Below are positions 1-64,000 of a stretch of 64,000 bases of DNA, one piece after another (positions within the stretch are counted from its first letter, which is position 1; each line of letters opens with the position of its first letter). The position numbers and the translations under genes are program-made. The notes beneath the pieces were generated by a model, which was not told where the DNA came from, did not search any database, and saw only the letters and a list, made by a program, of their open reading frames with translations. Source of the DNA: Macrolepiota albuminosa (taxonomy: Eukaryota; Basidiomycota; Agaricomycetes; Agaricales; Agaricaceae); the NCBI GenBank assembly GCA_027475525.1, contig JAMWFC010000049.1:2836947-2900946 (forward strand), written 5' to 3'.

Positions 1-98
1 GGAAAATGGTGGCTCTTGAACATGTGAAGATTAGCAAGGGTGTTGCGATGTCAGATTACTCAGATGAGTCGGGATCTGATTGCGACGGCGACAACTAA
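1..98 (+). CDS. 3' end of an unidentified gene
   Basis: An open frame enters from the left edge (codons in phase from base 3) and stops at TAA 96-98. The last 32 codons encode a serine/aspartate-rich acidic tail ending SDYSDESGSDCDGDN. No domain is visible in this stub, so the product cannot be named. The sequence after the stop is AT-rich and looks like a 3' untranslated region. It could be the end of a host gene or of another mobile ORF. Confidence 0.45.
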   Translation, partial: KMVALEHVKISKGVAMSDYSDESGSDCDGDN

Positions 99-821
99 TA
101 TGTTCCTGCCCAGTTTCAATTGTCTATGGTCTCTTTCTATATTCGTTTGAAGCTCGTGTTCCAATGTCTGTCCGGAATTTCTTGTGTGATCAAGTTAAAC
201 TTCACTGATCTCTCATCGATACCTCAGCATGCTATCTTCAATTGCTGTCCTCTTGCTTTGCTTTCTGTCTACTACTCTCTGTACATATTGTCCTTGATGT
301 CGGTACCTAATTCCCCCTAATTGTTATGTAAACTGTCTTCCTTGGGATTCAATGTACATAGTCTTCTTGATTGTCTCTTCTGGTTGGCAATCATACAAGA
401 GGCGTGCAAACTTCTCAGGAATGTCACCTCGCTGCCGAAATGATTAAATCGAGTTCCACGCTCTTGCTTGAAGCCATATGAACGGTTCCGGGATCATTCT
501 TTTTTTTCTTGGAGCCTCGGCGTTATCGTTAATCAGATTAGTTTTTTTTTTATCTAAAAAAAAATTCCTGTTGTATCGTCATCCTACGACGCTATTTTGA
601 GCTGAGGAACCTCCGGCCCCTTTCCCCAAAATGCAGAAACAAAGAGTACCTTAAAGATTAAGTAGATGTTAACACGTCTGTCTCACTCGAGGCAGACAAC
701 AAGAATAAGAAAAGAGTTCTAAAAAGTCCCCAATATACCCTAGAAAATGCTGAAACCTGTAAGCATTTGTCTTGTTCAATTGGCTGGGATTAAGCATTGA
801 GTTCTCTATACATACTTGGAG
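99..821. other. Non-coding, probable 3' flank
   Basis: No convincing ORF. The stretch has a T-run and an A-run near 541-567 and ordinary AT-rich spacer. Nothing else recognised. Confidence 0.4.
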
Positions 822-884
822 CCCTAACCGAACGAAGTGAGGTTAGGGTGGAGGCTTAGTTGGGGGGGGGGGGTTTGCCCCCAA
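822..884. repeat. Double-hairpin repeat
   Basis: CCCTAACC (822-829) pairs with GGTTAGGG (841-848) around an 11-nt loop. Directly after it, TTGGGGG (from 860, in a 12-G run) can pair with CCCCCAA (878-884). Two adjacent hairpins with short loops look like a dispersed structured repeat rather than chance. Family not identified. Confidence 0.5.
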
Positions 885-2404
885 CAAGCTACGAAATTCA
901 TGCCAAAGGCACAAATCATAGAATCATAGCTCATCTATAGTATATGCAACGACTTTTGTGGGAATTTGATGTAATTAGTAAGGCTGAAAAAGGCTGACCA
1001 AGAACCTTCCTTTTAGCATAATAACATAAAGTGTTAGCTTAACTTTTGTACTTGGAGTATAAAAATTGATGTATATAGATTTTAAACTTCAATATCAATA
1101 TATTTACTATATTTGGACATCTTCTGAAGGTGTCCAGATGAGAAATGGCCAAACACGATTTAGTGGACACCAGTTTTCATGCCTCGTATGTTCTTTGACC
1201 ACACATGACCAAACAAACTCTAATTTCACCATTGTAGTGAGAAGACACTACAACCAAAGTAAGTGTTGATCTGTTGCTATGAGTAATTGTGGAACAGATA
1301 AAGGATTGTTGAAACATGTTTGAAACTGGTGAGGGCAGGGAGATTAAAGAAGAATCTGATGTGGAGGTTTGTAGGAGGATATTAGGAAATGATAGAAGAG
1401 AAACTGCATAGAATGCTGAACCAGAGGAGGTGAGAGTTTTTATATAATTTTTAATAATTTGTTGATGGATAGATTGAGGTAAGAAAGCATCTGAGCCTGC
1501 AGGAGAGTAGTATGGAAGAATAGGAATAATATTGGCAAGCCAGGAGAGAAGTGTTTGCCAGTTATTTGCAAAAGAAGTGGAAGGGAAAGAAAGGATTTTA
1601 TATGTTAATGAAATATGAAGTAGACAAAGAAAAGTCCCCTACCTCACAGGAATTTATTAAGCATGTCCAATTGCTGAGGGTAATGTTGGCCATAATGCAG
1701 AACAGCAGGGAGATATGATTAAGATCTTGACAGAGTTTGTTTAGAGCTGCAGCATAGTTAAGTAGAGTGATTGAGAAAAGATCAAGTCTGTATAGAGAAG
1801 AGAAAAGAGTAAGAAGAGAAGACTAAAAATGAAAAGGAAAGCCAAGATAGCCATGAATCATTTTTGCTACTAAATGGTCAAGCTTTTGAGCTAGAGAGAG
1901 GGGAGAGGGGCTGCATGGCAAGGCATGGTCAAATTTTTGAGAATAAACATTGTAGTAGTATTTGGGCAAGAATAGTCAAAGTGAAGGGTTTTTTTTCAAA
2001 TATGGAAAGGTGAATGCAGATATTATATTGATATGCAGAAAGTGAAGATCAGGGCAATTGATTGGAACTTCAAGGACATAGTCACAAATAATTGTTACTA
2101 AGTTCCAATGGGTAATCAAACTTGATGGGTTGTTTTTAGAGACTGAAGGAATCAAGTCCATTGGTTTACCAGCAGGAGTTAGATCTGTATTGAAAATATA
2201 AAGTTGGGTTTTCTCCCAGGCTGTTTTCCTATGAGGTTTGAAACACATCTGCCAATCTTGCATTTTTGCAGAGGCTGGACCATGTAGTTCCAAACAAAAG
2301 AGAGTCATCCATTGCTTCCAGAATGGATAGGGTTAGGGATTGGTGGTTAGCCATAGTGTGAGGTCATCCAATGCATTTCTGGTGGCGTTATGTCAACAAA
2401 AGAA
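885..2404. other. No gene recognised; purine-rich spacer
   Basis: 1300-1900 is strongly A+G biased on the plus strand. Short open frames exist (for example 110 codons on the minus strand at 1976-2308) but none resembles a known family, and purine bias alone keeps frames open. It may be an old, unrecognisable element. Confidence 0.3.
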
Positions 2405-2755
2405 ACCAATGTCAGCGCCATCTTGGACTGTTAGGGTATGGAAGTGTAAACAAGTTATAGGCAAACGGACCCCGGGCCGGCTCGTGGTTGCCTTATTAAG
2501 GCAACCTTGGGCCTGGGCGAAGTATTGTATATTATTGCTATAACTAATATACATTGGGCTGTGGAGGGAGGGCTGCTCGAAAAATACAGCGCAGACCCTA
2601 CGTGACTAGGAGGAAGATCACTGCTAAGTTAACGGCTCTATCCTCCGAAATATTATGCTTACCTGGGAGGAAGATCACTGAGATGAGGAACCTTGCAGGT
2701 CTCAAATTGGTCGTGATCTCCTCCCAGGTCACCTGATCATCACTTCAGGGGACAA
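2405..2755. repeat. Internally deleted DIRS-like element (termini only)
   Basis: 2405-2545 closely matches 13856-13996, the left end of the DIRS-like element. 2570-2755 closely matches the reverse complement of 18138-18298, from its right end. The two pieces lie almost adjacent here, with no gag, RT or recombinase between, so this is a termini-only derivative. Divergence is a few percent by eye. Confidence 0.6.
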
Positions 2756-3054
2756 GTGGCTTGTCATGCATGCAGATATCAGGGACAGGAGACTACAGTG
2801 CTGGTGCATGTATAACTTATGTTGATTTTTGACTCGTGTTTAAGCATTGGCAGAACTGACTACTGTTTGATATGTATGTCGTCACGTTTAAGAAAAAGCC
2901 CAATACAGGGAAGGTTGTCGTTGCTTGGCAGCTTCTGCAGTAAATAGCCTAGAAAGACTTAGGGCCTGGCAGCTGATAGACAATGGGAAGCCAGGAGGAG
3001 CCTTATCTGACCCTCACACACAATCCAAAACTGGAAGCACTGAGACAAGTCCAT
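2756..3054. other. Unassigned spacer
   Basis: Contains a short open frame from 2925 without recognisable similarity. Nothing else supported. Confidence 0.3.
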
Positions 3055-3213
3055 TGATGATGCCAACTGTGGTTGGGTGCACTGTTTGCTACATCTCAAG
3101 ATGTCATCTCCAGCACTTGGTGTAAGGGCGTGAGAGTTGGGGCAGGGGTCCTGGTGTGCTTGAGTAAGATAGCTAAGTTGGTGTGCTAGAGTTGAGCACT
3201 TTGGACCCTAACC

Positions 3214-3507
3214 TGTAAGGACAACCTCTGGAGGCTATGGCTCAGAGGAAAACTCTGGATGTTAGAAGTCAGAAAGACAAACTCTGGCTTATATAAGCAG
3301 TCTGGAAGCAGTGCTGAAGAGCCCACACTTGTCTGAATGATAGCTAAAGAACTAGAGCACCTCAAAGGTTGAGAATAGTACTAACAGATAGTGTTGAGAG
3401 AATAGAAACAACACAATGAGAGAATGATAGAAGAAATAAGAAAATGAATGAAAGGAGAGTGAAGGAATAAGAAGTGAAAGAAGAAAGGAATGAGGAGTCC
3501 CCTGACA
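3214..3507 (-). repeat. LTR of chromovirus family A, minus strand
   Basis: On the minus strand it runs TGTCAGGGGACTCCTC to CCTTACA, like the LTRs at 6945-7265 and 12687-12998. The adjoining purine tract (AAAGGGGGGG on the minus strand, next to 3508) matches the polypurine tract at 12674-12684, so it is the 3' LTR of a minus-strand element. Confidence 0.75.
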
Positions 3508-4331
3508 TCACCCCCCCTTTAGAGTGTGGTGTCTTGGTGTGCTGGATAGAAGTAGTTCTGGATGGCCTGGTCTATCTTGGAAAGAGAATAAATGCCTCTG
3601 ATTGCCCGAGGAGCATTGGGATGCTGTTGATAGAATTCCTGGACCAAGGCAGGGGCATGGACATTCTCTTGCAGCTCCCAGGAGATGTCCTCAATTTCAT
3701 AGCCCTTCCACTTGACTTTGAACTGAAGCTTATTCCTAAAGAGTTAGGATCCGCTCCACTTCATACTCTTCTTAGTTGTCGACTAGAACTGGAGGTGGGG
3801 GTGGCTGTGGATGTCGACCTGGGATTGGATCCTTGGGTACTGGAGAGAGCTTCACCACATTGAAGACTGGATGGAGTCGACTCATTCCACTAGGCAGCTT
3901 GAGTCGATAGGCTAATGGGCCTACCTGCCTTACTATAGGAAAGGGTCCTAGATGACGATGAGAGAGCTTCTGAGAAGGTCAGGTGGTAGCGATGTCAGAG
4001 GCATCCAGACAGACTCAATCTCCAGGCTTGTACTTGGGGGCTGGAGTTTGTTCATGATCATAATAGCAGGCCATGTCATCCTTTGTCTTAGCTAAAGCAG
4101 CCTTGGCTTCCTCCTGAGCTGCCTTCATCTGATCTATGAACTCATTAACAGCTTCATTCTCTGAAGGTCATCCATGAGGCTTGAATCCCATCTGGAGGTG
4201 TCAACTAGTATCTAGAAGGAAAGGAGACATCTGGATAGCAGCGTGCACATGGTTGTTGTATTGAAACTCTGCCTTTGGTAATAGGTCATCCCAGTTATCC
4301 TGTTATTCATTGCAGAAAAGCCAGTGATACT
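3508..4331 (-). pseudogene. Chromovirus pol remnant (integrase end and chromodomain)
   Basis: Minus-strand translation in broken frames parallels the C-terminal pol of the element at 6945-12998: integrase C-terminal region (YHWLFCNE, QDNWDDLLPKAEFQYNN), linker (APKYKPGD, LSHRHLGPFPIVRQVGPLAYRL), HPVFNVVKLSP, then a chromodomain around EEYEVERIL. Many stops and at least one frameshift. The 5' four fifths of the element is missing: homology stops at about 4331, where the host X LTR resumes. Dead fragment. Confidence 0.75.
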
Positions 4332-4367
4332 GTTTGTAGCTAGCTTTTATACTATATGCTACTGCAG

Positions 4368-5186
4368 TGATAACGCCCAAAAGTAGATCAATAGCAGATA
4401 CGGTTTATGGCTACTGACCTGTAAGTGTTGGATGTGCTAAGTATTTGAGGGAGTCCCAGGCAGATCCCAGAGAACAAGTCAGAGAGATAAAATTAAGTCA
4501 GCAAGGGATGTTGGTAAGGAATGTGCGCTAAGGATTGGGGCGCCTAAGCAACTAAGTTAAAGTGGGTTAAGTGCGGCAAGAGATGCGGTAAGAGGACAGG
4601 AGGCTTAGCAACAACTAAGCTGCGGGTTGCCTGCTGTAGGTGTAAGGCACGTAGGTTCCATAAGTGTAACTGCAGCAAGCAGGCTAAGAGTGTTCAGACA
4701 ATTGGTGACCAAGAATTTAGTCAGCTCAAAAGAAATCTGAACTGTAAGGTAAACTGAGTAAGGTAAATGGGGTACTCTGTCCAAGGCCATGAATTGAACT
4801 AAATAAAAGGAAATCATGAGCTCGCTGTCCATTCTGTCTGTCTCAAGGTTGCCAAGTGCTATCATGCGCCATGGTAAAATGCCAGTCCAGCCATCACGAG
4901 TTATTGCATTATCCCTAATTCATAAGCGCTGTCACCAGCTAGCTGGGCCATGTGCTGATTAATTAGTGCCACCTGTCAAGACCTTATCAATAGCATAATG
5001 ACAGCTGTCATTCCAGCTGCTGCTGGCACTATAGCTGATCGATCTTGATAGTTGTCATGTGTGTCCATTGGGAATGGCCTAGAAAGGATAAATCATGCAT
5101 ACCAAGTTCAGAATGATTGTGGCAAGGTCTCCAGAACTGATTCTGAGCCTGCCATTGATGCACCTAGCCTATATGGGGTCCTATCA
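4368..5186 (-). repeat. Solo LTR, family Y, minus strand
   Basis: Plus-strand ends are TGATAACGCCC and GGGTCCTATCA, matching the LTR at 32573-33509 at both ends and internally (GGTAAG and GCGCTAAG motifs). No internal region accompanies it. The flanking pentamers (TGCAG, GCGAT) do not match, so target duplication is not supported. Confidence 0.65.
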
Positions 5187-5930
5187 GCGATTCAAGAAAA
5201 AGTCCATATGGAGTGCTAGAATTTAGCGCCTTGTCTCCTGACCATAGCTAATGGTGACCTGTCAACGGCAACCATCAGCATATGGATGATGGCAATCAAC
5301 AGTGTAACAGCCCATTGGCCACAGCTACTGCAAGATAATAGTAGAATTGAAGGTATCCACTCCTTTTCTGAGTGTAATTCTCATTGACCAAGATGGCTTG
5401 GGCTATAGTCAGAAAAACTTAGACAGATGCCATAAGTCAACAGCACTAATGCTGGCACTACTTATTTCCTCAATTTTCCATAAGTCTGAGTGTCAAGCTT
5501 TTATACTTTCTGATGGCATTGTCCCAGCAAGTATCAGTGCCTAATGATATCCTTTTTGGGCACTTAGTCAGGCATAGATTGAGATTTACCTCCTGTAGCT
5601 GCACCAATAGTATCTCCTCATAGCACCTAGATTCCTAGGTGGTCATGTGGGTGTTGGCTGATAGAGTATATATGGTGTTTTGGGTGCTTTTTCCTTCATC
5701 ATAGACCAGTCAGAGGCCAGTAGCTTAGCTTTTCTGTAGCCCTGTAGTACCTCTTGATGCGCTTAATCTGAGCAGAAGCCCATCATCTCCTCTCAACTGA
5801 AAAATTGACTGTCCTCAGTCAAGCACCATCACTATTCCAGCAGTGCTGTAATTTGTGTGATGTTGTTGTTTCTTTATAAGGTTGTCCTTTGCACTTCTTC
5901 TTTATTTACTGCCCCTTTTTCCTTTGCAAT

Positions 5931-6944
5931 ATGTCTAAAATCTCAGCTACTGCTCTTGCCAACTTCCTTGAAAAAGCTTCCTTCTTGTTTGACCATGTTA
6001 AGGTGGCCAGTTTGACTGATGCGCCATAGAATATTTCCACTGTTATGCATCTTTACCAGCACTGGATGTTGTTATGTGACCCTGACAGTTTCTGGGTGTG
6101 TGAAGTCAAAGTTTGTGACTGGTGTATAGCTTGGTACTGCAAATATGAAGATGCTGAGTGGTTGCATCCATTTGTGGGCTTATTTATAAGTTACTGCTTC
6201 TTTCTCCCTTGTGGCGCTAAAGTTCAGCACCTTGGCTAGGTTCTTTTGCTAACTGACAAAATTGATGCATTACTGGATGAAACTGACCTCAAAGAGGTAA
6301 GTTTACTTCTTTTCCTTTATGCTTGCTCTGATTGGTATCATAGTCAGCCCCTACATCTTCACTTCCTCGTAATCTTCCTTCTGCTCCTCCTCTTCATACC
6401 ACTCCAGCTACTCCTGCACCTGTTGTTCCTTCTGTTCATGTGTCACCTACCCTTGGTAGCCCTTTTCATAACCTAGCTTCTCCTACGTGCTCCTGTCCTC
6501 TTCACTTGGCTATCAAGCACACCAGTGTTCCTTCTGTTGATTCTGCCAGACTCAGGCTAGTTCATACTGTCTCTCACCTTCCTCTCTGTAACTTTGCTGT
6601 GGTCATTGAGTGCACTGCCCCTACTAGCACTAGTCTCCCCAAGCATCCCATATGTCTTTCCTTTTCCATTCCTTTTATTGCTTCTTATTCTTCTCAGGTC
6701 CATTTTCCAGCTCATAGTACCCCTCCTTATGACATAAGTCATTTTCCCAGATCACTAATTATTAGTGCCCAACCTAATTGTCTTTAGATGCCTAGGCAAA
6801 CTATGTTTAATGATGTGGAACTTCATGATTTATTGCATCAGTGCTGCAATAAGACTGTCATAGACACTGGCATCTCTGCTGATACCTTGGTCCTGGATGC
6901 TAAGAAGAAGATCACTATCTCTCTTCAAGAACGTTGCTCCTTTC
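5931..6944 (+). pseudogene. Decayed spliced ORF inside LTR element X
   Basis: ATG at 5931 opens a frame that stays coherent to 6944 if a 47-bp GT-AG intron (GTAAGT..ATAG, 6297-6343) is removed and three in-frame TAG codons (6027, 6237, 6785) are ignored. N-terminal part: MSKISATALANFLEKASFLF, then a Trp/Cys-rich stretch (HWMLLCDP, VCDWCIAWY, EWLHPFVGLF); the second exon is Pro/Ser/Thr-rich. The frame is cut off at 6944 by the 5' LTR of element A. I do not recognise the family. Its position after an X LTR and leader suggests it is the element's own first ORF, possibly gag-like. Confidence 0.4.
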
Positions 6945-7265
6945 TGTCAGGGGACTCCTCGCTCTTGTCTGGTCACAATTTCCTTTTCCAGAGTTTCCGG
7001 AGAACTCTGGAGCATTTTCCGCGCCCTGGGGTTCTCCCGGCCTCCCGGAGCTAGCCATTGGATACTGTACAGTCATTCCCATGCCCTTCCACCCCCGTAC
7101 TGATGTGCCACACTGGCAGAGGAATCCTTAGACTTGTTCTCTTTGGATTTCCCTCTGCCAGGTGATTAGTTATTGATTGTACTGTCGTTACTGGCTCTAA
7201 TATACTTTGGATTTCCCTCTGCCAGTTGTGTGATAGTGCCGCAACCTCTGGAGGTTGCCCTTACA
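6945..7265 (+). repeat. 5' LTR of chromovirus A
   Basis: 321 bp, TGTCAGGGGACTCC to GCCCTTACA. Closely matches the 3' LTR, which lacks a short segment present here near 6967-6984. Contains repeated GGATTTCCCTCTGCCAG at 7145 and 7208. Confidence 0.9.
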
Positions 7266-7267
7266 GC

Positions 7268-7278
7268 AGAACAAGTCT
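7268..7278 (+). promoter_or_regulatory. Candidate self-priming primer-binding site
   Basis: AGAACAAGTCT, two bases after the LTR, is the exact reverse complement of AGACTTGTTCT at 7130-7140 within the LTR. No TGG-type tRNA primer site is seen. Tf1-type elements prime cDNA synthesis by folding the 5' end of their own RNA onto such an 11-nt site; the same LTR motif is kept in the 3' LTR (12862-12872) and in the copy at 26898-27353. Confidence 0.55.
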
Positions 7279-7373
7279 CCTAATTCCGGTCTGGAAGCCC
7301 CCCATAGCCGTCAGAAGAATTCTCTGGCTCCTATCTGCCGCTTCTCCACCAGTTTTAAGCATCTGGACCTTCT

Positions 7374-8618
7374 ATGTCTCAGCTTGCCTCTTCAGACACT
7401 CCTCCGGATGCTACAGCTCCTCAGGATGAAGCCTGGACTTGCTTGCTCCACCTAGAGGCTCAAGTGCAGCTTACTCAAGCTTCCCTCACTCACCACACCG
7501 CTGAACTCTCCACCCTCCGACAAACCACTGAAACCATCTCCGACTCCCTCCAGGCACTCCTAGAGCGTCTCAACACCACTCCCTTGGTTGCTACCGCAAC
7601 CCCAGCAGCGGCACTGCCCCCCGCTGTTCAGCCATCCTCTCTGAATCCTCTGAGGACCCAAGGGACCCCACGTGCGCTCCTCCCCTGTCCGGCAATCCCG
7701 GATGCCTACGATGGCAACCGCGTGACCGGAGAATGATTTCTACAGTTGTGCCTCACCTATATCCAGCTCTGCGGGGACGACTTCATCTCGGACAACCTGA
7801 AAATCACATGGGTTCTCTCCTACATGAAGTCTGGGAGAGCGGCCATCTACGCACTGCGGGTTTTCCGACGCCCTGGAGGCGTTGCGGGGTTTGCAAACTG
7901 GGCCGCATTTGAGCAGGAGTTCCAGGACAAGTTCTTCCCCCGGAACCCAGCCAAGGCAGCTGCGCTGGTCCTCCGAGACAGGGATCAATACGGACAAGGG
8001 AGGCGCTCGCTGGACAAATACATTGACTCCTTCCGGGCACTAGTTGAGCAGGCCGGGTACCCCGATGGACTGCAACTCTGCCTCACCTTCCGGGAAGGGC
8101 TCCAATCCACTCTGATGGAGCGTATTGACAACCTTGCAGAAGAACGTCCAGCCAACAACCAAGTCGCCTCCTGGTACCGAGTGGCCCAGGACCAGTGGCA
8201 GCTCATGGAACTTAAGCGCAGCCTGCGCCAAGCTCCGGCCATGGCAACAGCCCCACATCCTTGGGTCCCTCTCCCCTGTCCCGTAGCAGCTGTGTTCCAC
8301 CCTCCCAGCCTCCCTGCTCCCTCCGCAGGGCCCACACTGCCCCCGGGGGCCCCTATGGATGTGGACTCCTCCTGCCAGCGTGCCAACCTACCTCTTCTGT
8401 GCCGGTGCTGCGGCACCCCCGGTCACTTTGCACGCTGTTGCCCGCTTGGCCTTGAGGTGCGTTACCTAGCCCCGGAGGAGCAGGAAGAGCTACTCCTGCA
8501 GCTCCTGGCAGCCAAGGATGCAGCCGGAGCCCCCTCTCCAGACACAGCAGCGCCGGAGACCTGGGAGCAGGAGCGGAGTGCGGATGTGTCGGGAGGAGGG
8601 AGCCCGGAGGATTTTTAG
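7374..8618 (+). pseudogene. gag: gag of chromovirus A (one in-frame stop)
   Basis: Structural capsid/nucleocapsid protein. ATG 7374 starts a frame broken only by TGA at 7734-7736 and continuing in the same frame to 8618 (about 414 aa). The N-terminal part is helical and Gln/Leu-rich; the capsid core (WAAFEQEFQDKFFP, SLDKYIDSFRALVEQAGY) matches the retrotransposon Gag family; a zinc knuckle CRCCGTPGHFARCC (CX2CX4HX4C) lies near the C-terminus. The TGA would be an arginine if CGA (VTGE-R-FLQL), a single C-to-T change at CpG. Pol lies in another frame, so frameshifting would normally be needed. Confidence 0.85.
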
Positions 8619-8639
8619 AGGAGCGACGGGTGAAGAGTA

Positions 8640-11600
8640 CGCCCCCGTTGCTTGGTGCAAATTGATTTGTATGTCTGTCCATAGAAGAGCCCAATACAAC
8701 CCCTGAGGACACTTTGGCACCTACGATTGTAAGCCCACCCCTCAACGTATCTAAAAGCCCCCTGGCCTCGCTGACTCCTCCTGCTGGGCCCCCTCGACCC
8801 CGCATCCCTGCCTGGCAACGTTGCCTTCCAAGGCGCTACGTGGTAGCCTCGACACCCTCGACCAACTTGCTCCGGCTAAAGGTGGAGGTCGAAACAACTG
8901 ACACACAGCAGACCCAGAGCGTGACTGCTCTTCTAGATTCTGGAGCCACCGGGCTCTTTGTGGATGCCGAATACGTGGCCCAACACCAACTCACAACTCG
9001 CCCTCTCCCTTCCCCAATTCCGGTCTACAATATTGATGGTACCCCCAATGAAGCAGGCTCCATCCACGCCGTTGTAGACCTGGTTCTGCGCTATCAGGCC
9101 CACGCCGAGCGTGCCACCTTTGCAGTCACCAGCTTGGGAAAGCAGGATATGATCCTGGGATACACGTGGCTCTGGGAGCACAACCCAGAGATAGACTGGA
9201 CTACCAGAGAGGTGAGCATGAGTCGGTGCCCCCGACGCTGCGCCACCTGTGCGAAGGAGGCAAGGATAGAGCGGCGCACCGCTGTGCGGGAACATGCAGC
9301 CATCTGGGCCTGCCGGGCAGGACACATCCCCTTCGCCGACCTTGACCTGTTGGATCCTCTGCCCCTGGCGTTCCCTCATAGAGAGGCCCTCTATGAGGAC
9401 GACAGGCACAGCGGTGGAGAGGCCACCATGGAAGACGGTCGCAAAGGAGAATTTCTGCCAGTCCCGGACCCGGAATTACCAGACGAGGCCATTGAGGTAG
9501 GGGACCGCATCTATGCCACAGCATTGCGTCCGCCGCCATCGGCAGAGGAGATCCAGGCCAGCCAGACCACTTCCCAACGGTTGGCCCAGGCCTTCGCCAC
9601 CAACACCTCACCTCGCCCATTCCGGGATACCGTCCCAGGCCACCTGCACGACTTTGAGGATGTTTTCTCCAAGGCCTCGTTTGATTCTCTCCCGGAGCGC
9701 AAGCAGTGGGATCATGCCATCGAGCTCCTACCAGACTCGAAGCCGGCCAACTGCAAGGTGTACCCACTGGTGCCCAAGGAGCAGGATGAACTAGATGCCT
9801 TCCTCCGGGAGAATCTCGAAACTGGAAGAATTTGACCCTCAAAGTCGCCGATGGCCTCCCCGGTGTTTTTCATCAAGAAGAAGGATGGCACCCTCCGGTT
9901 GGTCCAAGATTATCGTGTGCTTAATGCGATGACCATCAAGAACCGCTACCCGCTCCCTCTCATCTCAGAACTCATTAACAACCTCCGGGGTGCACGCTAC
10001 TTCACCAAGTTGGACGTCCGCTGGGGCTACAACAATGTGCACATCCAGGAGGGAGACGAGTGGAAGGCTGCGTTTCGGACCAACCGGGGCCTGTTTGAAC
10101 CATTGGTAATGTTCTTCGGGCTCACCAACAGCCCCGCCACCTTTCAAACCATGATGAATGACATATTCCGGGACCTCATAGCAGATGGGGTGGTGTGTGT
10201 GTACCTGGACAATATCCTCATCTACACCAAGACGCTAGAGGAGCACCGCCGGATCATCCGCATAGTCCTAGACCGCCTCCGCCAGTATCAGCTCTACCTC
10301 AAACTGGAGAAATGTGAGTTCGAGAAAACTCAGATCAAGTACCTTGGGCTCATCATCTCTCATGGTACGGCGGAGATGGACCTGGTGAAGGTGGCCGGCA
10401 TTACGCAGTGGCCAGAGCCCCGGAACAAGAAGGAAGTACAGGCCTTCCTGGGGTTCACCAACTTCTACTGGTGGTTCATCCAGGACTTTTCCCCTTCAAT
10501 GCCCTGAAGCAAGCCGTCACCTCCAAGCCGGTGCTCCTCTTCCCAGATGACAATCAGCCTTTCCGAGTCGAGGCAGACAGCTCCGACTTTGCTACCAGCG
10601 CCGTCCTGTCCCAGCAATCCCTGGGGGATGGCAAGTGGCATCCGGTGGCCTTCTACTCTAAGAGCCTCAATGCCGTGGAGCAGAACTATGAGATCCACGA
10701 CAAGGAGATGCTGGCAATCATCCGGTCACTAGAGGAGTGGCGCCACTTCCTGGAGGGGGCCCGGCACAAGTTTGAAGTCTGGACAGACCACAAGAACTTG
10801 GAGTACTTCCGGACAGCAAAGAAGCTCAACCGCCGCCAGGCCCGGTGGTCCCTCTACCTTGCCAACTTTGACTTCTCACTGCATCACAAGCCGGAGAGGT
10901 CAATGGGGAAGCCCGATGCCCTATCCAGGCGTGCCGACCATGGCTCTGGGGCCGGAAACAACGACAACATCACTCTCCTATGACCGGAGCTGTTCGCCAT
11001 CCAGGCACTGGAGGGGATATCCGCCCAGGGAGACGAGGTCGACATTCTCCAGGATATCCGTCGGGGGAACCAGGAGGGGATGCAGGAGGACTCCGTGGCC
11101 AAGGCCGCCTTGGCTCTACGGTCTCATCGCCCCACGGGCACGAGGGCAGTGCATGCCAACGAGTGGAGTCTCCAAGACGGCCTCCTCACCTACCGCGGCC
11201 GCATCTATGTACCCAACGACCCGGAGCTCCGGCGACGCATTGTTGAGCAACACCACGACTCCCGCATTGCTGGGCACCCCGGGCGCTGGAAGACGCTGGA
11301 ACTTGTGTCCCGGAACTACTGGTGGCCCCAGATGTCGAGATACATAGGCTCCTACACCAGCACCTGTGATCTCTGCCTCCGGACCAAGCCCCAGCGCCGT
11401 CTCCCTACCGGTCAGCTGCACTCCTTGCCGACGCCCGCAGAAGTGACCTCTGCCTCCAGACCAAGCCCCAGCGCCATCTCTCTACTGGTCAGCTGCACTC
11501 CTTGCCAACGCCCGCAGAACGGTGGAGCGTGGCCTCCGTGGACTTCATTGTGGAGCTTCCGGACGCACACGGCTACGATGCTATCCTGGTGGTCGTGGAC

Positions 11601-12674
11601 CTCTATGGCAAACGGGCTCACTTCATTCCGACCCACACGACCTGCTCCACCATGGGTGCCACTAACCTGTACCGGAAGAATGTCTGGAAACTCCATGGTC
11701 TTTCCAATGCATACGTGTCCGACCAGGGCCCACAGTTTGTCGCGGAGTTCACCCGGGAGCTCTACTGCCTCCTGCATGTAAAGCTCCACACCTCCACTGC
11801 CTACCACCCGCAATCCAACGGCCAGACCGAACGTGTTAACCAGGAGCTTGAGCAATACCTGTGGCTATTCTGCAACGAGCATCAGGACGACTGGGATGAG
11901 CTCCTGCCAGAGGCGGAATTCCAGTACAACAACCATGTCCATGCCTCAATGCAGGTATCACTCTTCTTCCTTGACACGGGGTGGCACCCCCGGATGGGCT
12001 TTGAGCCACGCACACGGCGGTCGGAGAACGAATCAGTCAACGAGTTTGTGGATTGCATGCAGAAGGCACAGGAGGAGGCGAAGGCTGCGCTAACTAAGGC
12101 AAAGGACGACATGGCACGATACTAAAACCGGGGCTGGACACCAGCTCCCAAGTACAAGCCTGGAGACCGCGTATTCCTGGATGCCTCCAACATCTCCACC
12201 ATGCGACCCTCAAAGAAGCTGTCTCATCGTCAACTGGGGCCATACCCCATTGAGCGTCAGGTGGGGCCCCTAGCCTACCGGCTCCGGCTGCCTGCAGGCA
12301 TGCGCCAACTCCACCCGGTCTTCAACGTGGTCAAGCTTTCTCCAGCCCCGGAAGACCCCATCCCTGGGCAACGAGCACCGCCGCCGCCACCGCCAGTCCT
12401 AGCAGACAGCGGGGTGGAGTACGAAGTGGAGAAGATCTTGGACAGCCGCCTATTCCGTGGGAAGCTACAGTACAAGGTGAAGTGGAAGGGATATGGTATC
12501 AAAGACATCTCCTGGGAGCCATCTGAAGATGTCCACGCCCCGGCTCTCACCTGGGACTTCCACCGCCGGCACCCTGAGGCCCCGCGAACTATACGGGGAG
12601 TTTACCCCCTTTCTCTAGCGGATCAGGCCATCCGTGAGTTCTTCTACCCAGCACGTCGAGACGCCACGCCCTAG
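8640..12674 (+). pseudogene. pol: pol of chromovirus A (protease, RT, RNase H, integrase, chromodomain)
   Basis: Order: aspartic protease (ALLDSGATGLFVD, about 8923); RT from 9700 ([31 protein letters not shown], catalytic motif YLDN in place of YLDD at about 10202); RNase H/tether (VWTDHKNLEYF, KPDALSRR); H2C2 zinc finger (about 11240-11390); integrase with D-D-E residues (VDFIVELPD, SDQGPQF, NGQTERVNQ); chromodomain (YEVEKILDS, KVKWKGYG). Lesions: TGA 9833 and TGA 10981 (both CGA-compatible), a roughly 70-bp deletion with frameshift at about 10490, a 77-bp tandem duplication at 11367-11519 that shifts frame, and TAA 12123. Chromodomains direct integration by binding histone marks. Confidence 0.9.
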
Positions 12675-12686
12675 AAGGGGGGGTGA

Positions 12687-12998
12687 TGTCAGGGGACTCC
12701 TCGCTCTTGTCTTTCCTTTCCCGGAGTTTCTGGAGAACTCCGGAGCATTTCCCGCACCCCGGAGTTCTCCCAGCCTCCTGGAGCTAGCCGTTGGATACTG
12801 TACAGCCGTTCCCATGCCCGTCCACCCCCGTACTGATGTGCCGCACTGGCAGAGGAATCCTTAGACTTGTTCTCTTTGGATTTCCCTCTGCCAGGTGATT
12901 AGTTATTGATTGTACTGTCGTTACTGGCTCTAATATACTTTGGATTTCCCTCTGCCAGTTGTGTGATAGTGCCGCAACCTCTGGAGGTTGCCCTTACA
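12687..12998 (+). repeat. 3' LTR of chromovirus A
   Basis: 312 bp, TGTCAGGGGACTCC to TTGCCCTTACA, preceded by the purine tract GAAGGGGGGGTGA. Confidence 0.9.
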
Positions 12999-13814
12999 GA
13001 TGGAGACGATGGAACTTGAAAGTTTTCATATCTTTTCTGGTGCAAGCTCTGCAAAATATTGTCCACGTGGATCTCACAGCTGGCTCGCCATTCTTGATCG
13101 AGCCGTATTGGTGGTTTTTTTTTCTGAACAATACAATATTCATTAGGATCTGATCATGAAGGTTGGCGACCACGCAGGCCGCTTGACGATCTCACTTGAG
13201 CCCCATGTGATGCCAAGCGATGCCGGCATTATGGCATGGAAAATTGAAACTGACCCGAATGGAGAGCCAAAGTGAAACAAGAAAGCAGATCAGGCTAGAC
13301 CTTCATTTTGGGCATGAGGGAAGAAATATCAGCAATTTGATACGAGTGATGGTTTTAGAAAAAGAAAAGAAAAGACACTACATTTCACATTTAAGAGGAT
13401 ATCTCCAATTTATCAGAGATGATCCGCTCAATGCTTCCATAAACACCAAGATGCACATAGATTGGCACTTGTGAAAGCGGAAGTGACTTATAGATCCTGG
13501 TTCACAAGGCATGGAGATTTTCAGCACGCTGTTGTAGATAGAGGGAGGGGAAGATGTGGGTGACAAGTGGGAAAAGAAAGGGAAAATGAGCAGCGGCGTA
13601 CTTCTGGAAGACATGGGACTTAGAGCAGTAAGTATCCACCTCAAGTAAATATGGATGAGAATGAAAGTAGAATTCTGGCGAAGCAAATCAACGTCGGCTG
13701 TGAGATCAGCCAATGAGAAAAAACGCACGAGTCTGGAGGTGATGAGGCACCAGCGGGGACCTTGCAATGATATGTAAATAAGGCAATAATTTGTAAATAA
13801 ATATATATGAAGGG
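12999..13814. other. No gene recognised
   Basis: Ordinary composition with short frames on both strands and no recognisable protein similarity. It may be old host spacer between two elements. Confidence 0.3.
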
Positions 13815-14279
13815 TTCCCACATTGGTCTTGTGCAAACATACGTTTGAACTCCCACCAATGTCAGCGCCGTCTTGGACTGTTAGGGTATGGAAGTGTAAA
13901 CAAGTTATAGGCAAACGGACCCCGGGCCAGCTTGTGGTTGCCTTATTAAGGTGACCTTGGGCCTGGGCAAAGTATTGTATATTATCGCTATTGTGGGCCT
14001 ATAATTTTTTTTTTTTTTATGGATAATGATAAGTAGCATGTGAACAAATAAAGGGAAAATGTCTGTGAAGAGTCCATAAATTGAATAAGAAGGAAAAAAC
14101 CAATGGGTGTAAAGAATGCAAGTGGAAAAAAGAATTGTCCATCATGAGATCAAAAAAAGAAGGAGAGGGGAAAAAAAAAAACTTGAATTGTCCATAAAGA
14201 GGAAAAATAAACAATTTTGAAGCATTGAATTGGCTGTCAAGAAGAATAAAAGAAAGAAAGAGAAACAAAAGAAACGCAA

Positions 14280-15220
14280 CTAATCATCCAGGCTATGTGA
14301 TAAACACTGACTAAACATCAACACGTGTATGAGCACGGGATGCTCCCTGATATAACGCTGCCAAGTGTCTGACTTCCAGCGACCTGCAGCCTGAATCATG
14401 TGTGGAGCCCAACCCAGTTCAGCTAACCAAGTGGCACTGCCTGCACGCATTGATTGGCCGGCAATTGATTGAGGAAAAAATTTCCGAAGTTTGTTGATGA
14501 AGAACGAGTGCCAGGAGATCTCTCCCAGAGTTGTAAGCCAGAGTTCGTGTGACATAGGAAACAAAGAGTTTCGAGACTGGAGATACGATGAGAACTGTTG
14601 CCAGGGGTCGGTCTGGTGACTGTTTTGCTTAATGAAGATCTTGTTACTGTGAAAGAATGGGTCGGCCTTGTGGGCTGGGAGTAAGAACTTGAAGTGGTTA
14701 TTTGTGCATATTGTAGTCCAGATTTTGACGATTTTTTGGTTGTCATAGAGCTTATCGTTGTCAGGCCTCGTCATTTCACCTAGTCAAAGAAGCCCAGTAG
14801 TCAGCATAGCCACAAACAACCTATCGTCATGTGAATGGGAGTTGGCATAGTGATCAATTACCAGAGATAGATCGTCTCTAATAAGGGCTTCTTTCCGATT
14901 TGGAGCAGAACCCCGCAAGCACATGGAACCTGCCAAAGTATTTTAACCAGCCTTGAATGCCAATGATGCCTCACATCTGGAAAATACGGTTTGAGTTGTG
15001 AGCATATATCTGAGAGGTAGGTGGAGACTGAGGCGGGATGGATGTGATGCGCCATGTAAGTCACAAATAATGATAGAGTTTCTGGGGTGGGGTCAATCGA
15101 GAGGTTATGATTGCGCGTAAAGTTGATGTAAGAATTCAAAGCGGAGCTATAGTTCTTGAAAGTGCCTTCCGCAACTGCGGCACCAAGAAAAATGGAACGT
15201 TCACAATATAAGCATTCCAA
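14280..15220 (-). pseudogene. Tyrosine recombinase of the DIRS-like element
   Basis: The enzyme integrates cDNA circles by site-specific strand exchange. The N-terminal SAM-like DNA-binding part is read at 15220-14858 (EGTFKNYSSALNSYINFTR, SVSTYLSDICSQLKPYF) and the catalytic C-terminus at 14774-14280 (AGSATWLAELGWAPHMIQAA, GRWKSDTWQRYIREHP). The nucleophile Tyr and the second Arg are present. The usual H-x-x-R motif reads Q-x-x-R (GQSMRAG), so a catalytic His is missing. The two halves are in different frames, so at least one frameshift lies between. Confidence 0.8.
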
Positions 15221-15858
15221 GGTTCAGACCTCCCATGTGGGTTGTCTGGACAACGAAGAGGTGGGAATCATTTTTTGCAGCCCCCAGCAGTTCTTGAGGG
15301 GGTTGAAAAGGAGCAATCTTGAGATCAGGTTCAAGATTCAATGCGGCAATGAAATTGCCTCTAGAAAGAGCATCGGCAACAATGTTGTCCTTGCTGGAAA
15401 TGTGAAGGACCTTCAACTGGAGTTTCTTATCAAGCATAACATCCACTACGGCAATGAGCAGAGGATTATAGAGTGGACTGGCATGGAGGGAATTGAAGAT
15501 GTCGACCGTGTTAGAATTGTCAGTGTAAACAACGATCTTGGATTTGTCAGAAATGAGCTGTGAGGCATGGAGGAAAGCAGAAGCAAAACAAAGCGCTTCA
15601 AGAAAATAGATAAGGTGTGAAGGTGTGTTGCCAGGTGTGTCGCAATAAAAAGCCTCCTGAAGTGAAGGAAACCAGAATGCCATAGAGGCAAGCATCAGAA
15701 TAGACAATGATGTCCGCATCCTCTGGGGTCCAAGCTGTGGACTCAAGAAGATGAATTCCACTGTCTTGTTCAATGTGGTGGAGGGCCCAGAGCAGATCTC
15801 CTCTCATGGCCACATTACACCAAATTCTAGCTGTACCCATATGTTGAACAATGCTCAT
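15201..15858 (-). pseudogene. RNase H domain of the DIRS-like element
   Basis: Fragments in two minus-strand frames: RGDLLWALHHIEQDSGIHL and ADIIVYSDACLYGI (first catalytic Asp), then IVVYTDNSNTVDIFNSL, VLHISSKDNIVADALSRGNF. This order and wording are typical of basidiomycete DIRS-like pol. A frameshift separates the parts near 15660-15690. Confidence 0.75.
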
Positions 15859-16614
15859 CCACCAAAGGCGTTATTTCGGTCCACATGGCATTGTCCGTCA
15901 ATTGTGTTGACCTGCATGATTTGCCAGTGAGGATGCATAGGACAGAGGCGATATCCTTCAGTGACATCGGACTTCCACAATATAAGCATGGCAGAGCTTT
16001 CGCGCTTGACTAACAGTTGTTCACCCAGGTGTTTCATACAGTCCAGGGGCATGCCGGCAATGTTGTCATGGGAGATGAGGAAGTTGAGTGGGAACTCACC
16101 ACCAGATTGATTGGTGACTAGCCTGAAACCAGTTCCCCCAGCTTTTGGAACAGCATGGATTGGGGACGAATACATCCCTGGTAAGAGAGTAGTCCCAAAC
16201 GACTGGGAAAATCTGCCCTTTGCGATCTCAGTGTTCCTCTGATGGTGTAGAAAGTCTGCTTCTTGTTTGTCTGTCAGCATTTCTAAAGACGCATCATATG
16301 TGTCTGGATAGCCCTCAGGGTGTGCCTTCGCAAAAGGCCAGAAACCATAACGAAGGCCATTACAAACTGAATGGACAAATGGATGATTGGGATGATCCCT
16401 CAAAAGTGTTTCAAGGACATCAACTCTGATGGGCGTAACAATTTGAAAGAGGTTTGGATACGCACGGATGGTGTTACAAACAATCTTGTTACAAAGCTCA
16501 GTGTCCGAGACATCAGGTAGAGGTGATGCCACCTCTGACCAATCAGCAAGTGTTCGTGAATATTTGCCTGCCTCACCCCAGTAGTTATAACGTAGGTATT
16601 GCGGTCGCAGTCCT
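15855..16614 (-). pseudogene. Truncated reverse transcriptase of the DIRS-like element
   Basis: Reads PLPDVSDTELCNKIVCNTI, FVHSVCNGLRYGFWPFA, MYSSPIHAVPKAGGTGFRLV, ILWKSDVTEGYRLCPMHPHW and then stops at AFGG. The following palm segment with the catalytic Asp pair and the thumb is absent; the next recognisable residues belong to RNase H. A deletion of several hundred bases removed the active site. Confidence 0.75.
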
Positions 16615-17940
16615 CTAACGACCTGTTGCGTCAGAGTGACATTCAGTGACTGGATGTTGGCTGTGACATTTTCTGCAGGTGTGGGCATATTGACAGGCAG
16701 AGTCTTTGAATGGGCATCCTTTTGAGGAGTTAAATCTTCTGCAGGTGTCGGTGGCTGCACCTGTGCCTGGTGCACTGCCACCTGGTCGTGGACCCTGCTT
16801 TGACTTGTTGCCAGATGATCCGTGATTGGAAGTAAACTCAATTCCGTCTGTGCTGAGAATTGCTTGTTCCAACTTCCTAAATTTCTCGACGTTGGTGAGC
16901 AAGAGTTTCTGTCTTCCCCCAACCTCAGCTCTAACAGCCTTGTCAAACTTGATGATTTGTCCATGGGCAGACTCACTCTTGATGGCAAAGTAGTCATGGA
17001 TGTATCTGGCATAATCTCTGAACTCGGACTCTTGATGTGGGAAGGCAAAACGCATGGCATCTTGCAAGAGGCTGAAAGCCATGATCCAGTGTCCATACAT
17101 TTTGACCTTTCGAGCCAGATCACTGTTTCCAAGGATGAGCTCGTGATCTCCAATACGACCTCTATTCTCCTGAGGAGCTCCGATATGGTAGACAGAACTG
17201 AGTATGACGTCGAGGTCAACTGGCCTCCCACTGATGATGCAGTCCCATTGAGACGTCGGGAAATTGGAAGGAGCTGATTCAGCGAGTATAATCTGTCTCT
17301 TGACCTCTCCTGGATTTCTGCTGAAGTATTCCAAGAGTTCTCGAGTTTTTTGTGTTTCTGAACGTCCAGCTGCTCTGGCCACCTGCTCACTTTCAAACCA
17401 GGGGAGTTTGGACTCGAGTATCCTTCGTTTCTTTCCAGCTGGGGACTCATCGTCCGATTCTCCTCCTCCAGGCTCATCTCCTGCAATACTGCGCTTGACT
17501 CCGTCGAGGAATTGCTCAGTCTCTCTATCAACTGATCCTGGTGACCTGGATCTATGTCCTGATGGTCCTTGGATATTGTCCTGACTGGCATCGTTTTGTG
17601 CATGTACTCTTCCTTCCCCAGATCTCTCAAAGGTTTGCGCCTCGAGTAGCTTGCCGGTTAATTTGTTTCTCGATCTGATCAATAAGCTTGATGTATTGCC
17701 CCGGTCTGACATTTGACCGCTGCTGGACAGGTCAATTTCCCGCAGAGTGTGATGATGCCGATAAGTGCATCTTCTTTGGTTCGTTCTCTGTTTCGGAAAC
17801 ACTTGACTTCCTTTTCCATCCCCTCTCGGATTTGCTGGGGATGGAAATGCGGTCCAAGAGGGGCAATTTGTTGGGGGCTCCCTGTATCCTCTTGAGCAGC
17901 TGGTTCTTCTCCTCGTTGGGATTGAACACTTGTTTCTCAT
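16615..17940 (-). pseudogene. gag: gag-like ORF of the DIRS-like element
   Basis: About 440 open codons overlapping the RT frame. The middle part resembles fungal YR-retroelement gag (SSVYHIGAPQENRGRIGDHE, YGHWIMAFSLLQDAMRFAFP). The C-terminus has a CCCH-type zinc finger, CRRFNSSKGCPFKDSACQYAH, followed by CRKCHSQHPVTEC, probably for RNA binding. The open frame is long, but a neighbouring frame is open too (to 17630), so the exact start and any frameshift are uncertain. Confidence 0.7.
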
Positions 17941-18045
17941 TGGGAAATTCCCTGTACGGTGGGTGTACCATGTGTACTCTCTCCATTTTGGCTCATGAAG
18001 TGAATAGGGGTTCTATTGCTTGAGTATACGATTACATGAGGATAA

Positions 18046-18342
18046 CTGCTCGAAAAATATGGCGCAGACCCTACGTGACTGGGAGGAAGATCACTGCTAA
18101 GTTCAAACATATGTTTGCACAAGACCAATGTGGGCCTGAAGTGACGATCAGGTGACCTGGGAGGAGATCACGACCAATTCGAGACCTGCAAGGTCTCTCA
18201 TCTCAGTGATCTTCCTCCCAGGTAAGCATAATATTTCGGAGGATAGAGCCGTTAACTTAGCAGTGATCTTCCTCCCAGTCACGTAGGGTCTGCGCCGTAC
18301 AGGCCCACATTGGTCTTGTGCAAACATACGTTTGAACTCCCA
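18046..18342. repeat. Right-end inverted repeats of the DIRS-like element
   Basis: GCGCAGACCCTACGTGACT at 18046 returns inverted at 18280-18298, arms of about 43 bp (18046-18088 with 18256-18298). The segment 18089-18137 holds an inverted copy of the element's terminal CCCACATTGGTCTTGTGC sequence. The composite resembles a DIRS internal complementary region. Confidence 0.65.
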
Positions 18343-19341
18343 TATATGCGTGTATGATGCAGAAATGATGTCATAAGTGAAGATCTACGGGTCATATTCT
18401 TCAACAGTGACGGCCCAGCGGGTTAGGGTTAGAAATACATTAGCATCATCAACGTTGAATTTTTTCGAGAAACCAGCTGGTAAACGGTGCTCTTGGCCTG
18501 CATTAATTTGAAGCTAGTTCTCTAACACCTTTTTTCTGGGCTGGTGCTGATATTTCCCTTTTTGCGGCGGTCATCACAGCGTTCCTTCCCAAGAGCGAGG
18601 TGTTCTTGCGAGGCCAAGGCGATCGAGAAGGCGATGAGTACCTTGACTGGGAAGAAAACGAGGGTGTTCACATGGAGACGGGAGATTTGAACCATCCCCT
18701 TTGATGCATATGAAAATGGCATCTGTCAAACAGGATTCTCAGTGGAAAAGTATTAGCGGTGTTAACCAACGTCAGCCTTGCTCCCGCGGCTTGCCGTCTT
18801 CACTTCGAACCTCAAAAACACATATTAAGCTCCTATGTGTCTACATGGCCAGCTCTCATCATGTCTTGGTTCCAGTGCGACTTCGAAGAATTTCTCACAC
18901 TTTCGGAATCTCAGTCATAGTTACCACTGCGCGGCATCATGCGGGTCCAGGTTGGATTGTTCACATGCGGCAGCCATGTCACTCTCACAATTAACCGATA
19001 GAATTCCGTTATTGGCTTCTCCTGCGGTGTCGTACAAGTACTTAGGCGCAGAATGGTGTCTAACTAAATGGATCATTGATCGGCAACATGGAAGAGCATG
19101 GAAGGTCATCTGATATCTGCGCTAAAAGCAAACGTACTGGATGATGGTTTCTTTTTAACTTTATGTAGATCCCCGTTTTTCTCATCAAACAAAATAGAGC
19201 TGATATTTTTTCCTTATGTAGAGGCAATCTATATTAGTCAGGGATTCGATCTCAATGGTACTTATTAAAAGTTGTTTTCGCTTTTGTTGCTTTGTAAAAG
19301 CTCTCCCCAACAGATGGCGGCACCTTCAGTTACAGTCCACG
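18343..19341. other. Upstream flank of the 7TM gene, nothing else recognised
   Basis: Composition is balanced and host-like. Short frames on both strands do not resemble known proteins. The last few hundred bases probably hold the promoter of the gene starting at 19342. Confidence 0.35.
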
Positions 19342-20610
19342 ATGTCAAAGGTAGAGCCTGTCAACATATGCCGAAGCTTAGTCAACTTATATACGTTCCG
19401 TATCATAGTCATTGGTCTGGTTGGCCCCATTTTGGCTGCTATAGCCACATTTATCCGTCTCTTCGAACGAGTTCGTCTTAGGCGGTTCGGATTTGACGAT
19501 GCTTGGGCTGCGTTCTCCGTGAGCATCCTTATCGTTTTCGTAGCCTCTCTTTTCATACATCTCGGTGACCCAAGTATGATCGTACTCTCTTTGATGGTGT
19601 ATCGATCGGCTGACCGTATTATGTATCAATAAAGCTCGTATATCGCATCCAACTCGAGTGGCGATGTATTATTTTCTTGCTCAGGGATTTTATGGCATTG
19701 TTTGGTAAATTTCTTTTATCCGTCTTTTCAATAGCGTTTGAGACTAATGGCGTTGTAGGACAGCCCGAATGTCAATACTTTTTTCTGTGGTTCGCATCAC
19801 CCCTGAAGGTTCTCGGCTCAAAAGAACACTATATGTACTCTCTATGACGTTCCTGATTGTCTGGGTTGTCCTCTTTGCCCAAGTATTTTGGGTTTGCGAA
19901 ACCGAACCCTTGTGGAAGGTATTTCATCTTTAACTACATAACTACAATCTGTACATTTTGAATATTGTGAAACAGGATAGCCCCGCCCCACAGTGTGCAC
20001 TCGGCCGGAACGTTGCCATTGCTCAGCTTATTAGTGAGTGTAACGCTTCTAATACTCTTGATTCATGAGCGTGCAATAACTTTGACAAAAGGTGACATTT
20101 ACGCCGACTCTATTCTGATTGCAGTGCCGCTCCGGCTTTTGTGGAATCTGGAGGTTCCGCGTTCTCAACGAAATCGGCTCTTTGTCGTCTTCACTGCGAG
20201 TATTGGTACCACCATCGCGAGCTTGGTACATGCCTACTATGTGCTTCGCATCGGTGGTTTGGATGAAGTGTTTGTCGCAATCATTGAGGTCTGTAGATGT
20301 CCTCATGCCCTGTTGGTATGCTTATAGCAATGTTTAGCAATGCGTGTCTTTACTTGTTTGCAACCTTGCAGTTATTGTGGGTCTTGCTTCACGCTTGGTG
20401 GAGCTAGGAAAGTCCCGCTATTTCGGAAGGAATGTCATTTCCGTTGGATGCAGGCCTGCAACAAGAACAATTGGTGGTACCAGTACTGGCCCCATAGGTT
20501 TCAAGACCTACACTGAGACAGGAACTCAGCTGGTCACTTTGACACCTGATCTGAGCCAGAGTGATGTCGAACTCTGTCATTGCATTGATGATACTAAGGT
20601 ACATCCATAA
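19342..20610 (+). CDS. Seven-transmembrane protein, fungal rhodopsin-domain type
   Basis: Six exons: 19342-19564, 19635-19704, 19759-19918, 19976-20033, 20092-20288, 20338-20610. All introns are GT-AG (49-70 bp) and phases join to 326 aa. Seven hydrophobic helices are visible: TFRIIVIGLVGPILAAIA, WAAFSVSILIVFVASLFI, MYYFLAQGFYGIVW, TFLIVWVVLFAQVFWV, ILIAVPLRLLW, ASIGTTIASLVHAYYVL and VSLLVCNLAVIVGLASRL, then a hydrophilic 70-aa tail. CETEPLWK..PAPQC and the membrane layout match a large uncharacterised fungal integral membrane family; ligand and function are unknown. ATG 19342 was chosen because it gives a short N-terminus before helix 1. No lesion seen, so probably a real host gene surrounded by repeats. 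Confidence 0.75.
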
Positions 20611-20971
20611 CAACAGACCCTTATGGTAATCAGAATGCCTCATAATTACACCTTGTTGTAGATAGGAATAAGAATTATATCTCAGGAGCAACTGACGTAG
20701 TGGTAAGTGACTGAGGTGTGCCAACTATAGAAGACATGACTAAAAATGTGAATACGAGGCAAGAGACCCAGTCTCAACGCATCTGTGCTCAGTATGGTTT
20801 AGCAGAACCCGCACATCTATAGAGTAGCTTTTTACCTATTAATTAGGGTTTGTATTCTTATATGCTTGTATCAGACTGTTTAAGCTCATGTTAGACCCTT
20901 TGTTTCAACCCGTCCAACAGTAATGTGGTCTATTTGTGTCATTACAGTCAGGTAAACACGTCTTCTAATAA
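20611..20971. other. 3' flank of the 7TM gene
   Basis: AT-rich, no ORF of note, no repeat recognised. Confidence 0.35.
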
Positions 20972-21460
20972 TTACAGTGCACAATCGGCCTCACTTGATA
21001 AAACACAATTACAGAAATCCAATGGACCTTCAGTCAATGACAAATGATGGCGGATATGGATGTGTTTTGCTCGTGCATGACCTTTTGTAGATTGTGCAAG
21101 TGCTATCGAGGAATTGATGTCGACCATTAGTCTTGCCGGTAATGGTTGGCCGAGGTCAATCTCTGTGAGGAAGTTATGCATTCTGTCATAGCCATATATT
21201 CTGCCTCACTCGTCGACTCGTCGATGGTGCAACCATTTGTTGGCACTTTGAACCCCATAAGACATGGCCCTCAGCCATCATGAAGATATACCCAGAAGTA
21301 GATTACCTTGTGTCAAGGTCTCCCCCATAATCGGCGTCAACATATCCTATGGGCTTCAGAAAACCTCCCAGAGCCTTTGAATATATGATACAGTAATCCA
21401 ACATGCATGCTATGTATGCAAAACAGGAATGCAAATGGGGTTGATAACCTGTAGAGCAAT
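20972..21460 (-). pseudogene. Ty1/copia RNase H remnant
   Basis: Minus-strand pieces in shifting frames: GYVDADYGGDLDTR..STSGYIFMM (first RNase H Asp block), then ARLMVDINSSIALAQSTKGH and ARAKHIHIRHHLSLTEGPLD. This is the C-terminal RNase H of copia pol, where KHIDIRHH is highly conserved. No LTR is attached. Fragment only. Confidence 0.8.
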
Positions 21461-21640
21461 GCAGTAAATCAGTCTTCAGTCACACTTAGTATGTGTAATA
21501 TGACTTGCTTGTATGGGCCGTTGCTAGCATGGCATTTCATTTATATTTAGATTATTTATTTATTATATGTCTATCTGTTTATTTAATAATTTATTATTTC
21601 TAAAATTAAATATGAAGTATATATATATGTATGTCAATAG
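21461..21640. other. AT-rich spacer
   Basis: Includes a TATATATATG run at about 21620. No gene. Confidence 0.3.
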
Positions 21641-22159
21641 TGTAAGGGCAACCTCTAAAGGCTGTGGCTCAGTCACACAGCTGGCAGAGGGAGATCCAAA
21701 GTGTATTAGAGTATGTACTGACAATATCATAATAACTACTCACCTGGCAGAGGGAGATCCAAAGAGAACAAGTCTAGGGATTCCCTATGCCAGGTTGGAT
21801 GCTTCTGAGGCTTCTGAAGCATGGGAAACAACTGTACAGTACAACAAAACCTTAAAAACTCAAAAATTGACTAACCAAACAACTGTGCAAATAAGGCAGG
21901 AAAACTCTGGACTTTAGAAGTCAGAAAGAAAAACTCCAGCTTATATAAGCAGTCTGGAAGCAGTGCTGAAGGGCCCATACTTATCTGAATGATAGCTAAA
22001 GAACCAGAGCACCTCAAAGATTGAGAATAGTACTAACAGATAGTGTTGAGAGAATAGAAACAGCAAAATAAGAGAATGATAGAAGAAATAAGGAAATAAA
22101 TAAAAGGAGAGTGAAGGATTAGGAAGTGAAAAAAGAAGGGAATGAGGAGTCCCCTGACA
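21641..22159 (-). repeat. Solo LTR, chromovirus family A, minus strand
   Basis: TGTAAGGGCAACCTC to CCCCTGACA on the plus strand, matching the LTR at 26898-27353 plus an extra block of about 60 bp that repeats CTGGCAGAGGGAGATCCAAA. Flanking pentamers AATAG (21636-21640) and GATAG (22160-22164) differ at one base, consistent with an aged target duplication. Confidence 0.75.
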
Positions 22160-22460
22160 GATAGATGATATAATACATTGATACTGTTGACCTGATAGGT
22201 CTATGTCTGCACTTATGATCAATCACATAAAATTATACCACATCATTTGTCAGTTACATACTTGCAGCCTCAGTTGTTTCCTTTTGACTTTCACTCAACA
22301 CTTGCTCTTCATTCATGTTCCTTTTCTAATAAGTTTGTAATACACTATATAGCACTGTTTTTGTATCTATATAGGTAATAATTAGTTGTTTCCTTTCAAC
22401 TTTCACTCAACACTGAGGCTCACTGTCTTCATGTCTATATAGATAGGTTTCAGGACTATA
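22160..22460. other. Possible LTR of the host copia element
   Basis: Contains a repeated TTGTTTCCTTT..ACTTTCACTCAACACT (about 22270 and 22386) and TATATAG motifs, and ends just before a primer-site-like sequence at 22461. It could be a decayed copia 5' LTR; its boundaries are not clear. Confidence 0.35.
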
Positions 22461-23500
22461 GGTTATGGGCCTTCCATGAGACTGGACCTGTTCCTATCAT
22501 TTTACATTTGTGGCCACCTCCACTCTTACTCTTTGTATACCTTATTATTACAGTGTCATGTCTTGACACTTGACAGGAGAATAGTTACTGTGACAATTTT
22601 CTCACATAGGTGTCAATGCCAAGACATTCCCATCTGTTACTGCTCCTTTGATTGACCCACAAAATTTGAATCTATGGACCTCTCAATGACTGCATTCATC
22701 TGCTCCTGTTTTCCATTCTTTTGATACACCAACTGGTCTTCAGAACAATTGTCCTTTTCCACATCACCAAAATCCTTTTTCATTTCAGCCTACTTCTCCA
22801 TTATCACATATACCTACTTCTTTTTATGCTCCTGCTCCATGACATCCCCCCTTTCTTCCTCCTTACATACACATGTATCATTCTGATTCTCTATTATCAT
22901 ATCACTCAAATTCTGTTCCTCAATTTCTAGTTTTATCTCATTCTCCTTCTGTTCTACTTTTTCAAGCAAATTCTGTTCATCCTGAAGACATTCAACCTCA
23001 TAATATTCCTTTACCTCCTTCACACTCATCCTCCTCATTGTCAAGTAATGCATATATGAACAATTTGAATCAAATTTTTACTCTTTCTCCTCAATTATCT
23101 TTTTCTGATTTGCCATCTGTTTATACTCACCCTCAACTTAACCTTCATGTTCAATACACACCTTATAATGATTGCCAGAGAGTTTTTCCAAATCCACCAA
23201 TTCATAATCCTGTCAACTTTCTGGCACCTCCTCCACCAACAACTAGTCCTTTGGTTCTATCCAGATGATATCGTCTTAATGAAGTCACTGTCAAAGGTTG
23301 AGTTTGGTGAGAGGTGCATTACATTGAAATTATGTAATCACAACTTAGTGTCGCCATGTAGGTAACCAAATAAATAAGTTGTGTTTTATCACGTTCTTCT
23401 TTGACAGTCAGCGTTTATTCATCCTCAGTCAGCTCTCCCGCCTCTTGTGGCCATCCTCATGTTCTCCACGGTCAGCTTTTATTTTATTAGCCCTCCAACA

Positions 23501-23515
23501 GGTTATGGGCCCTGA
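23501..23515 (+). promoter_or_regulatory. Candidate half-tRNA primer-binding site
   Basis: GGTTATGGGCCCTGA directly follows the 5' LTR. Its complement resembles the anticodon stem-loop of initiator tRNA-Met (anticodon CAU within GGGCTCATAACC, one mismatch). Copia-type elements are known to prime from an internal tRNA-iMet fragment. Confidence 0.5.
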
Positions 23516-23572
23516 CTGCGCACAAATTCAGCACACAGTTTATTTGTTAAAAAATTTTCATCACTTCTGATC

Positions 23573-24598
23573 ATGGCATCTTCTCATTATGAAATGCTTC
23601 GCACATTCAATCTGGACAACAGGTTTGATGGATCAAACTATAATGCTTGGGTCACGGAGCTGGAAATGACATTTGTTGAGCATGACATCTTGGCACACAT
23701 CAAGGGTGAGGCATCTTGCCCCAGCAATTTTTCTGCTGCTGCTCTTTGGTCAAAAGATGATCAGTCTGCTTGTGCCACCCTTTACAAGACCATTTCCTCT
23801 ACCGACATCATTCATACTCACTTCAAGAACACCAACCCTGCTCAAACTGCTAATGCTGTCTGGATCAGTCTCAAAACTGAGTTCCAAAAGGACAGCCGTG
23901 CAAAGTGCTTTGAGCTCAAGAAGCGTCTGTATAATCCTATCCACAATATCGAAAAACCAGTTTCAGTATATATTCAAGACATCATCTCTGCTCATGATGC
24001 TCTCACTATGCTTGGCCATACTCCTCTTTTTGTTGATGTCATTGACTCTATTCTTATGAATCTCCATCCCAACTTCTCCATTGTTTGCACTCTTCTCACC
24101 ACTCAGGCAGAGGAACCTTTGCTTGCTGCTGTTAAGAAGATGCTCACCAATCAGGAAGACACACGTACTGCACTCAATCCCAATGCAGCTGATGAGGTTA
24201 GGGCGATGTATGGTAGAGTGAAGAAGAAGGGGAGGAAAGGAAAAGGCTCAAAGGATGATGATGAGGCACCAAGGTATGAATGGCTCAACCCTCATAACAA
24301 GGATGTCTGCCACCGCTGTGGCCTTCCTGGACATTGCTCTTCTTGATGCATTGCAGACATGCCACAGAAGATAAAGGACAAGATTATTAATGAGGCTACC
24401 AATCGCTGTCATCATTGCAATCGCTCTTCATCCACTTCTGACTCTGATGTTGATACTGCTGCCAATTTCACTCATAATTCACATGCCACCTCCAACACTG
24501 ACAGTTCTGATTCTGATAATGATGAGCCCATTCAAGCCATATCTGCCAGAGAGTTTACACATGTCCTCACCCAAGCGACTACAGAACGAGAACGTTGA
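23573..24598 (+). pseudogene. gag: Copia-type Gag (UBN2-like) with one in-frame stop
   Basis: ATG 23573 opens 341 codons to TGA 24596, interrupted only by TGA 24344-24346. The N-terminus NLDNRFDGSNYNAWVTELEM is typical of copia Gag, followed by a helical capsid region (IQDIISAHDALTMLGHTPLF). A basic tract KKKGRKGKG precedes a zinc knuckle that begins CHRCGLPGH; the premature stop falls inside it, just before the last Cys (CIADMP). A CGA at the stop would restore Arg and the knuckle. The tail is Ser/Asp-rich. Confidence 0.8.
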
Positions 24599-25570
24599 CA
24601 GCAGTTGGGCATGAACAAGGAAAAATGGCAAGATCTCAAGACTCATCTCAATGCCTGAGCAACAGTGGGTTGTTTCATTGAGTGGGGAGCTTTAATTCAG
24701 TGGGGGACCTTTCTTTCTCTTTGGTTGCTCTGCACCTTGTCTCCAAGTAGAGGTGTCAAAGGTTGAGTTTGGTGAGAGGTGCATCACATTGAAATTATGT
24801 AATCACAAGTTAGTGTCACTATGTAGGTAACCAAATAAATAAGTTGTGTTTTGTCGCGTTCTTCTTTGATGGTCAGCTCTCCCATATCTTGCAGCCATCC
24901 TCGTGTTCTCCACAGTCAGCTTTTATTTCCTTAGCCCTCTGACAGTCACTTTATCCAATGCTAAATTACCCTTTCTTTCCACAGTTCCTCTTTTAGAATC
25001 TTTGACCAAATGGGTATCATGACATTCAGCAGTAACCAGGATTATTATGAGCATTGGTCTACATAGTTATATCTGTAAGATTCCAAATGTGGGAGATTTT
25101 TGAGATCCAACAAGTCCAGTTGCTCTTCCTTCTCCATATAATTTTGATTCATCTCCTGAACAAGCAGAAGCATATCACATTTTTTGGCACAATGACAATA
25201 TTGTAGAACATGTTTTTGTGGGCAAACTTTCCCAGAAAGTTCAGGATTCTTTTTTTCCAAAACGTGGTAAACCATATGATCTACCTATTTGACCTGCTTG
25301 CACTTTACTTGCTTTTCTCCAAGAATGCTTTGGCATTGGCAGTGCTTTGATAGCAGAACTTACAAAATCTAAAGTTTTTGTGCTTATGGCAACACAAACA
25401 TCAGTTTCATCTTATGTCCAACAATAGCATGCAGCTGTACATCAATTGTTGGGTACACCTTGGGATTTCATACTATGGCAATAGATTCAGAAGTTTGTTG
25501 ACAGTATATCAAATGGCAATCTTGAGAAACTGCAGGTCCTGAAAATGCCTATTGTTAGAAGGAGACAATA

Positions 25571-25924
25571 CTAGGCTATTTGCCTTCCATATGATTTTTC
25601 TTTTATTTATTTTCTGTTCCTTTTCTTTTATATCCTTTTGCAGCCACCACCGCCACCATAGTGCTTGGCTGGTATATTTGCTGTTCTTTGCACAAAACCT
25701 TATTCCATTTTATTCATAGTAACATATACATGATTGAGCCTCTCAGCTGTCTTACCTTATGTGTCGAGACATCTGAAGTTGCATATACTTACACATTCGT
25801 CATTTACTTGCATACTTACATGACTCTGTAGACTTACATATTGTTGTAATACTCTATAGGTCAATATCAGCTGTTTTACCTTATGTGTTGAAACATCTGA
25901 GGACTTACATATTGTTGTAATACT
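25571..25924. other. Unassigned spacer with a short direct repeat
   Basis: CAGCTGTCTTACCTTATGTG and a near copy (about 25746 and 25869), with ACTTACATATTGTTGTAATA repeated nearby. Possibly a small inserted repeat between gag and pol of the decayed copia element. Confidence 0.35.
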
Positions 25925-26897
25925 CTACACCTATGACCAAAGGTGGTAGCATGGAAAATAACCAGAATTCCGCTTGATCTTGCCCTCATGCAAATGTTGC
26001 TACTAATGAAACTCAACAATTACTTACTCCATTATCTTTTGTCAATGAACTTGATGAACTCAATGTAAATCATTCTAATAATGCTTCCAATGATATCCAT
26101 TTGACTGCCTATGTTGCCAAACCATCTAAGTTATTGGACCCACCTTACTTTGCATTTATACAAACTATGCTATCCATGGCATTGGCATCTTTTTCAAATT
26201 GTTTCAATGCAATTCTAGATTTGGGTTGCACTATTCATATTTTCCATAACAGACAATATTTTTAGACTTATGATGAGAAAGGTACCACTCCAGTTGGAAT
26301 GGCAAACTGCAGCACACTATCTACAATAGCTTGTGGAGAAGCTCATTTTTGTACCCATGTTAATGGTCAACATATCATAATCACATTGAAGGACTATCTT
26401 CATGCTTCAGATGTCTCCATAAATTTACTTTCTGTGAGGTCTATGGTGAAAAACAATTTCAAGCTTGTATTTGAGAAAGATGCCACATCAATATTTTTCC
26501 CATCTACCAACCATTCTCTTCAAGGACATACCATGAAGGCAACAGTTTAACAATGTCTTTCATTTTTATTTTGTGATTTCATACCCCCTTCATCTGGACC
26601 CCAAGTAACACAAGTATTATTTCCTGCTGTATTTTTATCCTCTTTTCCATGTCTCAATGTCATACCAGCATTGTGGCATGCATATTTAGGTCATTCAGGA
26701 AGAGATACAATGAAAGAGATGTTGACAAAGAACTATGCAAATTGAATTGAGTATATTTGACAGTTTAATGATGATAAATTGCATTCCTTGCATTATGAGA
26801 AAATGACTAGCTCACCCTTTTGAACATCTTCAGCATAGAGCATCAGCAGTTTGTGACCTTTTACACATGAACTCATGTGGTCCATTCTCTGTCTTGT
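25925..26897 (+). pseudogene. pol: Copia pol remnant (protease, GAG-pre-integrase, integrase start)
   Basis: Protease block ILDLGCTIHIFHN (catalytic D kept; the usual DSG reads DLG), then YLHASDVSINLLSVRSMVKN, a GAG-pre-integrase block LWHAYLGHSGRDTMKEML and an integrase start VCDLLHMNSCGPFS. At least three in-frame stops. The frame ends at 26897, where a family A LTR begins; integrase core, RT and RNase H are missing. Confidence 0.7.
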
Positions 26898-27353
26898 TGT
26901 AAGGGCGACCTCTGGAGGCTATGGCTCAGTCACACAGCTGGCAGAGGGAGATCCAAAGAGAACAAGTCTGGAGATCCCCTATGCCAGGTTGGATGCTTCT
27001 GGGGCTTCTAAAGCATGGGAAACAACTGTACAGTACAACAAAACCTTAAAAACTCAAAAATTGACTAATCAAACAATTGTGCAAACAAGGCAGGAAAACT
27101 CCGGACTTTAGAAGTCAGAAAGGCAAACTCCGGCTTATATAAGCAGCCTGGAAGCAGTGCTGAAGGGCCCACACTGGTCTGAATGATAGCTAGAGAACTA
27201 GAGCACCTCAAAGGTTGAGAATAGTACTAACAGATAGTGTTGAGAGAATAAAAGCAACACAATGAGAGAATGATAGAAGAAATAAGGAAATAAATGAAAG
27301 AAGAGTGAAGGAATAAGAAGTGAAAGAAGAAAGGAATGAGGAGTCCCCTGACA
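26898..27353 (-). repeat. LTR of chromovirus family A, minus strand
   Basis: TGTAAGGGCGACC to CCCCTGACA on the plus strand, 456 bp, same family as 21641-22159. Flanks CTTGT and GTGAA do not match. Confidence 0.75.
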
Positions 27354-27379
27354 GTGAAGGGGAGAACCTGGTGGCCTGC

Positions 27380-28378
27380 TGATGATGCCAACTGTGGTTG
27401 GGTGCACTGTTTGCTACGTCTCAAGACATCATCTTCAGCGCTTGGCACAAGGGTGCAAGAGTCGGGGCAGAGGTCCCGGTGTGCTCAAGTAAGTTAATTG
27501 GGTCAACACGCTAGAAGTTAGCGCTTTGGACGCTACCTGGCAGAGTAGTAAGCAACAGAACAGTTGCTGCTTACTGAGTAAAACAAAAATCGTCACAACA
27601 TAGTGTGCCCATAGTGGCACCGTAGATGTTGCTAATGCTGAAACAAATCTAGCTTTGAAGGCCGGTCAATGGCAGGTGCTAGAGAAGGCTAAGGCTTAGT
27701 AACACTTGAAAACGAGAGGTGGAATGCGCTCTGTTCTTTCCTTGCTATTTACAAAGGTCTTAACTAACTTATATATTGTATGCTACCGCAATTCAAGAAA
27801 AGCATCCAAAGCGCTAGAATTTAGCGCCTTGTCTTCTGATCATAGCTAACAGCGACCTGTCAATGGCGACCATCAATGATGGTGACCAATGGCATAACAG
27901 CCCATTGGCTATGGCTACTGCTAGATAATAGTAAAGTCTTAAAGCTATTCATCCTCTTTCTAAGTATATTTCCGATTGGCCAGGACAGCCCAGGCTATAG
28001 TCAGAGAAAATTAGACAGATGCTATAAGTCAATGGCGCTAATGCCGGCGCTACTTATTTCCTCGATTTCCATAAGTCTGAGTGTCAAGCTTTTACACTTC
28101 TCTGATGGCGTTGTTCTGGCAGATGTCAGCACCTAATGATATCCTTTTTGGGTGCTTAGTCAGGCATAAGTTGAGAGTTACCCTCTGTTGCTGCATCTAT
28201 AGTATCTCCTTGTAGCGCCTAGATTCCTAGGTGGTTGTGTGGGTGTTGGCTGGTAGGGTATGTGTGGTGCTTCTGGGTGCCTATTCCTTCATCATAGACC
28301 AGTCAGAGGTCGGTAGCTTAGTCTTTCTGTAGCTCTGTAGTGTCTCTTGATGTGCTCAATCTGAGCAGAAGCCCATCA
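27380..28378 (+). repeat. LTR, family X, complete length
   Basis: 999 bp from TGATGATGCCAACTG to GAAGCCCATCA. It is uninterrupted and serves as reference for the broken copies at 3055-5785 and 44334-46700. A purine-rich GAAGGGGAGAAC lies just before it, as for a 3' LTR. No matching target duplication (CCTGC, CCGCA). Confidence 0.65.
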
Positions 28379-28463
28379 CCGCAACCACAAGCGGTGTTCC
28401 ATGTTGACACTGTAGAGGGTGCGCTGCATCGCGTGGGAGCAGGGGTGGCCACTGGGAGGGGTC

Positions 28464-29344
28464 TGTCACAAGCCACACCTACGCCACCCTGACCCCCCAA
28501 TAATTCCTACCTGAAACCCCTCCTCCAAAACCCAACCCCCCCGCGCACCCCTGGGACACACCGGGTCAAGACCGACTAGATCCGATGCCACCCTGACCAA
28601 GGCCGGCCCAGCCCAACCCGATGCCCAGCCCCCGGATAAGGCCCGAAGCCCTGCCAACATGCCACGTGCCCCGGACGCCGTCCCAAGCCTCGATCGATCA
28701 AGCCGGGGGCCGCCCCCCCACTTGATGCTGCCCTCCTGGCGCCATTCCCAAACCCAGGCAATACACCACAACCCATCTACACCCCCGGGACCACACAACC
28801 ACAGAGGACTGACAACCAGACAATACACCGCATGGGATGCACCATATGGAGGGGGAGGCACAGACCTTACCCAGGGGGCCCGGAGCTCACCCAGCACCTG
28901 GTACTTAACCTGCAGCTCGTAGTACGTTACGGTAGTCTTGATATTGCTATAAACTTGTCTTTATACTCTCTTGTCCATTTCGTACTTATCTCAATCTATC
29001 TGTCTTATTCTCTCAAGTCTCTCAGCCCTCTAAAAGTCTCACTTCAATTCTAACTCAGTCTCCCGGTTCCAATCTCCGTCTCCTGGTCTCAGTCTCTTTT
29101 TCCAATCAACCCTCCTCTCCTCCACCCTAGCAAGGCTTCGCCCACTCCCACCCCGTATTCCAGACTTAGCCCAGGATCCTGCTCTACCTCTTCCTACGAA
29201 CTCCAGTGCTCCGTAGCCACCCCACGCCCCACCCAAAACTCCGGAGCTCACCCTCCATTATCCGAAGACTCTCCGTAGACCTTGAGTCCGCCTAGTAAGG
29301 ACCTGCTTGCCCCTGGAGGCCCCCGTCGTCAGCGGAACCTGACA
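28464..29344 (+). repeat. Solo LTR, family D, with perfect target duplication
   Basis: 881 bp beginning TGTCACAAGCC and ending GGAACCTGACA. GGGTC flanks both sides (28459-28463 and 29345-29349). Ends and internal blocks match the minus-strand copy at 43133-43895. It splits a GC-rich sequence that continues at 29350. Confidence 0.85.
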
Positions 29345-29349
29345 GGGTC

Positions 29350-30253
29350 ACCTGGAGGATGGGAGTTGAGGAGCGGGACTGGGTGGTGGAGCTGGTGGGG
29401 GAGGCGCCTGCAGCGGGTTCTGGGGGGGAGTCGGGGGAGCCAGGGTGCAGGGGTGCCGGGGCCAGCCTGTGGTCCTCATCACGTGCTGGGTGACCCAGGC
29501 CAGAGGAAGCCGGGAAGGGCACGGGGGGCATCCCGATAAGAGGAAGCGGCAGGCATCACTGAGCCCTTCTCCAGGGCCTTCAAAGAGGGCACGTCTGCCT
29601 TCTGAGACCCTGCCACACCTTTCCCCAGTAGTATTCTCCCCCTTGTCTGGGGGGCCCCTGGATATTGACGTCGGGATCTGGGCCAGGCAGGAGCAGGGGG
29701 GCCACGAGGGGGAGAAGACGGCGGTCCTGAGGGGTCTGGAGGGGGATCAGGAGGCCATGCTCCAGGACCTGGAGGGGGCCAGGGTCACCCGGGGGGAAGC
29801 AGAGGGCGAGGTTGGGGCAGGGAGTGGGGTTCCCAGAGGGGCTGGTGGAGGCTGTACGTCGGGACGTGGTGGTTGCCCACATGGCTTCACTGAGTGAGTG
29901 TTCCCCTCCCCGGACTTGGCTCCCTACTGACACCCACAGGCCAGGCCTGGGAGCACCGTTTGCTCCTAGACGGGGCAGCCGTGGCACTCGCGGCGCTGCA
30001 GGAGGGGCAGTGCCCAGAGGTGACAACCCCTGGGGTGGAGCAGGGCCTTGACTTGCTGGGGCAGGTGGTGTCAGCCCACCGGCGGAGGAATGTGCCTGCC
30101 CCAAGTTCCTGGTTTGAAAGGGTCCTGGATGAGGACAAGTCTCTCCCGTCCTGGGAGCAGTTGGCAGAGGAGGTACTGCAGGAGCACAATCCGGAGGGGA
30201 TGGGGGAGGGGTTCCAAGGTTGGCCTGGGGAGGGAGCGAGCGAGGGCTGGTAG
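29350..30253 (+). pseudogene. Decayed GC-rich spliced ORF, unrecognised
   Basis: Coherent blocks: PDKRKRQASLSPSPGPSKRA and LEGDQEAMLQDLEGARVTRG (one frame), then LVEAVRRDVVVAHMASLS (next frame, one-base shift near 29810), then a 46-bp GT-AG intron (about 29895-29940) and WEHRLLLDGAAVALAALQEG..WFERVLDEDKSLPSWEQLAE to TAG 30253. Helical, basic then acidic. I cannot assign a family. It was contiguous with 28379-28463 before LTR D inserted, so it may be the 3' part of a gene of an older element. High GC keeps several frames open, so confidence is low. Confidence 0.35.
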
Positions 30254-30546
30254 TTTTTTTTTTTCTTTTTTCTTGTCTTTGTTTGTCTGTTGATTCTTGT
30301 TCCGGTCTGGTACTGTAGAATAGTGTAAATGTAGAAAAAATGTATATAACTGGTCTTTTGGTCGGAAAGGTAGCGTAAGTAAGGTAGCAAAAGCTGGGAA
30401 TGGGTACCTTGCCCAAACTCTGGGGGCTATCATGGAGGGTAATTGTTGGTCTTGTTAAAGGTATTAGAAGAGTAAAGTAGGGAGAGGGAGAGCAGAAAAT
30501 ATACGTGGGAGTTGAATCCCTAATGAGCCCAGAGGCGGGGGTTACA
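30254..30546 (-). repeat. Probable start of the 3' LTR of chromovirus B
   Basis: Directly after the pol stop (minus strand) comes TGTAACCCCCGCCTCTGGGC from 30546 downward, then a TATATAC motif at about 30342. The far end is not defined because no second copy is present in the window. Confidence 0.4.
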
Positions 30547-30550
30547 CCCA

Positions 30551-31650
30551 CTACTGCCATCTGTAAGTCCTACACCCCGGAGGACCGTTTTCCGGATGCC
30601 GTTGCTGGAAGTCCTGGAGTTTGTCGAGGGCGCCGTCGAGGTTTCGGCGCGGTTCCCAAGTGTTGTCCTCTGGGCCATATTTCTTCCATCGTACGAGGAA
30701 GTGGGGTCGTCCATGAATGTTCCGGGCATCGAGGATGTCTTCAACCTCATAATGATACTCGTCCTTGACCTCGACCAGAGGAGGGGGTTTGGGGCGTTGT
30801 TTGGAGAAGGGATCTGGGGGGTGTCGTTCCAGGAGGCGGACGTCAAATACCAGGTGCAGACCTTTAAGTCCTGGGGAGAGCTTGATCTTGTAGGCGTGGG
30901 ATGAGACTTTCTTCAAGATCTTGAACGGGCTGAGGCGCTTGTGATCAAGCTTTGGGGAGGGCCAGCGGGTGCAGAGATGGTGTTGGTCTAACCATACCTT
31001 TGTCCCGGGGGTCCAGTCGGGGGTGTCTTCCCGTTTCCGGTTGGCATGTTTTGCATAGGCCTGGTTTACGGTGTCGATCTCTTCTCGGAGGAACTCATGA
31101 AGGGATTGGAGATCCCAGGTGACCTCATGGGTGGTGTGCGATGGGATATCCCAGAGCGAGAGGGTCAGTCGTGGGTGGTATCCCTTGTTGGCGAAGAAGG
31201 GCAATACTCTGATGGCGGAGTGCGGCGTATTGTTGTAGGTAAACTTGGCCAGGGGGAGCTCGGTGCACCAGTCGTTCTGTAAGTAGTTGATGTACAGCTG
31301 GAGGTACTGCTTGAGAAACTGATTGACCCTTTTGGTCTGACCATGTTTTGGGGTGGTAGGCAGTAGAGAGGTTGGTCTTTACTTCGAGGTCCTTACACAG
31401 GGAGGTCCAGAACTTGGACATGAAGAGTGGGCCACGATCGGAGACAATGTCGTCCGGGAGTCCGTGTTTGGCAAAGATGTGCTCAAGGAACAGCCGGGTG
31501 AAGTCCAGGGCGGTGTCCGTGGTGTGGCAGGGTAGGAAGATGCCCTGTTTGGTTAGCCTACACACAACAACGAGAATGGCATCGAACCCTTCAGATTCTG
31601 GGAGTTCGACAATGTGATCCAGGGATATGGAAGACCAGAGGCGTTGTCTG
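30551..31650 (-). pseudogene. Integrase and chromodomain of chromovirus B
   Basis: WSSISLDHIVELPESEGFDA (first Asp), GLPDDIVSDRGPLFMSKFW (second Asp), STAYHPKT, then in another frame GQ.KRVNQ where the catalytic Glu is expected, [20 protein letters not shown], linker ([26 protein letters not shown]) and chromodomain [36 protein letters not shown]. The 31204-30551 part is open to the stop. The third catalytic position reads Lys instead of Glu, a G-to-A change. Confidence 0.8.
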
Positions 31651-32545
31651 TGAACTATCTCTAGGCGACGAGCAATACGAGTCCACAGTGAAGTCGGGAT
31701 GCCCTGCTGAAATAGGCGATGCTCCTCGTTAATATAGAGCTTGCCGTTCTGCAGAAGCCACCTAGCGATTTTCTGGAACTCGCGGTAATACGTAGAGAAC
31801 GCGCCAAGCGAAGATGTGCCGTTGTCGAAAGATTCCTGAACTAGTTTCTGGAGCTCGTTTACCGTGTATCGGGTAGCCTCCTTGGCGCCAGGGTACAGCT
31901 GGATCACTGCCGTCTTCCAGTCCTCATACGAAGCGCCTTGGGCTGGAACTGGCGGTGCGGCAGGGACAAAGGTGGCAAACTCGGTCAAACCAGTCCACGT
32001 CTCTGCCGTGTCATATGATACGTATCTTGCCGCGTACTCCTTCATCTGTGTGTGGTCGGTAATGTTACAATCCCTAAACAAATACTCTAATTCCTTGAAA
32101 TATTGGGAAAGCTCCCGTGGCTTGGTCTCGTCCCATTTCGGTGCCGAGAAGTGGTTACGTGGTGGCATGCGCTGGACTTGTTGTTCCATAGCGACTGTGT
32201 TGGCGAGTTTGGTTAGTGGAGGTGGGGAAGGAGTTCTAGGTATTGGCGACGGGGTAAGAGAAATGGCGAATTGAGAAAGCGGTGTTAAAGGAGTGATGGG
32301 AGTGACTGATTGCGGTAAGGCAAAGGGCGACGCTAAGGGGTCGTCGGCACTATAATCGAGGGAATGCGGGAAGAGATCAGGAAAAGCGTCTACAGTGGCG
32401 TTCTGTAGTTCCTGGGCTAGAGAGAGACCCGGTAAGGCACCAGGTGGTTGTGGAGTTGATGGGTGGGAAGGAGCTATGCCTTCTGCCGACTGCTCTAGCA
32501 GGCGGCGCCTACGCTGAAGACGGGTTTCTGGCGGAATTCTGCCCT
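31640..32545 (-). pseudogene. gag: Gag of the family Y element, truncated
   Basis: A continuous minus-strand frame: Pro-rich N-terminus (PSPIPRTPSPPPLTKLANTV), then NHFSAPKWDETKPRELSQYF, YLFRDCNITDHTQMKEYAAR, WKTAVIQLYPGAKEATRYTV and LQNGKLYINEEHRLFQQGIP. This matches the capsid layout of basidiomycete gypsy elements. No zinc knuckle: the frame passes at about 31650 into chromovirus B integrase (IVHRQRLWSSISLDHIVELP) without a stop. No internal stop was seen in this part. Confidence 0.65.
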
Positions 32546-32572
32546 AGAGATCCCTCGCGGTGGGCTCCAATT

Positions 32573-33509
32573 TGATGACGCCCAAAGTTTGGTCAGTAAC
32601 AAATGTAGCTAAAGTGTTACCGTACCAAGAGTTTGCGTTGGGCGCGCTATAAGTGATTTGAGGAGTCCCGGGCAGGTCCCAGAGAACGCGTCTGTGAAAA
32701 AGGGTAAAAGTCGGTAACGGGTGTTGGCAAGTGTCAAGCGCTAAGGTAAAGCGCCTAAGGAAAATGCGGTAAGTGAACACGGCAAAGGTAAGCGGCAAGA
32801 GCACGATAAGCTTAGCGAGGTCTAAGCGTCAATAATGCCTGCCGTAGTTGCAAGGCGCGAGTGTGTCGGGTGTTGGCGAGCGTCTGTAACTGCCGATGAG
32901 TTCGACGTTGCCGACCGTAGCGTAAATGAGCTCTTGAGCGTAAGGGAGACTAAGGAAAAGGGGAGACTCTGGTCTATTCGTCTGTTCCTCTATGTACAAA
33001 TCGGTAAGTACTTTTATACTACAATGAGTTCGCCGTCGCCAGTGGCTAATGACACCAGAGTGCGGTAAACTGGAAAATTTCAAAGGGGTAGCTCCAACGG
33101 TTTCAGATCCCTACCGTCTTTTCAAGACCCTTGGCGCCAGCAGGCGGCAGATCGCGGTGCTAAACCATCACTCCATCACTCTTCTGTCTGTCAGAACACC
33201 TAAGCGACGTTAGGCGCCAAATCGAGACGCTAAGCGGTGTCAGACGCCAAGGTCAAACGCCAAGCTGTCCGTCAGTTTTTGATAGATCATCAGACTTCTC
33301 GCTAAGCGCTGTCGTCAGTGACTGATGCCATCTGTCAGTTGTCATTCTGTCTGCCGTCGGCGCTATCATTGATCGGATCTGCTTCTTGCCGTGCGCGGCC
33401 GTCAAATATCGCCCAAATTGGATAATTAGCGCGCGCTAAGGTATTTTGAGTTGGTGCCGCGTTGCCGTCGCCTGCCGTTGATGCGCTGATCCTGTATGGG
33501 GTCCTATCA
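32573..33509 (-). repeat. LTR, family Y, minus strand
   Basis: 937 bp; plus-strand ends TGATGACGCCCAAAG and GGGGTCCTATCA. Same family as 4368-5186. Rich in CGCTAAG and GGTAAG repeats. Confidence 0.75.
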
Positions 33510-34510
33510 CCGTAGGGTCAGTGCTGGGGGACCTTAGCCCAGAGGCAGGGTTTGCATGATCAAATGTAGCGGGTCACGTCCTTCTTCAATCCTGGCCAAA
33601 AATAAGTCCAGGAGATGAGTTGGAGGGTCTTACATATTCCGGGGTGTCTCTGGAGCTTGTGGTCATGGTGTTGGCGGAGAACGTTGTAGCAAAGTCAGGC
33701 GTGATTCAGGACGTAGATGTGGCCGTCCTGGAGGAGGAGTTTTTTGTCGGAGGACAAGGAGAAGGCAGGGTCCCGGTTGGTTCCGTTGGAGGGGTTGCAA
33801 GGGTCATGGTCAGTGAAGTACTTGTCTCAGGGGGCACGGCGTATCTGGCTCAGGGTTCCTTCATCGTTTAAAATCAGTACGGCATTCAGATGTTTGGGAG
33901 GGATCACTATGCAATGATTGAATGCATTGCATTCTGCCTCAAACGACTTCTTGGAGTAGATGTCTGGTCGTCGGGTGAGGGCATCAGGTTTAGCCCCAAG
34001 TCATCCTGGGTGGTACTGGATCGTGAAGTCGTACTCTGAGAGGATCTCGGACCATTGGGCCTGCCGTCGACTGAGTTGCTTGGTCATGGTGAAGTACTGC
34101 AGGTTGTTGTGATCCGAGTAGACTTGGATCTGGTGCCGGGCTCCCTTGAGGTAGGCTCGCCATTGTTTGAAGGCTTCGATAATGGCGAGGAGCTCCTTGT
34201 CATAGATGTCATAATTGAGCTCGGCGTCAATCATGGACTGGGTGTAGAAGGCAACTGGCCGGGGCTCCCCACTGTCAGATCCCATCTGCAAGAGAATCCC
34301 GGTGATGGCGTAATTGGAGGCGTCACATTCTAGGATGATCGGGAGGGCGGGGTCGTAGTGCCAGAGTACAGGGGCAGCTGTGAAAGCCTTCTTGAGCAGG
34401 TTAAAGACACTCTGGCACTTACTGTCCCAGTTCCATGCCACGTCCTTGCGTGTGAGCCAGTTGAGGGGTTTCGTGATACTGGAGTAGTTGTCTATAAACC
34501 TCCGGTAGAA
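33510..34510 (-). pseudogene. RT end, RNase H and zinc finger of chromovirus B
   Basis: FIDNYSSITKPLNWLTRKDV, DSKCQSVFNLLKKAFTAAPV, LECDASNYAITGILLQ (RNase H Asp), DKELLAIIEAFKQWRAYLKG, SDHNNLQYFTMTKQLSRRQA, then broken LGAKPDALTRRPDIYSK and an H2C2-type finger (HPGICKTLQLI..FWPGLKKDV). Open 34441-34001 with stops afterwards. Confidence 0.75.
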
Positions 34511-34571
34511 GAGATTAGATCTTTGCCTGAATTAACCCTGGCCAATCTAATTGATTTGGCCGGATCATTAA
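34511..34571. repeat. Direct repeat at one end of the Ngaro-like element
   Basis: GAGATTAGATCTTTGCCTGA..GGATCATTAAT; contains the near-palindrome GGCCAATCTAATTGATTTGG. Differs from the copy at 38707-38768 at about five positions. Confidence 0.75.
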
Positions 34572-34760
34572 TTCAGAGCTGCTGAGAGAATGGTGTTGTA
34601 TGTAGAGGGAAGTGAATAAGATGAGATGATGCGATGATGATTGAGTAAGACTTCTAAGTTGAGCACATGTTTTGCAATAAGAAATTGTTATTTCTCAAGT
34701 CCTGGGAAGTTCTCAAGCGTTGGAACCCTGATCCTGCAAGAGAAAAAGGAGGGCCAAAAC

Positions 34761-35830
34761 TCAAGCCATAACGGTGTAGTCCTGCAGAGCCAGAGGTTCG
34801 AAAGGGGCAAAGTGGTTGAAGGCCATGTGGAGGAGAGATGATAGGCGGAGGATCTGGGAAGGGTCATTTTTGATATATAGTTTGTATGAGTCGCTGCACC
34901 ACCTACCTAGTAACTGGATTTTGTAGTCAGAATACCCCGCCGCTGCTGCTGCTGAGGCTGCACCTCGCCTGAAGCTGTGGCCCGCATAGCGGCCGGGGTT
35001 GAGGCCAGCCAAGGATAAGGCATCTCTGATTGTGGTGACAAAGTACGAGTAAGACAGGGCTTCGCCGTCCAGCTGCTCGAACAGTGGCGCACTGGCGTCG
35101 TGTGGCTGCTTCTTGAAGAGAGTTTTGAGCACGGTGATTGGGCAGGAGGCCTGTCCTGGGGTGGTGGCAATTGTGATGGCAACGCCTTTGCAGAAGGGGT
35201 CGGTTTTGGATGCTGGGAGTGTGAGACAGGCATGTGTTGCATTTTCAAAGTTGGGCAGGAATTTGATTGAGCGGCAGGACAGATTGAGACTTGGTGAGTA
35301 TTTGCTGCCCTTACTGACTGTGAACTCTCCACTGCGCAGGAGGCCTGAGTACACAAGGCAGCAGGCAGCATAGACTGCGGTGTGGCCTGAGCTGGCTGAG
35401 GAGTGCTGTGAGGATTGGTAGTGTGATTGGCTGTACTGGGTGGCGATCTCGCTCGCCATGATAGCACTTGATCCCCCGGATGAGGCACTGGACAAGCGGG
35501 AATTTGGTTGCAGAAAATGCGAGGTTGGCGTTGACGTGAAGGGAACAAATGGCTGATAGATAGGACTTGATAGTTTTGGGCTGGACTCACCCTCTGAGGC
35601 TAGCGATCCATGAGAGGATGGCAGGTTTGGACACTGGTAAGATGGAGCCGTCGGGGTTGTAAAGGCCGTGGAGTAGGAACTGGCGCTGACCTGTGGAGTA
35701 GGTGCGGCGGGTGTTTGTGGTGAGGCCATGCCAAAGGTAAAACAAGATGGTTTGGGGGTGGTGCCGATTTTGGTGATACCACCAAGCTGGAGGCGCTTCG
35801 AGCTCAGTTTCTGATTTAACCAAGGAGCGA
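34761..35830 (-). pseudogene. Tyrosine recombinase of the Ngaro-like element
   Basis: The N-terminal DNA-binding part is in one frame (TNTRRTYSTGQRQFLLHGLY, SKPAILSWIASLRG, TGA at 35587, then VQPKTIKSYLSAICSL, LIRGIKCYHGERDR). The catalytic part is in the next frame: YSGLLRSGEFTV (Arg I), GHSFRRGAASAAAAAGYSDY (His-x-x-Arg), LLGRWCSDSYKLYIKNDP (Tyr). All R-H-R-Y catalytic residues are present. A frameshift near 35410 and the TGA (CGA-compatible) break the ORF. Confidence 0.8.
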
Positions 35831-36330
35831 TTGAGAACATGCGTGTAAAGGAGAAGCGTGAGGCCACATCAGCAATGGAATTCTGAGAAGAGGAGAGCCA
35901 CTCAGAGGAAAAAGAAAAGTCAAGTAGGCAGGCCAAGGCGATCAGGTCCTGCACAAACTTCATTGTGGCCGCAGACTTAATTGTTTTCATCTGAATTGCG
36001 TTGAAAACCGCATTGTTGTCTACATAGAAGACGACGTGATGACCTTTGAAGGAGGGGCCCCAGCACAAGACTGCATAAACGATGGCAAACATCTCTTTTA
36101 CCTGAATGTGCGCTTTCCGCAGTTGGCGTGGGCACCACGCCACGAACCACTCTGCCCTGAGGTGGCTGCCTAGGCCCTTGGAACTGCTGGCATCTGTGTA
36201 GACGTTAATTGTGTGAGGCATTGTTGCTAGGAATCGGATTCCGTTCCAGGCAGGAGCAATGGTGGTCCACCATTGGATGTCCTGCTGAGCGGAGCTGGGG
36301 ATGGGGAAAGGCTGCGGCGAAGTCATATAG
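35831..36330 (-). pseudogene. RNase H domain of the Ngaro-like element
   Basis: TINVYTDASSSKGLGSHLRA (Asp), AHIQVKEMFAIVYAVLCWGP (Glu), VVFYVDNNAVFNAIQ (Asp), SSSQNSIADVASRF (Asp). Open on the minus strand and continuous downstream in a frame that is not that of the recombinase N-terminus. Confidence 0.75.
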
Positions 36331-37500
36331 GTTGCGGATGAAGGCGTGAGCTGCTGGGATTACTTGCAAAGCAAATTGCAAAAACCCCATGAGTTCATCA
36401 AGCTCCCGTTTGGTGCAGCATCGGCGTGAGGACCAAGTCAGCGTGAGATCTTGCAGATAGTCTAGTTTTCCTGGTGGTAGCTGGACCTCCATGGCAAGCG
36501 AGTCCAGCTCTAAGCCCAGGAATTCGATCGTCGTGTCCAGACCTGCGATTTCGGATGGCTAGAATGTGAGGCCAAGCTGTTCCCCAAGATCCAGAGCCCA
36601 GCTCAGGGACCACGCAACGATGCAGGATGGTGTGGAAGGGGGGAAAATGCTTAGAAAGTTGTCCAGGTAGTGGCACACCCTGGCAGGGAGGTTGCGCTGG
36701 AGTATCCAGTGGAGAGCTTCCGCAAAAAGGTTAAAGATGTAGGGAGCAGATCGCGCGCCAAACGCTAGAACGACATCGTAATAGAGATGTCCCAGCCATT
36801 CAAAGCCCAAGAGGTGCCAGTCAGCTGGACAGATGGGGATGTGGCGGAAGGCAGATTCGAGGTCGAGTTTGACCATCTGTGAGCCTGGGCCCGATGCAAT
36901 GAGATCATGAATAGCCTCATCGACCATGTTGTAGACAATGGAGGCCTCCGAGTCGGAGATCCCGTTGTTGACTGAGTGCCCGGCGGGCCAGGAGATATGG
37001 TGGATGCGGCACACTTTTGAGGAGCACTTACAGCTTACGGCCCTGATGGGCGACATGCAAAAGTTGCTCATCAGCGGCGATGAGAATGGTCCTCATGTCC
37101 GCCCACTGGCGACCTGAGAGGTGATGTTGGCCGAGATGGCATCCATGATTTGCACGCTGGCAAACGTGGTTTTGAGATTTGTGCAGCGTTGGTAGACAGA
37201 GCAATCACCTGTAAAGCCAAGATTGGCACCAAAATGTATTATATTGGCTATTGTAGATACAAGTTGCTGGTTAGGGTACTTGTGAAGGTAATGTGCCCAC
37301 GCTGCTGCGTTGAGTGAGGATGAGATGCGGGGGAGTGAAGATGTGTCGATGGAAGGAGCGTTAGCCCGAGGGCCGGTGTTGGGGTGGGGCGGTGGAAGAG
37401 GGAGTGAGGGGACAAGAGGAGCCATAGCGATAAAACCAAGGGACAATGTATGAGAGCCCAAGGACAGGCCTGGGCAAGCCAGGGGGGCAGAGGCAGGACT
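36205..37500 (-). pseudogene. Reverse transcriptase of the Ngaro-like element
   Basis: N-terminal TSSLPRISSSLNAAAWAHYL (37503-37093), then MSPIRAVSCKCSSKVCRIHH, MVKLDLESAFRHIPICPADW, VLAFGARSAPYIFNLFAEAL, catalytic region VCHYLDNFLSIFPPSTP, and FLGLELDSLAMEVQLPPGKL. The active site reads YLDN instead of YLDD. Stops at 37093 and about 36559 and a frame change near 36490 break it. Confidence 0.8.
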
Positions 37501-38466
37501 CACCCTGCCTCGGGCCTAATCCTTGTGCTGAAGTTTGGAGTGATCCGGTTTTCTGCATGCCAGGCAGGTGTGAGTGCAGCCCCAGGGGCAGGGCGTAGTG
37601 GTACACTTGCCTTCATTGAATTTACGACATGGCTCGTTGGGGTTAGATGGTGATCGAGCTGTGGGCATGCCCTTTGACTGCTTTGCAGGAGGAGTCTTTC
37701 AGTGAGTGTAGACATGTTTTGACAGCAGGTCGCTGTTGCGCCGAGCCCACTGGGAGTAGTCCCTGGCCACCATTTCTGCCCTGTGCCTGTTGAAGAAGAT
37801 GGAGTGGTAGGCGAGGACTGCCGGCCACTTGTACTCTACCACGAGCTCAAGAAGCTGCTCAGTGTAAGCCCAGAAGGTCTCCATGGCGGGCGCGTTGTTG
37901 ATGTGGTAGGCTAGGATGCGGAAGTATGTCTGGAGGGGGATTCGGACAGAGAATGGGGACTTGTACTCCTTCGCAGCTCTGTGACTAATCTCGAACTGGT
38001 TGGTGGCACCGTTGAAGATGTATGCAGTCTTGCAGTTGCGGTTGGTCAGGTCCAGCTTGTGTAAGTCTGTGGCTTTGAAGTCGTAGGTGATGATTGCCGT
38101 GAGCACTGCCACATCAGCATTGGAGAAACATGTGCGAAGGGAGAGGGGGATAGCAGATGACGCACCATTAATTCCTATAGCTGCGATGGGAGGGATGAAG
38201 GGGGCTGGAGGCTGGGGAGAGTGATCCAGGACTGGAGCTGGGGAAGGGGGAGGGGGCGAGGGTATGGGCTGAGAACCTAATTCTTCGAGAAGCTGAGCCA
38301 TCATGCTCTTGAGCTGGGTGTGAGAATTTTGGATCTCTGTGACTTCCTCAGCTGACAGCGCAGCCGTCTCTGACGAGGCTGGAGGAGGGGTCATGATACG
38401 TGATGTAGCACGTGCAAAGTGACCGTTGGGAGTTCTGGGAGGTAGAGACGTGTTCCTTATTGGCAT
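37501..38466 (-). pseudogene. gag: gag-like ORF of the Ngaro-like element
   Basis: Open from 38466 to 37699: N-terminal Pro-rich region (PIPSPPPPSPAPVLDHSP), then LSLRTCFSNADVAVLTAIIT, RAAKEYKSPFSVRIPLQTYF, NNAPAMETFWAYTEQLLELV. Past the stop at 37699, a CCCH-like finger CRKFNEGKCTTTPCPWGCTH followed by CLACRKPDH continues to about 37518. It resembles the DIRS-like gag at 16615-17940 in ending with CRxFNxGKC. Confidence 0.65.
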
Positions 38467-38706
38467 GCACTTGTGTGGGTGCTACTGACATCAGATCTCA
38501 AACGTGACACGTGACATAAGAGATAACGAGCGCTGCAAGCATGAAGTGAGACGACGTTGAAAGAAAGAAAGTAAGTACTTGCCTGCGAGCGTGAAGTGAG
38601 ACGACAAGGTGTCCTTTACGTGGCTCACAGCATTATATATAATTTAAACAATGAGATATTAAGACAAAGCATAGTGGCCAGTGTGATGTGTGAAGGGTGA
38701 GAAAGG

Positions 38707-38768
38707 GAGATTAGATCTTCGCCTGAATTAACCCTGGCCAATCTAATCAATTTGGCTGGATCATTAAT
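38707..38768. repeat. Direct repeat at the other end of the Ngaro-like element
   Basis: GAGATTAGATCTTCGCCTGA..GGATCATTAAT, same orientation as 34511-34571. Just inside, GCAAGCATGAAGTGAGACGA and a near copy lie about 50 bp apart (about 38537 and 38587), and a TATATATAA motif is at 38634-38642. Confidence 0.75.
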
Positions 38769-41700
38769 GTCGTGATGTTAAATGGGAAAGAGGTTCCAAC
38801 GATGTTGGATGAGTATTGTAAGCTTACTGTAATGTCCTCTGATTGTGCTTGGGTTGCAAGTACAGTCCGAGCAGTGATCACATCAAATTTGTGCGCACCT
38901 GTAATTTTGGGACTGCCGTTTTTGAAACACAATCAGATTGTAATAGATTACGATGAGCAAACAGTTATAGATAAACGTTGTATGTACAACTTATTGAATC
39001 CGAAACCTGCCGTTCTAGTCATACAAAAGAGATATGTACCGATGTGCGTTAAATTCTGACGTACTATAGATCAACACAAAGAGCTACTGAAGGAGCTCAA
39101 GGCTGCATGTGCAATAAGACGTGCACGCATGGAATATCTTGGCCTCTTTGAGAAGGTGGCAGAGGTCAACGTCATCATGGCAATTAGAGCAAGGGTCAAA
39201 ACCTTGGCATTGAAAACGACCTTGAACAGATACAACTTGGAAATGAAGACCAAATTCAGAGACGTGTTTAAACCTATTGCAAACGTCCAAGACTTACCAC
39301 AGGATGTGCAGGCAGAAATTAGGTTGAAAGAGGCAAACCATGCCATTAAGACACAATCATACCAGTGTCCGCAAAAATATTGTGAGGCATGGAAGATCTT
39401 GATAGACAAACATCTTGAGGCAGGCCACATTCATCTGTCTTTGTCGCAGTTCGCATCACCGGCATTCCTGATCCCAAAGGTGGACCTGGCTGCACTGCCT
39501 AGGTGGGTGAACAACTACAGAGCCTTGAACGCAGCGACGATTCCTGACAACCATCCAATACTATGTGTGGAAGACATTTTGCATGACTGCACCAAAGGAA
39601 AATGCTTTGCAGCCATCGACTTGACAAACGCCTTTTTCCAGATGCCCATGCATCCCAACCACATTGCATTGACTGCGGTCGCCATACCGTTCAGGTTGTA
39701 CAAGTGGCTTGTGATGCCTATGAGCTTGTGTAATGCGCCAGCCATTCAGCAAAGACGAATAACAGCGGTGTTGTGGGAACACATCGGCAAGATATGTCAT
39801 GTCTATTTAGATGACATTGTGATCTGGTCAGAAACATTGGCGGAACACCATGCCAACATGTGGAAAGTTTTACAGGCACTGCGAGAGGCACACATGTTTG
39901 TTAATGTAAAGAGATCGAGTTTGTACCGCATGAGCATAGACTTCTTGGGTCACCACATATCTGCAGAGGGGATCGAGGCAGACACTACGAAGGTTGACCA
40001 CATTCTAGCATGGCTGACCCCACGGATGGCGAAGGAGGTGCGATCCTTTTTAGGATTAGTGCAATATATAGCGGTGTTTCTGCTGGAGTTGGTCGAGCAC
40101 ACGCATTTGCTGCATGCGCTGACAATGCAGGAGTGCGAAGTAAAATTCCCGGTTTGGACAAAGGCTCATCAACAGGCGTTCAAAGCGATTAAAACATTGG
40201 TTGTGAGCCGTGACTGCCTGACAATGATTGATCACAAGGATAAGCAGAAGACAATTTTCATCACAACAAACACAAGTGATCACCGTTCAGGGGGCATGTT
40301 GTCTTTCAGGGATACATGGGAGACAGCCCGACCAGTCGTTTTTGAAAGCCAGGCATTTAAGGGCGCCGAATTGAACTACCCAGTGCACGAGAAAGAGTTG
40401 TTAGCAATAGTACAAGCATTGAAAAAATAGAGAGCAGACCTTTTCAGGTCCACGTTTGTAGTCTTCACAGACCACAAGACGCTGCTGAATTTCAAAAAAC
40501 AGAGGGATTTGTCACAGCCGCAGGCAAGGTGGATGGAGTTCCTTTTGCAATTCAACTGTAAAATGGTCTACATTAAAGGGAAAGATAATATGGTGGCAGA
40601 CGCACTGTCGCATTTGCCACCAGATTGGCCAGACTCAACAGACGCTGTCGGTGGGGCACGGTCCCTGTTGGACATGTTGCAGGGGGAGGAAATTGTTTCG
40701 ACGTGTGTGGGAGTGATTTTGCCTGTGAATCAAGATTCACCGTTCCACACAGTATATTCGCTTGCTCGTCAGGCACCGGTGCCTGAAGTAGTGTGTGCGG
40801 CAGTAATAGGCTCATCAATTGCAATTGACAATGAAGTGTTACAAGAATTGAAACAAGGGTACGATACGGACCTGTGGTGTCAGAATCTGTTGGCTGCAGC
40901 CAGGGGCATGTCGTCTTTGACCCAGAAGGATGGCCTATGGTTTTGTGGTACCCAGCTGTTGGTGCCACGAGTTGGTAATGTAAGAGAACAGATTTTTTGC
41001 ATGGCACATGACTTGTTGGGTCACTTTGGCTTTGACAAGTCATATGAGGCCCTGTGCGGATTGTTCTACTGGCCAAAGATGAGGCGGGACCTGGAGTTTG
41101 GTTACATCCCTGCATGCACGGAGTGTCAACAATACAAATCACCTTTGTCCCGGCCAATGGAGCCATTGCACCCATTGCCGGTACCAGACAGGTGTGGAAA
41201 GTCCATTGCAATGGATTTCATGGGACCATTGCCAGAGGATGATGGCTTCAATTGCATCTTGTCCATCACAGACCAACTTCACTCCGACCTGTGTATAATT
41301 CCAACTAGAGTTGATTTGACAGCGCCACAGTTGGCGGAGTTGTTTTTTGATAATTGGTATTGCGAGAACGGGTTGCCATGTGATATTGTGTGCAACAGGG
41401 ATAAGTTGTTTGTCTCCAAGTTTTGGAAGCATCTGACAAAGCTGGTTGGTGTGAAAGTAAAGATGTCCACAGCTTACCATCCAGAGACAGATGGGACGAG
41501 TGAGCAATCAAATAGAACAATCATCCAGGTGCTGCAATTCCATGTCAATAGAAATCAGAAGTGGTGGGCAAGAGCGCTACCATGAATAAGGTTTGACCTG
41601 ATGAACACTGTTAACAAATCGACAGGCTTTTCACCTTTTGAGCTGAGAATGGGCAGACATCCTAGGATGATCCCTCCATTGGTCCACCATGAGGACACGA

Positions 41701-42125
41701 CATTGCCGGAAGAAGTCACTGCATGGGACATCATCCAATGCCTGGTTACGGACACCATGACGGCCCAGGACAACCTGCTACAGGCTAAGATACAACAGGC
41801 GGTGCAGGCAAATAAAGTCTGCAGAGATGATTGTACGTTTCAAATAGGCGACAGGGTCTTGGTATGCACCAAAGACAACCGGCAACTGTATAAAAAGAAG
41901 GGGCAGAGACAGGTGGCAAAATTAATGCCACGATATGATGGACCCTTTTTAGTCACTGACCTGCACCCAGAAACATCTAACGTGACTGTTTTTAGACCAA
42001 ATGACCTGGAGGCCTATGGACAATACCATATGTCCAAACTCTTATTCTACACCAAAAATAATCCCACCCTGTTCCCAGGAACCAGGCCTGGTATTGATAT
42101 GATGCTGCACCAGAAGTCAAAATAA
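38769..42125 (+). pseudogene. pol: Non-chromodomain Ty3/gypsy pol, 5'-truncated, three stops
   Basis: One frame runs from the Ngaro boundary to TAA 42123 with only three stops: TGA 39057, TAG 40428, TGA 41583. It contains the protease C-terminal part (APVILGLPFLKHNQIVIDY), RT (FASPAFLIPKVDLAALPRWV, AAIDLTNAFFQMPMHPNHIA, intact YLDDIVIWSETLAEH), RNase H (ELNYPVHEKELLAIVQALKK, VVFTDHKTLLNF, KDNMVADALSHLP), H2C2 finger (HDLLGHFGF..CTECQQYK) and integrase (AMDFMGPLPEDD, CDIVCNRDKLFVSKFW, TAYHPETDGTSEQSNR). No chromodomain follows HMSKLLFYTKN. TGA codons fit CGA; TAG 40428 fits TGG (KKWRADLF). The gag and protease start are missing. Confidence 0.85.
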
Positions 42126-42420
42126 ACATTTAATTATGGGCTGAAAACTGTAAGCCTCCTGGTAGCAGTCTCAACAAATTATATCTCCAAAAACACCCCA
42201 ATAAATACACAGACAGTACAGAACAAAGGGCAGGGACCAGCTCAAGCTATCAACTCAACAATAGTCCAACCACTGTTATGGGGAGGGGAAGCATGGGAGC
42301 TGGCAGAGGTGACAAAAGGGGATCAAATTGTGATGATCTAGATCAAGATCTGATCTGACAATGCCCAATTTGATATGACTGAAAGGGGAAAGGGAAAGAA
42401 GCATGGAGGGATGTCAAAAG

Positions 42421-42549
42421 AGATGAATAGAATGGTGGCACATGCATTGAATGGAGGAAGGGAGGGATGAATGGAATGGTGGCACTGAAACATGCATTGA
42501 ATGGAGGAAGGAAGAGATGAATGGAATGGTGGCACTGAAACATGCATCA
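42421..42549. repeat. Tandem repeat upstream of a TATA box
   Basis: About 2.5 copies of GATGAATGGAATGGTGGCAC..CATGCATTGAATGGAGGAAG, periods 44 and 50 bp. Position in the presumed U3 region suggests an enhancer-like repeat. Confidence 0.7.
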
Positions 42550-42680
42550 CCAAAATGGAAAATGGAACAACAAATTAGGTCAGGAATGCTGGGAGGTCAA
42601 GAGCAAAAAGTCATGTGATCTGGTGGTCTGTGCACTGGAAAATTAGTATAAATAGTCCAAGTAGAGTAGAGAATAACCAG

Positions 42681-42905
42681 GCAATTGATAGGCAAAGGCT
42701 CAGTGGTTCCCAGGGAGTGAATCACCTAGGCTAGAGTTTATTAAGCACCTCTTATTGGAAGGCATTTGATAGGCAAAGGCTCAGTGGTTCCCAGGGAGTG
42801 AATCACCTAGGCTAGAGTTTATTGAACCTCTTCTTGGAAGTCTATTGGAAAACAAAGGCTCGGCAGTTTCCAGGGAGTGAACTGCTTAGGCTGGAGTTGA
42901 CTGAG
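42681..42905. repeat. Three-copy tandem repeat downstream of a TATA box
   Basis: CAAAGGCTCAGTGGTTCCCA..GAGTGAATCACCTAGGCTAG at 42693, 42774 and 42853 (periods 81 and 79 bp). The third copy is more diverged. Located just after TATAAATA, hence probably in the transcribed leader. Confidence 0.75.
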
Positions 42906-43132
42906 AACCTTCTACTGCCCACCAGAGTATTTAATATTCTGTGAAGCACCTCATTACCTCAAGCAATCAGCAAGCAACAGTGTGGATTAGAGGGAACTTT
43001 CTGAGTTACCAATAAGCCCCAGAACTACAGTAATACTTGCCACCAAGTACTACAGTGCTCCAACTTATTGGGACCCTTATGAAGATTCACTTTGTGCACA
43101 TTCATCTGACCAGCCCCTAGCTTCATACTATT

Positions 43133-43895
43133 TGTCAGGTTCTGCTGAGTTGGGGGCTTCCTGGGAAAGCAACACCCTTACAAGGCGGACTTGATCTATG
43201 GATACTCAGATGTCTGGAACTCCAGGGCTAGGACTCCAGGGTTCAAGACGCAGACAAGGGGTGGTCCTGGGGAAGGGGACTTGGTCCAGGGGTTTTGGGC
43301 TTTAGAGGCTGAGGGCTGGGAGGTGGTCGAGTCAGAAACTGGGGGTTCTAAGACAAGACCAGGTTAATAAATTGCAAGTCGCGAAGTACATACCAAATTT
43401 AGAGCACATGGTTATTCAAGCATGCCAGTCAAAGCGTGCCAGTCAGCACGTACCAATCAAGCAGAGGGCACGCAACAATTCAAGTTAATATCAAGACTAG
43501 CGACTACAATTGGGGAGCTACACTATAAGTACTATGGGGCTGGGTCCGGATCTCTGGGGTTCCGGAATGTCTGGGATAAGTTCCAGGGGGACATTGAGTA
43601 GCAGGAGGAGGACTGTATACCAGGATCGCATGTGTGGGGTGCACAATCAATTGGTGTGGAGGGAGCCGTGATGCGTGACGTGTGTTGGCGTGGAAGCGGT
43701 TGGCGTGATCTGGTCATTGATTGGGGTTTGCTGGCGGCTGATCCTGGGTCCATGATGCAGGGTTGTCAGGGGTGCCGGGTGATGGCGGTGTTGGTGGTTG
43801 TGGTGGCGGGGCACGTCCTGTGGTGTCAGGGGGAGGGTCCCAAATGGGGTTCCGGGGGTGTCCCAGGATGGATCCAGAGAGGAGGGGTTGTGACA
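43133..43895 (-). repeat. Solo LTR, family D, with perfect target duplication
   Basis: 763 bp, TGTCAGGTTCTGC to GGTTGTGACA on the plus strand. CTATT flanks both sides (43128-43132 and 43896-43900). Same ends as 28464-29344 in opposite orientation. Confidence 0.85.
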
Positions 43896-43949
43896 CTATT
43901 CTCATCTTCAGGATAGTCTGTTAGTGCCCTCAGAAACTCAGATTTCAAT

Positions 43950-44290
43950 GAGCTTGCATACATATTGTGATCATACATGTTTACTTCCACATACTCATCC
44001 CCATCAAGAGTGATAATCTCAGCCTCTTCTTCCAGTTGCTCCTCCTCCTAGGAAGAAGCACTCACCTCCTCCTCAATTCAAGCTCCTCATCTGCATCCTC
44101 TGCCAAATCCTCTTCCATTGTGCACACTTTCTGTACAAATGCCTTGGGCTTCCCCTTCTTTGAGCAAGAATAGATGTAGTGTTCCTTCTTGCCACAGGCA
44201 TAATACATCACTCCTGACACCCCTTCTTGCTTCTGGCCTTGTCCTACTGAGCTGGGTGCTCAAGCCTTACAGTTGTCATGTTTTAGTTTC
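43950..44290 (-). pseudogene. Retroelement gag C-terminal remnant
   Basis: Minus-strand reading gives YYACGKKEHYIYSCSKKGKP, a zinc knuckle with the first Cys replaced by Tyr, then an acidic tract (MEEDLAEDADEELELRRR) and further acidic residues in a shifted frame. The knuckle plus acidic tail resembles the gag-to-protease region of gypsy/copia elements. Family not determined. Confidence 0.45.
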
Positions 44291-44333
44291 TCTGGACTTC
44301 CTTGTTGCTCCTGATCTTCAGTCTTGCTTCTAA

Positions 44334-46700
44334 GTCATCTCCAGCACTTGGTGTTAAGGTGTAAGGCTTGTTGACAGGGTCCCAGTGTACTCAAGAGAAA
44401 TAAAGGGATTGAGGTGCTAGAGTTTAGCACTTCTGACACTACCTGACAAAAGGAGTGAGCACAGTGAATTTGATGTCAGCATAGTGTAAAGAGAAATATT
44501 GTAGTGCAAATGTGCCCCTAGTGGCACCATAAATGATGAAGATGCTAAGGCAAATCTAGCAACAAGCTTAGAGACATGAGCTTGTGCTAGCAAAGACTAA
44601 ATGGTGGATAGAACTGGAGACTAAGAAGTTCTGATTCTTCATCTATTTACAAAGTTTGTAGCTAGCTTTTATACTATGCACTACTGTAATCCAAGAAAAA
44701 GTCCATGTGGAGTGCTATCATTTAGCACTTCACCTCATGGTGGTAGGGTAGCTAATGGTGATCTGTCAATGGCAACCACCAATGCATGGGTAGCAGTGAC
44801 CAACAGTGTAATAGCCTATTAGCCATAGCAACTACAAGATAACAGTAAAATTTAAGTGGTCTGCTCACTTTTTGAGTACAACTCTGATTGGCCAGGATGT
44901 CTCAGGATATGGTCAGGCAAACTTAGACAGACACTGTAATCTAACAGTGCTAATTTTGGTGCTATTTATTTCCTTGATTTTCAATAGGTCCAGATGTCAA
45001 CACTTCTGATGGTGGTATCCCAACAGGTGGCAGTGCCTAATAATATCCTCTTTTTGGCACTTGAGAATTACCTCCCCATAGCTGTCCCCATATTATCTCC
45101 TTGTAACTACTGAGTTTCTGAAGGTCATGGGTGTTGCCTGGTAGGTGTACAGAGTGGTTGAATGCCTGCTTCATTGTTAGAGACAGGTCAGAGACCAATG
45201 GCTTAGATTTCTTGTAGTCCTATATTGTTCCTTGATGTGCTTAGTCTGAGCAAAAGCCCATCATCTCCCTCCAACTGGAAAATTGACTCTCCTTAGTCAG
45301 GTGCCATCACTGTTTCAGCAGTGCTATAATTCATGTGATTCTGGTGCCTAGATCTCCTCCTTCAACCATCCTTTCCATCAAGGTCACTCCTGCCACCAAT
45401 TTTCCTGTGTCCATTGAAAATGCTAGCTCTTCTCCTACTCCAGTTATAGCTAGCAACTTTCCTTACACCTTCTGTAACTCCTCCTGGCTACTGCAAGATA
45501 ATAGTAAAATTCAAGTGTCTGCTCACTTTCTGAGTAGAGTTTCGATTGGCCAGGATGGCCTGGGCTATAGTCAGAAAAACCTAGACAGACACCATAAGTC
45601 AATGGTGCTAATACTGGCACTACTTAGTTCCTCAATTTTCCATAAATCTGAATGTCAGGCTTTTACACTTTTTGATGGTGTTGTCCTGGCAGGTGTCAGC
45701 ACCTAATGATATTCCTTTTTGAATGCTTAGTCAGGAATGAGCTGAGGTGCCCATATTATCTCTTTGTAGCATCTAGATTTTTGAAAGTCAAGTGTGTGTG
45801 TCATTTGGTAGGATATGTGGAGTGGTTGAATGCCTGCCTTATTGCTATAGACCAATCAGAGCCCAATAGCTTAGCTTTTCTGTAGCCCTGTAATGTCCCT
45901 TGATGCGCTCAATCTGAGCAGAAGCCTGTCAAAGGTAAAAAAAAATATCATAATGCAAACGTGCCCATAGTGGCACTATACAAAATGACACAAATGCTAA
46001 GACAAGTCTAGCATCAAGCTTAGAAACATGAGCTTGAGCTAGTGAAGACTAATGGTAGATAGAACTGGAGGCTGAAGAGGTTTGATTCTTCTCTGCTATT
46101 TACAAAGTTCTTAGCTAGCTTTTATACTGTACACTACTGTGATTCAAAAAAAAGTCCATGTGGAGCACTATTTAGCACCTCACCTCATGGTCATAGCTAA
46201 CAGTGATCTGTCAAGAATGACCAACAGCATAACAGTCTATTGGCCACAGCAACTACAAGAGAATAGTAAAATTTAAGTGGTCCACTCACTTTTGGAGTAC
46301 AACTTTAATTGGCCAGGATGTCCCAGAATATGGTTAGAAAGACCTAAACAGATGATATAATCCAACAGCACTAACTCTGGTGCTAATTATTTTCTTGATT
46401 TCTCACAAGTCCAGATGTCAAGCTTTTACACTTTCTGATGGTGGTGTCCTGACAGGTGGCAGCACCTAATAATATACCTTTTTAGCACCTGATCAGAGAT
46501 GAGTTGACCTCCCCATAGCTATGCCCATATTATCTCCTTGTAACTCCTAAATGCCTGAAGATTGTATGTGTTGTCTGATAGATGTGCAGAGTGGTTGGAT
46601 GTTTGTTTTGTTGCTAGAGACAAGTCAGAGACCAATGACTTAGATTTCCTGTAGCCCTGTATTGTCTCTTGATGCACTTAATCTGAGCAGAAGCCCATCA
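44334..46700 (+). repeat. Cluster of family X LTR pieces
   Basis: Piece 1: 44334-45263, 5'-truncated, ends GCAAAAGCCCATCA. It is followed by the element leader 45264-45485 (TCTCCCTCCAACTGGAAAAT), matching 5786 onward. Piece 2: 45486-45931, starts CTACTGCAAGATAATAGTAA. Piece 3: 45932-46700, ends GCAGAAGCCCATCA. All three are co-oriented and moderately diverged. The arrangement suggests repeated recombination or insertion between LTR copies. Confidence 0.6.
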
Positions 46701-47018
46701 ATGTGCATGAATTTTCCTACTAGGATGGTGTTTAAGGAACCGACTACAACTGACCAAAAAGGAAGCTCAAAAGGCATAAAAAGATGGAAGGTGCCTGTGT
46801 TCCTGTGGCAGCACAAGACATATATGATTGAGCATACTAATCAGGGATTCAGTGGTTTGCAAGGAAACTGAGGTTTGTTTGACCACTCATCTAGTTTCAG
46901 AAGGTATTTTTGCTGTTTATCTTGGGGCAGCAAATGGTCAATGGGTCTTGGCCCTTGGATCTGGGCAGAAAGGACTTGAACATAGAAAGTTTGTTATTCA
47001 ACTGAGCCCAGGGTAGGG
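46701..47018. other. Unassigned left flank of the KDZ transposon
   Basis: Short frames on both strands (minus: NNKLSMFKSFLPRSKGQ). Possibly the other half of a sequence split by the transposon (see 63658-64000). No family recognised. Confidence 0.3.
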
Positions 47019-47640
47019 CATCACAACGGTACGTGTCATACGTTGTATGGGAGCCCGCTTTGTGCCGTACCATACGTGTCCAGCGGAGTCCGCTACACTG
47101 GAGCGGAGCAGTCCCCACAGTGCCGTAGAATACAGAGCCGCGGACGTGTCACAATGTGCTGTATGACACGGTCCAGTGGATCGATAAAAGGCGGGCACAC
47201 ACATGCGCATGCAGGCCCGGCAGATGCCAGCGGACACTAGCGGACGTCAATGTGCGTCAGCGGCTGCCGGCGGGCATCAGCACACGAGTGAAAACCTCCT
47301 CCATTGGCGGACTTCATGGCATGAATAAACCCTCCTCGAGGTTCCCCATTTCCCTCCCCTCTCCATTCCTCCCCGCAATAACTCGAGGCTGCGCGTCTCC
47401 CCTTCCATCCTTTTCCCACCCCCGACGCCAGCGTACGTCCACGAAAGGGCCCTGAAAATCTACGCAGGCCTACGCAAGCCACCAGCGGACATCCACGCAG
47501 ACGTACGTCGACGGACTCAAACCTACGCGGGCCCTCCCAGGCCTGCGCAGGACACCAGCGGACATCCACAGAGGCCTACGCAGGTCCACGGGGTCTGGTT
47601 GGACCAAGAAAAAAGGTAACGTCGACTTGCCCGTCGTATG

Positions 47641-47718
47641 CCTGTGGGGGGGAATCGAACCCCCGGCCTTGGGAAAGCCTCCAGCAACGGAACGCACATT
47701 TAACCGTTGCACCACAGG
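47641..47718 (-). tRNA. tRNA-like sequence in left TIR
   Basis: 78 nt with a perfect 7-bp acceptor stem (CCTGTGG/CCACAGG), a perfect 5-bp T-stem (GGGGG TTCGATT CCCCC), A box TGGTGCAACGG and B box GGTTCGATTCC. The anticodon arm folds poorly: the best fit (stem GTTCC, loop GTTGCTG) would give UGC with a mismatch and leave a long variable region, so identity and function are uncertain. Confidence 0.6.
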
Positions 47719-48428
47719 TCCGTTACTAACGGATAGATTCAAAGGTCAGATAACACAATGAACGGACGCCCACCTACGTTTCCGCAGGTTCCCGTATGGA
47801 TTTTTTGAGGTGGAAGGGGGGTGGCATACCTCCCAAAAGAGTTTTCGTGGCCTGAAAGGGGTGTTGGCATCAGCAGCCATCAGCTGGCCATCAGCTGGCC
47901 ATCAGCTGGCATCCGTCGGAGTTCGCCGGCAGCCGTCGTGACCCGCTGGCATCCGTCGGCATCCGTCGTGCATCCGTCGGCATTCGCCGGATATCCGCTG
48001 GTATCCGTCGGAATCCATGGGAATCCGTCGGCAACCCCCGGCATCGTCCGGCATCGTCCGGCATCAGGGCGGGAGAGAAGGAAACGGGGTGCGTGGGTGT
48101 CCGCCGCATGGGGTGGCGTCTCGGAGAGCGTGGGGGGTGGCGGAAGAGGGATGGGGAAGGGGAGGAGCGTGGGTGTCCGCTGGTACCCCAGCGGACGTAG
48201 CAGACGTCGGACGTCAGGTCAGGGGGGAGGAGGGAAGCGGGGTGCATGTGGTGGACGGGGGTGGCGTGTGAGGTAGTGTGGGGAGTGGAGAGGATGGCAC
48301 TGGGGAGAAAGAGGGGGAAGGGTGGAAGAGGGTGCGTGAGTGTCTGCTGTCCGCTGGCATGCCAGCGGACGGTAGCGGACGGTAGCTGACATCGGCATGT
48401 GAGCCAGCTGACGTCAGCGGTGCAACCA

Positions 48429-48507
48429 GTCCCAGTGGTTCAGTGGAATATTCATTTATTGATATTCAATATTGTGTACAGTGGTGGGTTCTACTCCTAC
48501 TTCACCT
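48429..48507 (+). tRNA. Degenerate tRNA-like sequence, left TIR
   Basis: AGTGGTTCAGTGGAATATTC (A-box-like) and GGTGGGTTCTACTCC (B-box-like). The acceptor arms do not pair well. Mirror copy at 62221-62298 on the minus strand. Likely a tRNA-derived relic. Confidence 0.35.
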
Positions 48508-48888
48508 TAACAGGGACTAATGCTGTGTTTTTATATGGGTGCATTTTTGCTCTACATATACATCGCACTGACCTGGAGTATGCGCCTGTGGTAGTGGATC
48601 TGACCAAAACTCTAGGAATTACTGAAGCGAGATAGGATGGAGGAGTTGACACATGAGATCGTTCCAGCGCTCATGACAAGTGACGATACACCAGGGCTGA
48701 CTACTTTTTTTACAAAGATCAGCACAGAGGTAGTCAGCCACAGTGCATTATCAACTTGTCATGAGCACTGGAATGAACACATGCGCGAACTCGTCCATCT
48801 TATGCCGCTGCAGAAATCTTTGGAGTTTTCAATGGATCAAATTCATGACGCTAGCGGACGTCAGCGGCCTGCTGCTATTATATAATGT

Positions 48889-48969
48889 GAACTAGTGGGA
48901 GTCGAACCCACTTCTTGTGCACAATATGAAATATCAATTGATGAATATTCCATTCTACCACAGGCGCTT
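48889..48969 (-). tRNA. tRNA-like sequence, left TIR
   Basis: A box TGGTAGAATGG, T-arm GTGGG TTCGACT CCCAC with B box GGTTCGACTCC. The middle is AT-rich (TCAATTGATATTTCATATTG). The acceptor ends do not pair. Mirror at 61758-61838. Confidence 0.45.
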
Positions 48970-49472
48970 GCTACAAGTCAGGACGGTGTTCATGTAGTGC
49001 ACAAGCGGACCCATACAGAATTTGAACGGATAGAGATTTTACTGCAACTGGTGCATCTGTATTGAATTGACAATATTAGACTGATATTTATTTACACCAT
49101 AGAAGTATACAGGAAAGAGGAAAAGTACAGCGGTGGGTTCTACTCCCTCTACTCCACCTTAATGGGGTCTAATAGTGACAATGGAATATTGAGGGGCGGG
49201 TTGGACTCCTGCTAGTGACAAATATTTTAATAGGGCCTGTAAGCCCTAATAAAATATCCGTTCATCACTCGCTAGCATCATCAAGTTGATCCGTTAAAAA
49301 CGCTAGAAATTACTGAAGCGGGTATGGGTTGGCCGAAGTTGCGCATAGTCACGAGATCTGGAATGACCACATGCGCAAAGACGATCAACCCATGCCACTG
49401 CAGAAATCTCTGGAGTTTTAAACGGATCACATTAATGATGCTAGCAGACATCAGCGGCCTGCTGCTCTAATA

Positions 49473-49553
49473 TGCACTAGCAGGAGTCGAACCCACCTCT
49501 TGTGCACAATATGAAATATCAATTTATCAATATTCCATTGTACCACAGGCGCT
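49473..49553 (-). tRNA. tRNA-like sequence, left subterminal
   Basis: Close relative of the 48889-48969 unit: GTACAATGGAATATTGATAA start and B box GGTTCGACTCC. The A box is slightly degenerate (TGGTACAATGG). Confidence 0.4.
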
Positions 49554-49751
49554 TACTTAGAAGGGGGTCAAACCTGCCTGTCAGTGGCCTATGGTAGTTG
49601 ATCTGACCCACTCAATTTTCAGTATTGTGTGGAGTGGCAGGTTCAACTCCCCTAGTTCAGACTTCCCTAGTCCACCATAATGACATATAATGGTGTCTTT
49701 TTATACTGCTGCATTTTTGCACTAGATGTAAACTGTACTAATTTTTGGTAA

Positions 49752-49832
49752 GGATCTGTGGTCGAATGGAATATTGATACATTGATATTTCATATTGTGC
49801 ACAAGAGCCGGGTTCGAATCCCACTAGTGCAC
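49752..49832 (+). tRNA. tRNA-like sequence, left subterminal
   Basis: GGATCTG then A box TGGTCGAATGG and exact B box GGTTCGAATCC, ending CACTAGTGCAC. Related to the TIR unit; acceptor pairing is weak. Confidence 0.4.
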
Positions 49833-50272
49833 ATCATTAGACATGACATAACTTTGTTTTACTAATTGTTATTTACGTCTATATTCTTTCTACTGCCCAA
49901 TTCGAGGGTTCGAGTCCCCCTTGTGTAATCGTTGAAGAGTGTGTTGTTTTTTGCGTTCATGAGAGTGGCATAACGGAACAAAACAATGGGACGGTTAATC
50001 TTAGTGGACCTGAGTCCTGTCCAAACTAATTGAAATGTCTGTAGTAAAGTGCTGTAGCCTAGTACACAATACTAGAGTGATATTTATGTATAATCCACAG
50101 AATGTCCTGTGGTCTAGCAGAATATTGTCAGTTTATGTTCCTTCTAGTGCACAACTGGAGGTAACGGATCAAACGGATTTATAATGGATTCGTCAGCGGC
50201 ACAACGGGACGGTTAATCTTGACGAAAAATAACCAACGGAAAAGCCAAGAATTATAGTAACTAAGGATTAAA

Positions 50273-52316
50273 TTACTCGTCCGATGTGTATTCCTCCTCT
50301 TCATTAGATTCATGTAATGTGTCTGAATAGAACAAATCCTCATGAAGCAGGTAGTCTGCTGTCAAAAATGCAAAGTCGTCCGGTGTATATGGCCCTTGAG
50401 GTCTGGGAAGTGTGATGTCTTCATACTTTGCTATCAGGCCTGACGATGAAGATGGTGAGGGTGACTCTGACATATCAACAGACACATCATCAGTACGGCC
50501 AGCTTGATTGAAAGGGCCAATGGGCCTACATCGACCATGTTTTGCTCTAGCGCGAAATTCTTGTTCTGTTGAAATAAATTAACTATGATTACCAGTGCCA
50601 AATTATACTCACGTTGTTGATACAATTCGTTAATTCTTCTCTGATCCTCACGTCGAGTCATACGTGACTCATATTCCTCCCACTCCCGGACATTGTTACC
50701 AGTAGGTAGGGTTGGGGAAGGAGATTGTTGGAAGGGGGAAGACGGGATTTGAAGAGCCGTTACATCAAAAAGCGGTGGAAGATTTTCTTCGTCATCGGCT
50801 GCCATGCCTCCATCCGTCTCTTCTGCCGTCACAAGAAATAGCGGCGGAAGGTTTTCTTCGTCCTCGGTCGCCATACGTCCGCCGCTCCGGACTTCCGTTT
50901 GTCCGCCGTCACCAGCCGCCACGGTCTCCACGTCCATCTCCTCTTCCGCAGGAATGAACAAAGGGGGCAAATCATTGTCTTCGGTCTCCTCTTCCGCAGG
51001 AATGAACAAAGGAGGCAAAGAATCCTCTTCCATCTCCTCTTGCGCAGGAATGAACAAAGGCGGCAAAGATTCGTCTTCCGTCTCCTCTTCCGCAGGAATG
51101 AACAAAGGCGGCAAAGATTCGTCTTCCGTCTCCTCTTCCGCAGGAATGAACAAAGGAGGGATACCCTCTAAGTCAGGGTCACTAATGGATGGATTAGGGA
51201 TATCCACCTGGTCGTCGTCAGTTTCCCCCAGCTCCCTGAATGTCCCACGGACATGAGCTGCTGGGGCGGAAGGAAGTTGGGATGCCGGTTGAACCACAAC
51301 GCGAGAGTTTTCCATTGTAGGGCCATACACCAGTCCAGGTTTACTCTGACTGTAGAGGTGGTGGAATGGATGTTGTGTGTTCGAGGGTTCGATATGTGTC
51401 AAGGATGGCCATTGGGGAGAGTCGACATCAGGGAGAGTGGTAGGATGCGCCATGGAGAGGCAGTCTTGAGGATCAGGCTGCTCACCATCAATACTGTTGG
51501 TATGGGACTTGATGCCTGTCAATTGGCCCGTCCGAGCAGGATCCACGGACCTGGCAACGGAACTGACAACGGAAGCAGCAATGGACTTGCTGCCAGCAAA
51601 CAGGCGGATCATATCGTTGGCCGTTGGCACATGTTCCGTCCTATCCAGCGACCGCCACTTGTCTAGGGCTAGAAGCGTCCGCTGGTGGCCCCTGGTGGAT
51701 CCGCTACCTGCAAACACACGGAGCAAATCGTCTGGTGCTGGGACGGACACCAATCCATCGGATGGCAATGTCATGGGCGGCCGGCGGTTGCATGCCAAGA
51801 AGCTTTCAAGAGAGTGGAAGCCTTGCTGATGTACGAGAAGGCAATGCTCCAGCGTTTCATTGCTTAAGACCTGAACATCCTCTCGGCCAATGTGGTTCCA
51901 CCAATCACAGCCATACAGATTTCTAATAAGACCTTGACGGCCATCAACAAACTCCAGGATCTCTGTGGGCAAAGTTTGCTGATTTTGGAGAGGGAAAAAT
52001 CGGCTCATGCTTTTGATAATGTCTGGGACATTGCAGACCACATTATTCAGTGATGCAGCCCCCAGATATGACAATACAAAGTTCTATGGCACACAGTCAG
52101 ATCCTAATATATTTACACATTTTGAAGTCATCTTACCAACTCCTTGTCTAGATGCTGGATAATCCATGCCTCTTCCGCTTCAAGACTTGGCGCAAGATTG
52201 CCAAATATGGAAAGTGCTGCAATGAGGCGTGACTCAATGTAGTCAACAACCTCTTGCAAATTTTCTAGTACAGTAGCTTGGGACATGACATTGTGTGGTA
52301 CAGAGGTAGACGCCAT
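50273..52316 (-). CDS. Acidic protein with repeated PPLF motifs (KDZ cargo)
   Basis: Three exons: 52137-52316, 50613-52083, 50273-50565; GT-AG introns of 53 and 47 bp; 647 aa, no stop. The N-terminal about 150 aa are helical and unrecognised (ESRLIAALSIFGNLAPSLEA, GFHSLESFLACNRRPP). Residues about 364-500 contain seven PPLF motifs; five are in exact 16-aa (48-bp) repeats of the type LPPLFIPAEEETEDES, two in looser ones. The C-terminus is again acidic (SNEEEEYTSDE). Short hydrophobic motifs in an acidic disordered region look like activation-domain or docking motifs, but that is inference. It shares the minus strand with the transposase, whose stop is 198 bp upstream of this ATG. Confidence 0.7.
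50761..51175 (-). repeat. Coding tandem repeat (PPLF units)
   Basis: GCAGGAATGAACAAAGG recurs at 50948, 50996, 51044, 51092 and 51140, an exact 48-bp period; two more divergent units lie at 50761-50880. The period keeps the frame. Confidence 0.9.
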
Positions 52317-52514
52317 TGCACTCTTGCTTGTAGAAGGGGATACTGCTATGTATTAGATTTTTGTGCCTTGTAAACAAAAGTGATTTTCAACAATTCCATT
52401 GCACGTGACTGTCACAAATCCGTTCCAATCATCTGCTGATGGCAGCAAGCTGCATCCGTCACATCAATCCGTCTCTGCATCCGTCACATCAATCCGTCTC
52501 TGCATCCACCATTT

Positions 52515-55500
52515 TCACAGCGGATCTCTTGCAGTTTGGGGGGGAATAAAATCAGGAAGCACCCGCCTAAATTTATCAATTGCCATCGAGGCCAATTCTT
52601 GCCACATGGCCACCTTTTTGTGGGCATATGACTGGAGACCTCTTTTCTTCACTGACATACCACGCTTCGACCAAATATCTGCCTGGTTGAAGAAATACTG
52701 AACTGTCCACTCCATTTCACTCGTGACAAGCTGACATTCCTCTGTCCATCTGCTGCGTTGTGCTCTAGCACGTAGATAATGAACACGATTAACTGAAGAG
52801 ATATGTTCACGAACGGATGTAATGATAACGGAAATGTTAACAAGAGGACTCACATTCAGAAATAGTTGCAGATTCATTTTCTGCATCAGAATTAGAGTGC
52901 CATATCCAAGATACCTTGATCCTTGATGAACCAGGAATGTTGGGATCTCGTATAGCTGTGCTTGCATTCAAATCCGCTTTCTGTAGAACTGGATACTTTC
53001 TCTGAATGCTGGGGTCCGATCCCAGTCGCAGCAGAGCACTGCGGCATTGTGCATAGGCACGAGCCTTCACCAGGATTGAGGCCTGGATTCTTTGAAGAGA
53101 TGCGCGAGCTCGAGTTTTCACATTCTTGCTTGGGGCGACCCAGACGACGTGAGAATATAGGAATGATTTCTCTGCAATGAATTCCCGAAGGGCTTGCAGG
53201 AGCCTTTCAATTTGAATCAAGCGCAGATTGCGCTCTATCATTGTTAATGGTGAGACATTACCCATGATCATAGATGGGAAGGAGATTTCAAAATCTTCTG
53301 GAACAACTACATCCGTTGGTTCAAGGTTATCCGCTGGCGGTACCAGCGGATCCGCTGGTTGTCCATCTTCTGCCATTTCATTGTCGTCAAAGGCTCCGGG
53401 AACTTCATCCGGTTCCAGGGGGGCAGTCCGCCTTCCACCAGCAATGAACCCGCTCCTGTCCTGAGAAGCAGCAAGGACATTGAGTCGAACCCTTAATATT
53501 TCTCTTTCCGCCTCGACCTTTTGCCGATCATCATTGCTTGCATGCCGATTCAAACGGCGAACCTGGTCCTGAATTGCAATTCTGAGCTTCCAATTAGTGA
53601 AATAGTTTGGGCCATCAGCAATACACCTTACTGCTGCTCCTCAATGTCAAGGGCAAGTTGAATCCAGAAGGAATGAATATCCATCGCTGCAACATCCGTT
53701 GAGTAGTTTCCACTGTCTGCTGCCATTCGGTCTTCACTTGCACTATTGAAGGTCATTGTACGAGCTTTCAGAATATCCATTGCTTTACAGTTTCCCTCCT
53801 CTCTGAGCCTTTCTGCCTTAGCTATTCCGGCTTCCCAGCTTGTTAGTAAATCCGTTGATATTCCGACGGATCGCTCGGTGAAATATTGAACGGCTGCATC
53901 TCTCATCTCAACAGCAGTCCTGTACTTTCGACATAGGAATGGAACCATGTCAAGCAGCTTCTTCCAGTTTGAGTCACACATGTGATCATCAAGGATTTCT
54001 GCCCGATGTGCCAAGGTAGCCGTACGGGCCATCTGTGAGACTTCATTTAGTGTAGACCAGAGACTTTCAATTATCTCCCCAGCCAAATGACCGGCCCCAG
54101 GAATGAAGGACGGGGCAAAGCAGAAAAAACAATCCTCCTTATGCCCATGGACATGAAGAAGTCCTATTGCAAAGTCCACGAGTAGATTATCTGGCAGGAC
54201 TTCTCCGGCCTCGGCAAGCCGTTCAGAAAATTTGACACACCACTGGCATGCTATGTCATATACCAGTAGGAGACGCTGAATCCCATCCATGTTGGTCGTC
54301 TTAACTGCCCGTGTGATGGAAAAGTCTGTGTAAACCTGGCCTTCACCACGGGTCAAGTTTGTTACACTATTAGGAGCAAAGCAGCCGTGCCGTGTACATG
54401 CCGTTGCAACAATACCAGTAATGTCGCATGACTTGTTCATCATCAGGGCCTTTTCAATAGCTTTGAATGTGTTTTCACAGGCGGCTCCCTGGACAGCCGG
54501 AGGTCCAGCGGATGGCCGACGGACAGGATTGAATTGATGAGCGGACGGCGGACAGGTAGAGTTAAAGAATGTCACTCACCGTTGGCTGTTCCTTTGCGCG
54601 CTTGAGATAGTGGGTGAGCTCATCCCTCCTGGCCATCATACCACCGCCTTCTGAATGCCATACATCATGAGCAGGATTAGAATGTCGGACGTGATCCGCC
54701 TTGAAGTTGCCATCCATCATTAAAGAACGATTGAACTTCCACCGGACGGGATCTTCTTCCCAGTTGGATGGAAGATTGACTCCTGGTTGGGGACAAGTTG
54801 GACAGAATATTGCAAGTTCACCACGGTCCGGCGCCATGGGATGCCTCGATTCATCATGGCCAAAGCCTGCCCACTTCAACTTCTTCAGCCACCGCCATGA
54901 ACGAGAAAGTCGTCGTAGCTCACGGTAAAGGTTATCCACCTCACCAGAAGATGCAATCAGGGAAGTTATTCTTGCAATTTTCTGCCAGTACTGGTAGGCG
55001 GATGCTTTGCACTCTAGATTTGTCAGACGGAAGTCGTCCAGCACAGCTGTTGTAAAATATGTTTGTGTCCGATCAAATGTACTGGGGACCAGCTGCGAGC
55101 GGATGGTATCCTCCACCAAGACATCCATCCCAGAACACTCACATGAAATGACAGTGATGTAGTGTACTCCAGTTGTGTGAACAATCCGTTGTATTGGATT
55201 CCCAAAGCAATCATATCTGTCCATACGGAACCCGTTCGTGGCTGGCCGATCTTCTGGAATATCTTCTATTGGCACATTATTCTCTGGGTCCTCTTGCTCT
55301 TCCTCTTCCATGATTTGATCAAGGCTGGCATCCTGAAGTCTGCTCAGGAAATCTGAAGTCATGGATGGATGCGCTGCCGGATGTCCCGGATCGCTATCCG
55401 CTGATGGAAGTTCAACATCCAGTTGATATTCGAGTCGTAGAAACTCTTGCTCCTGAATGTCCTTTTTCCGCTCGTGGTCCTCAAGAGCCCTGACCCTGAC

Positions 55501-56150
55501 CTTCCCTTGATGACAGTTTGCATGCAATGAATTGTGTTGGATATAGAAATACCCTCCAGTATCCGACATATTCATTGGTTGGAAATACCTACCATTCCAT
55601 ACTTCAGGTCGGTGAAACGGGTTGGAGTCGTGCGTGCGGCGGAAACATCCGCGACAGAATATTCTTGACCCAATGCAATCACGGCATCGCCATCGTGCGA
55701 GGTAATGGTCAGGACAAGCAAGGCAATCAGTAACGTCATCCATTGATTCACGACCAAGCAATCCATTGAGCAACTGTGGAACATGGTTGATGAAGTCGTT
55801 AAGATAATCTGCCTGTGTCTATGTATGAACTTGAATAATTCGCTCTCAATAATAGCATACATTCAAATCACCTTTACATGCCTTATGGATACGGGCATTG
55901 TATTATCTACATCATCTACCGTTGGATTATTGTCCAAGTGTGCAAAGTTATCATCATCTGCAAATGCCGCAGATGGTGCACCAGTTACAATGGGAGCGGG
56001 ACCCAGTGGTAGCCGTTGTGTTATGAGGACTGGCAACCCTCGTGTGTTCTGAGTGAGTCGTGTCCTTTCCTCAGCAAACGGGATGAGGTCCCTTTGTCTG
56101 ATGACTGTTGTTTTTGGTCGCTTGCGTTTCTTTAGAGAGTTCAGGTTCAT
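52515..56150 (-). CDS. KDZ transposase with N-terminal CxC cysteine cluster
   Basis: Five exons: 55872-56150, 54580-55812, 53632-54488, 52854-53581, 52515-52792. GT-AG introns are 59, 91, 50 and 61 bp, phases 0, 0, 2 and 1; the product is 1124 aa with no stop. Basic N-terminus (LKKRKRPK); CxC2-like cluster at about 123-170 (CLACPDHYLARWRCRDCIGS, CRGCFRR); Cys/His block CTRHGCF; KDZ catalytic core with YDIACQWC (Asp about 582), LLVDFAIGLLHVHGHKEDCF and GAGHLAGEIIESLWSTLNE (Glu about 645); conserved C-terminal part (LQKADLNASTAIRDPNIPGS, VTSEMEWTVQYF). This is the Kyakuja-Dileera-Zisupton family, RNase H-fold cut-and-paste transposases expanded in basidiomycetes. Length and motifs look complete. 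Confidence 0.9.
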
Positions 56151-56392
56151 GATCAAAATATCTATGGCCAGGACCTAGCCATTGTACGGGATATCTAATG
56201 AGACCGCTCATCGATATCGGCAATATGCCCCAATTTGGACGGGCCGGATACCAGCGGACAGCGGACCCTATCCGTCGAAGACAAACGGAATCCGTTTGTC
56301 ATCAACGGACACTGAACGGAAAATCTATATTTTATCATGTGATCCTTCGGTTGAGAACTGTGTGGTTGCAGAAAATTATATTGTCTACAAAC
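56151..56392. promoter_or_regulatory. Bidirectional promoter with CGG-N3-CCG palindrome
   Basis: 242 bp between the divergent ATGs of the transposase and the 689-aa gene. Holds the perfect inverted repeat ACAAACGGAATCCGTTTGT at 56281-56299 (CGGAATCCG core) and further CGGA/TCCG copies (CAGCGGACAGCGGACC, TATCCGTC, AACGGACACTGAACGGA). Inverted CGG triplets are the classical target of Zn2Cys6 regulators, one of which this element encodes. Confidence 0.6.
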
Positions 56393-58694
56393 ATGTCTGC
56401 CCTCCTGCAACCGCCTGAACCAATATTTTCACCAAAGAAAAGACGAGTGGAACCGATATTTACAGCGGAAGAAAGATCTATCTTTGAACCATACAAGGAA
56501 CTCTACCGCTCCTCAACTACTCCTCAAGCTCGGACTGCTATCTTGAAGGATAAAATCCTAACGGATATTTTCAACTACTGGGCCACTAAGGGGACAGAGC
56601 CAAAGACAGGGGAAGAGTGGGCAGAGAGAATCAAAGTAGGTACAGCAACTCATTGCAAAGAACTAGACATCATTTGCTTGAATAGAAGGTTGTCCAGTAT
56701 ATCAAGAATTGCTGGCGCCCTTATTACCAGCATAAAGATCCAAAGGTGCTCCTGAAAACTTCACTGCAAGATGTTGTCCGGCAGACAATGGCAAAGGAGA
56801 TAAACGAGGAGATCCAGAACTTGTTGAGGGGTAAGGATCACAACGCCTCGGGATTGGATGCATTTGCACAATATAATGTGGCTGTCAAAAATGTTATGCA
56901 TCAACTCACACCGCAGGAGGAAAGTCGTTTACGGAAGATGGCGGCAGAATGGAGCGAAAAAGGAAATCCGCCAGAAATTCAGCGCAAGTTGGTACTGCTT
57001 CCATCCCCCATCCGTCCTCTATTCGTTGTACATCCGTCCGCTTGATTCCGCTTTCTAATCGTTGTCTCTCCAGGAAGGCCCGAAAGCACGGTTTGAAGCG
57101 TGTGGACGATGCAGATGTGCTTCGATTTAGAGAGATGGGCATGTTGAGTTGGACTGTTGTTGGTTGGTATGCAGATGAAGGCATGACTATTAGAATGTAT
57201 GTGGTGCCATCATTCTTTAAACAATTTTGACACCAATTATAGTCATGACAATATGTCATACTTGACCCATGCTAACCGACCTACCTTTCAAGACTCCTTT
57301 CCTGACCTTGTTAGTGACCTCAACAAGAAGATGATGGATTACATGTCTGCTCTTCTTGGTAGAGACATGCCGTCCAACATGCAATCACCCCATGATTTGA
57401 CTCCTCCTATCCTTACACGCCATGACCTCATCCTTGATCTGGATAGGGATGGATTCCCAATATTACCAGCAGATCCAGGACCAAATATATTTCAAACTCG
57501 GGCAGAATTGGAAATGCTTGTCCGGGACTATCTAAATACTCATTACAGTGAATCCTAGTTTTCTCCACCTTTGCTCATCATCTGATCACCCCATCAGAAA
57601 TTGTGTCTGGTTACCGTTATGAATCTGCTCCTTACAAGGCAGTGAGGACCAATGATCAGCAATTCATACATTCAAGGTATCTTCCAGAGGGTCTGATATT
57701 CCAAGATCCTCATAATCTTGGTCGGCCTGAGCTATTGCGTCTGCTGAACTTCTGGAGAGACCGTCAAGGACAGTATGGATCCGGTGATACCTTCCGCTGG
57801 ACGGTTTATCTCAACCGTCACAAGCAGCCAGTAGCTGCCGAGTACGGCACCCGAGCTGATCGTGAAAAAAATGCGGCAGCAGCAGCAGCACGTAAGGCTA
57901 CACGCAAAAATGGAGGGAAAAATCGGAAACAGAGGCCAACACCATCAGCGGTAGTCGATGGCAACAGTAGGACCATTGCTAATGATGGAGCCGCTGATGG
58001 CGGATCCGCTTTAGTCACCGGATCTGCGGTAGTCGATGGCAACAGTAGGACCATTGCTAATGATGGAGCCGCTGATGGCGGATCCGCTTTAGTCACCGGA
58101 TCTGCAGCCAACTTGGAGTGGCAACGGGGGCCTACACTTCCCCTGTCACCTAGCGTACCACACACACCACTGCCTGACTTACAGGAGGAACCTCCTGTCT
58201 TGCGCTCACCGCACACTCCCCAGCCTCAGCGCCACAACAGATCCACGGTTCACAACGAATCCCGACCAAATGTATCAGCTTCCGCTCACGACGAGTCCGC
58301 TCTCGACGAATCCGTTCATGACGGATGTGTTGATGATACAGCAGTGGTAGATGCCACTACCATCCACCTCTTACAACAAAGAGGATGGAGCCATCCAGAC
58401 CCTCCAATTAATGGCCCTAGTGATGGTTCCCCTAGATATAGAGTGTCAAGAAGGGTGCTCGACATTCTTCAAGATGAGGACAATGACCAATTTGAAGGTG
58501 AGGGAAGGCCGGCATTACAAAACCAAAAGAAGCGCAAGGCATTGCCTAACCAATTGTCAACAAATTCCAAGCGACCCCGCAAGTCTCAAGCACAAATGTT
58601 ACAGGAGGATGCAGCTCGATACATTGATATGTCTACACCAGCAAAAAGGAGTAGCAGCCGCACTAAGGTCATTCAACCAGTCCGCCGTCATTGA
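56393..58694 (+). CDS. 689-aa conserved-looking protein of unknown function (KDZ cargo)
   Basis: Five exons: 56393-56635, 56686-56987, 57074-57196, 57243-57547, 57598-58694; all GT-AG and the frame closes at 58694. N-terminal helical region (IFTAEERSIFEPYKELYRSS, VVRQTMAKEINEEIQNLLRG), a compact middle (GMLSWTVVGWYADEG, LTRHDLILDLDRDGFPIL), a Trp/Arg block (LLRLLNFWRDRQGQYGSG), a basic Ala/Lys tract (AAAAAARKATRKNGGKNRKQ) and a disordered tail with likely nuclear signals (QKKRKALPNQ, SKRPRKSQ). A 78-bp exact tandem duplication (57949-58104) repeats AVVDGNSRTIANDGAADGGS. No known domain is recognised. Divergent from the transposase, it may act in transposition or its control. Confidence 0.65.
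57949..58104 (+). repeat. 78-bp coding tandem duplication
   Basis: Two copies starting GCGGTAGTCGATGGCAACAG, essentially identical, in frame (26 aa each). Identity suggests a recent event. Confidence 0.85.
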
Positions 58695-58798
58695 TGTGGG
58701 GAAGGGGGGAATGTTATATTACATTTTGTAAACTATAGGGTTACAAAAATGTACGAATGTGTGTCATAATGAAAAAAAAAATATGTGATTGTCCATCT

Positions 58799-60694
58799 TC
58801 ACTTCTCTTCTGTTGCCTTCCGTCTCTCAGTAAGCCGACTGGATGATCGGGTCCGTTGCATCGGCGGCCGACTACTTTGAGAGTTGCTGCAAGCCCGTCC
58901 CCTTGGGCCAGGGAGAGGGTCCTCGGCAGGGACTGGGACGGAAGATGGTTGAGGGGGTGACGGAGATGTTCGTGCGGGAGTCGTCCCTGAGGATGTTTGT
59001 TGAAGCGGGGACGGAGCAACGGTGAGAGCGGATAAGTCAGCGGCGTAATGGGATTGGTCAGTGGCAAGGGCAGAGGTGTCACCAGTGGGAACGGATATGT
59101 CAGCAGTGGCAGGGGATTGGTCAGCGATGGGGTCAGGAGTGGTTTCTTCCTCTTCAACGATGGGTCCAAGTCCACTGTGCCCTGTTGGATGCACTGCCAC
59201 ATCATCCTGAGCTGACGGACTGGAGGGACGGGTAGAGATGTGAAGTTGATTCTGCAAAGTGTCAACCACACCCCAAATATTGCGGATCTGCTCTTCCGTC
59301 TGACGGATACGTCCGGCGTGGTCTTCAAGTGTCTCACCCGCAAGAGAAACATTCGTTTGCAGGGTTTCTATGCGGCCACCGAGCGTGTCGACCTGAGTCT
59401 GGTAGCGACGGAAGAAGTCCTCAATACACGGTAACCAGCTCGCCTCAGCCGTGACAAACCCGTCCCGCACCTGCTCCCCAACATTCCGCAATGCTTCCTG
59501 GAACCCATTCTCCATCCTGTCCAAACGGCTCTCCACCCCTGCCATTACACCAGCCACAATGTCCTCACTGTGGCTAGACTCCATTGCCCGCTCCTTGCCC
59601 TTTCCCTTGACCGGAAGAGGGTCCACTGGGCGGTTGGAGGTCGACGGTTGGGATGGACGGACGGACGGTTTTGATGGTCCCGCGATTGGACTGGTTGGTT
59701 CATCTGCTAACTATTGGTTAGCTATTTGAGCAGGAAAAGAGTTTCATACCGTCATCACTCTCAATAATCGTCACTGACTTCTTTCTCAGTGGTTTTTTCC
59801 CCTTTCCCTTGTTGCTGGGCTTGACGGTTTTCTTGACAATCGTCAGGCTGCATGTTCGTTTGCGAATGAGCCGGCAGGGATCGCATGCGGTGCCGCCCTT
59901 TGTCCTGACACACTGTAGCCGCTTACTTGTGCAATATTGGCAAGGGGGGTTGATGTGCTGACCCTCGCGACGAGGTGCTGTCCTCAGATACCTGCCCAAC
60001 AGCATCCCTCCAGTAATTTCCCCCTTCGGTATTCTGCCCTCTTGTTCTTCCTCTTCCTCTTCCTCTTCATCCTCGTCCTCATCCTCGTCCTCCTGCTCCT
60101 TCTGTCGACGATAGGTACCAGGAGGAGGTTGACCAATATAGGTCACCCGTTTTGGCTTCTTGGGATTTGGCGACGGACCAGACAAATCTCCTGCCGCTGG
60201 AGGACTCGGTCGTTTTCTCTTCTTCGGAATCGGTGACGGACCAGACGAATCTCCTGCTGCTGGCCTATGACCTATCCGGTCTTCTCGTGCCGGTGCCGTC
60301 GACGGACCGGCCTCGGTCGACGGATCAGGTCATTCTTCGCCCCCACTTGGTTCCTCCCCCCTTCCGCTCCTCTGGGTCCATTTCTTCGCAGCGTCCTTCA
60401 ACCGCCTGGTCATATTCTCGTCAGAAAGCTTGCTCTGGAGTAGCGGGATAACTTCGTTGATGAAACTTCTCCTGGCATCAAGGAGGAGTTTCTTGTCATC
60501 CTTGACGTCCCTAACCTTGAACCACATGTCAATCTACAGGACGACTATTAGTGCATGTCTATTAGGCAGGAGTGCTTGTATCTTACCAGGTCCTTCTGCT
60601 GTGCTTTGAGTTGTCGCAGGTCTCCTCTGAGAGCAAGGTATAATACTCGAACATCCGTGTCAACGACCCGTTGGTGGAGTTCTTCGTTAGACAT
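58799..60694 (-). CDS. Zn(II)2Cys6 and coiled-coil protein (KDZ cargo)
   Basis: ATG 60694 (MSNEELHQRVV). Exons 60587-60694, 60347-60533, 59750-60283, 58799-59703. The 63-nt GT-AG intron 60284-60346 is my proposal: it removes an in-frame TGA at 60330-60332, keeps the frame and contains a CTGAT branch-like site; without it the ORF has one stop at codon 104 of 598. Product about 577 aa: helical N-terminus, Pro/Lys stretch, long Asp/Glu run, then CQYCTSKRLQC and CDPCRLIRKRTC, spaced C-x2-C-x6-C-x8-C-x2-C-x7-C as in fungal Zn2Cys6 DNA-binding clusters. The C-terminal half has a coiled coil (VMAGVESRLDRMENGFQEAL, VDTLGGRIETLQTNVSLAGE) suited to dimerisation. A DNA-binding role at CGG triplets is inferred. 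Confidence 0.6.
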
Positions 60695-60890
60695 GGCGGA
60701 TGGAGGATTAAAGAAACGGACGAGAACTTTACACAAAGCAAGTTCTGAAAATAGATATCATGTGACCCTGTTTAAGTTACAAAAGAAGTTTGATTTATTG
60801 CTTGACAAAACCTTACTTTGTTTATCTTACAGTTTAGTAAATAACAATTAGCTAAGCAGGCCAAAAAAGGCAAACGTCTTAATGTTCATT

Positions 60891-60969
60891 GCACTAAGCA
60901 GGAGTCGAACCCACCTACTGCAACACACAATAAAGACCAATGGATAATATTCCACTAGACCATGAATGC
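60891..60969 (-). tRNA. tRNA-like unit 1 of right array
   Basis: 79 nt. Acceptor GCATTCA/TTAGTGC pairs at six of seven positions; A box TGGTCTAGTGG; B box GGTTCGACTCC. The anticodon arm (CCATTGGTCTTTATTGTGTG) does not fold cleanly. A pol III transcript is plausible; a working tRNA is doubtful. Confidence 0.5.
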
Positions 60970-61105
60970 TTACTGTATACTGCTATAGTCTAAATAGATA
61001 TCATGTCACTCTGTTTAAATTAGGACCTTACTTTGTTTATTATACTGTGTAGTAAATAACAATTAGCTAAGCAGGTCAAAAATTGCAAACGTTTTAATGT
61101 TCATT

Positions 61106-61184
61106 GCACCAAGCAGGAGTCGAACCCACCTACTGCAACACACAATGAAGACCAATGGATAATATTCCACTAGATTATCGATGC
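61106..61184 (-). tRNA. tRNA-like unit 2 of right array
   Basis: 79 nt, acceptor GCATCGA/TTGGTGC pairs at all seven positions with wobbles, B box GGTTCGACTCC. The A box is degenerate (ATAATCTAGTGG). Substitutions in both acceptor strands keep pairing relative to unit 1. Confidence 0.5.
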
Positions 61185-61303
61185 TTACTGTACACTGCTA
61201 TAGTCTAAATAGATATCATGTCACTATGTTTAAATTAGGACCTTACTTGGTTTATCATACTGTGTAGTAAATAACAATTAGCTAAAAACAGTGAGACGAA
61301 AAT

Positions 61304-61381
61304 GCACTAGTAGGAATCGAACCCGTCTACTGCAAGACATAATAAAGACCAATGGATAATATTCCACTAGACCACCAATGC
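61304..61381 (-). tRNA. tRNA-like unit 3 of right array
   Basis: 78 nt, acceptor GCATTGG/CTAGTGC pairs at seven positions with wobbles, A box TGGTCTAGTGG, B box GGTTCGATTCC. Confidence 0.5.
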
Positions 61382-61462
61382 TTACTTTACATTGCTATAA
61401 TGTAAATAAACATCAGTCTATTCTTCTGTGTGTGGTCAAAAATATTTGAGTTCGATCTCAAT

Positions 61463-61540
61463 ACACTAGAGGGAGTCGAACCCACCTAATGCAAGATACA
61501 AGGAATACCAATGAGAAATATTCCACTACACCACAGATGC
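61463..61540 (-). tRNA. tRNA-like unit 4 of right array
   Basis: 78 nt, begins GCATCTG, A box TGGTGTAGTGG, B box GGTTCGACTCC. The acceptor 3' strand (CTAGTGT) pairs poorly. The surrounding unit is diverged from units 1-3. Confidence 0.4.
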
Positions 61541-61757
61541 TTCATGTATAATGCTATGGTGTAAATCAATATCAGTCCAACATTCCGCTACAAACCATGG
61601 TTTTCCTCTTTCCTGTATACTTCTATGGTGTAAATAAATATCAGTCTAATATTGTCAATTCAATACAGATGCACCAGTTGCAGTAAAATCTCTATCCGTT
61701 CAAATTCTGTATGGGTCCGTTTGTGCACTACATGAACACCGTCCTGACTTGTAGCAA

Positions 61758-61838
61758 GCGCCTGTGGTAGAATGGAATATTCATCAATTGATATTTCATA
61801 TTGTGCACAAGAAGTGGGTTCGACTCCCACTAGTTCAC
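61758..61838 (+). tRNA. tRNA-like sequence, right TIR
   Basis: Mirror of 48889-48969, with identical A and B boxes. Confidence 0.45.
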
Positions 61839-62220
61839 ATTATATAATAACAGCAGGCCGCTGACGTCCGCTAGCGTCATGAATTTGATCCGTTGAAAAC
61901 TCCAGAGATTTCTGCAGCGGGATAAGATGGACGAGTCGACGCATGTGGTCATTCCAGTGCTCATGACCAGTTGATAATACACTGTGGCGGGCTACCTTTG
62001 TGCTGGCCTTTGTAAAAAAGGTAGTCAGCCCTAGTGTATCGTCACTTGTCATGTGAACTGGAATGATTTCATGTGTCAACTCCTCCATCCTTTCTCGTTT
62101 CAGTAATTCCTAGAGTTTTGGTCAGATCCACTACCACAGGCGCATACTCCAGGTCAGTGCGATGTATATGTAGAGCAAAAATGCACCCATATAAAAACAC
62201 AGCATTAGTCCCTGTTAAGG

Positions 62221-62298
62221 TGAAGTAGGAGTAGAACCCACCACTGTACACAATATTGAATATCAATAAATGAATATTCCACTGAACCACTGGGACTG
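62221..62298 (-). tRNA. Degenerate tRNA-like sequence, right TIR
   Basis: Mirror of 48429-48507, with the same B-box-like GGTTCTACTCC. Confidence 0.35.
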
Positions 62299-62957
62299 GT
62301 TGCACCGCTGACGTCAGCTGGCTCACATGCCGACGTCAGCTACCGTCCGCTACCGTCCGCTGGCATGCCAGCGGACAGCGGACACTCACGCACCCTCTTC
62401 CACCCTTCCCCCTCTTTCTCCCCAGTGCCATCCTCTCCACTCCCCACACTACCTCACACGCCACCCCCGTCCACCACATGCACCCCGCTTCCCTCCTCCC
62501 CCCTGACCTGACGTCCGACGTCTGCTACGTCCGCTGGGGTACCAGCGGACACCCACGCTCCTCCCCTTCCCCCTTCCCCCTCTTTGTCCCCACCCCCATC
62601 CCTCTTCCGCCACCCCCCACACTCTCCAAGACGCCACCCCATGCGGCGGACACCCACGCACCCCGTTTCCTTCTCTCCCGCCCTGATGCCGGACGATGCC
62701 GGGGGTTGCCGACGGATTCCCGTGGATTCCGACGGATGCCGACGGATGCCAGCGGGTCACGACGGCTGCCGGCGAACTCCGACGGATGCCAGCTGATGGC
62801 TGCTGATGCCAACGCCCCTTTCAGGCCACGAAAACTCTTTTGGGAGGTATGCCACCCCCCTTCCACCTCAAAAAATCCATACAGGAACCTGCGGAAACGT
62901 AGGTGGGCGTCCGTTCATTGTGTTATCCGACCTTTGAATCTATCCGTTAGTAACGGA

Positions 62958-63035
62958 CCTGTGGTGCAACGGTTAAATGTGTGTTCCGTTGCTGGAGGCT
63001 TTCCCAAGGCCGGGGGTTCAATTCCCCCCCACAGG
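62958..63035 (+). tRNA. tRNA-like sequence in right TIR
   Basis: Mirror copy of 47641-47718. The acceptor stem is intact; the T-loop reads TTCAATT instead of TTCGATT, and there is one change before the anticodon stem. Confidence 0.55.
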
Positions 63036-63657
63036 CATACGACGGGCAAGTCGACGTTACCTTTTTTCTTGGTCCAACCAGACCCCGTGGACCTGCGTAG
63101 GCCTCTGTGGATGTCCGCTGGTGTCCTGCGCAGGCCTGGGAGGGCCCGCGTAGGTTTGAGTCCGTCGACGTACGTCTGCATGGATGTCCGCTGGTGGCTT
63201 GCGTAGGCCTGCGTAGATTTTCAGGGCCCTTTCGTGGACGTACGCTGGCGTCGGGGGTGGGAAAAGGATGGAAGGGGAGACGCGCAGCCTCGAGTTATTG
63301 CGGGGAGGAATGGAGAGGGGAGGGAAATGGGGAACCTCGAGGAGGGTTTATTCATGCCATGAAGTCCGCCAATGGAGGAGGTTTTCACTCGTGTGCTGAT
63401 GCCCGCCGGCAGCCGCTGACGCACATTGACGTCCGCTAGTGTCCGCTGGCATCTGCCGGGCCTGCATGCGCATGTGTGTGCCCGCCTTTTATCGATCCAC
63501 TGGACCGTGTCATACAGCACATTGTGACACGTCCGCGGCTCTGTATTCTACGGCACTGTGGGGACTGCTCCGCTCCAGTATAGCGGACTCCGCTGGACAC
63601 GTATGGTACGGCACAAAGCAGGCTCCTGTACAACGTATGACACGTACCGTTGTGATG

Positions 63658-64000
63658 TCTCTATGTGCTGAGCCATTCTTGCTACATGTTGTTGGTTAAG
63701 GCATTCCTGCCAAACATATGCATGAAAATCATCTATGCAAAATGTGTGCAAATCCAAGATGAATAGTACATGCAGTTGATGATTGTAATTGAAGATGACA
63801 TCAAACTAGACCTTCATGTCAGGCAGGTTTTTAAAATAGTTGAAATATCCTTTGAAAGAGTCAGCAATTTTGATAACAATAGGTCTCCCTGCACCATGCT
63901 CATCTTCAGCATGCATGTGCTTATGCATTGTGGCCATCAGATTGGCACCAGCACTGACCCACTTGTTAAACAAAAGCTTGCTCTCTCTAGAGGTATTGAA
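63658..64000 (-). pseudogene. Unrecognised coding-like remnant at right edge
   Basis: Minus-strand frame reads SRESKLLFNKWVSAGANLMA, HAEDEHGAGRPIVIKIADSF and then, after one stop, LHTFCIDDFHAYVWQECLNQ. It runs up to the transposon boundary at 63657, so the KDZ element may have landed in it. Family unknown; the right edge of the window cuts it. Confidence 0.35.

Follow-up and report, generated by a model that had tools for sequence, protein, structure and literature searches.

The window, that is, the whole 64,000-nucleotide stretch of Macrolepiota albuminosa DNA analysed here, contains at 47009..63667 a real, delimited and recently amplified multi-gene DNA transposon of 16.7 kb, which carries a KDZ transposase gene and three companion genes. 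The most unusual property of this element is the density of a short motif, DTCCGYY / RRCGGAH, which is spread over its whole length, is specific to its family and ends at the element boundaries.

Extent, ends and copies of the element

On its left side, the element is bordered by the target site duplication CTGAGCC (47002..47008), followed by a 10-bp end tag without an inverted-repeat partner (CAGGGTAGGG, 47009..47018, + strand) and by the left terminal inverted repeat (TIR; 47019..49124, +), which matches the right arm in pieces of 89-100% complementarity interrupted by indels. The right arm (61601..63657, - strand), like the left about 2.1 kb long, is followed by the right tag (63658..63667, -), which reads CACATAGAGA inwards, and by the second CTGAGCC (63668..63674). 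A sequence-only reading of this DNA had placed the element at 47019..63657 with 2.1-kb TIRs; the long repeats are indeed there, while the element extends 10 bp beyond these positions at either end. The same order of inverted repeat, 10-bp tag (CAGGGTAGGG or CACATAGAGA) and 7-bp target duplication is found at the typical family end, and both tags begin with CA when read inwards, giving CA..TG termini. The 7-bp duplication was exact in 20 of the 22 end pairs tested, none of these 20 extending to 8 bp, and both exceptions belong to a group of five copies in which the assembly has collapsed around gaps of 100 N.

The sequence-only reading had proposed that other genomic copies be aligned to confirm the ends, and the same ends do recur: the end pattern gave 193 matches in the genome (a lower bound), 175 of them with an exact tag, compared with 0 for a reversed control pattern. 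Among the facing end pairs, 46 of 47 combine one left with one right tag, and a genome search with the KDZ exon returned at least 40 copies at 97% identity or above. The cores of four copies differ by only 0.43-0.78%, which supports recent amplification, in line with the recent activity suggested earlier. Five apparent miniature derivatives of 249-410 bp were rejected, as they contain 100-N assembly gaps.

Genes of the element and its relatives

The transposase gene (- strand; exons 55872-56150, 54580-55812, 53632-54488, 52915-53581 and 52515-52880) encodes 1133 aa with a KDZ domain (E 4e-45, 154.6 bits; Pfam cut-off 26.6) and a CxC2 domain (E 2e-14, 54.3 bits; cut-off 27). This confirms the five-exon open KDZ transposase with CxC that had been modelled at 1124 aa, and the element is almost certainly a KDZ element. 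Neither a search of PDB sequences with roughly the first 790 transposase residues nor a plasmid search returned anything useful.

Judging from the KDZ and CxC2 domains, the CA..TG ends and the 7-bp duplication, the element is nearest to Kyakuja, known from Laccaria bicolor and other Agaricomycetes, with which it shares the KDZ transposase, the duplication length and the termini (PMC12730594). However, Kyakuja-1_LB and Kyakuja-2_LB of L. bicolor are described there as having TET/JBP and no TIRs, whereas the element has 2.1-kb TIRs inside 10-bp unpaired tags; thus, it is better called "nearest to Kyakuja" than "a Kyakuja". The Tet_JBP profile, searched without a positive control, matched neither the gene products nor the genome, and the PE type of TET/JBP is reported there as detected by structure-based comparison only (PMC12730594). 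Zisupton and Dileera, which have 8-bp duplications, do not fit the duplication lengths given above, and PlavakaB, considered because of its CATCA..TGATG ends, is made less likely by the presence of a KDZ domain and by a duplication of 7 bp. According to PMC12810828, KDZ1-KDZ3 of Cryptococcus are likewise mobile, multi-kb elements with a KDZ transposase and TIRs, but differ in their size (9-11 kb), in the length of their TIRs (139-241 bp), in having a CxC1 domain and in their duplications (8 bp in KDZ1, 4-8 bp in KDZ2/3).

Three more spliced genes lie between the TIRs, as had been noticed before, the splice sites of all element genes being predicted from sequence. Gene 2 (- strand; exons 52137-52316, 50613-52083 and 50273-50565; 647 aa) has no Pfam match, and gene 3 (+ strand; exons 56393-56635, 56686-56987, 57074-57196, 57243-57547 and 57598-58694; 689 aa) has no significant one. 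Gene 4 (- strand; exons 60587-60694, 59750-60533 and 58799-59706) encodes 599 aa in copy C105 and carries a premature stop at 60330-60332 in the window copy, a position that codes for an amino acid in C105 and C107. The description of the element as complete and open-framed therefore holds for three of its four genes.

These genes had been called cargo, a term that is misleading. Compared with copy C52, the single diverged copy on which the signal of purifying selection rests, pN/pS was 0.30 for the transposase (p 8.5e-9), 0.51 for gene 2 (p 1.9e-4), 0.44 for gene 3 (p 0.011) and 0.40 for gene 4 (p 4.1e-6). In addition, among the listed neighbours of 40 transposase copies, gene 2 was found near 30, gene 3 near 25 and gene 4 near 30, always on the same side and strand. 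Selection and constant order together indicate that the three companion genes are integral to the element. That they are host genes captured as passengers by a large KDZ transposon is very improbable: this would fit the lack of any Pfam match linking genes 2-4 to transposition, but not their purifying selection, their constant arrangement or the 117-217 genome matches of each gene (exon pieces counted separately). Among the gene 2 matches listed, 16 of 63 had no other family gene beside them, and for six of these 16 a KDZ match nearby appeared in a longer list.

An element-wide motif and A/B-box units

The motif occurs at 151 sites in 47009..63667 (9.1/kb; median gap 41.5 bp, longest 868 bp), in the inverted repeats, the noncoding core and all four genes, and the element is about 14-fold denser in it than window positions 1-47001 (0.64/kb, z -0.9). 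The sequence-only reading had not mentioned this 7-bp motif. At 51 distinct family ends, its density was 10.74/kb inside (first 840 bp) and 0.20/kb outside; a few of these ends have only 0-3 sites inside, which N gaps explain in part but not in all cases. All five full copies carry it at 8.26-9.99/kb (z 25-31 against 50 shuffles per copy). Seven loci of other KDZ families served for comparison; they represent three lineages (L002-L004 being identical), none is similar to the element, and their density was 0.26-1.41/kb; locus L007, with 8.23/kb, sits inside a copy of the motif-bearing family. A comparable word was sought in the other families, each locus being sampled over 3.4-3.8 kb: the top words of L005 and L008/L002 proved to be a local cluster and a trinucleotide repeat, and that of L001 was raised weakly.

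Among 1260 permuted patterns, DTCCGYY ranks first in density. The TIRs still reach 8.8/kb without their tandem arrays, the noncoding core has 19 sites in 1280 bp, and the exons have 6-9/kb. In each gene, the motif count exceeded that of all 300 protein-preserving codon shuffles; with tandem repeats masked, the four genes together retain 55 sites against 17.3 +/- 3.7 in 500 shuffles (maximum 28), although gene 3 alone, with 5 sites against a mean of 2.1 and a maximum of 6, is not clearly enriched. As the motif lies on both strands and in several reading frames, the signal is one at the DNA level. No fixed spacing or dimer arrangement was prominent.

Single motif sites are hardly better kept than control sites. 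Between the window copy and C52, 56 of 82 motif sites were identical, compared with 489 of 797 control CG heptamers (56 of 75 and 489 of 736 when counted from C52). Among young copies, the changes resemble those of the controls or are mixed: 10 of 97 motif sites of C105 are changed in the window copy, against 87 of 887 controls, and 2 of 89 window sites are changed in C105, against 37 of 837. Protection of the motif CpGs from decay is not supported by this site-by-site comparison.

The tRNA-like content reported by the sequence-only reading turned out to consist of 12 polymerase-III-type A/B-box units. The outer units lie at 47651..47714 (-) in the left arm, with a cloverleaf-like fold and a T6 run 36 nt downstream, and at 62962..63025 (+) in the right arm. 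Between them are inner units on the left (48436-48497, +; 48898-48960, -; 49483-49545, -; 49585-49650, +; 49759-49821, +) and further units on the right (60901-60962, -; 61313-61374, -; 61472-61533, -; 61765-61827, +; 62228-62289, -). True tRNA genes were rejected: ARAGORN found 0, and the best hit to the Rfam tRNA clan, with two weaker ones, was an 18-base tmRNA T-arm fragment (18.5 bits, threshold 47). The A-to-B distance is 51-53 bases in 11 of the 12 units, and the inner units are repeated and mutually related, both of which would be expected of tRNA-derived SINEs that landed in the ends by chance. Nevertheless, each of the five copies has 7-12 units, and of 304 exact inner units genome-wide, 96 of the first ~100 listed have a family end or gene no more than 12 kb away, so that a chance origin is improbable.

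Proposed self-marking, its alternatives and core orientation

Zinc clusters of the Zn2Cys6 class follow the consensus C-x2-C-x6-C-x5..12-C-x2-C-x6..8-C and recognise CGG. A six-frame scan of the window for this pattern gave a single match, C-x2-C-x6-C-x8-C-x2-C-x7-C, at 59850..59942 (-), in gene 4 downstream of its premature stop. Copy C52 retains all six cluster cysteines, and its gene 4 is disrupted inside the cluster; in the window copy, the break comes before the cluster. Pfam Zn_clus reached E 0.38 and 11.4 bits on a fragment, below the cut-off of 21, and was absent from the matches of the full protein; the predicted structure of a gene 4 fragment (pLDDT 50.8) was uninformative, and comparison with C105 (3 silent, 14 replacement changes) gave no purifying signal. 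The gene 4 protein is a candidate reader of the motif, a role that we regard as less likely than not.

As a whole, we give about an even chance to the explanation that this is a KDZ element nearest to Kyakuja whose motif is coated by a protein of its own. The transposase would cut at the CA..TG ends and join them to staggered target cuts, while an element-encoded DNA-binding protein, most likely that of gene 4, would read the CGG core of the motif, coat the element lengthwise and mark it as self. Such a mark may allow escape from silencing, like VANC on VANDAL elements, or alternatively help the transposase to unite distant ends; the A/B-box units might be bound by TFIIIC or polymerase III and serve as insulators or as promoters of small RNAs. 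That the element is marked as self by a protein of its own is plausible at just under an even chance. More tentatively, the whole may form an identity code, in which a CGG word would be written through synonymous codons and noncoding DNA, read by the zinc-cluster protein that the element itself encodes and bounded by the polymerase-III-type units, so that all 16.7 kb would be recognised as self, for escape from silencing or for end synapsis.

A parallel is the VANDAL/VANC system of Arabidopsis, in which, as in this family, a short family-specific motif is repeated; homology is not claimed. According to PMC5735166 and PMC10398659, VANC is an element's own reading protein with demonstrated binding and its motifs (8-9 bp) form noncoding tandem repeats, whereas here the reader is a candidate and coding sequence is filled as well. 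The proposal bears on two general questions: how a long transposon escapes silencing throughout, and by what means a transposase distinguishes its own ends from host DNA across 16 kb. For fungi, captured TET/JBP enzymes are one answer that has been proposed (PMC12730594). An alternative that can be put to the test is offered by this family, in which one element contains both an evident word and a gene for its candidate reader; other KDZ lineages of this genome, which lack the word in the parts sampled, provide natural controls. If the proposal is true, the codon choice of transposon genes carries DNA-level information, and a transposon whose coding sequence also serves as a dense array of protein-binding sites would be an arrangement of a new kind. 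As a delimited element with four genes and several copies less than 1% apart, it can also serve as a reference for a group that has been poorly described.

Alternatively, the motif may be a transposase-binding site that has spread inwards and has no anti-silencing role. The maize Ac transposase (hAT) binds AAACGG hexamers in 200-bp subterminal regions (PMC3260210), so that Ac/Ds ends share with this element many copies of a CGG-containing hexamer, AAACGG resembling the AACGGA found here, and the density of the TIRs and of the 51 ends would suit such a role. However, end-recognition sites are expected at the ends, as the Ac repeats are, and here, with a KDZ transposase, the noncoding core is at least as dense as the TIRs and the exons are filled as well; this alternative is unlikely. 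Equally unlikely is that the motif is functionless and arose within this lineage through biased mutation, from old tandem repeats or through codon habit. It is present in the tandem arrays, its sites are not clearly better conserved than control CG heptamers, and the CpG observed/expected ratio, calculated with motif sites left out, is 0.67 for the element and 0.50 for the DNA outside it, so that composition differs to some extent; nevertheless, the excess over the rest of the window far exceeds this CpG difference, the enrichment over all four genes outlasts masking and codon shuffling, and it affects both strands and ranks first among the permuted patterns.

The orientation of the gene core relative to the end tags varies among copies. 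Orientation was assessed in 35 of the 47 facing pairs; the 12 set aside comprise five collapsed at gaps, three short ones, one R-R pair and three with duplicate ends. In 10 of the 35, two of these 10 being the window copy and its twin, the core has the window orientation; it is inverted in 23, and two are without a call. A tree of the copies gave no supported branch for the inversion, and orientation was not clustered. Recombination between the TIRs would explain both orientations, and assembly error is a possible alternative source. Exact 77-bp tandem duplications occur 67 times, in 58 distinct sequences, in the loci examined, and we interpret them as k-mer overlaps left unmerged where contigs were joined. 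The window copy and C105 are free of such duplications, yet their cores lie in opposite orientations.

Ends, copies and affiliation of the element

Inverted repeats (TIRs) enclose positions 47019-63657 of the window, as the sequence-only reading had noted, but the element itself does not end there, as similarity among the flanks of its copies runs 10 bp beyond the TIR at either end. These 10-bp tags, CAGGGTAGGG or CACATAGAGA, both begin with CA when read inward and are flanked by a 7-bp duplication (CTGAGCC at the window copy); thus, the element occupies 47009-63667 (16,659 bp). Alignment of other copies bore out the ends, with the tags common to many copies and an exact 7-bp duplication in 20 of the 22 end pairs tested (8 bp in none). 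Both pairs lacking it belong to five apparent copies of 249-410 bp with 100-N gaps.

The window is C114:2836947-2900946 of the genome analysed (100.1 Mb, 129 contigs), for which introns and a KDZ transposase agree with a fungal origin. In this genome, the degenerate end pattern had 193 matches, including 91 exact left and 84 exact right tags, while its reversed control had none. Pairing of approximately 185 of these ends gave 47 facing pairs less than 30 kb apart, with three elements counted twice owing to duplicated ends; 46 of the 47 combine one left and one right tag, so that end polarity is firm. Five copies were compared at full length: that of the window and those on contigs C107, C105, C52 and C6 (the last with one 100-N gap). 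The cores of four differ by 0.43-0.78% and that of C52 by 4.0-4.4% from them, a pattern that fits a burst of recent amplification following an older split, and the length of the TIR match varies from 0.8 to 2.15 kb. Relative to the end tags, the gene core of 35 paired copies is oriented as in the window in 10, inverted in 23 and undetermined in two, as if the long TIRs had recombined. Shorter copies (C24:591811-604783, C88:229445-240850 and C45:1400058-1408271), which keep some of genes 2-4 with no transposase match among those listed, are likely non-autonomous deletion forms. The window copy (C114:2883955-2900613) also has a twin of equal length 351,482 bp away (C114:3235437-3252095), with an identical 3.2-kb left-end locus; further gene matches at 2742099 and 3093581 repeat this offset, so that a block of perhaps at least 150 kb is duplicated, in reality or in the assembly.

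The element is a KDZ transposon, as first proposed, its transposase carrying KDZ and CxC2 domains; the KDZ name reportedly goes back to Iyer et al. 2014. With its 7-bp duplication and CA..TG termini it resembles Kyakuja, whereas, on features alone, its TIRs set it apart from both families described in the available text of PMC12730594. Such an element was not described in the accessible parts of the literature on KDZ, Kyakuja and tRNA-like or polymerase III ends (including PMC12810828, PMC9674265 and PMC8290104), among which were few subscription papers.

Four genes of one element

The transposase (1133 aa) is encoded by five exons on the minus strand, and genes 2 (647 aa) and 3 (689 aa) had no significant match in Pfam. 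Gene 4, of 599 aa in C105, has a stop at codon 104 in the window copy, a position that is sense in C105 and C107; the description of the element as complete and open-framed accordingly holds for the transposase and genes 2 and 3, but not for gene 4. Some of the frame breaks seen in C107, C6 and C52 stem from 76-78-bp insertions matching exact 77-bp tandem duplications, of which 67 (58 distinct) occur in the loci sampled from this genome, which overlap in part and total 292 kb, and none in the window. These are probably unmerged assembly overlaps that falsely break frames. The transposase and gene 2 of C105 carry single-base deletions, with no 77-bp joins there.

With exon pieces counted singly, the genome has 117 matches to gene 2, 217 to gene 3 and 153 to gene 4, of which 63, 54 and 70, respectively, were listed for comparison, by nearest match, with 40 transposase copies at ≥97%. 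Among the matches listed, at least 30 of these copies have gene 2 nearby, at least 25 gene 3 and at least 30 gene 4, and three have none; wherever a neighbour was found, its side and strand relative to the transposase were constant. Conversely, 34 of the 63 listed gene 2 matches lack any ≥97% transposase exon within 6 kb; 16 of the 34 also have neither gene 3 nor gene 4 nearby among the matches listed. A KDZ match lies close to at least six of the 16, and one of the 16 sits inside an end pair; decayed or deleted copies and the scope of the matches listed thus account for much, though not necessarily all, of this class. Between the window copy and C52, silent changes exceed replacement changes in all four genes (pN/pS 0.30, p = 8.5e-9 for the transposase; 0.51, p = 1.9e-4 for gene 2; 0.44, p = 0.011 for gene 3; 0.40, p = 4.1e-6 for gene 4), while against C105, with few changes, pN/pS was significant in none. 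The constant arrangement and the low pN/pS against C52 argue against the earlier view of the three further genes as cargo, and we read genes 2-4 as integral to the element rather than as passengers.

An element-wide motif and its candidate reader

In a 6-mer survey, GACGGA, AGCGGA, ACGGAT and their kin were the most over-represented words of the gene region, which holds 91 TCCGYY sites against 17.1 ± 4.2 (maximum 33) in 200 dinucleotide-model sequences. Preceded by A, G or T, this word becomes DTCCGYY (RRCGGAH on the other strand), which ranks first of the 1260 rearrangements of its letters. The element contains 151 sites on both strands (9.06/kb, median gap 41.5 bp) and the four other full copies 8.26-9.99/kb (z 25-31), compared with 0.64/kb across window positions 1-47001 (z -0.9). 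At 51 distinct family ends (60 minus duplicates), the density is 10.74/kb in the first 840 bp inside and 0.20/kb in the 1000 bp outside, with eight ends having three sites or fewer inside or being gap-ridden. Seven loci (3.4-3.8 kb each) of other KDZ families in the same genome, for which no similarity to the element was found, show only 0.26-1.41/kb; they represent three lineages (the identical L002-L004 together with L008, 91% similar; L005 and L006, which resemble each other; and L001). An eighth locus, L007, lies inside a copy of the element's own family and reaches 8.23/kb. Near the KDZ match of L005, nine GCGCTA words fall within about 740 bp (2546-3283).

The motif is also enriched in coding sequence: the genes have 21, 16, 13 and 16 sites against 6.8, 5.2, 4.3 and 5.0 in shuffles preserving protein and codon set, each count exceeding all 300 shuffles. 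With tandem repeats masked, the four genes retain 55 sites against 17.3 ± 3.7 (maximum 28, 500 shuffles), although gene 3 alone has just five against 2.1. The noncoding core has 19 sites in 1280 bp, and the TIR and subterminal parts minus tandem arrays have 51 in 5767 bp. Only two of the 12 introns, the longest (54489-54579 and 56988-57073), contain the motif, with four sites apiece.

The cysteine pattern C-x2-C-x6-C-x5..12-C-x2-C-x6..8-C has a single match in the six frames of the window, in gene 4, and C52 keeps all six cysteines, though gene 4 is disrupted inside the cluster there. CGG, the typical target of Zn2Cys6 proteins, is included in the motif. Pfam did not confirm a Zn2Cys6 domain in gene 4, and single-sequence structure prediction was uninformative; from the cysteine pattern, we infer that the gene 4 product may be a candidate reader of DTCCGYY. 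In the literature searched, mostly outside subscription, no paper on transposon-encoded Zn2Cys6 proteins with dispersed motifs was found. The nearest working precedent for an own-motif reader, in the accessible text, is VANC, which is encoded by VANDAL, binds YAGTATTAY within the element's noncoding tandem repeats and lifts silencing along its entire length (PMC5735166, PMC10398659). The main rival is that DTCCGYY would be a transposase-binding site, by analogy with Ac, whose transposase binds AAACGG hexamers within the subterminal 200 bp according to the accessible text of PMC3260210; however, such a model gives no reason to expect a motif-dense interior. Near-control conservation of single sites may count against function: between the window copy and C52, 56 of 82 sites were kept against 489 of 797 control CG heptamers, a slight advantage, and in young copies 10 of 97 and 2 of 89 had changed, much like controls (87 of 887 and 37 of 837). 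This test is weak either way because dead copies decay neutrally.

A/B-box units near the ends

The tRNA-like content proposed earlier corresponds to 12 units, each combining an A box, mostly TGGTNNANTGG, with a B box, mostly GGTTCGANTCC; we read them as putative polymerase-III-type units. The boxes start 51-53 bases apart in 11 units and 55 in the remaining one; no unit occurs in the window outside the element, and the mean was 0.0 in 100 random sequences matched for dinucleotide composition. Runs of at least T4 follow within 60 nt in nine of the 12 (21% of random positions) and of at least T5 in seven (7%), counts that are not independent because the units of both arms are mutual copies. The five full copies carry 7-12 units each. 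The inner type has 304 exact genome matches; of 100 taken from those listed, 96 are no more than 12 kb away from a family end or gene.

The outer unit folds into a three-arm cloverleaf (z -3.0) and is no more conserved than the surrounding TIR. Pairing holds in 97.1% of cells across 33 distinct versions, and six cells are changed on both sides; covariation exceeds all 500 shuffles, while the number of pairs with two-sided changes does not (74 of 500 reach it), so that compensatory changes would lend the fold modest support. A long imperfect hairpin also lies in the TIR at 48661-48777, with a MIR161 family match of 25.5 bits, far under the threshold of 90.
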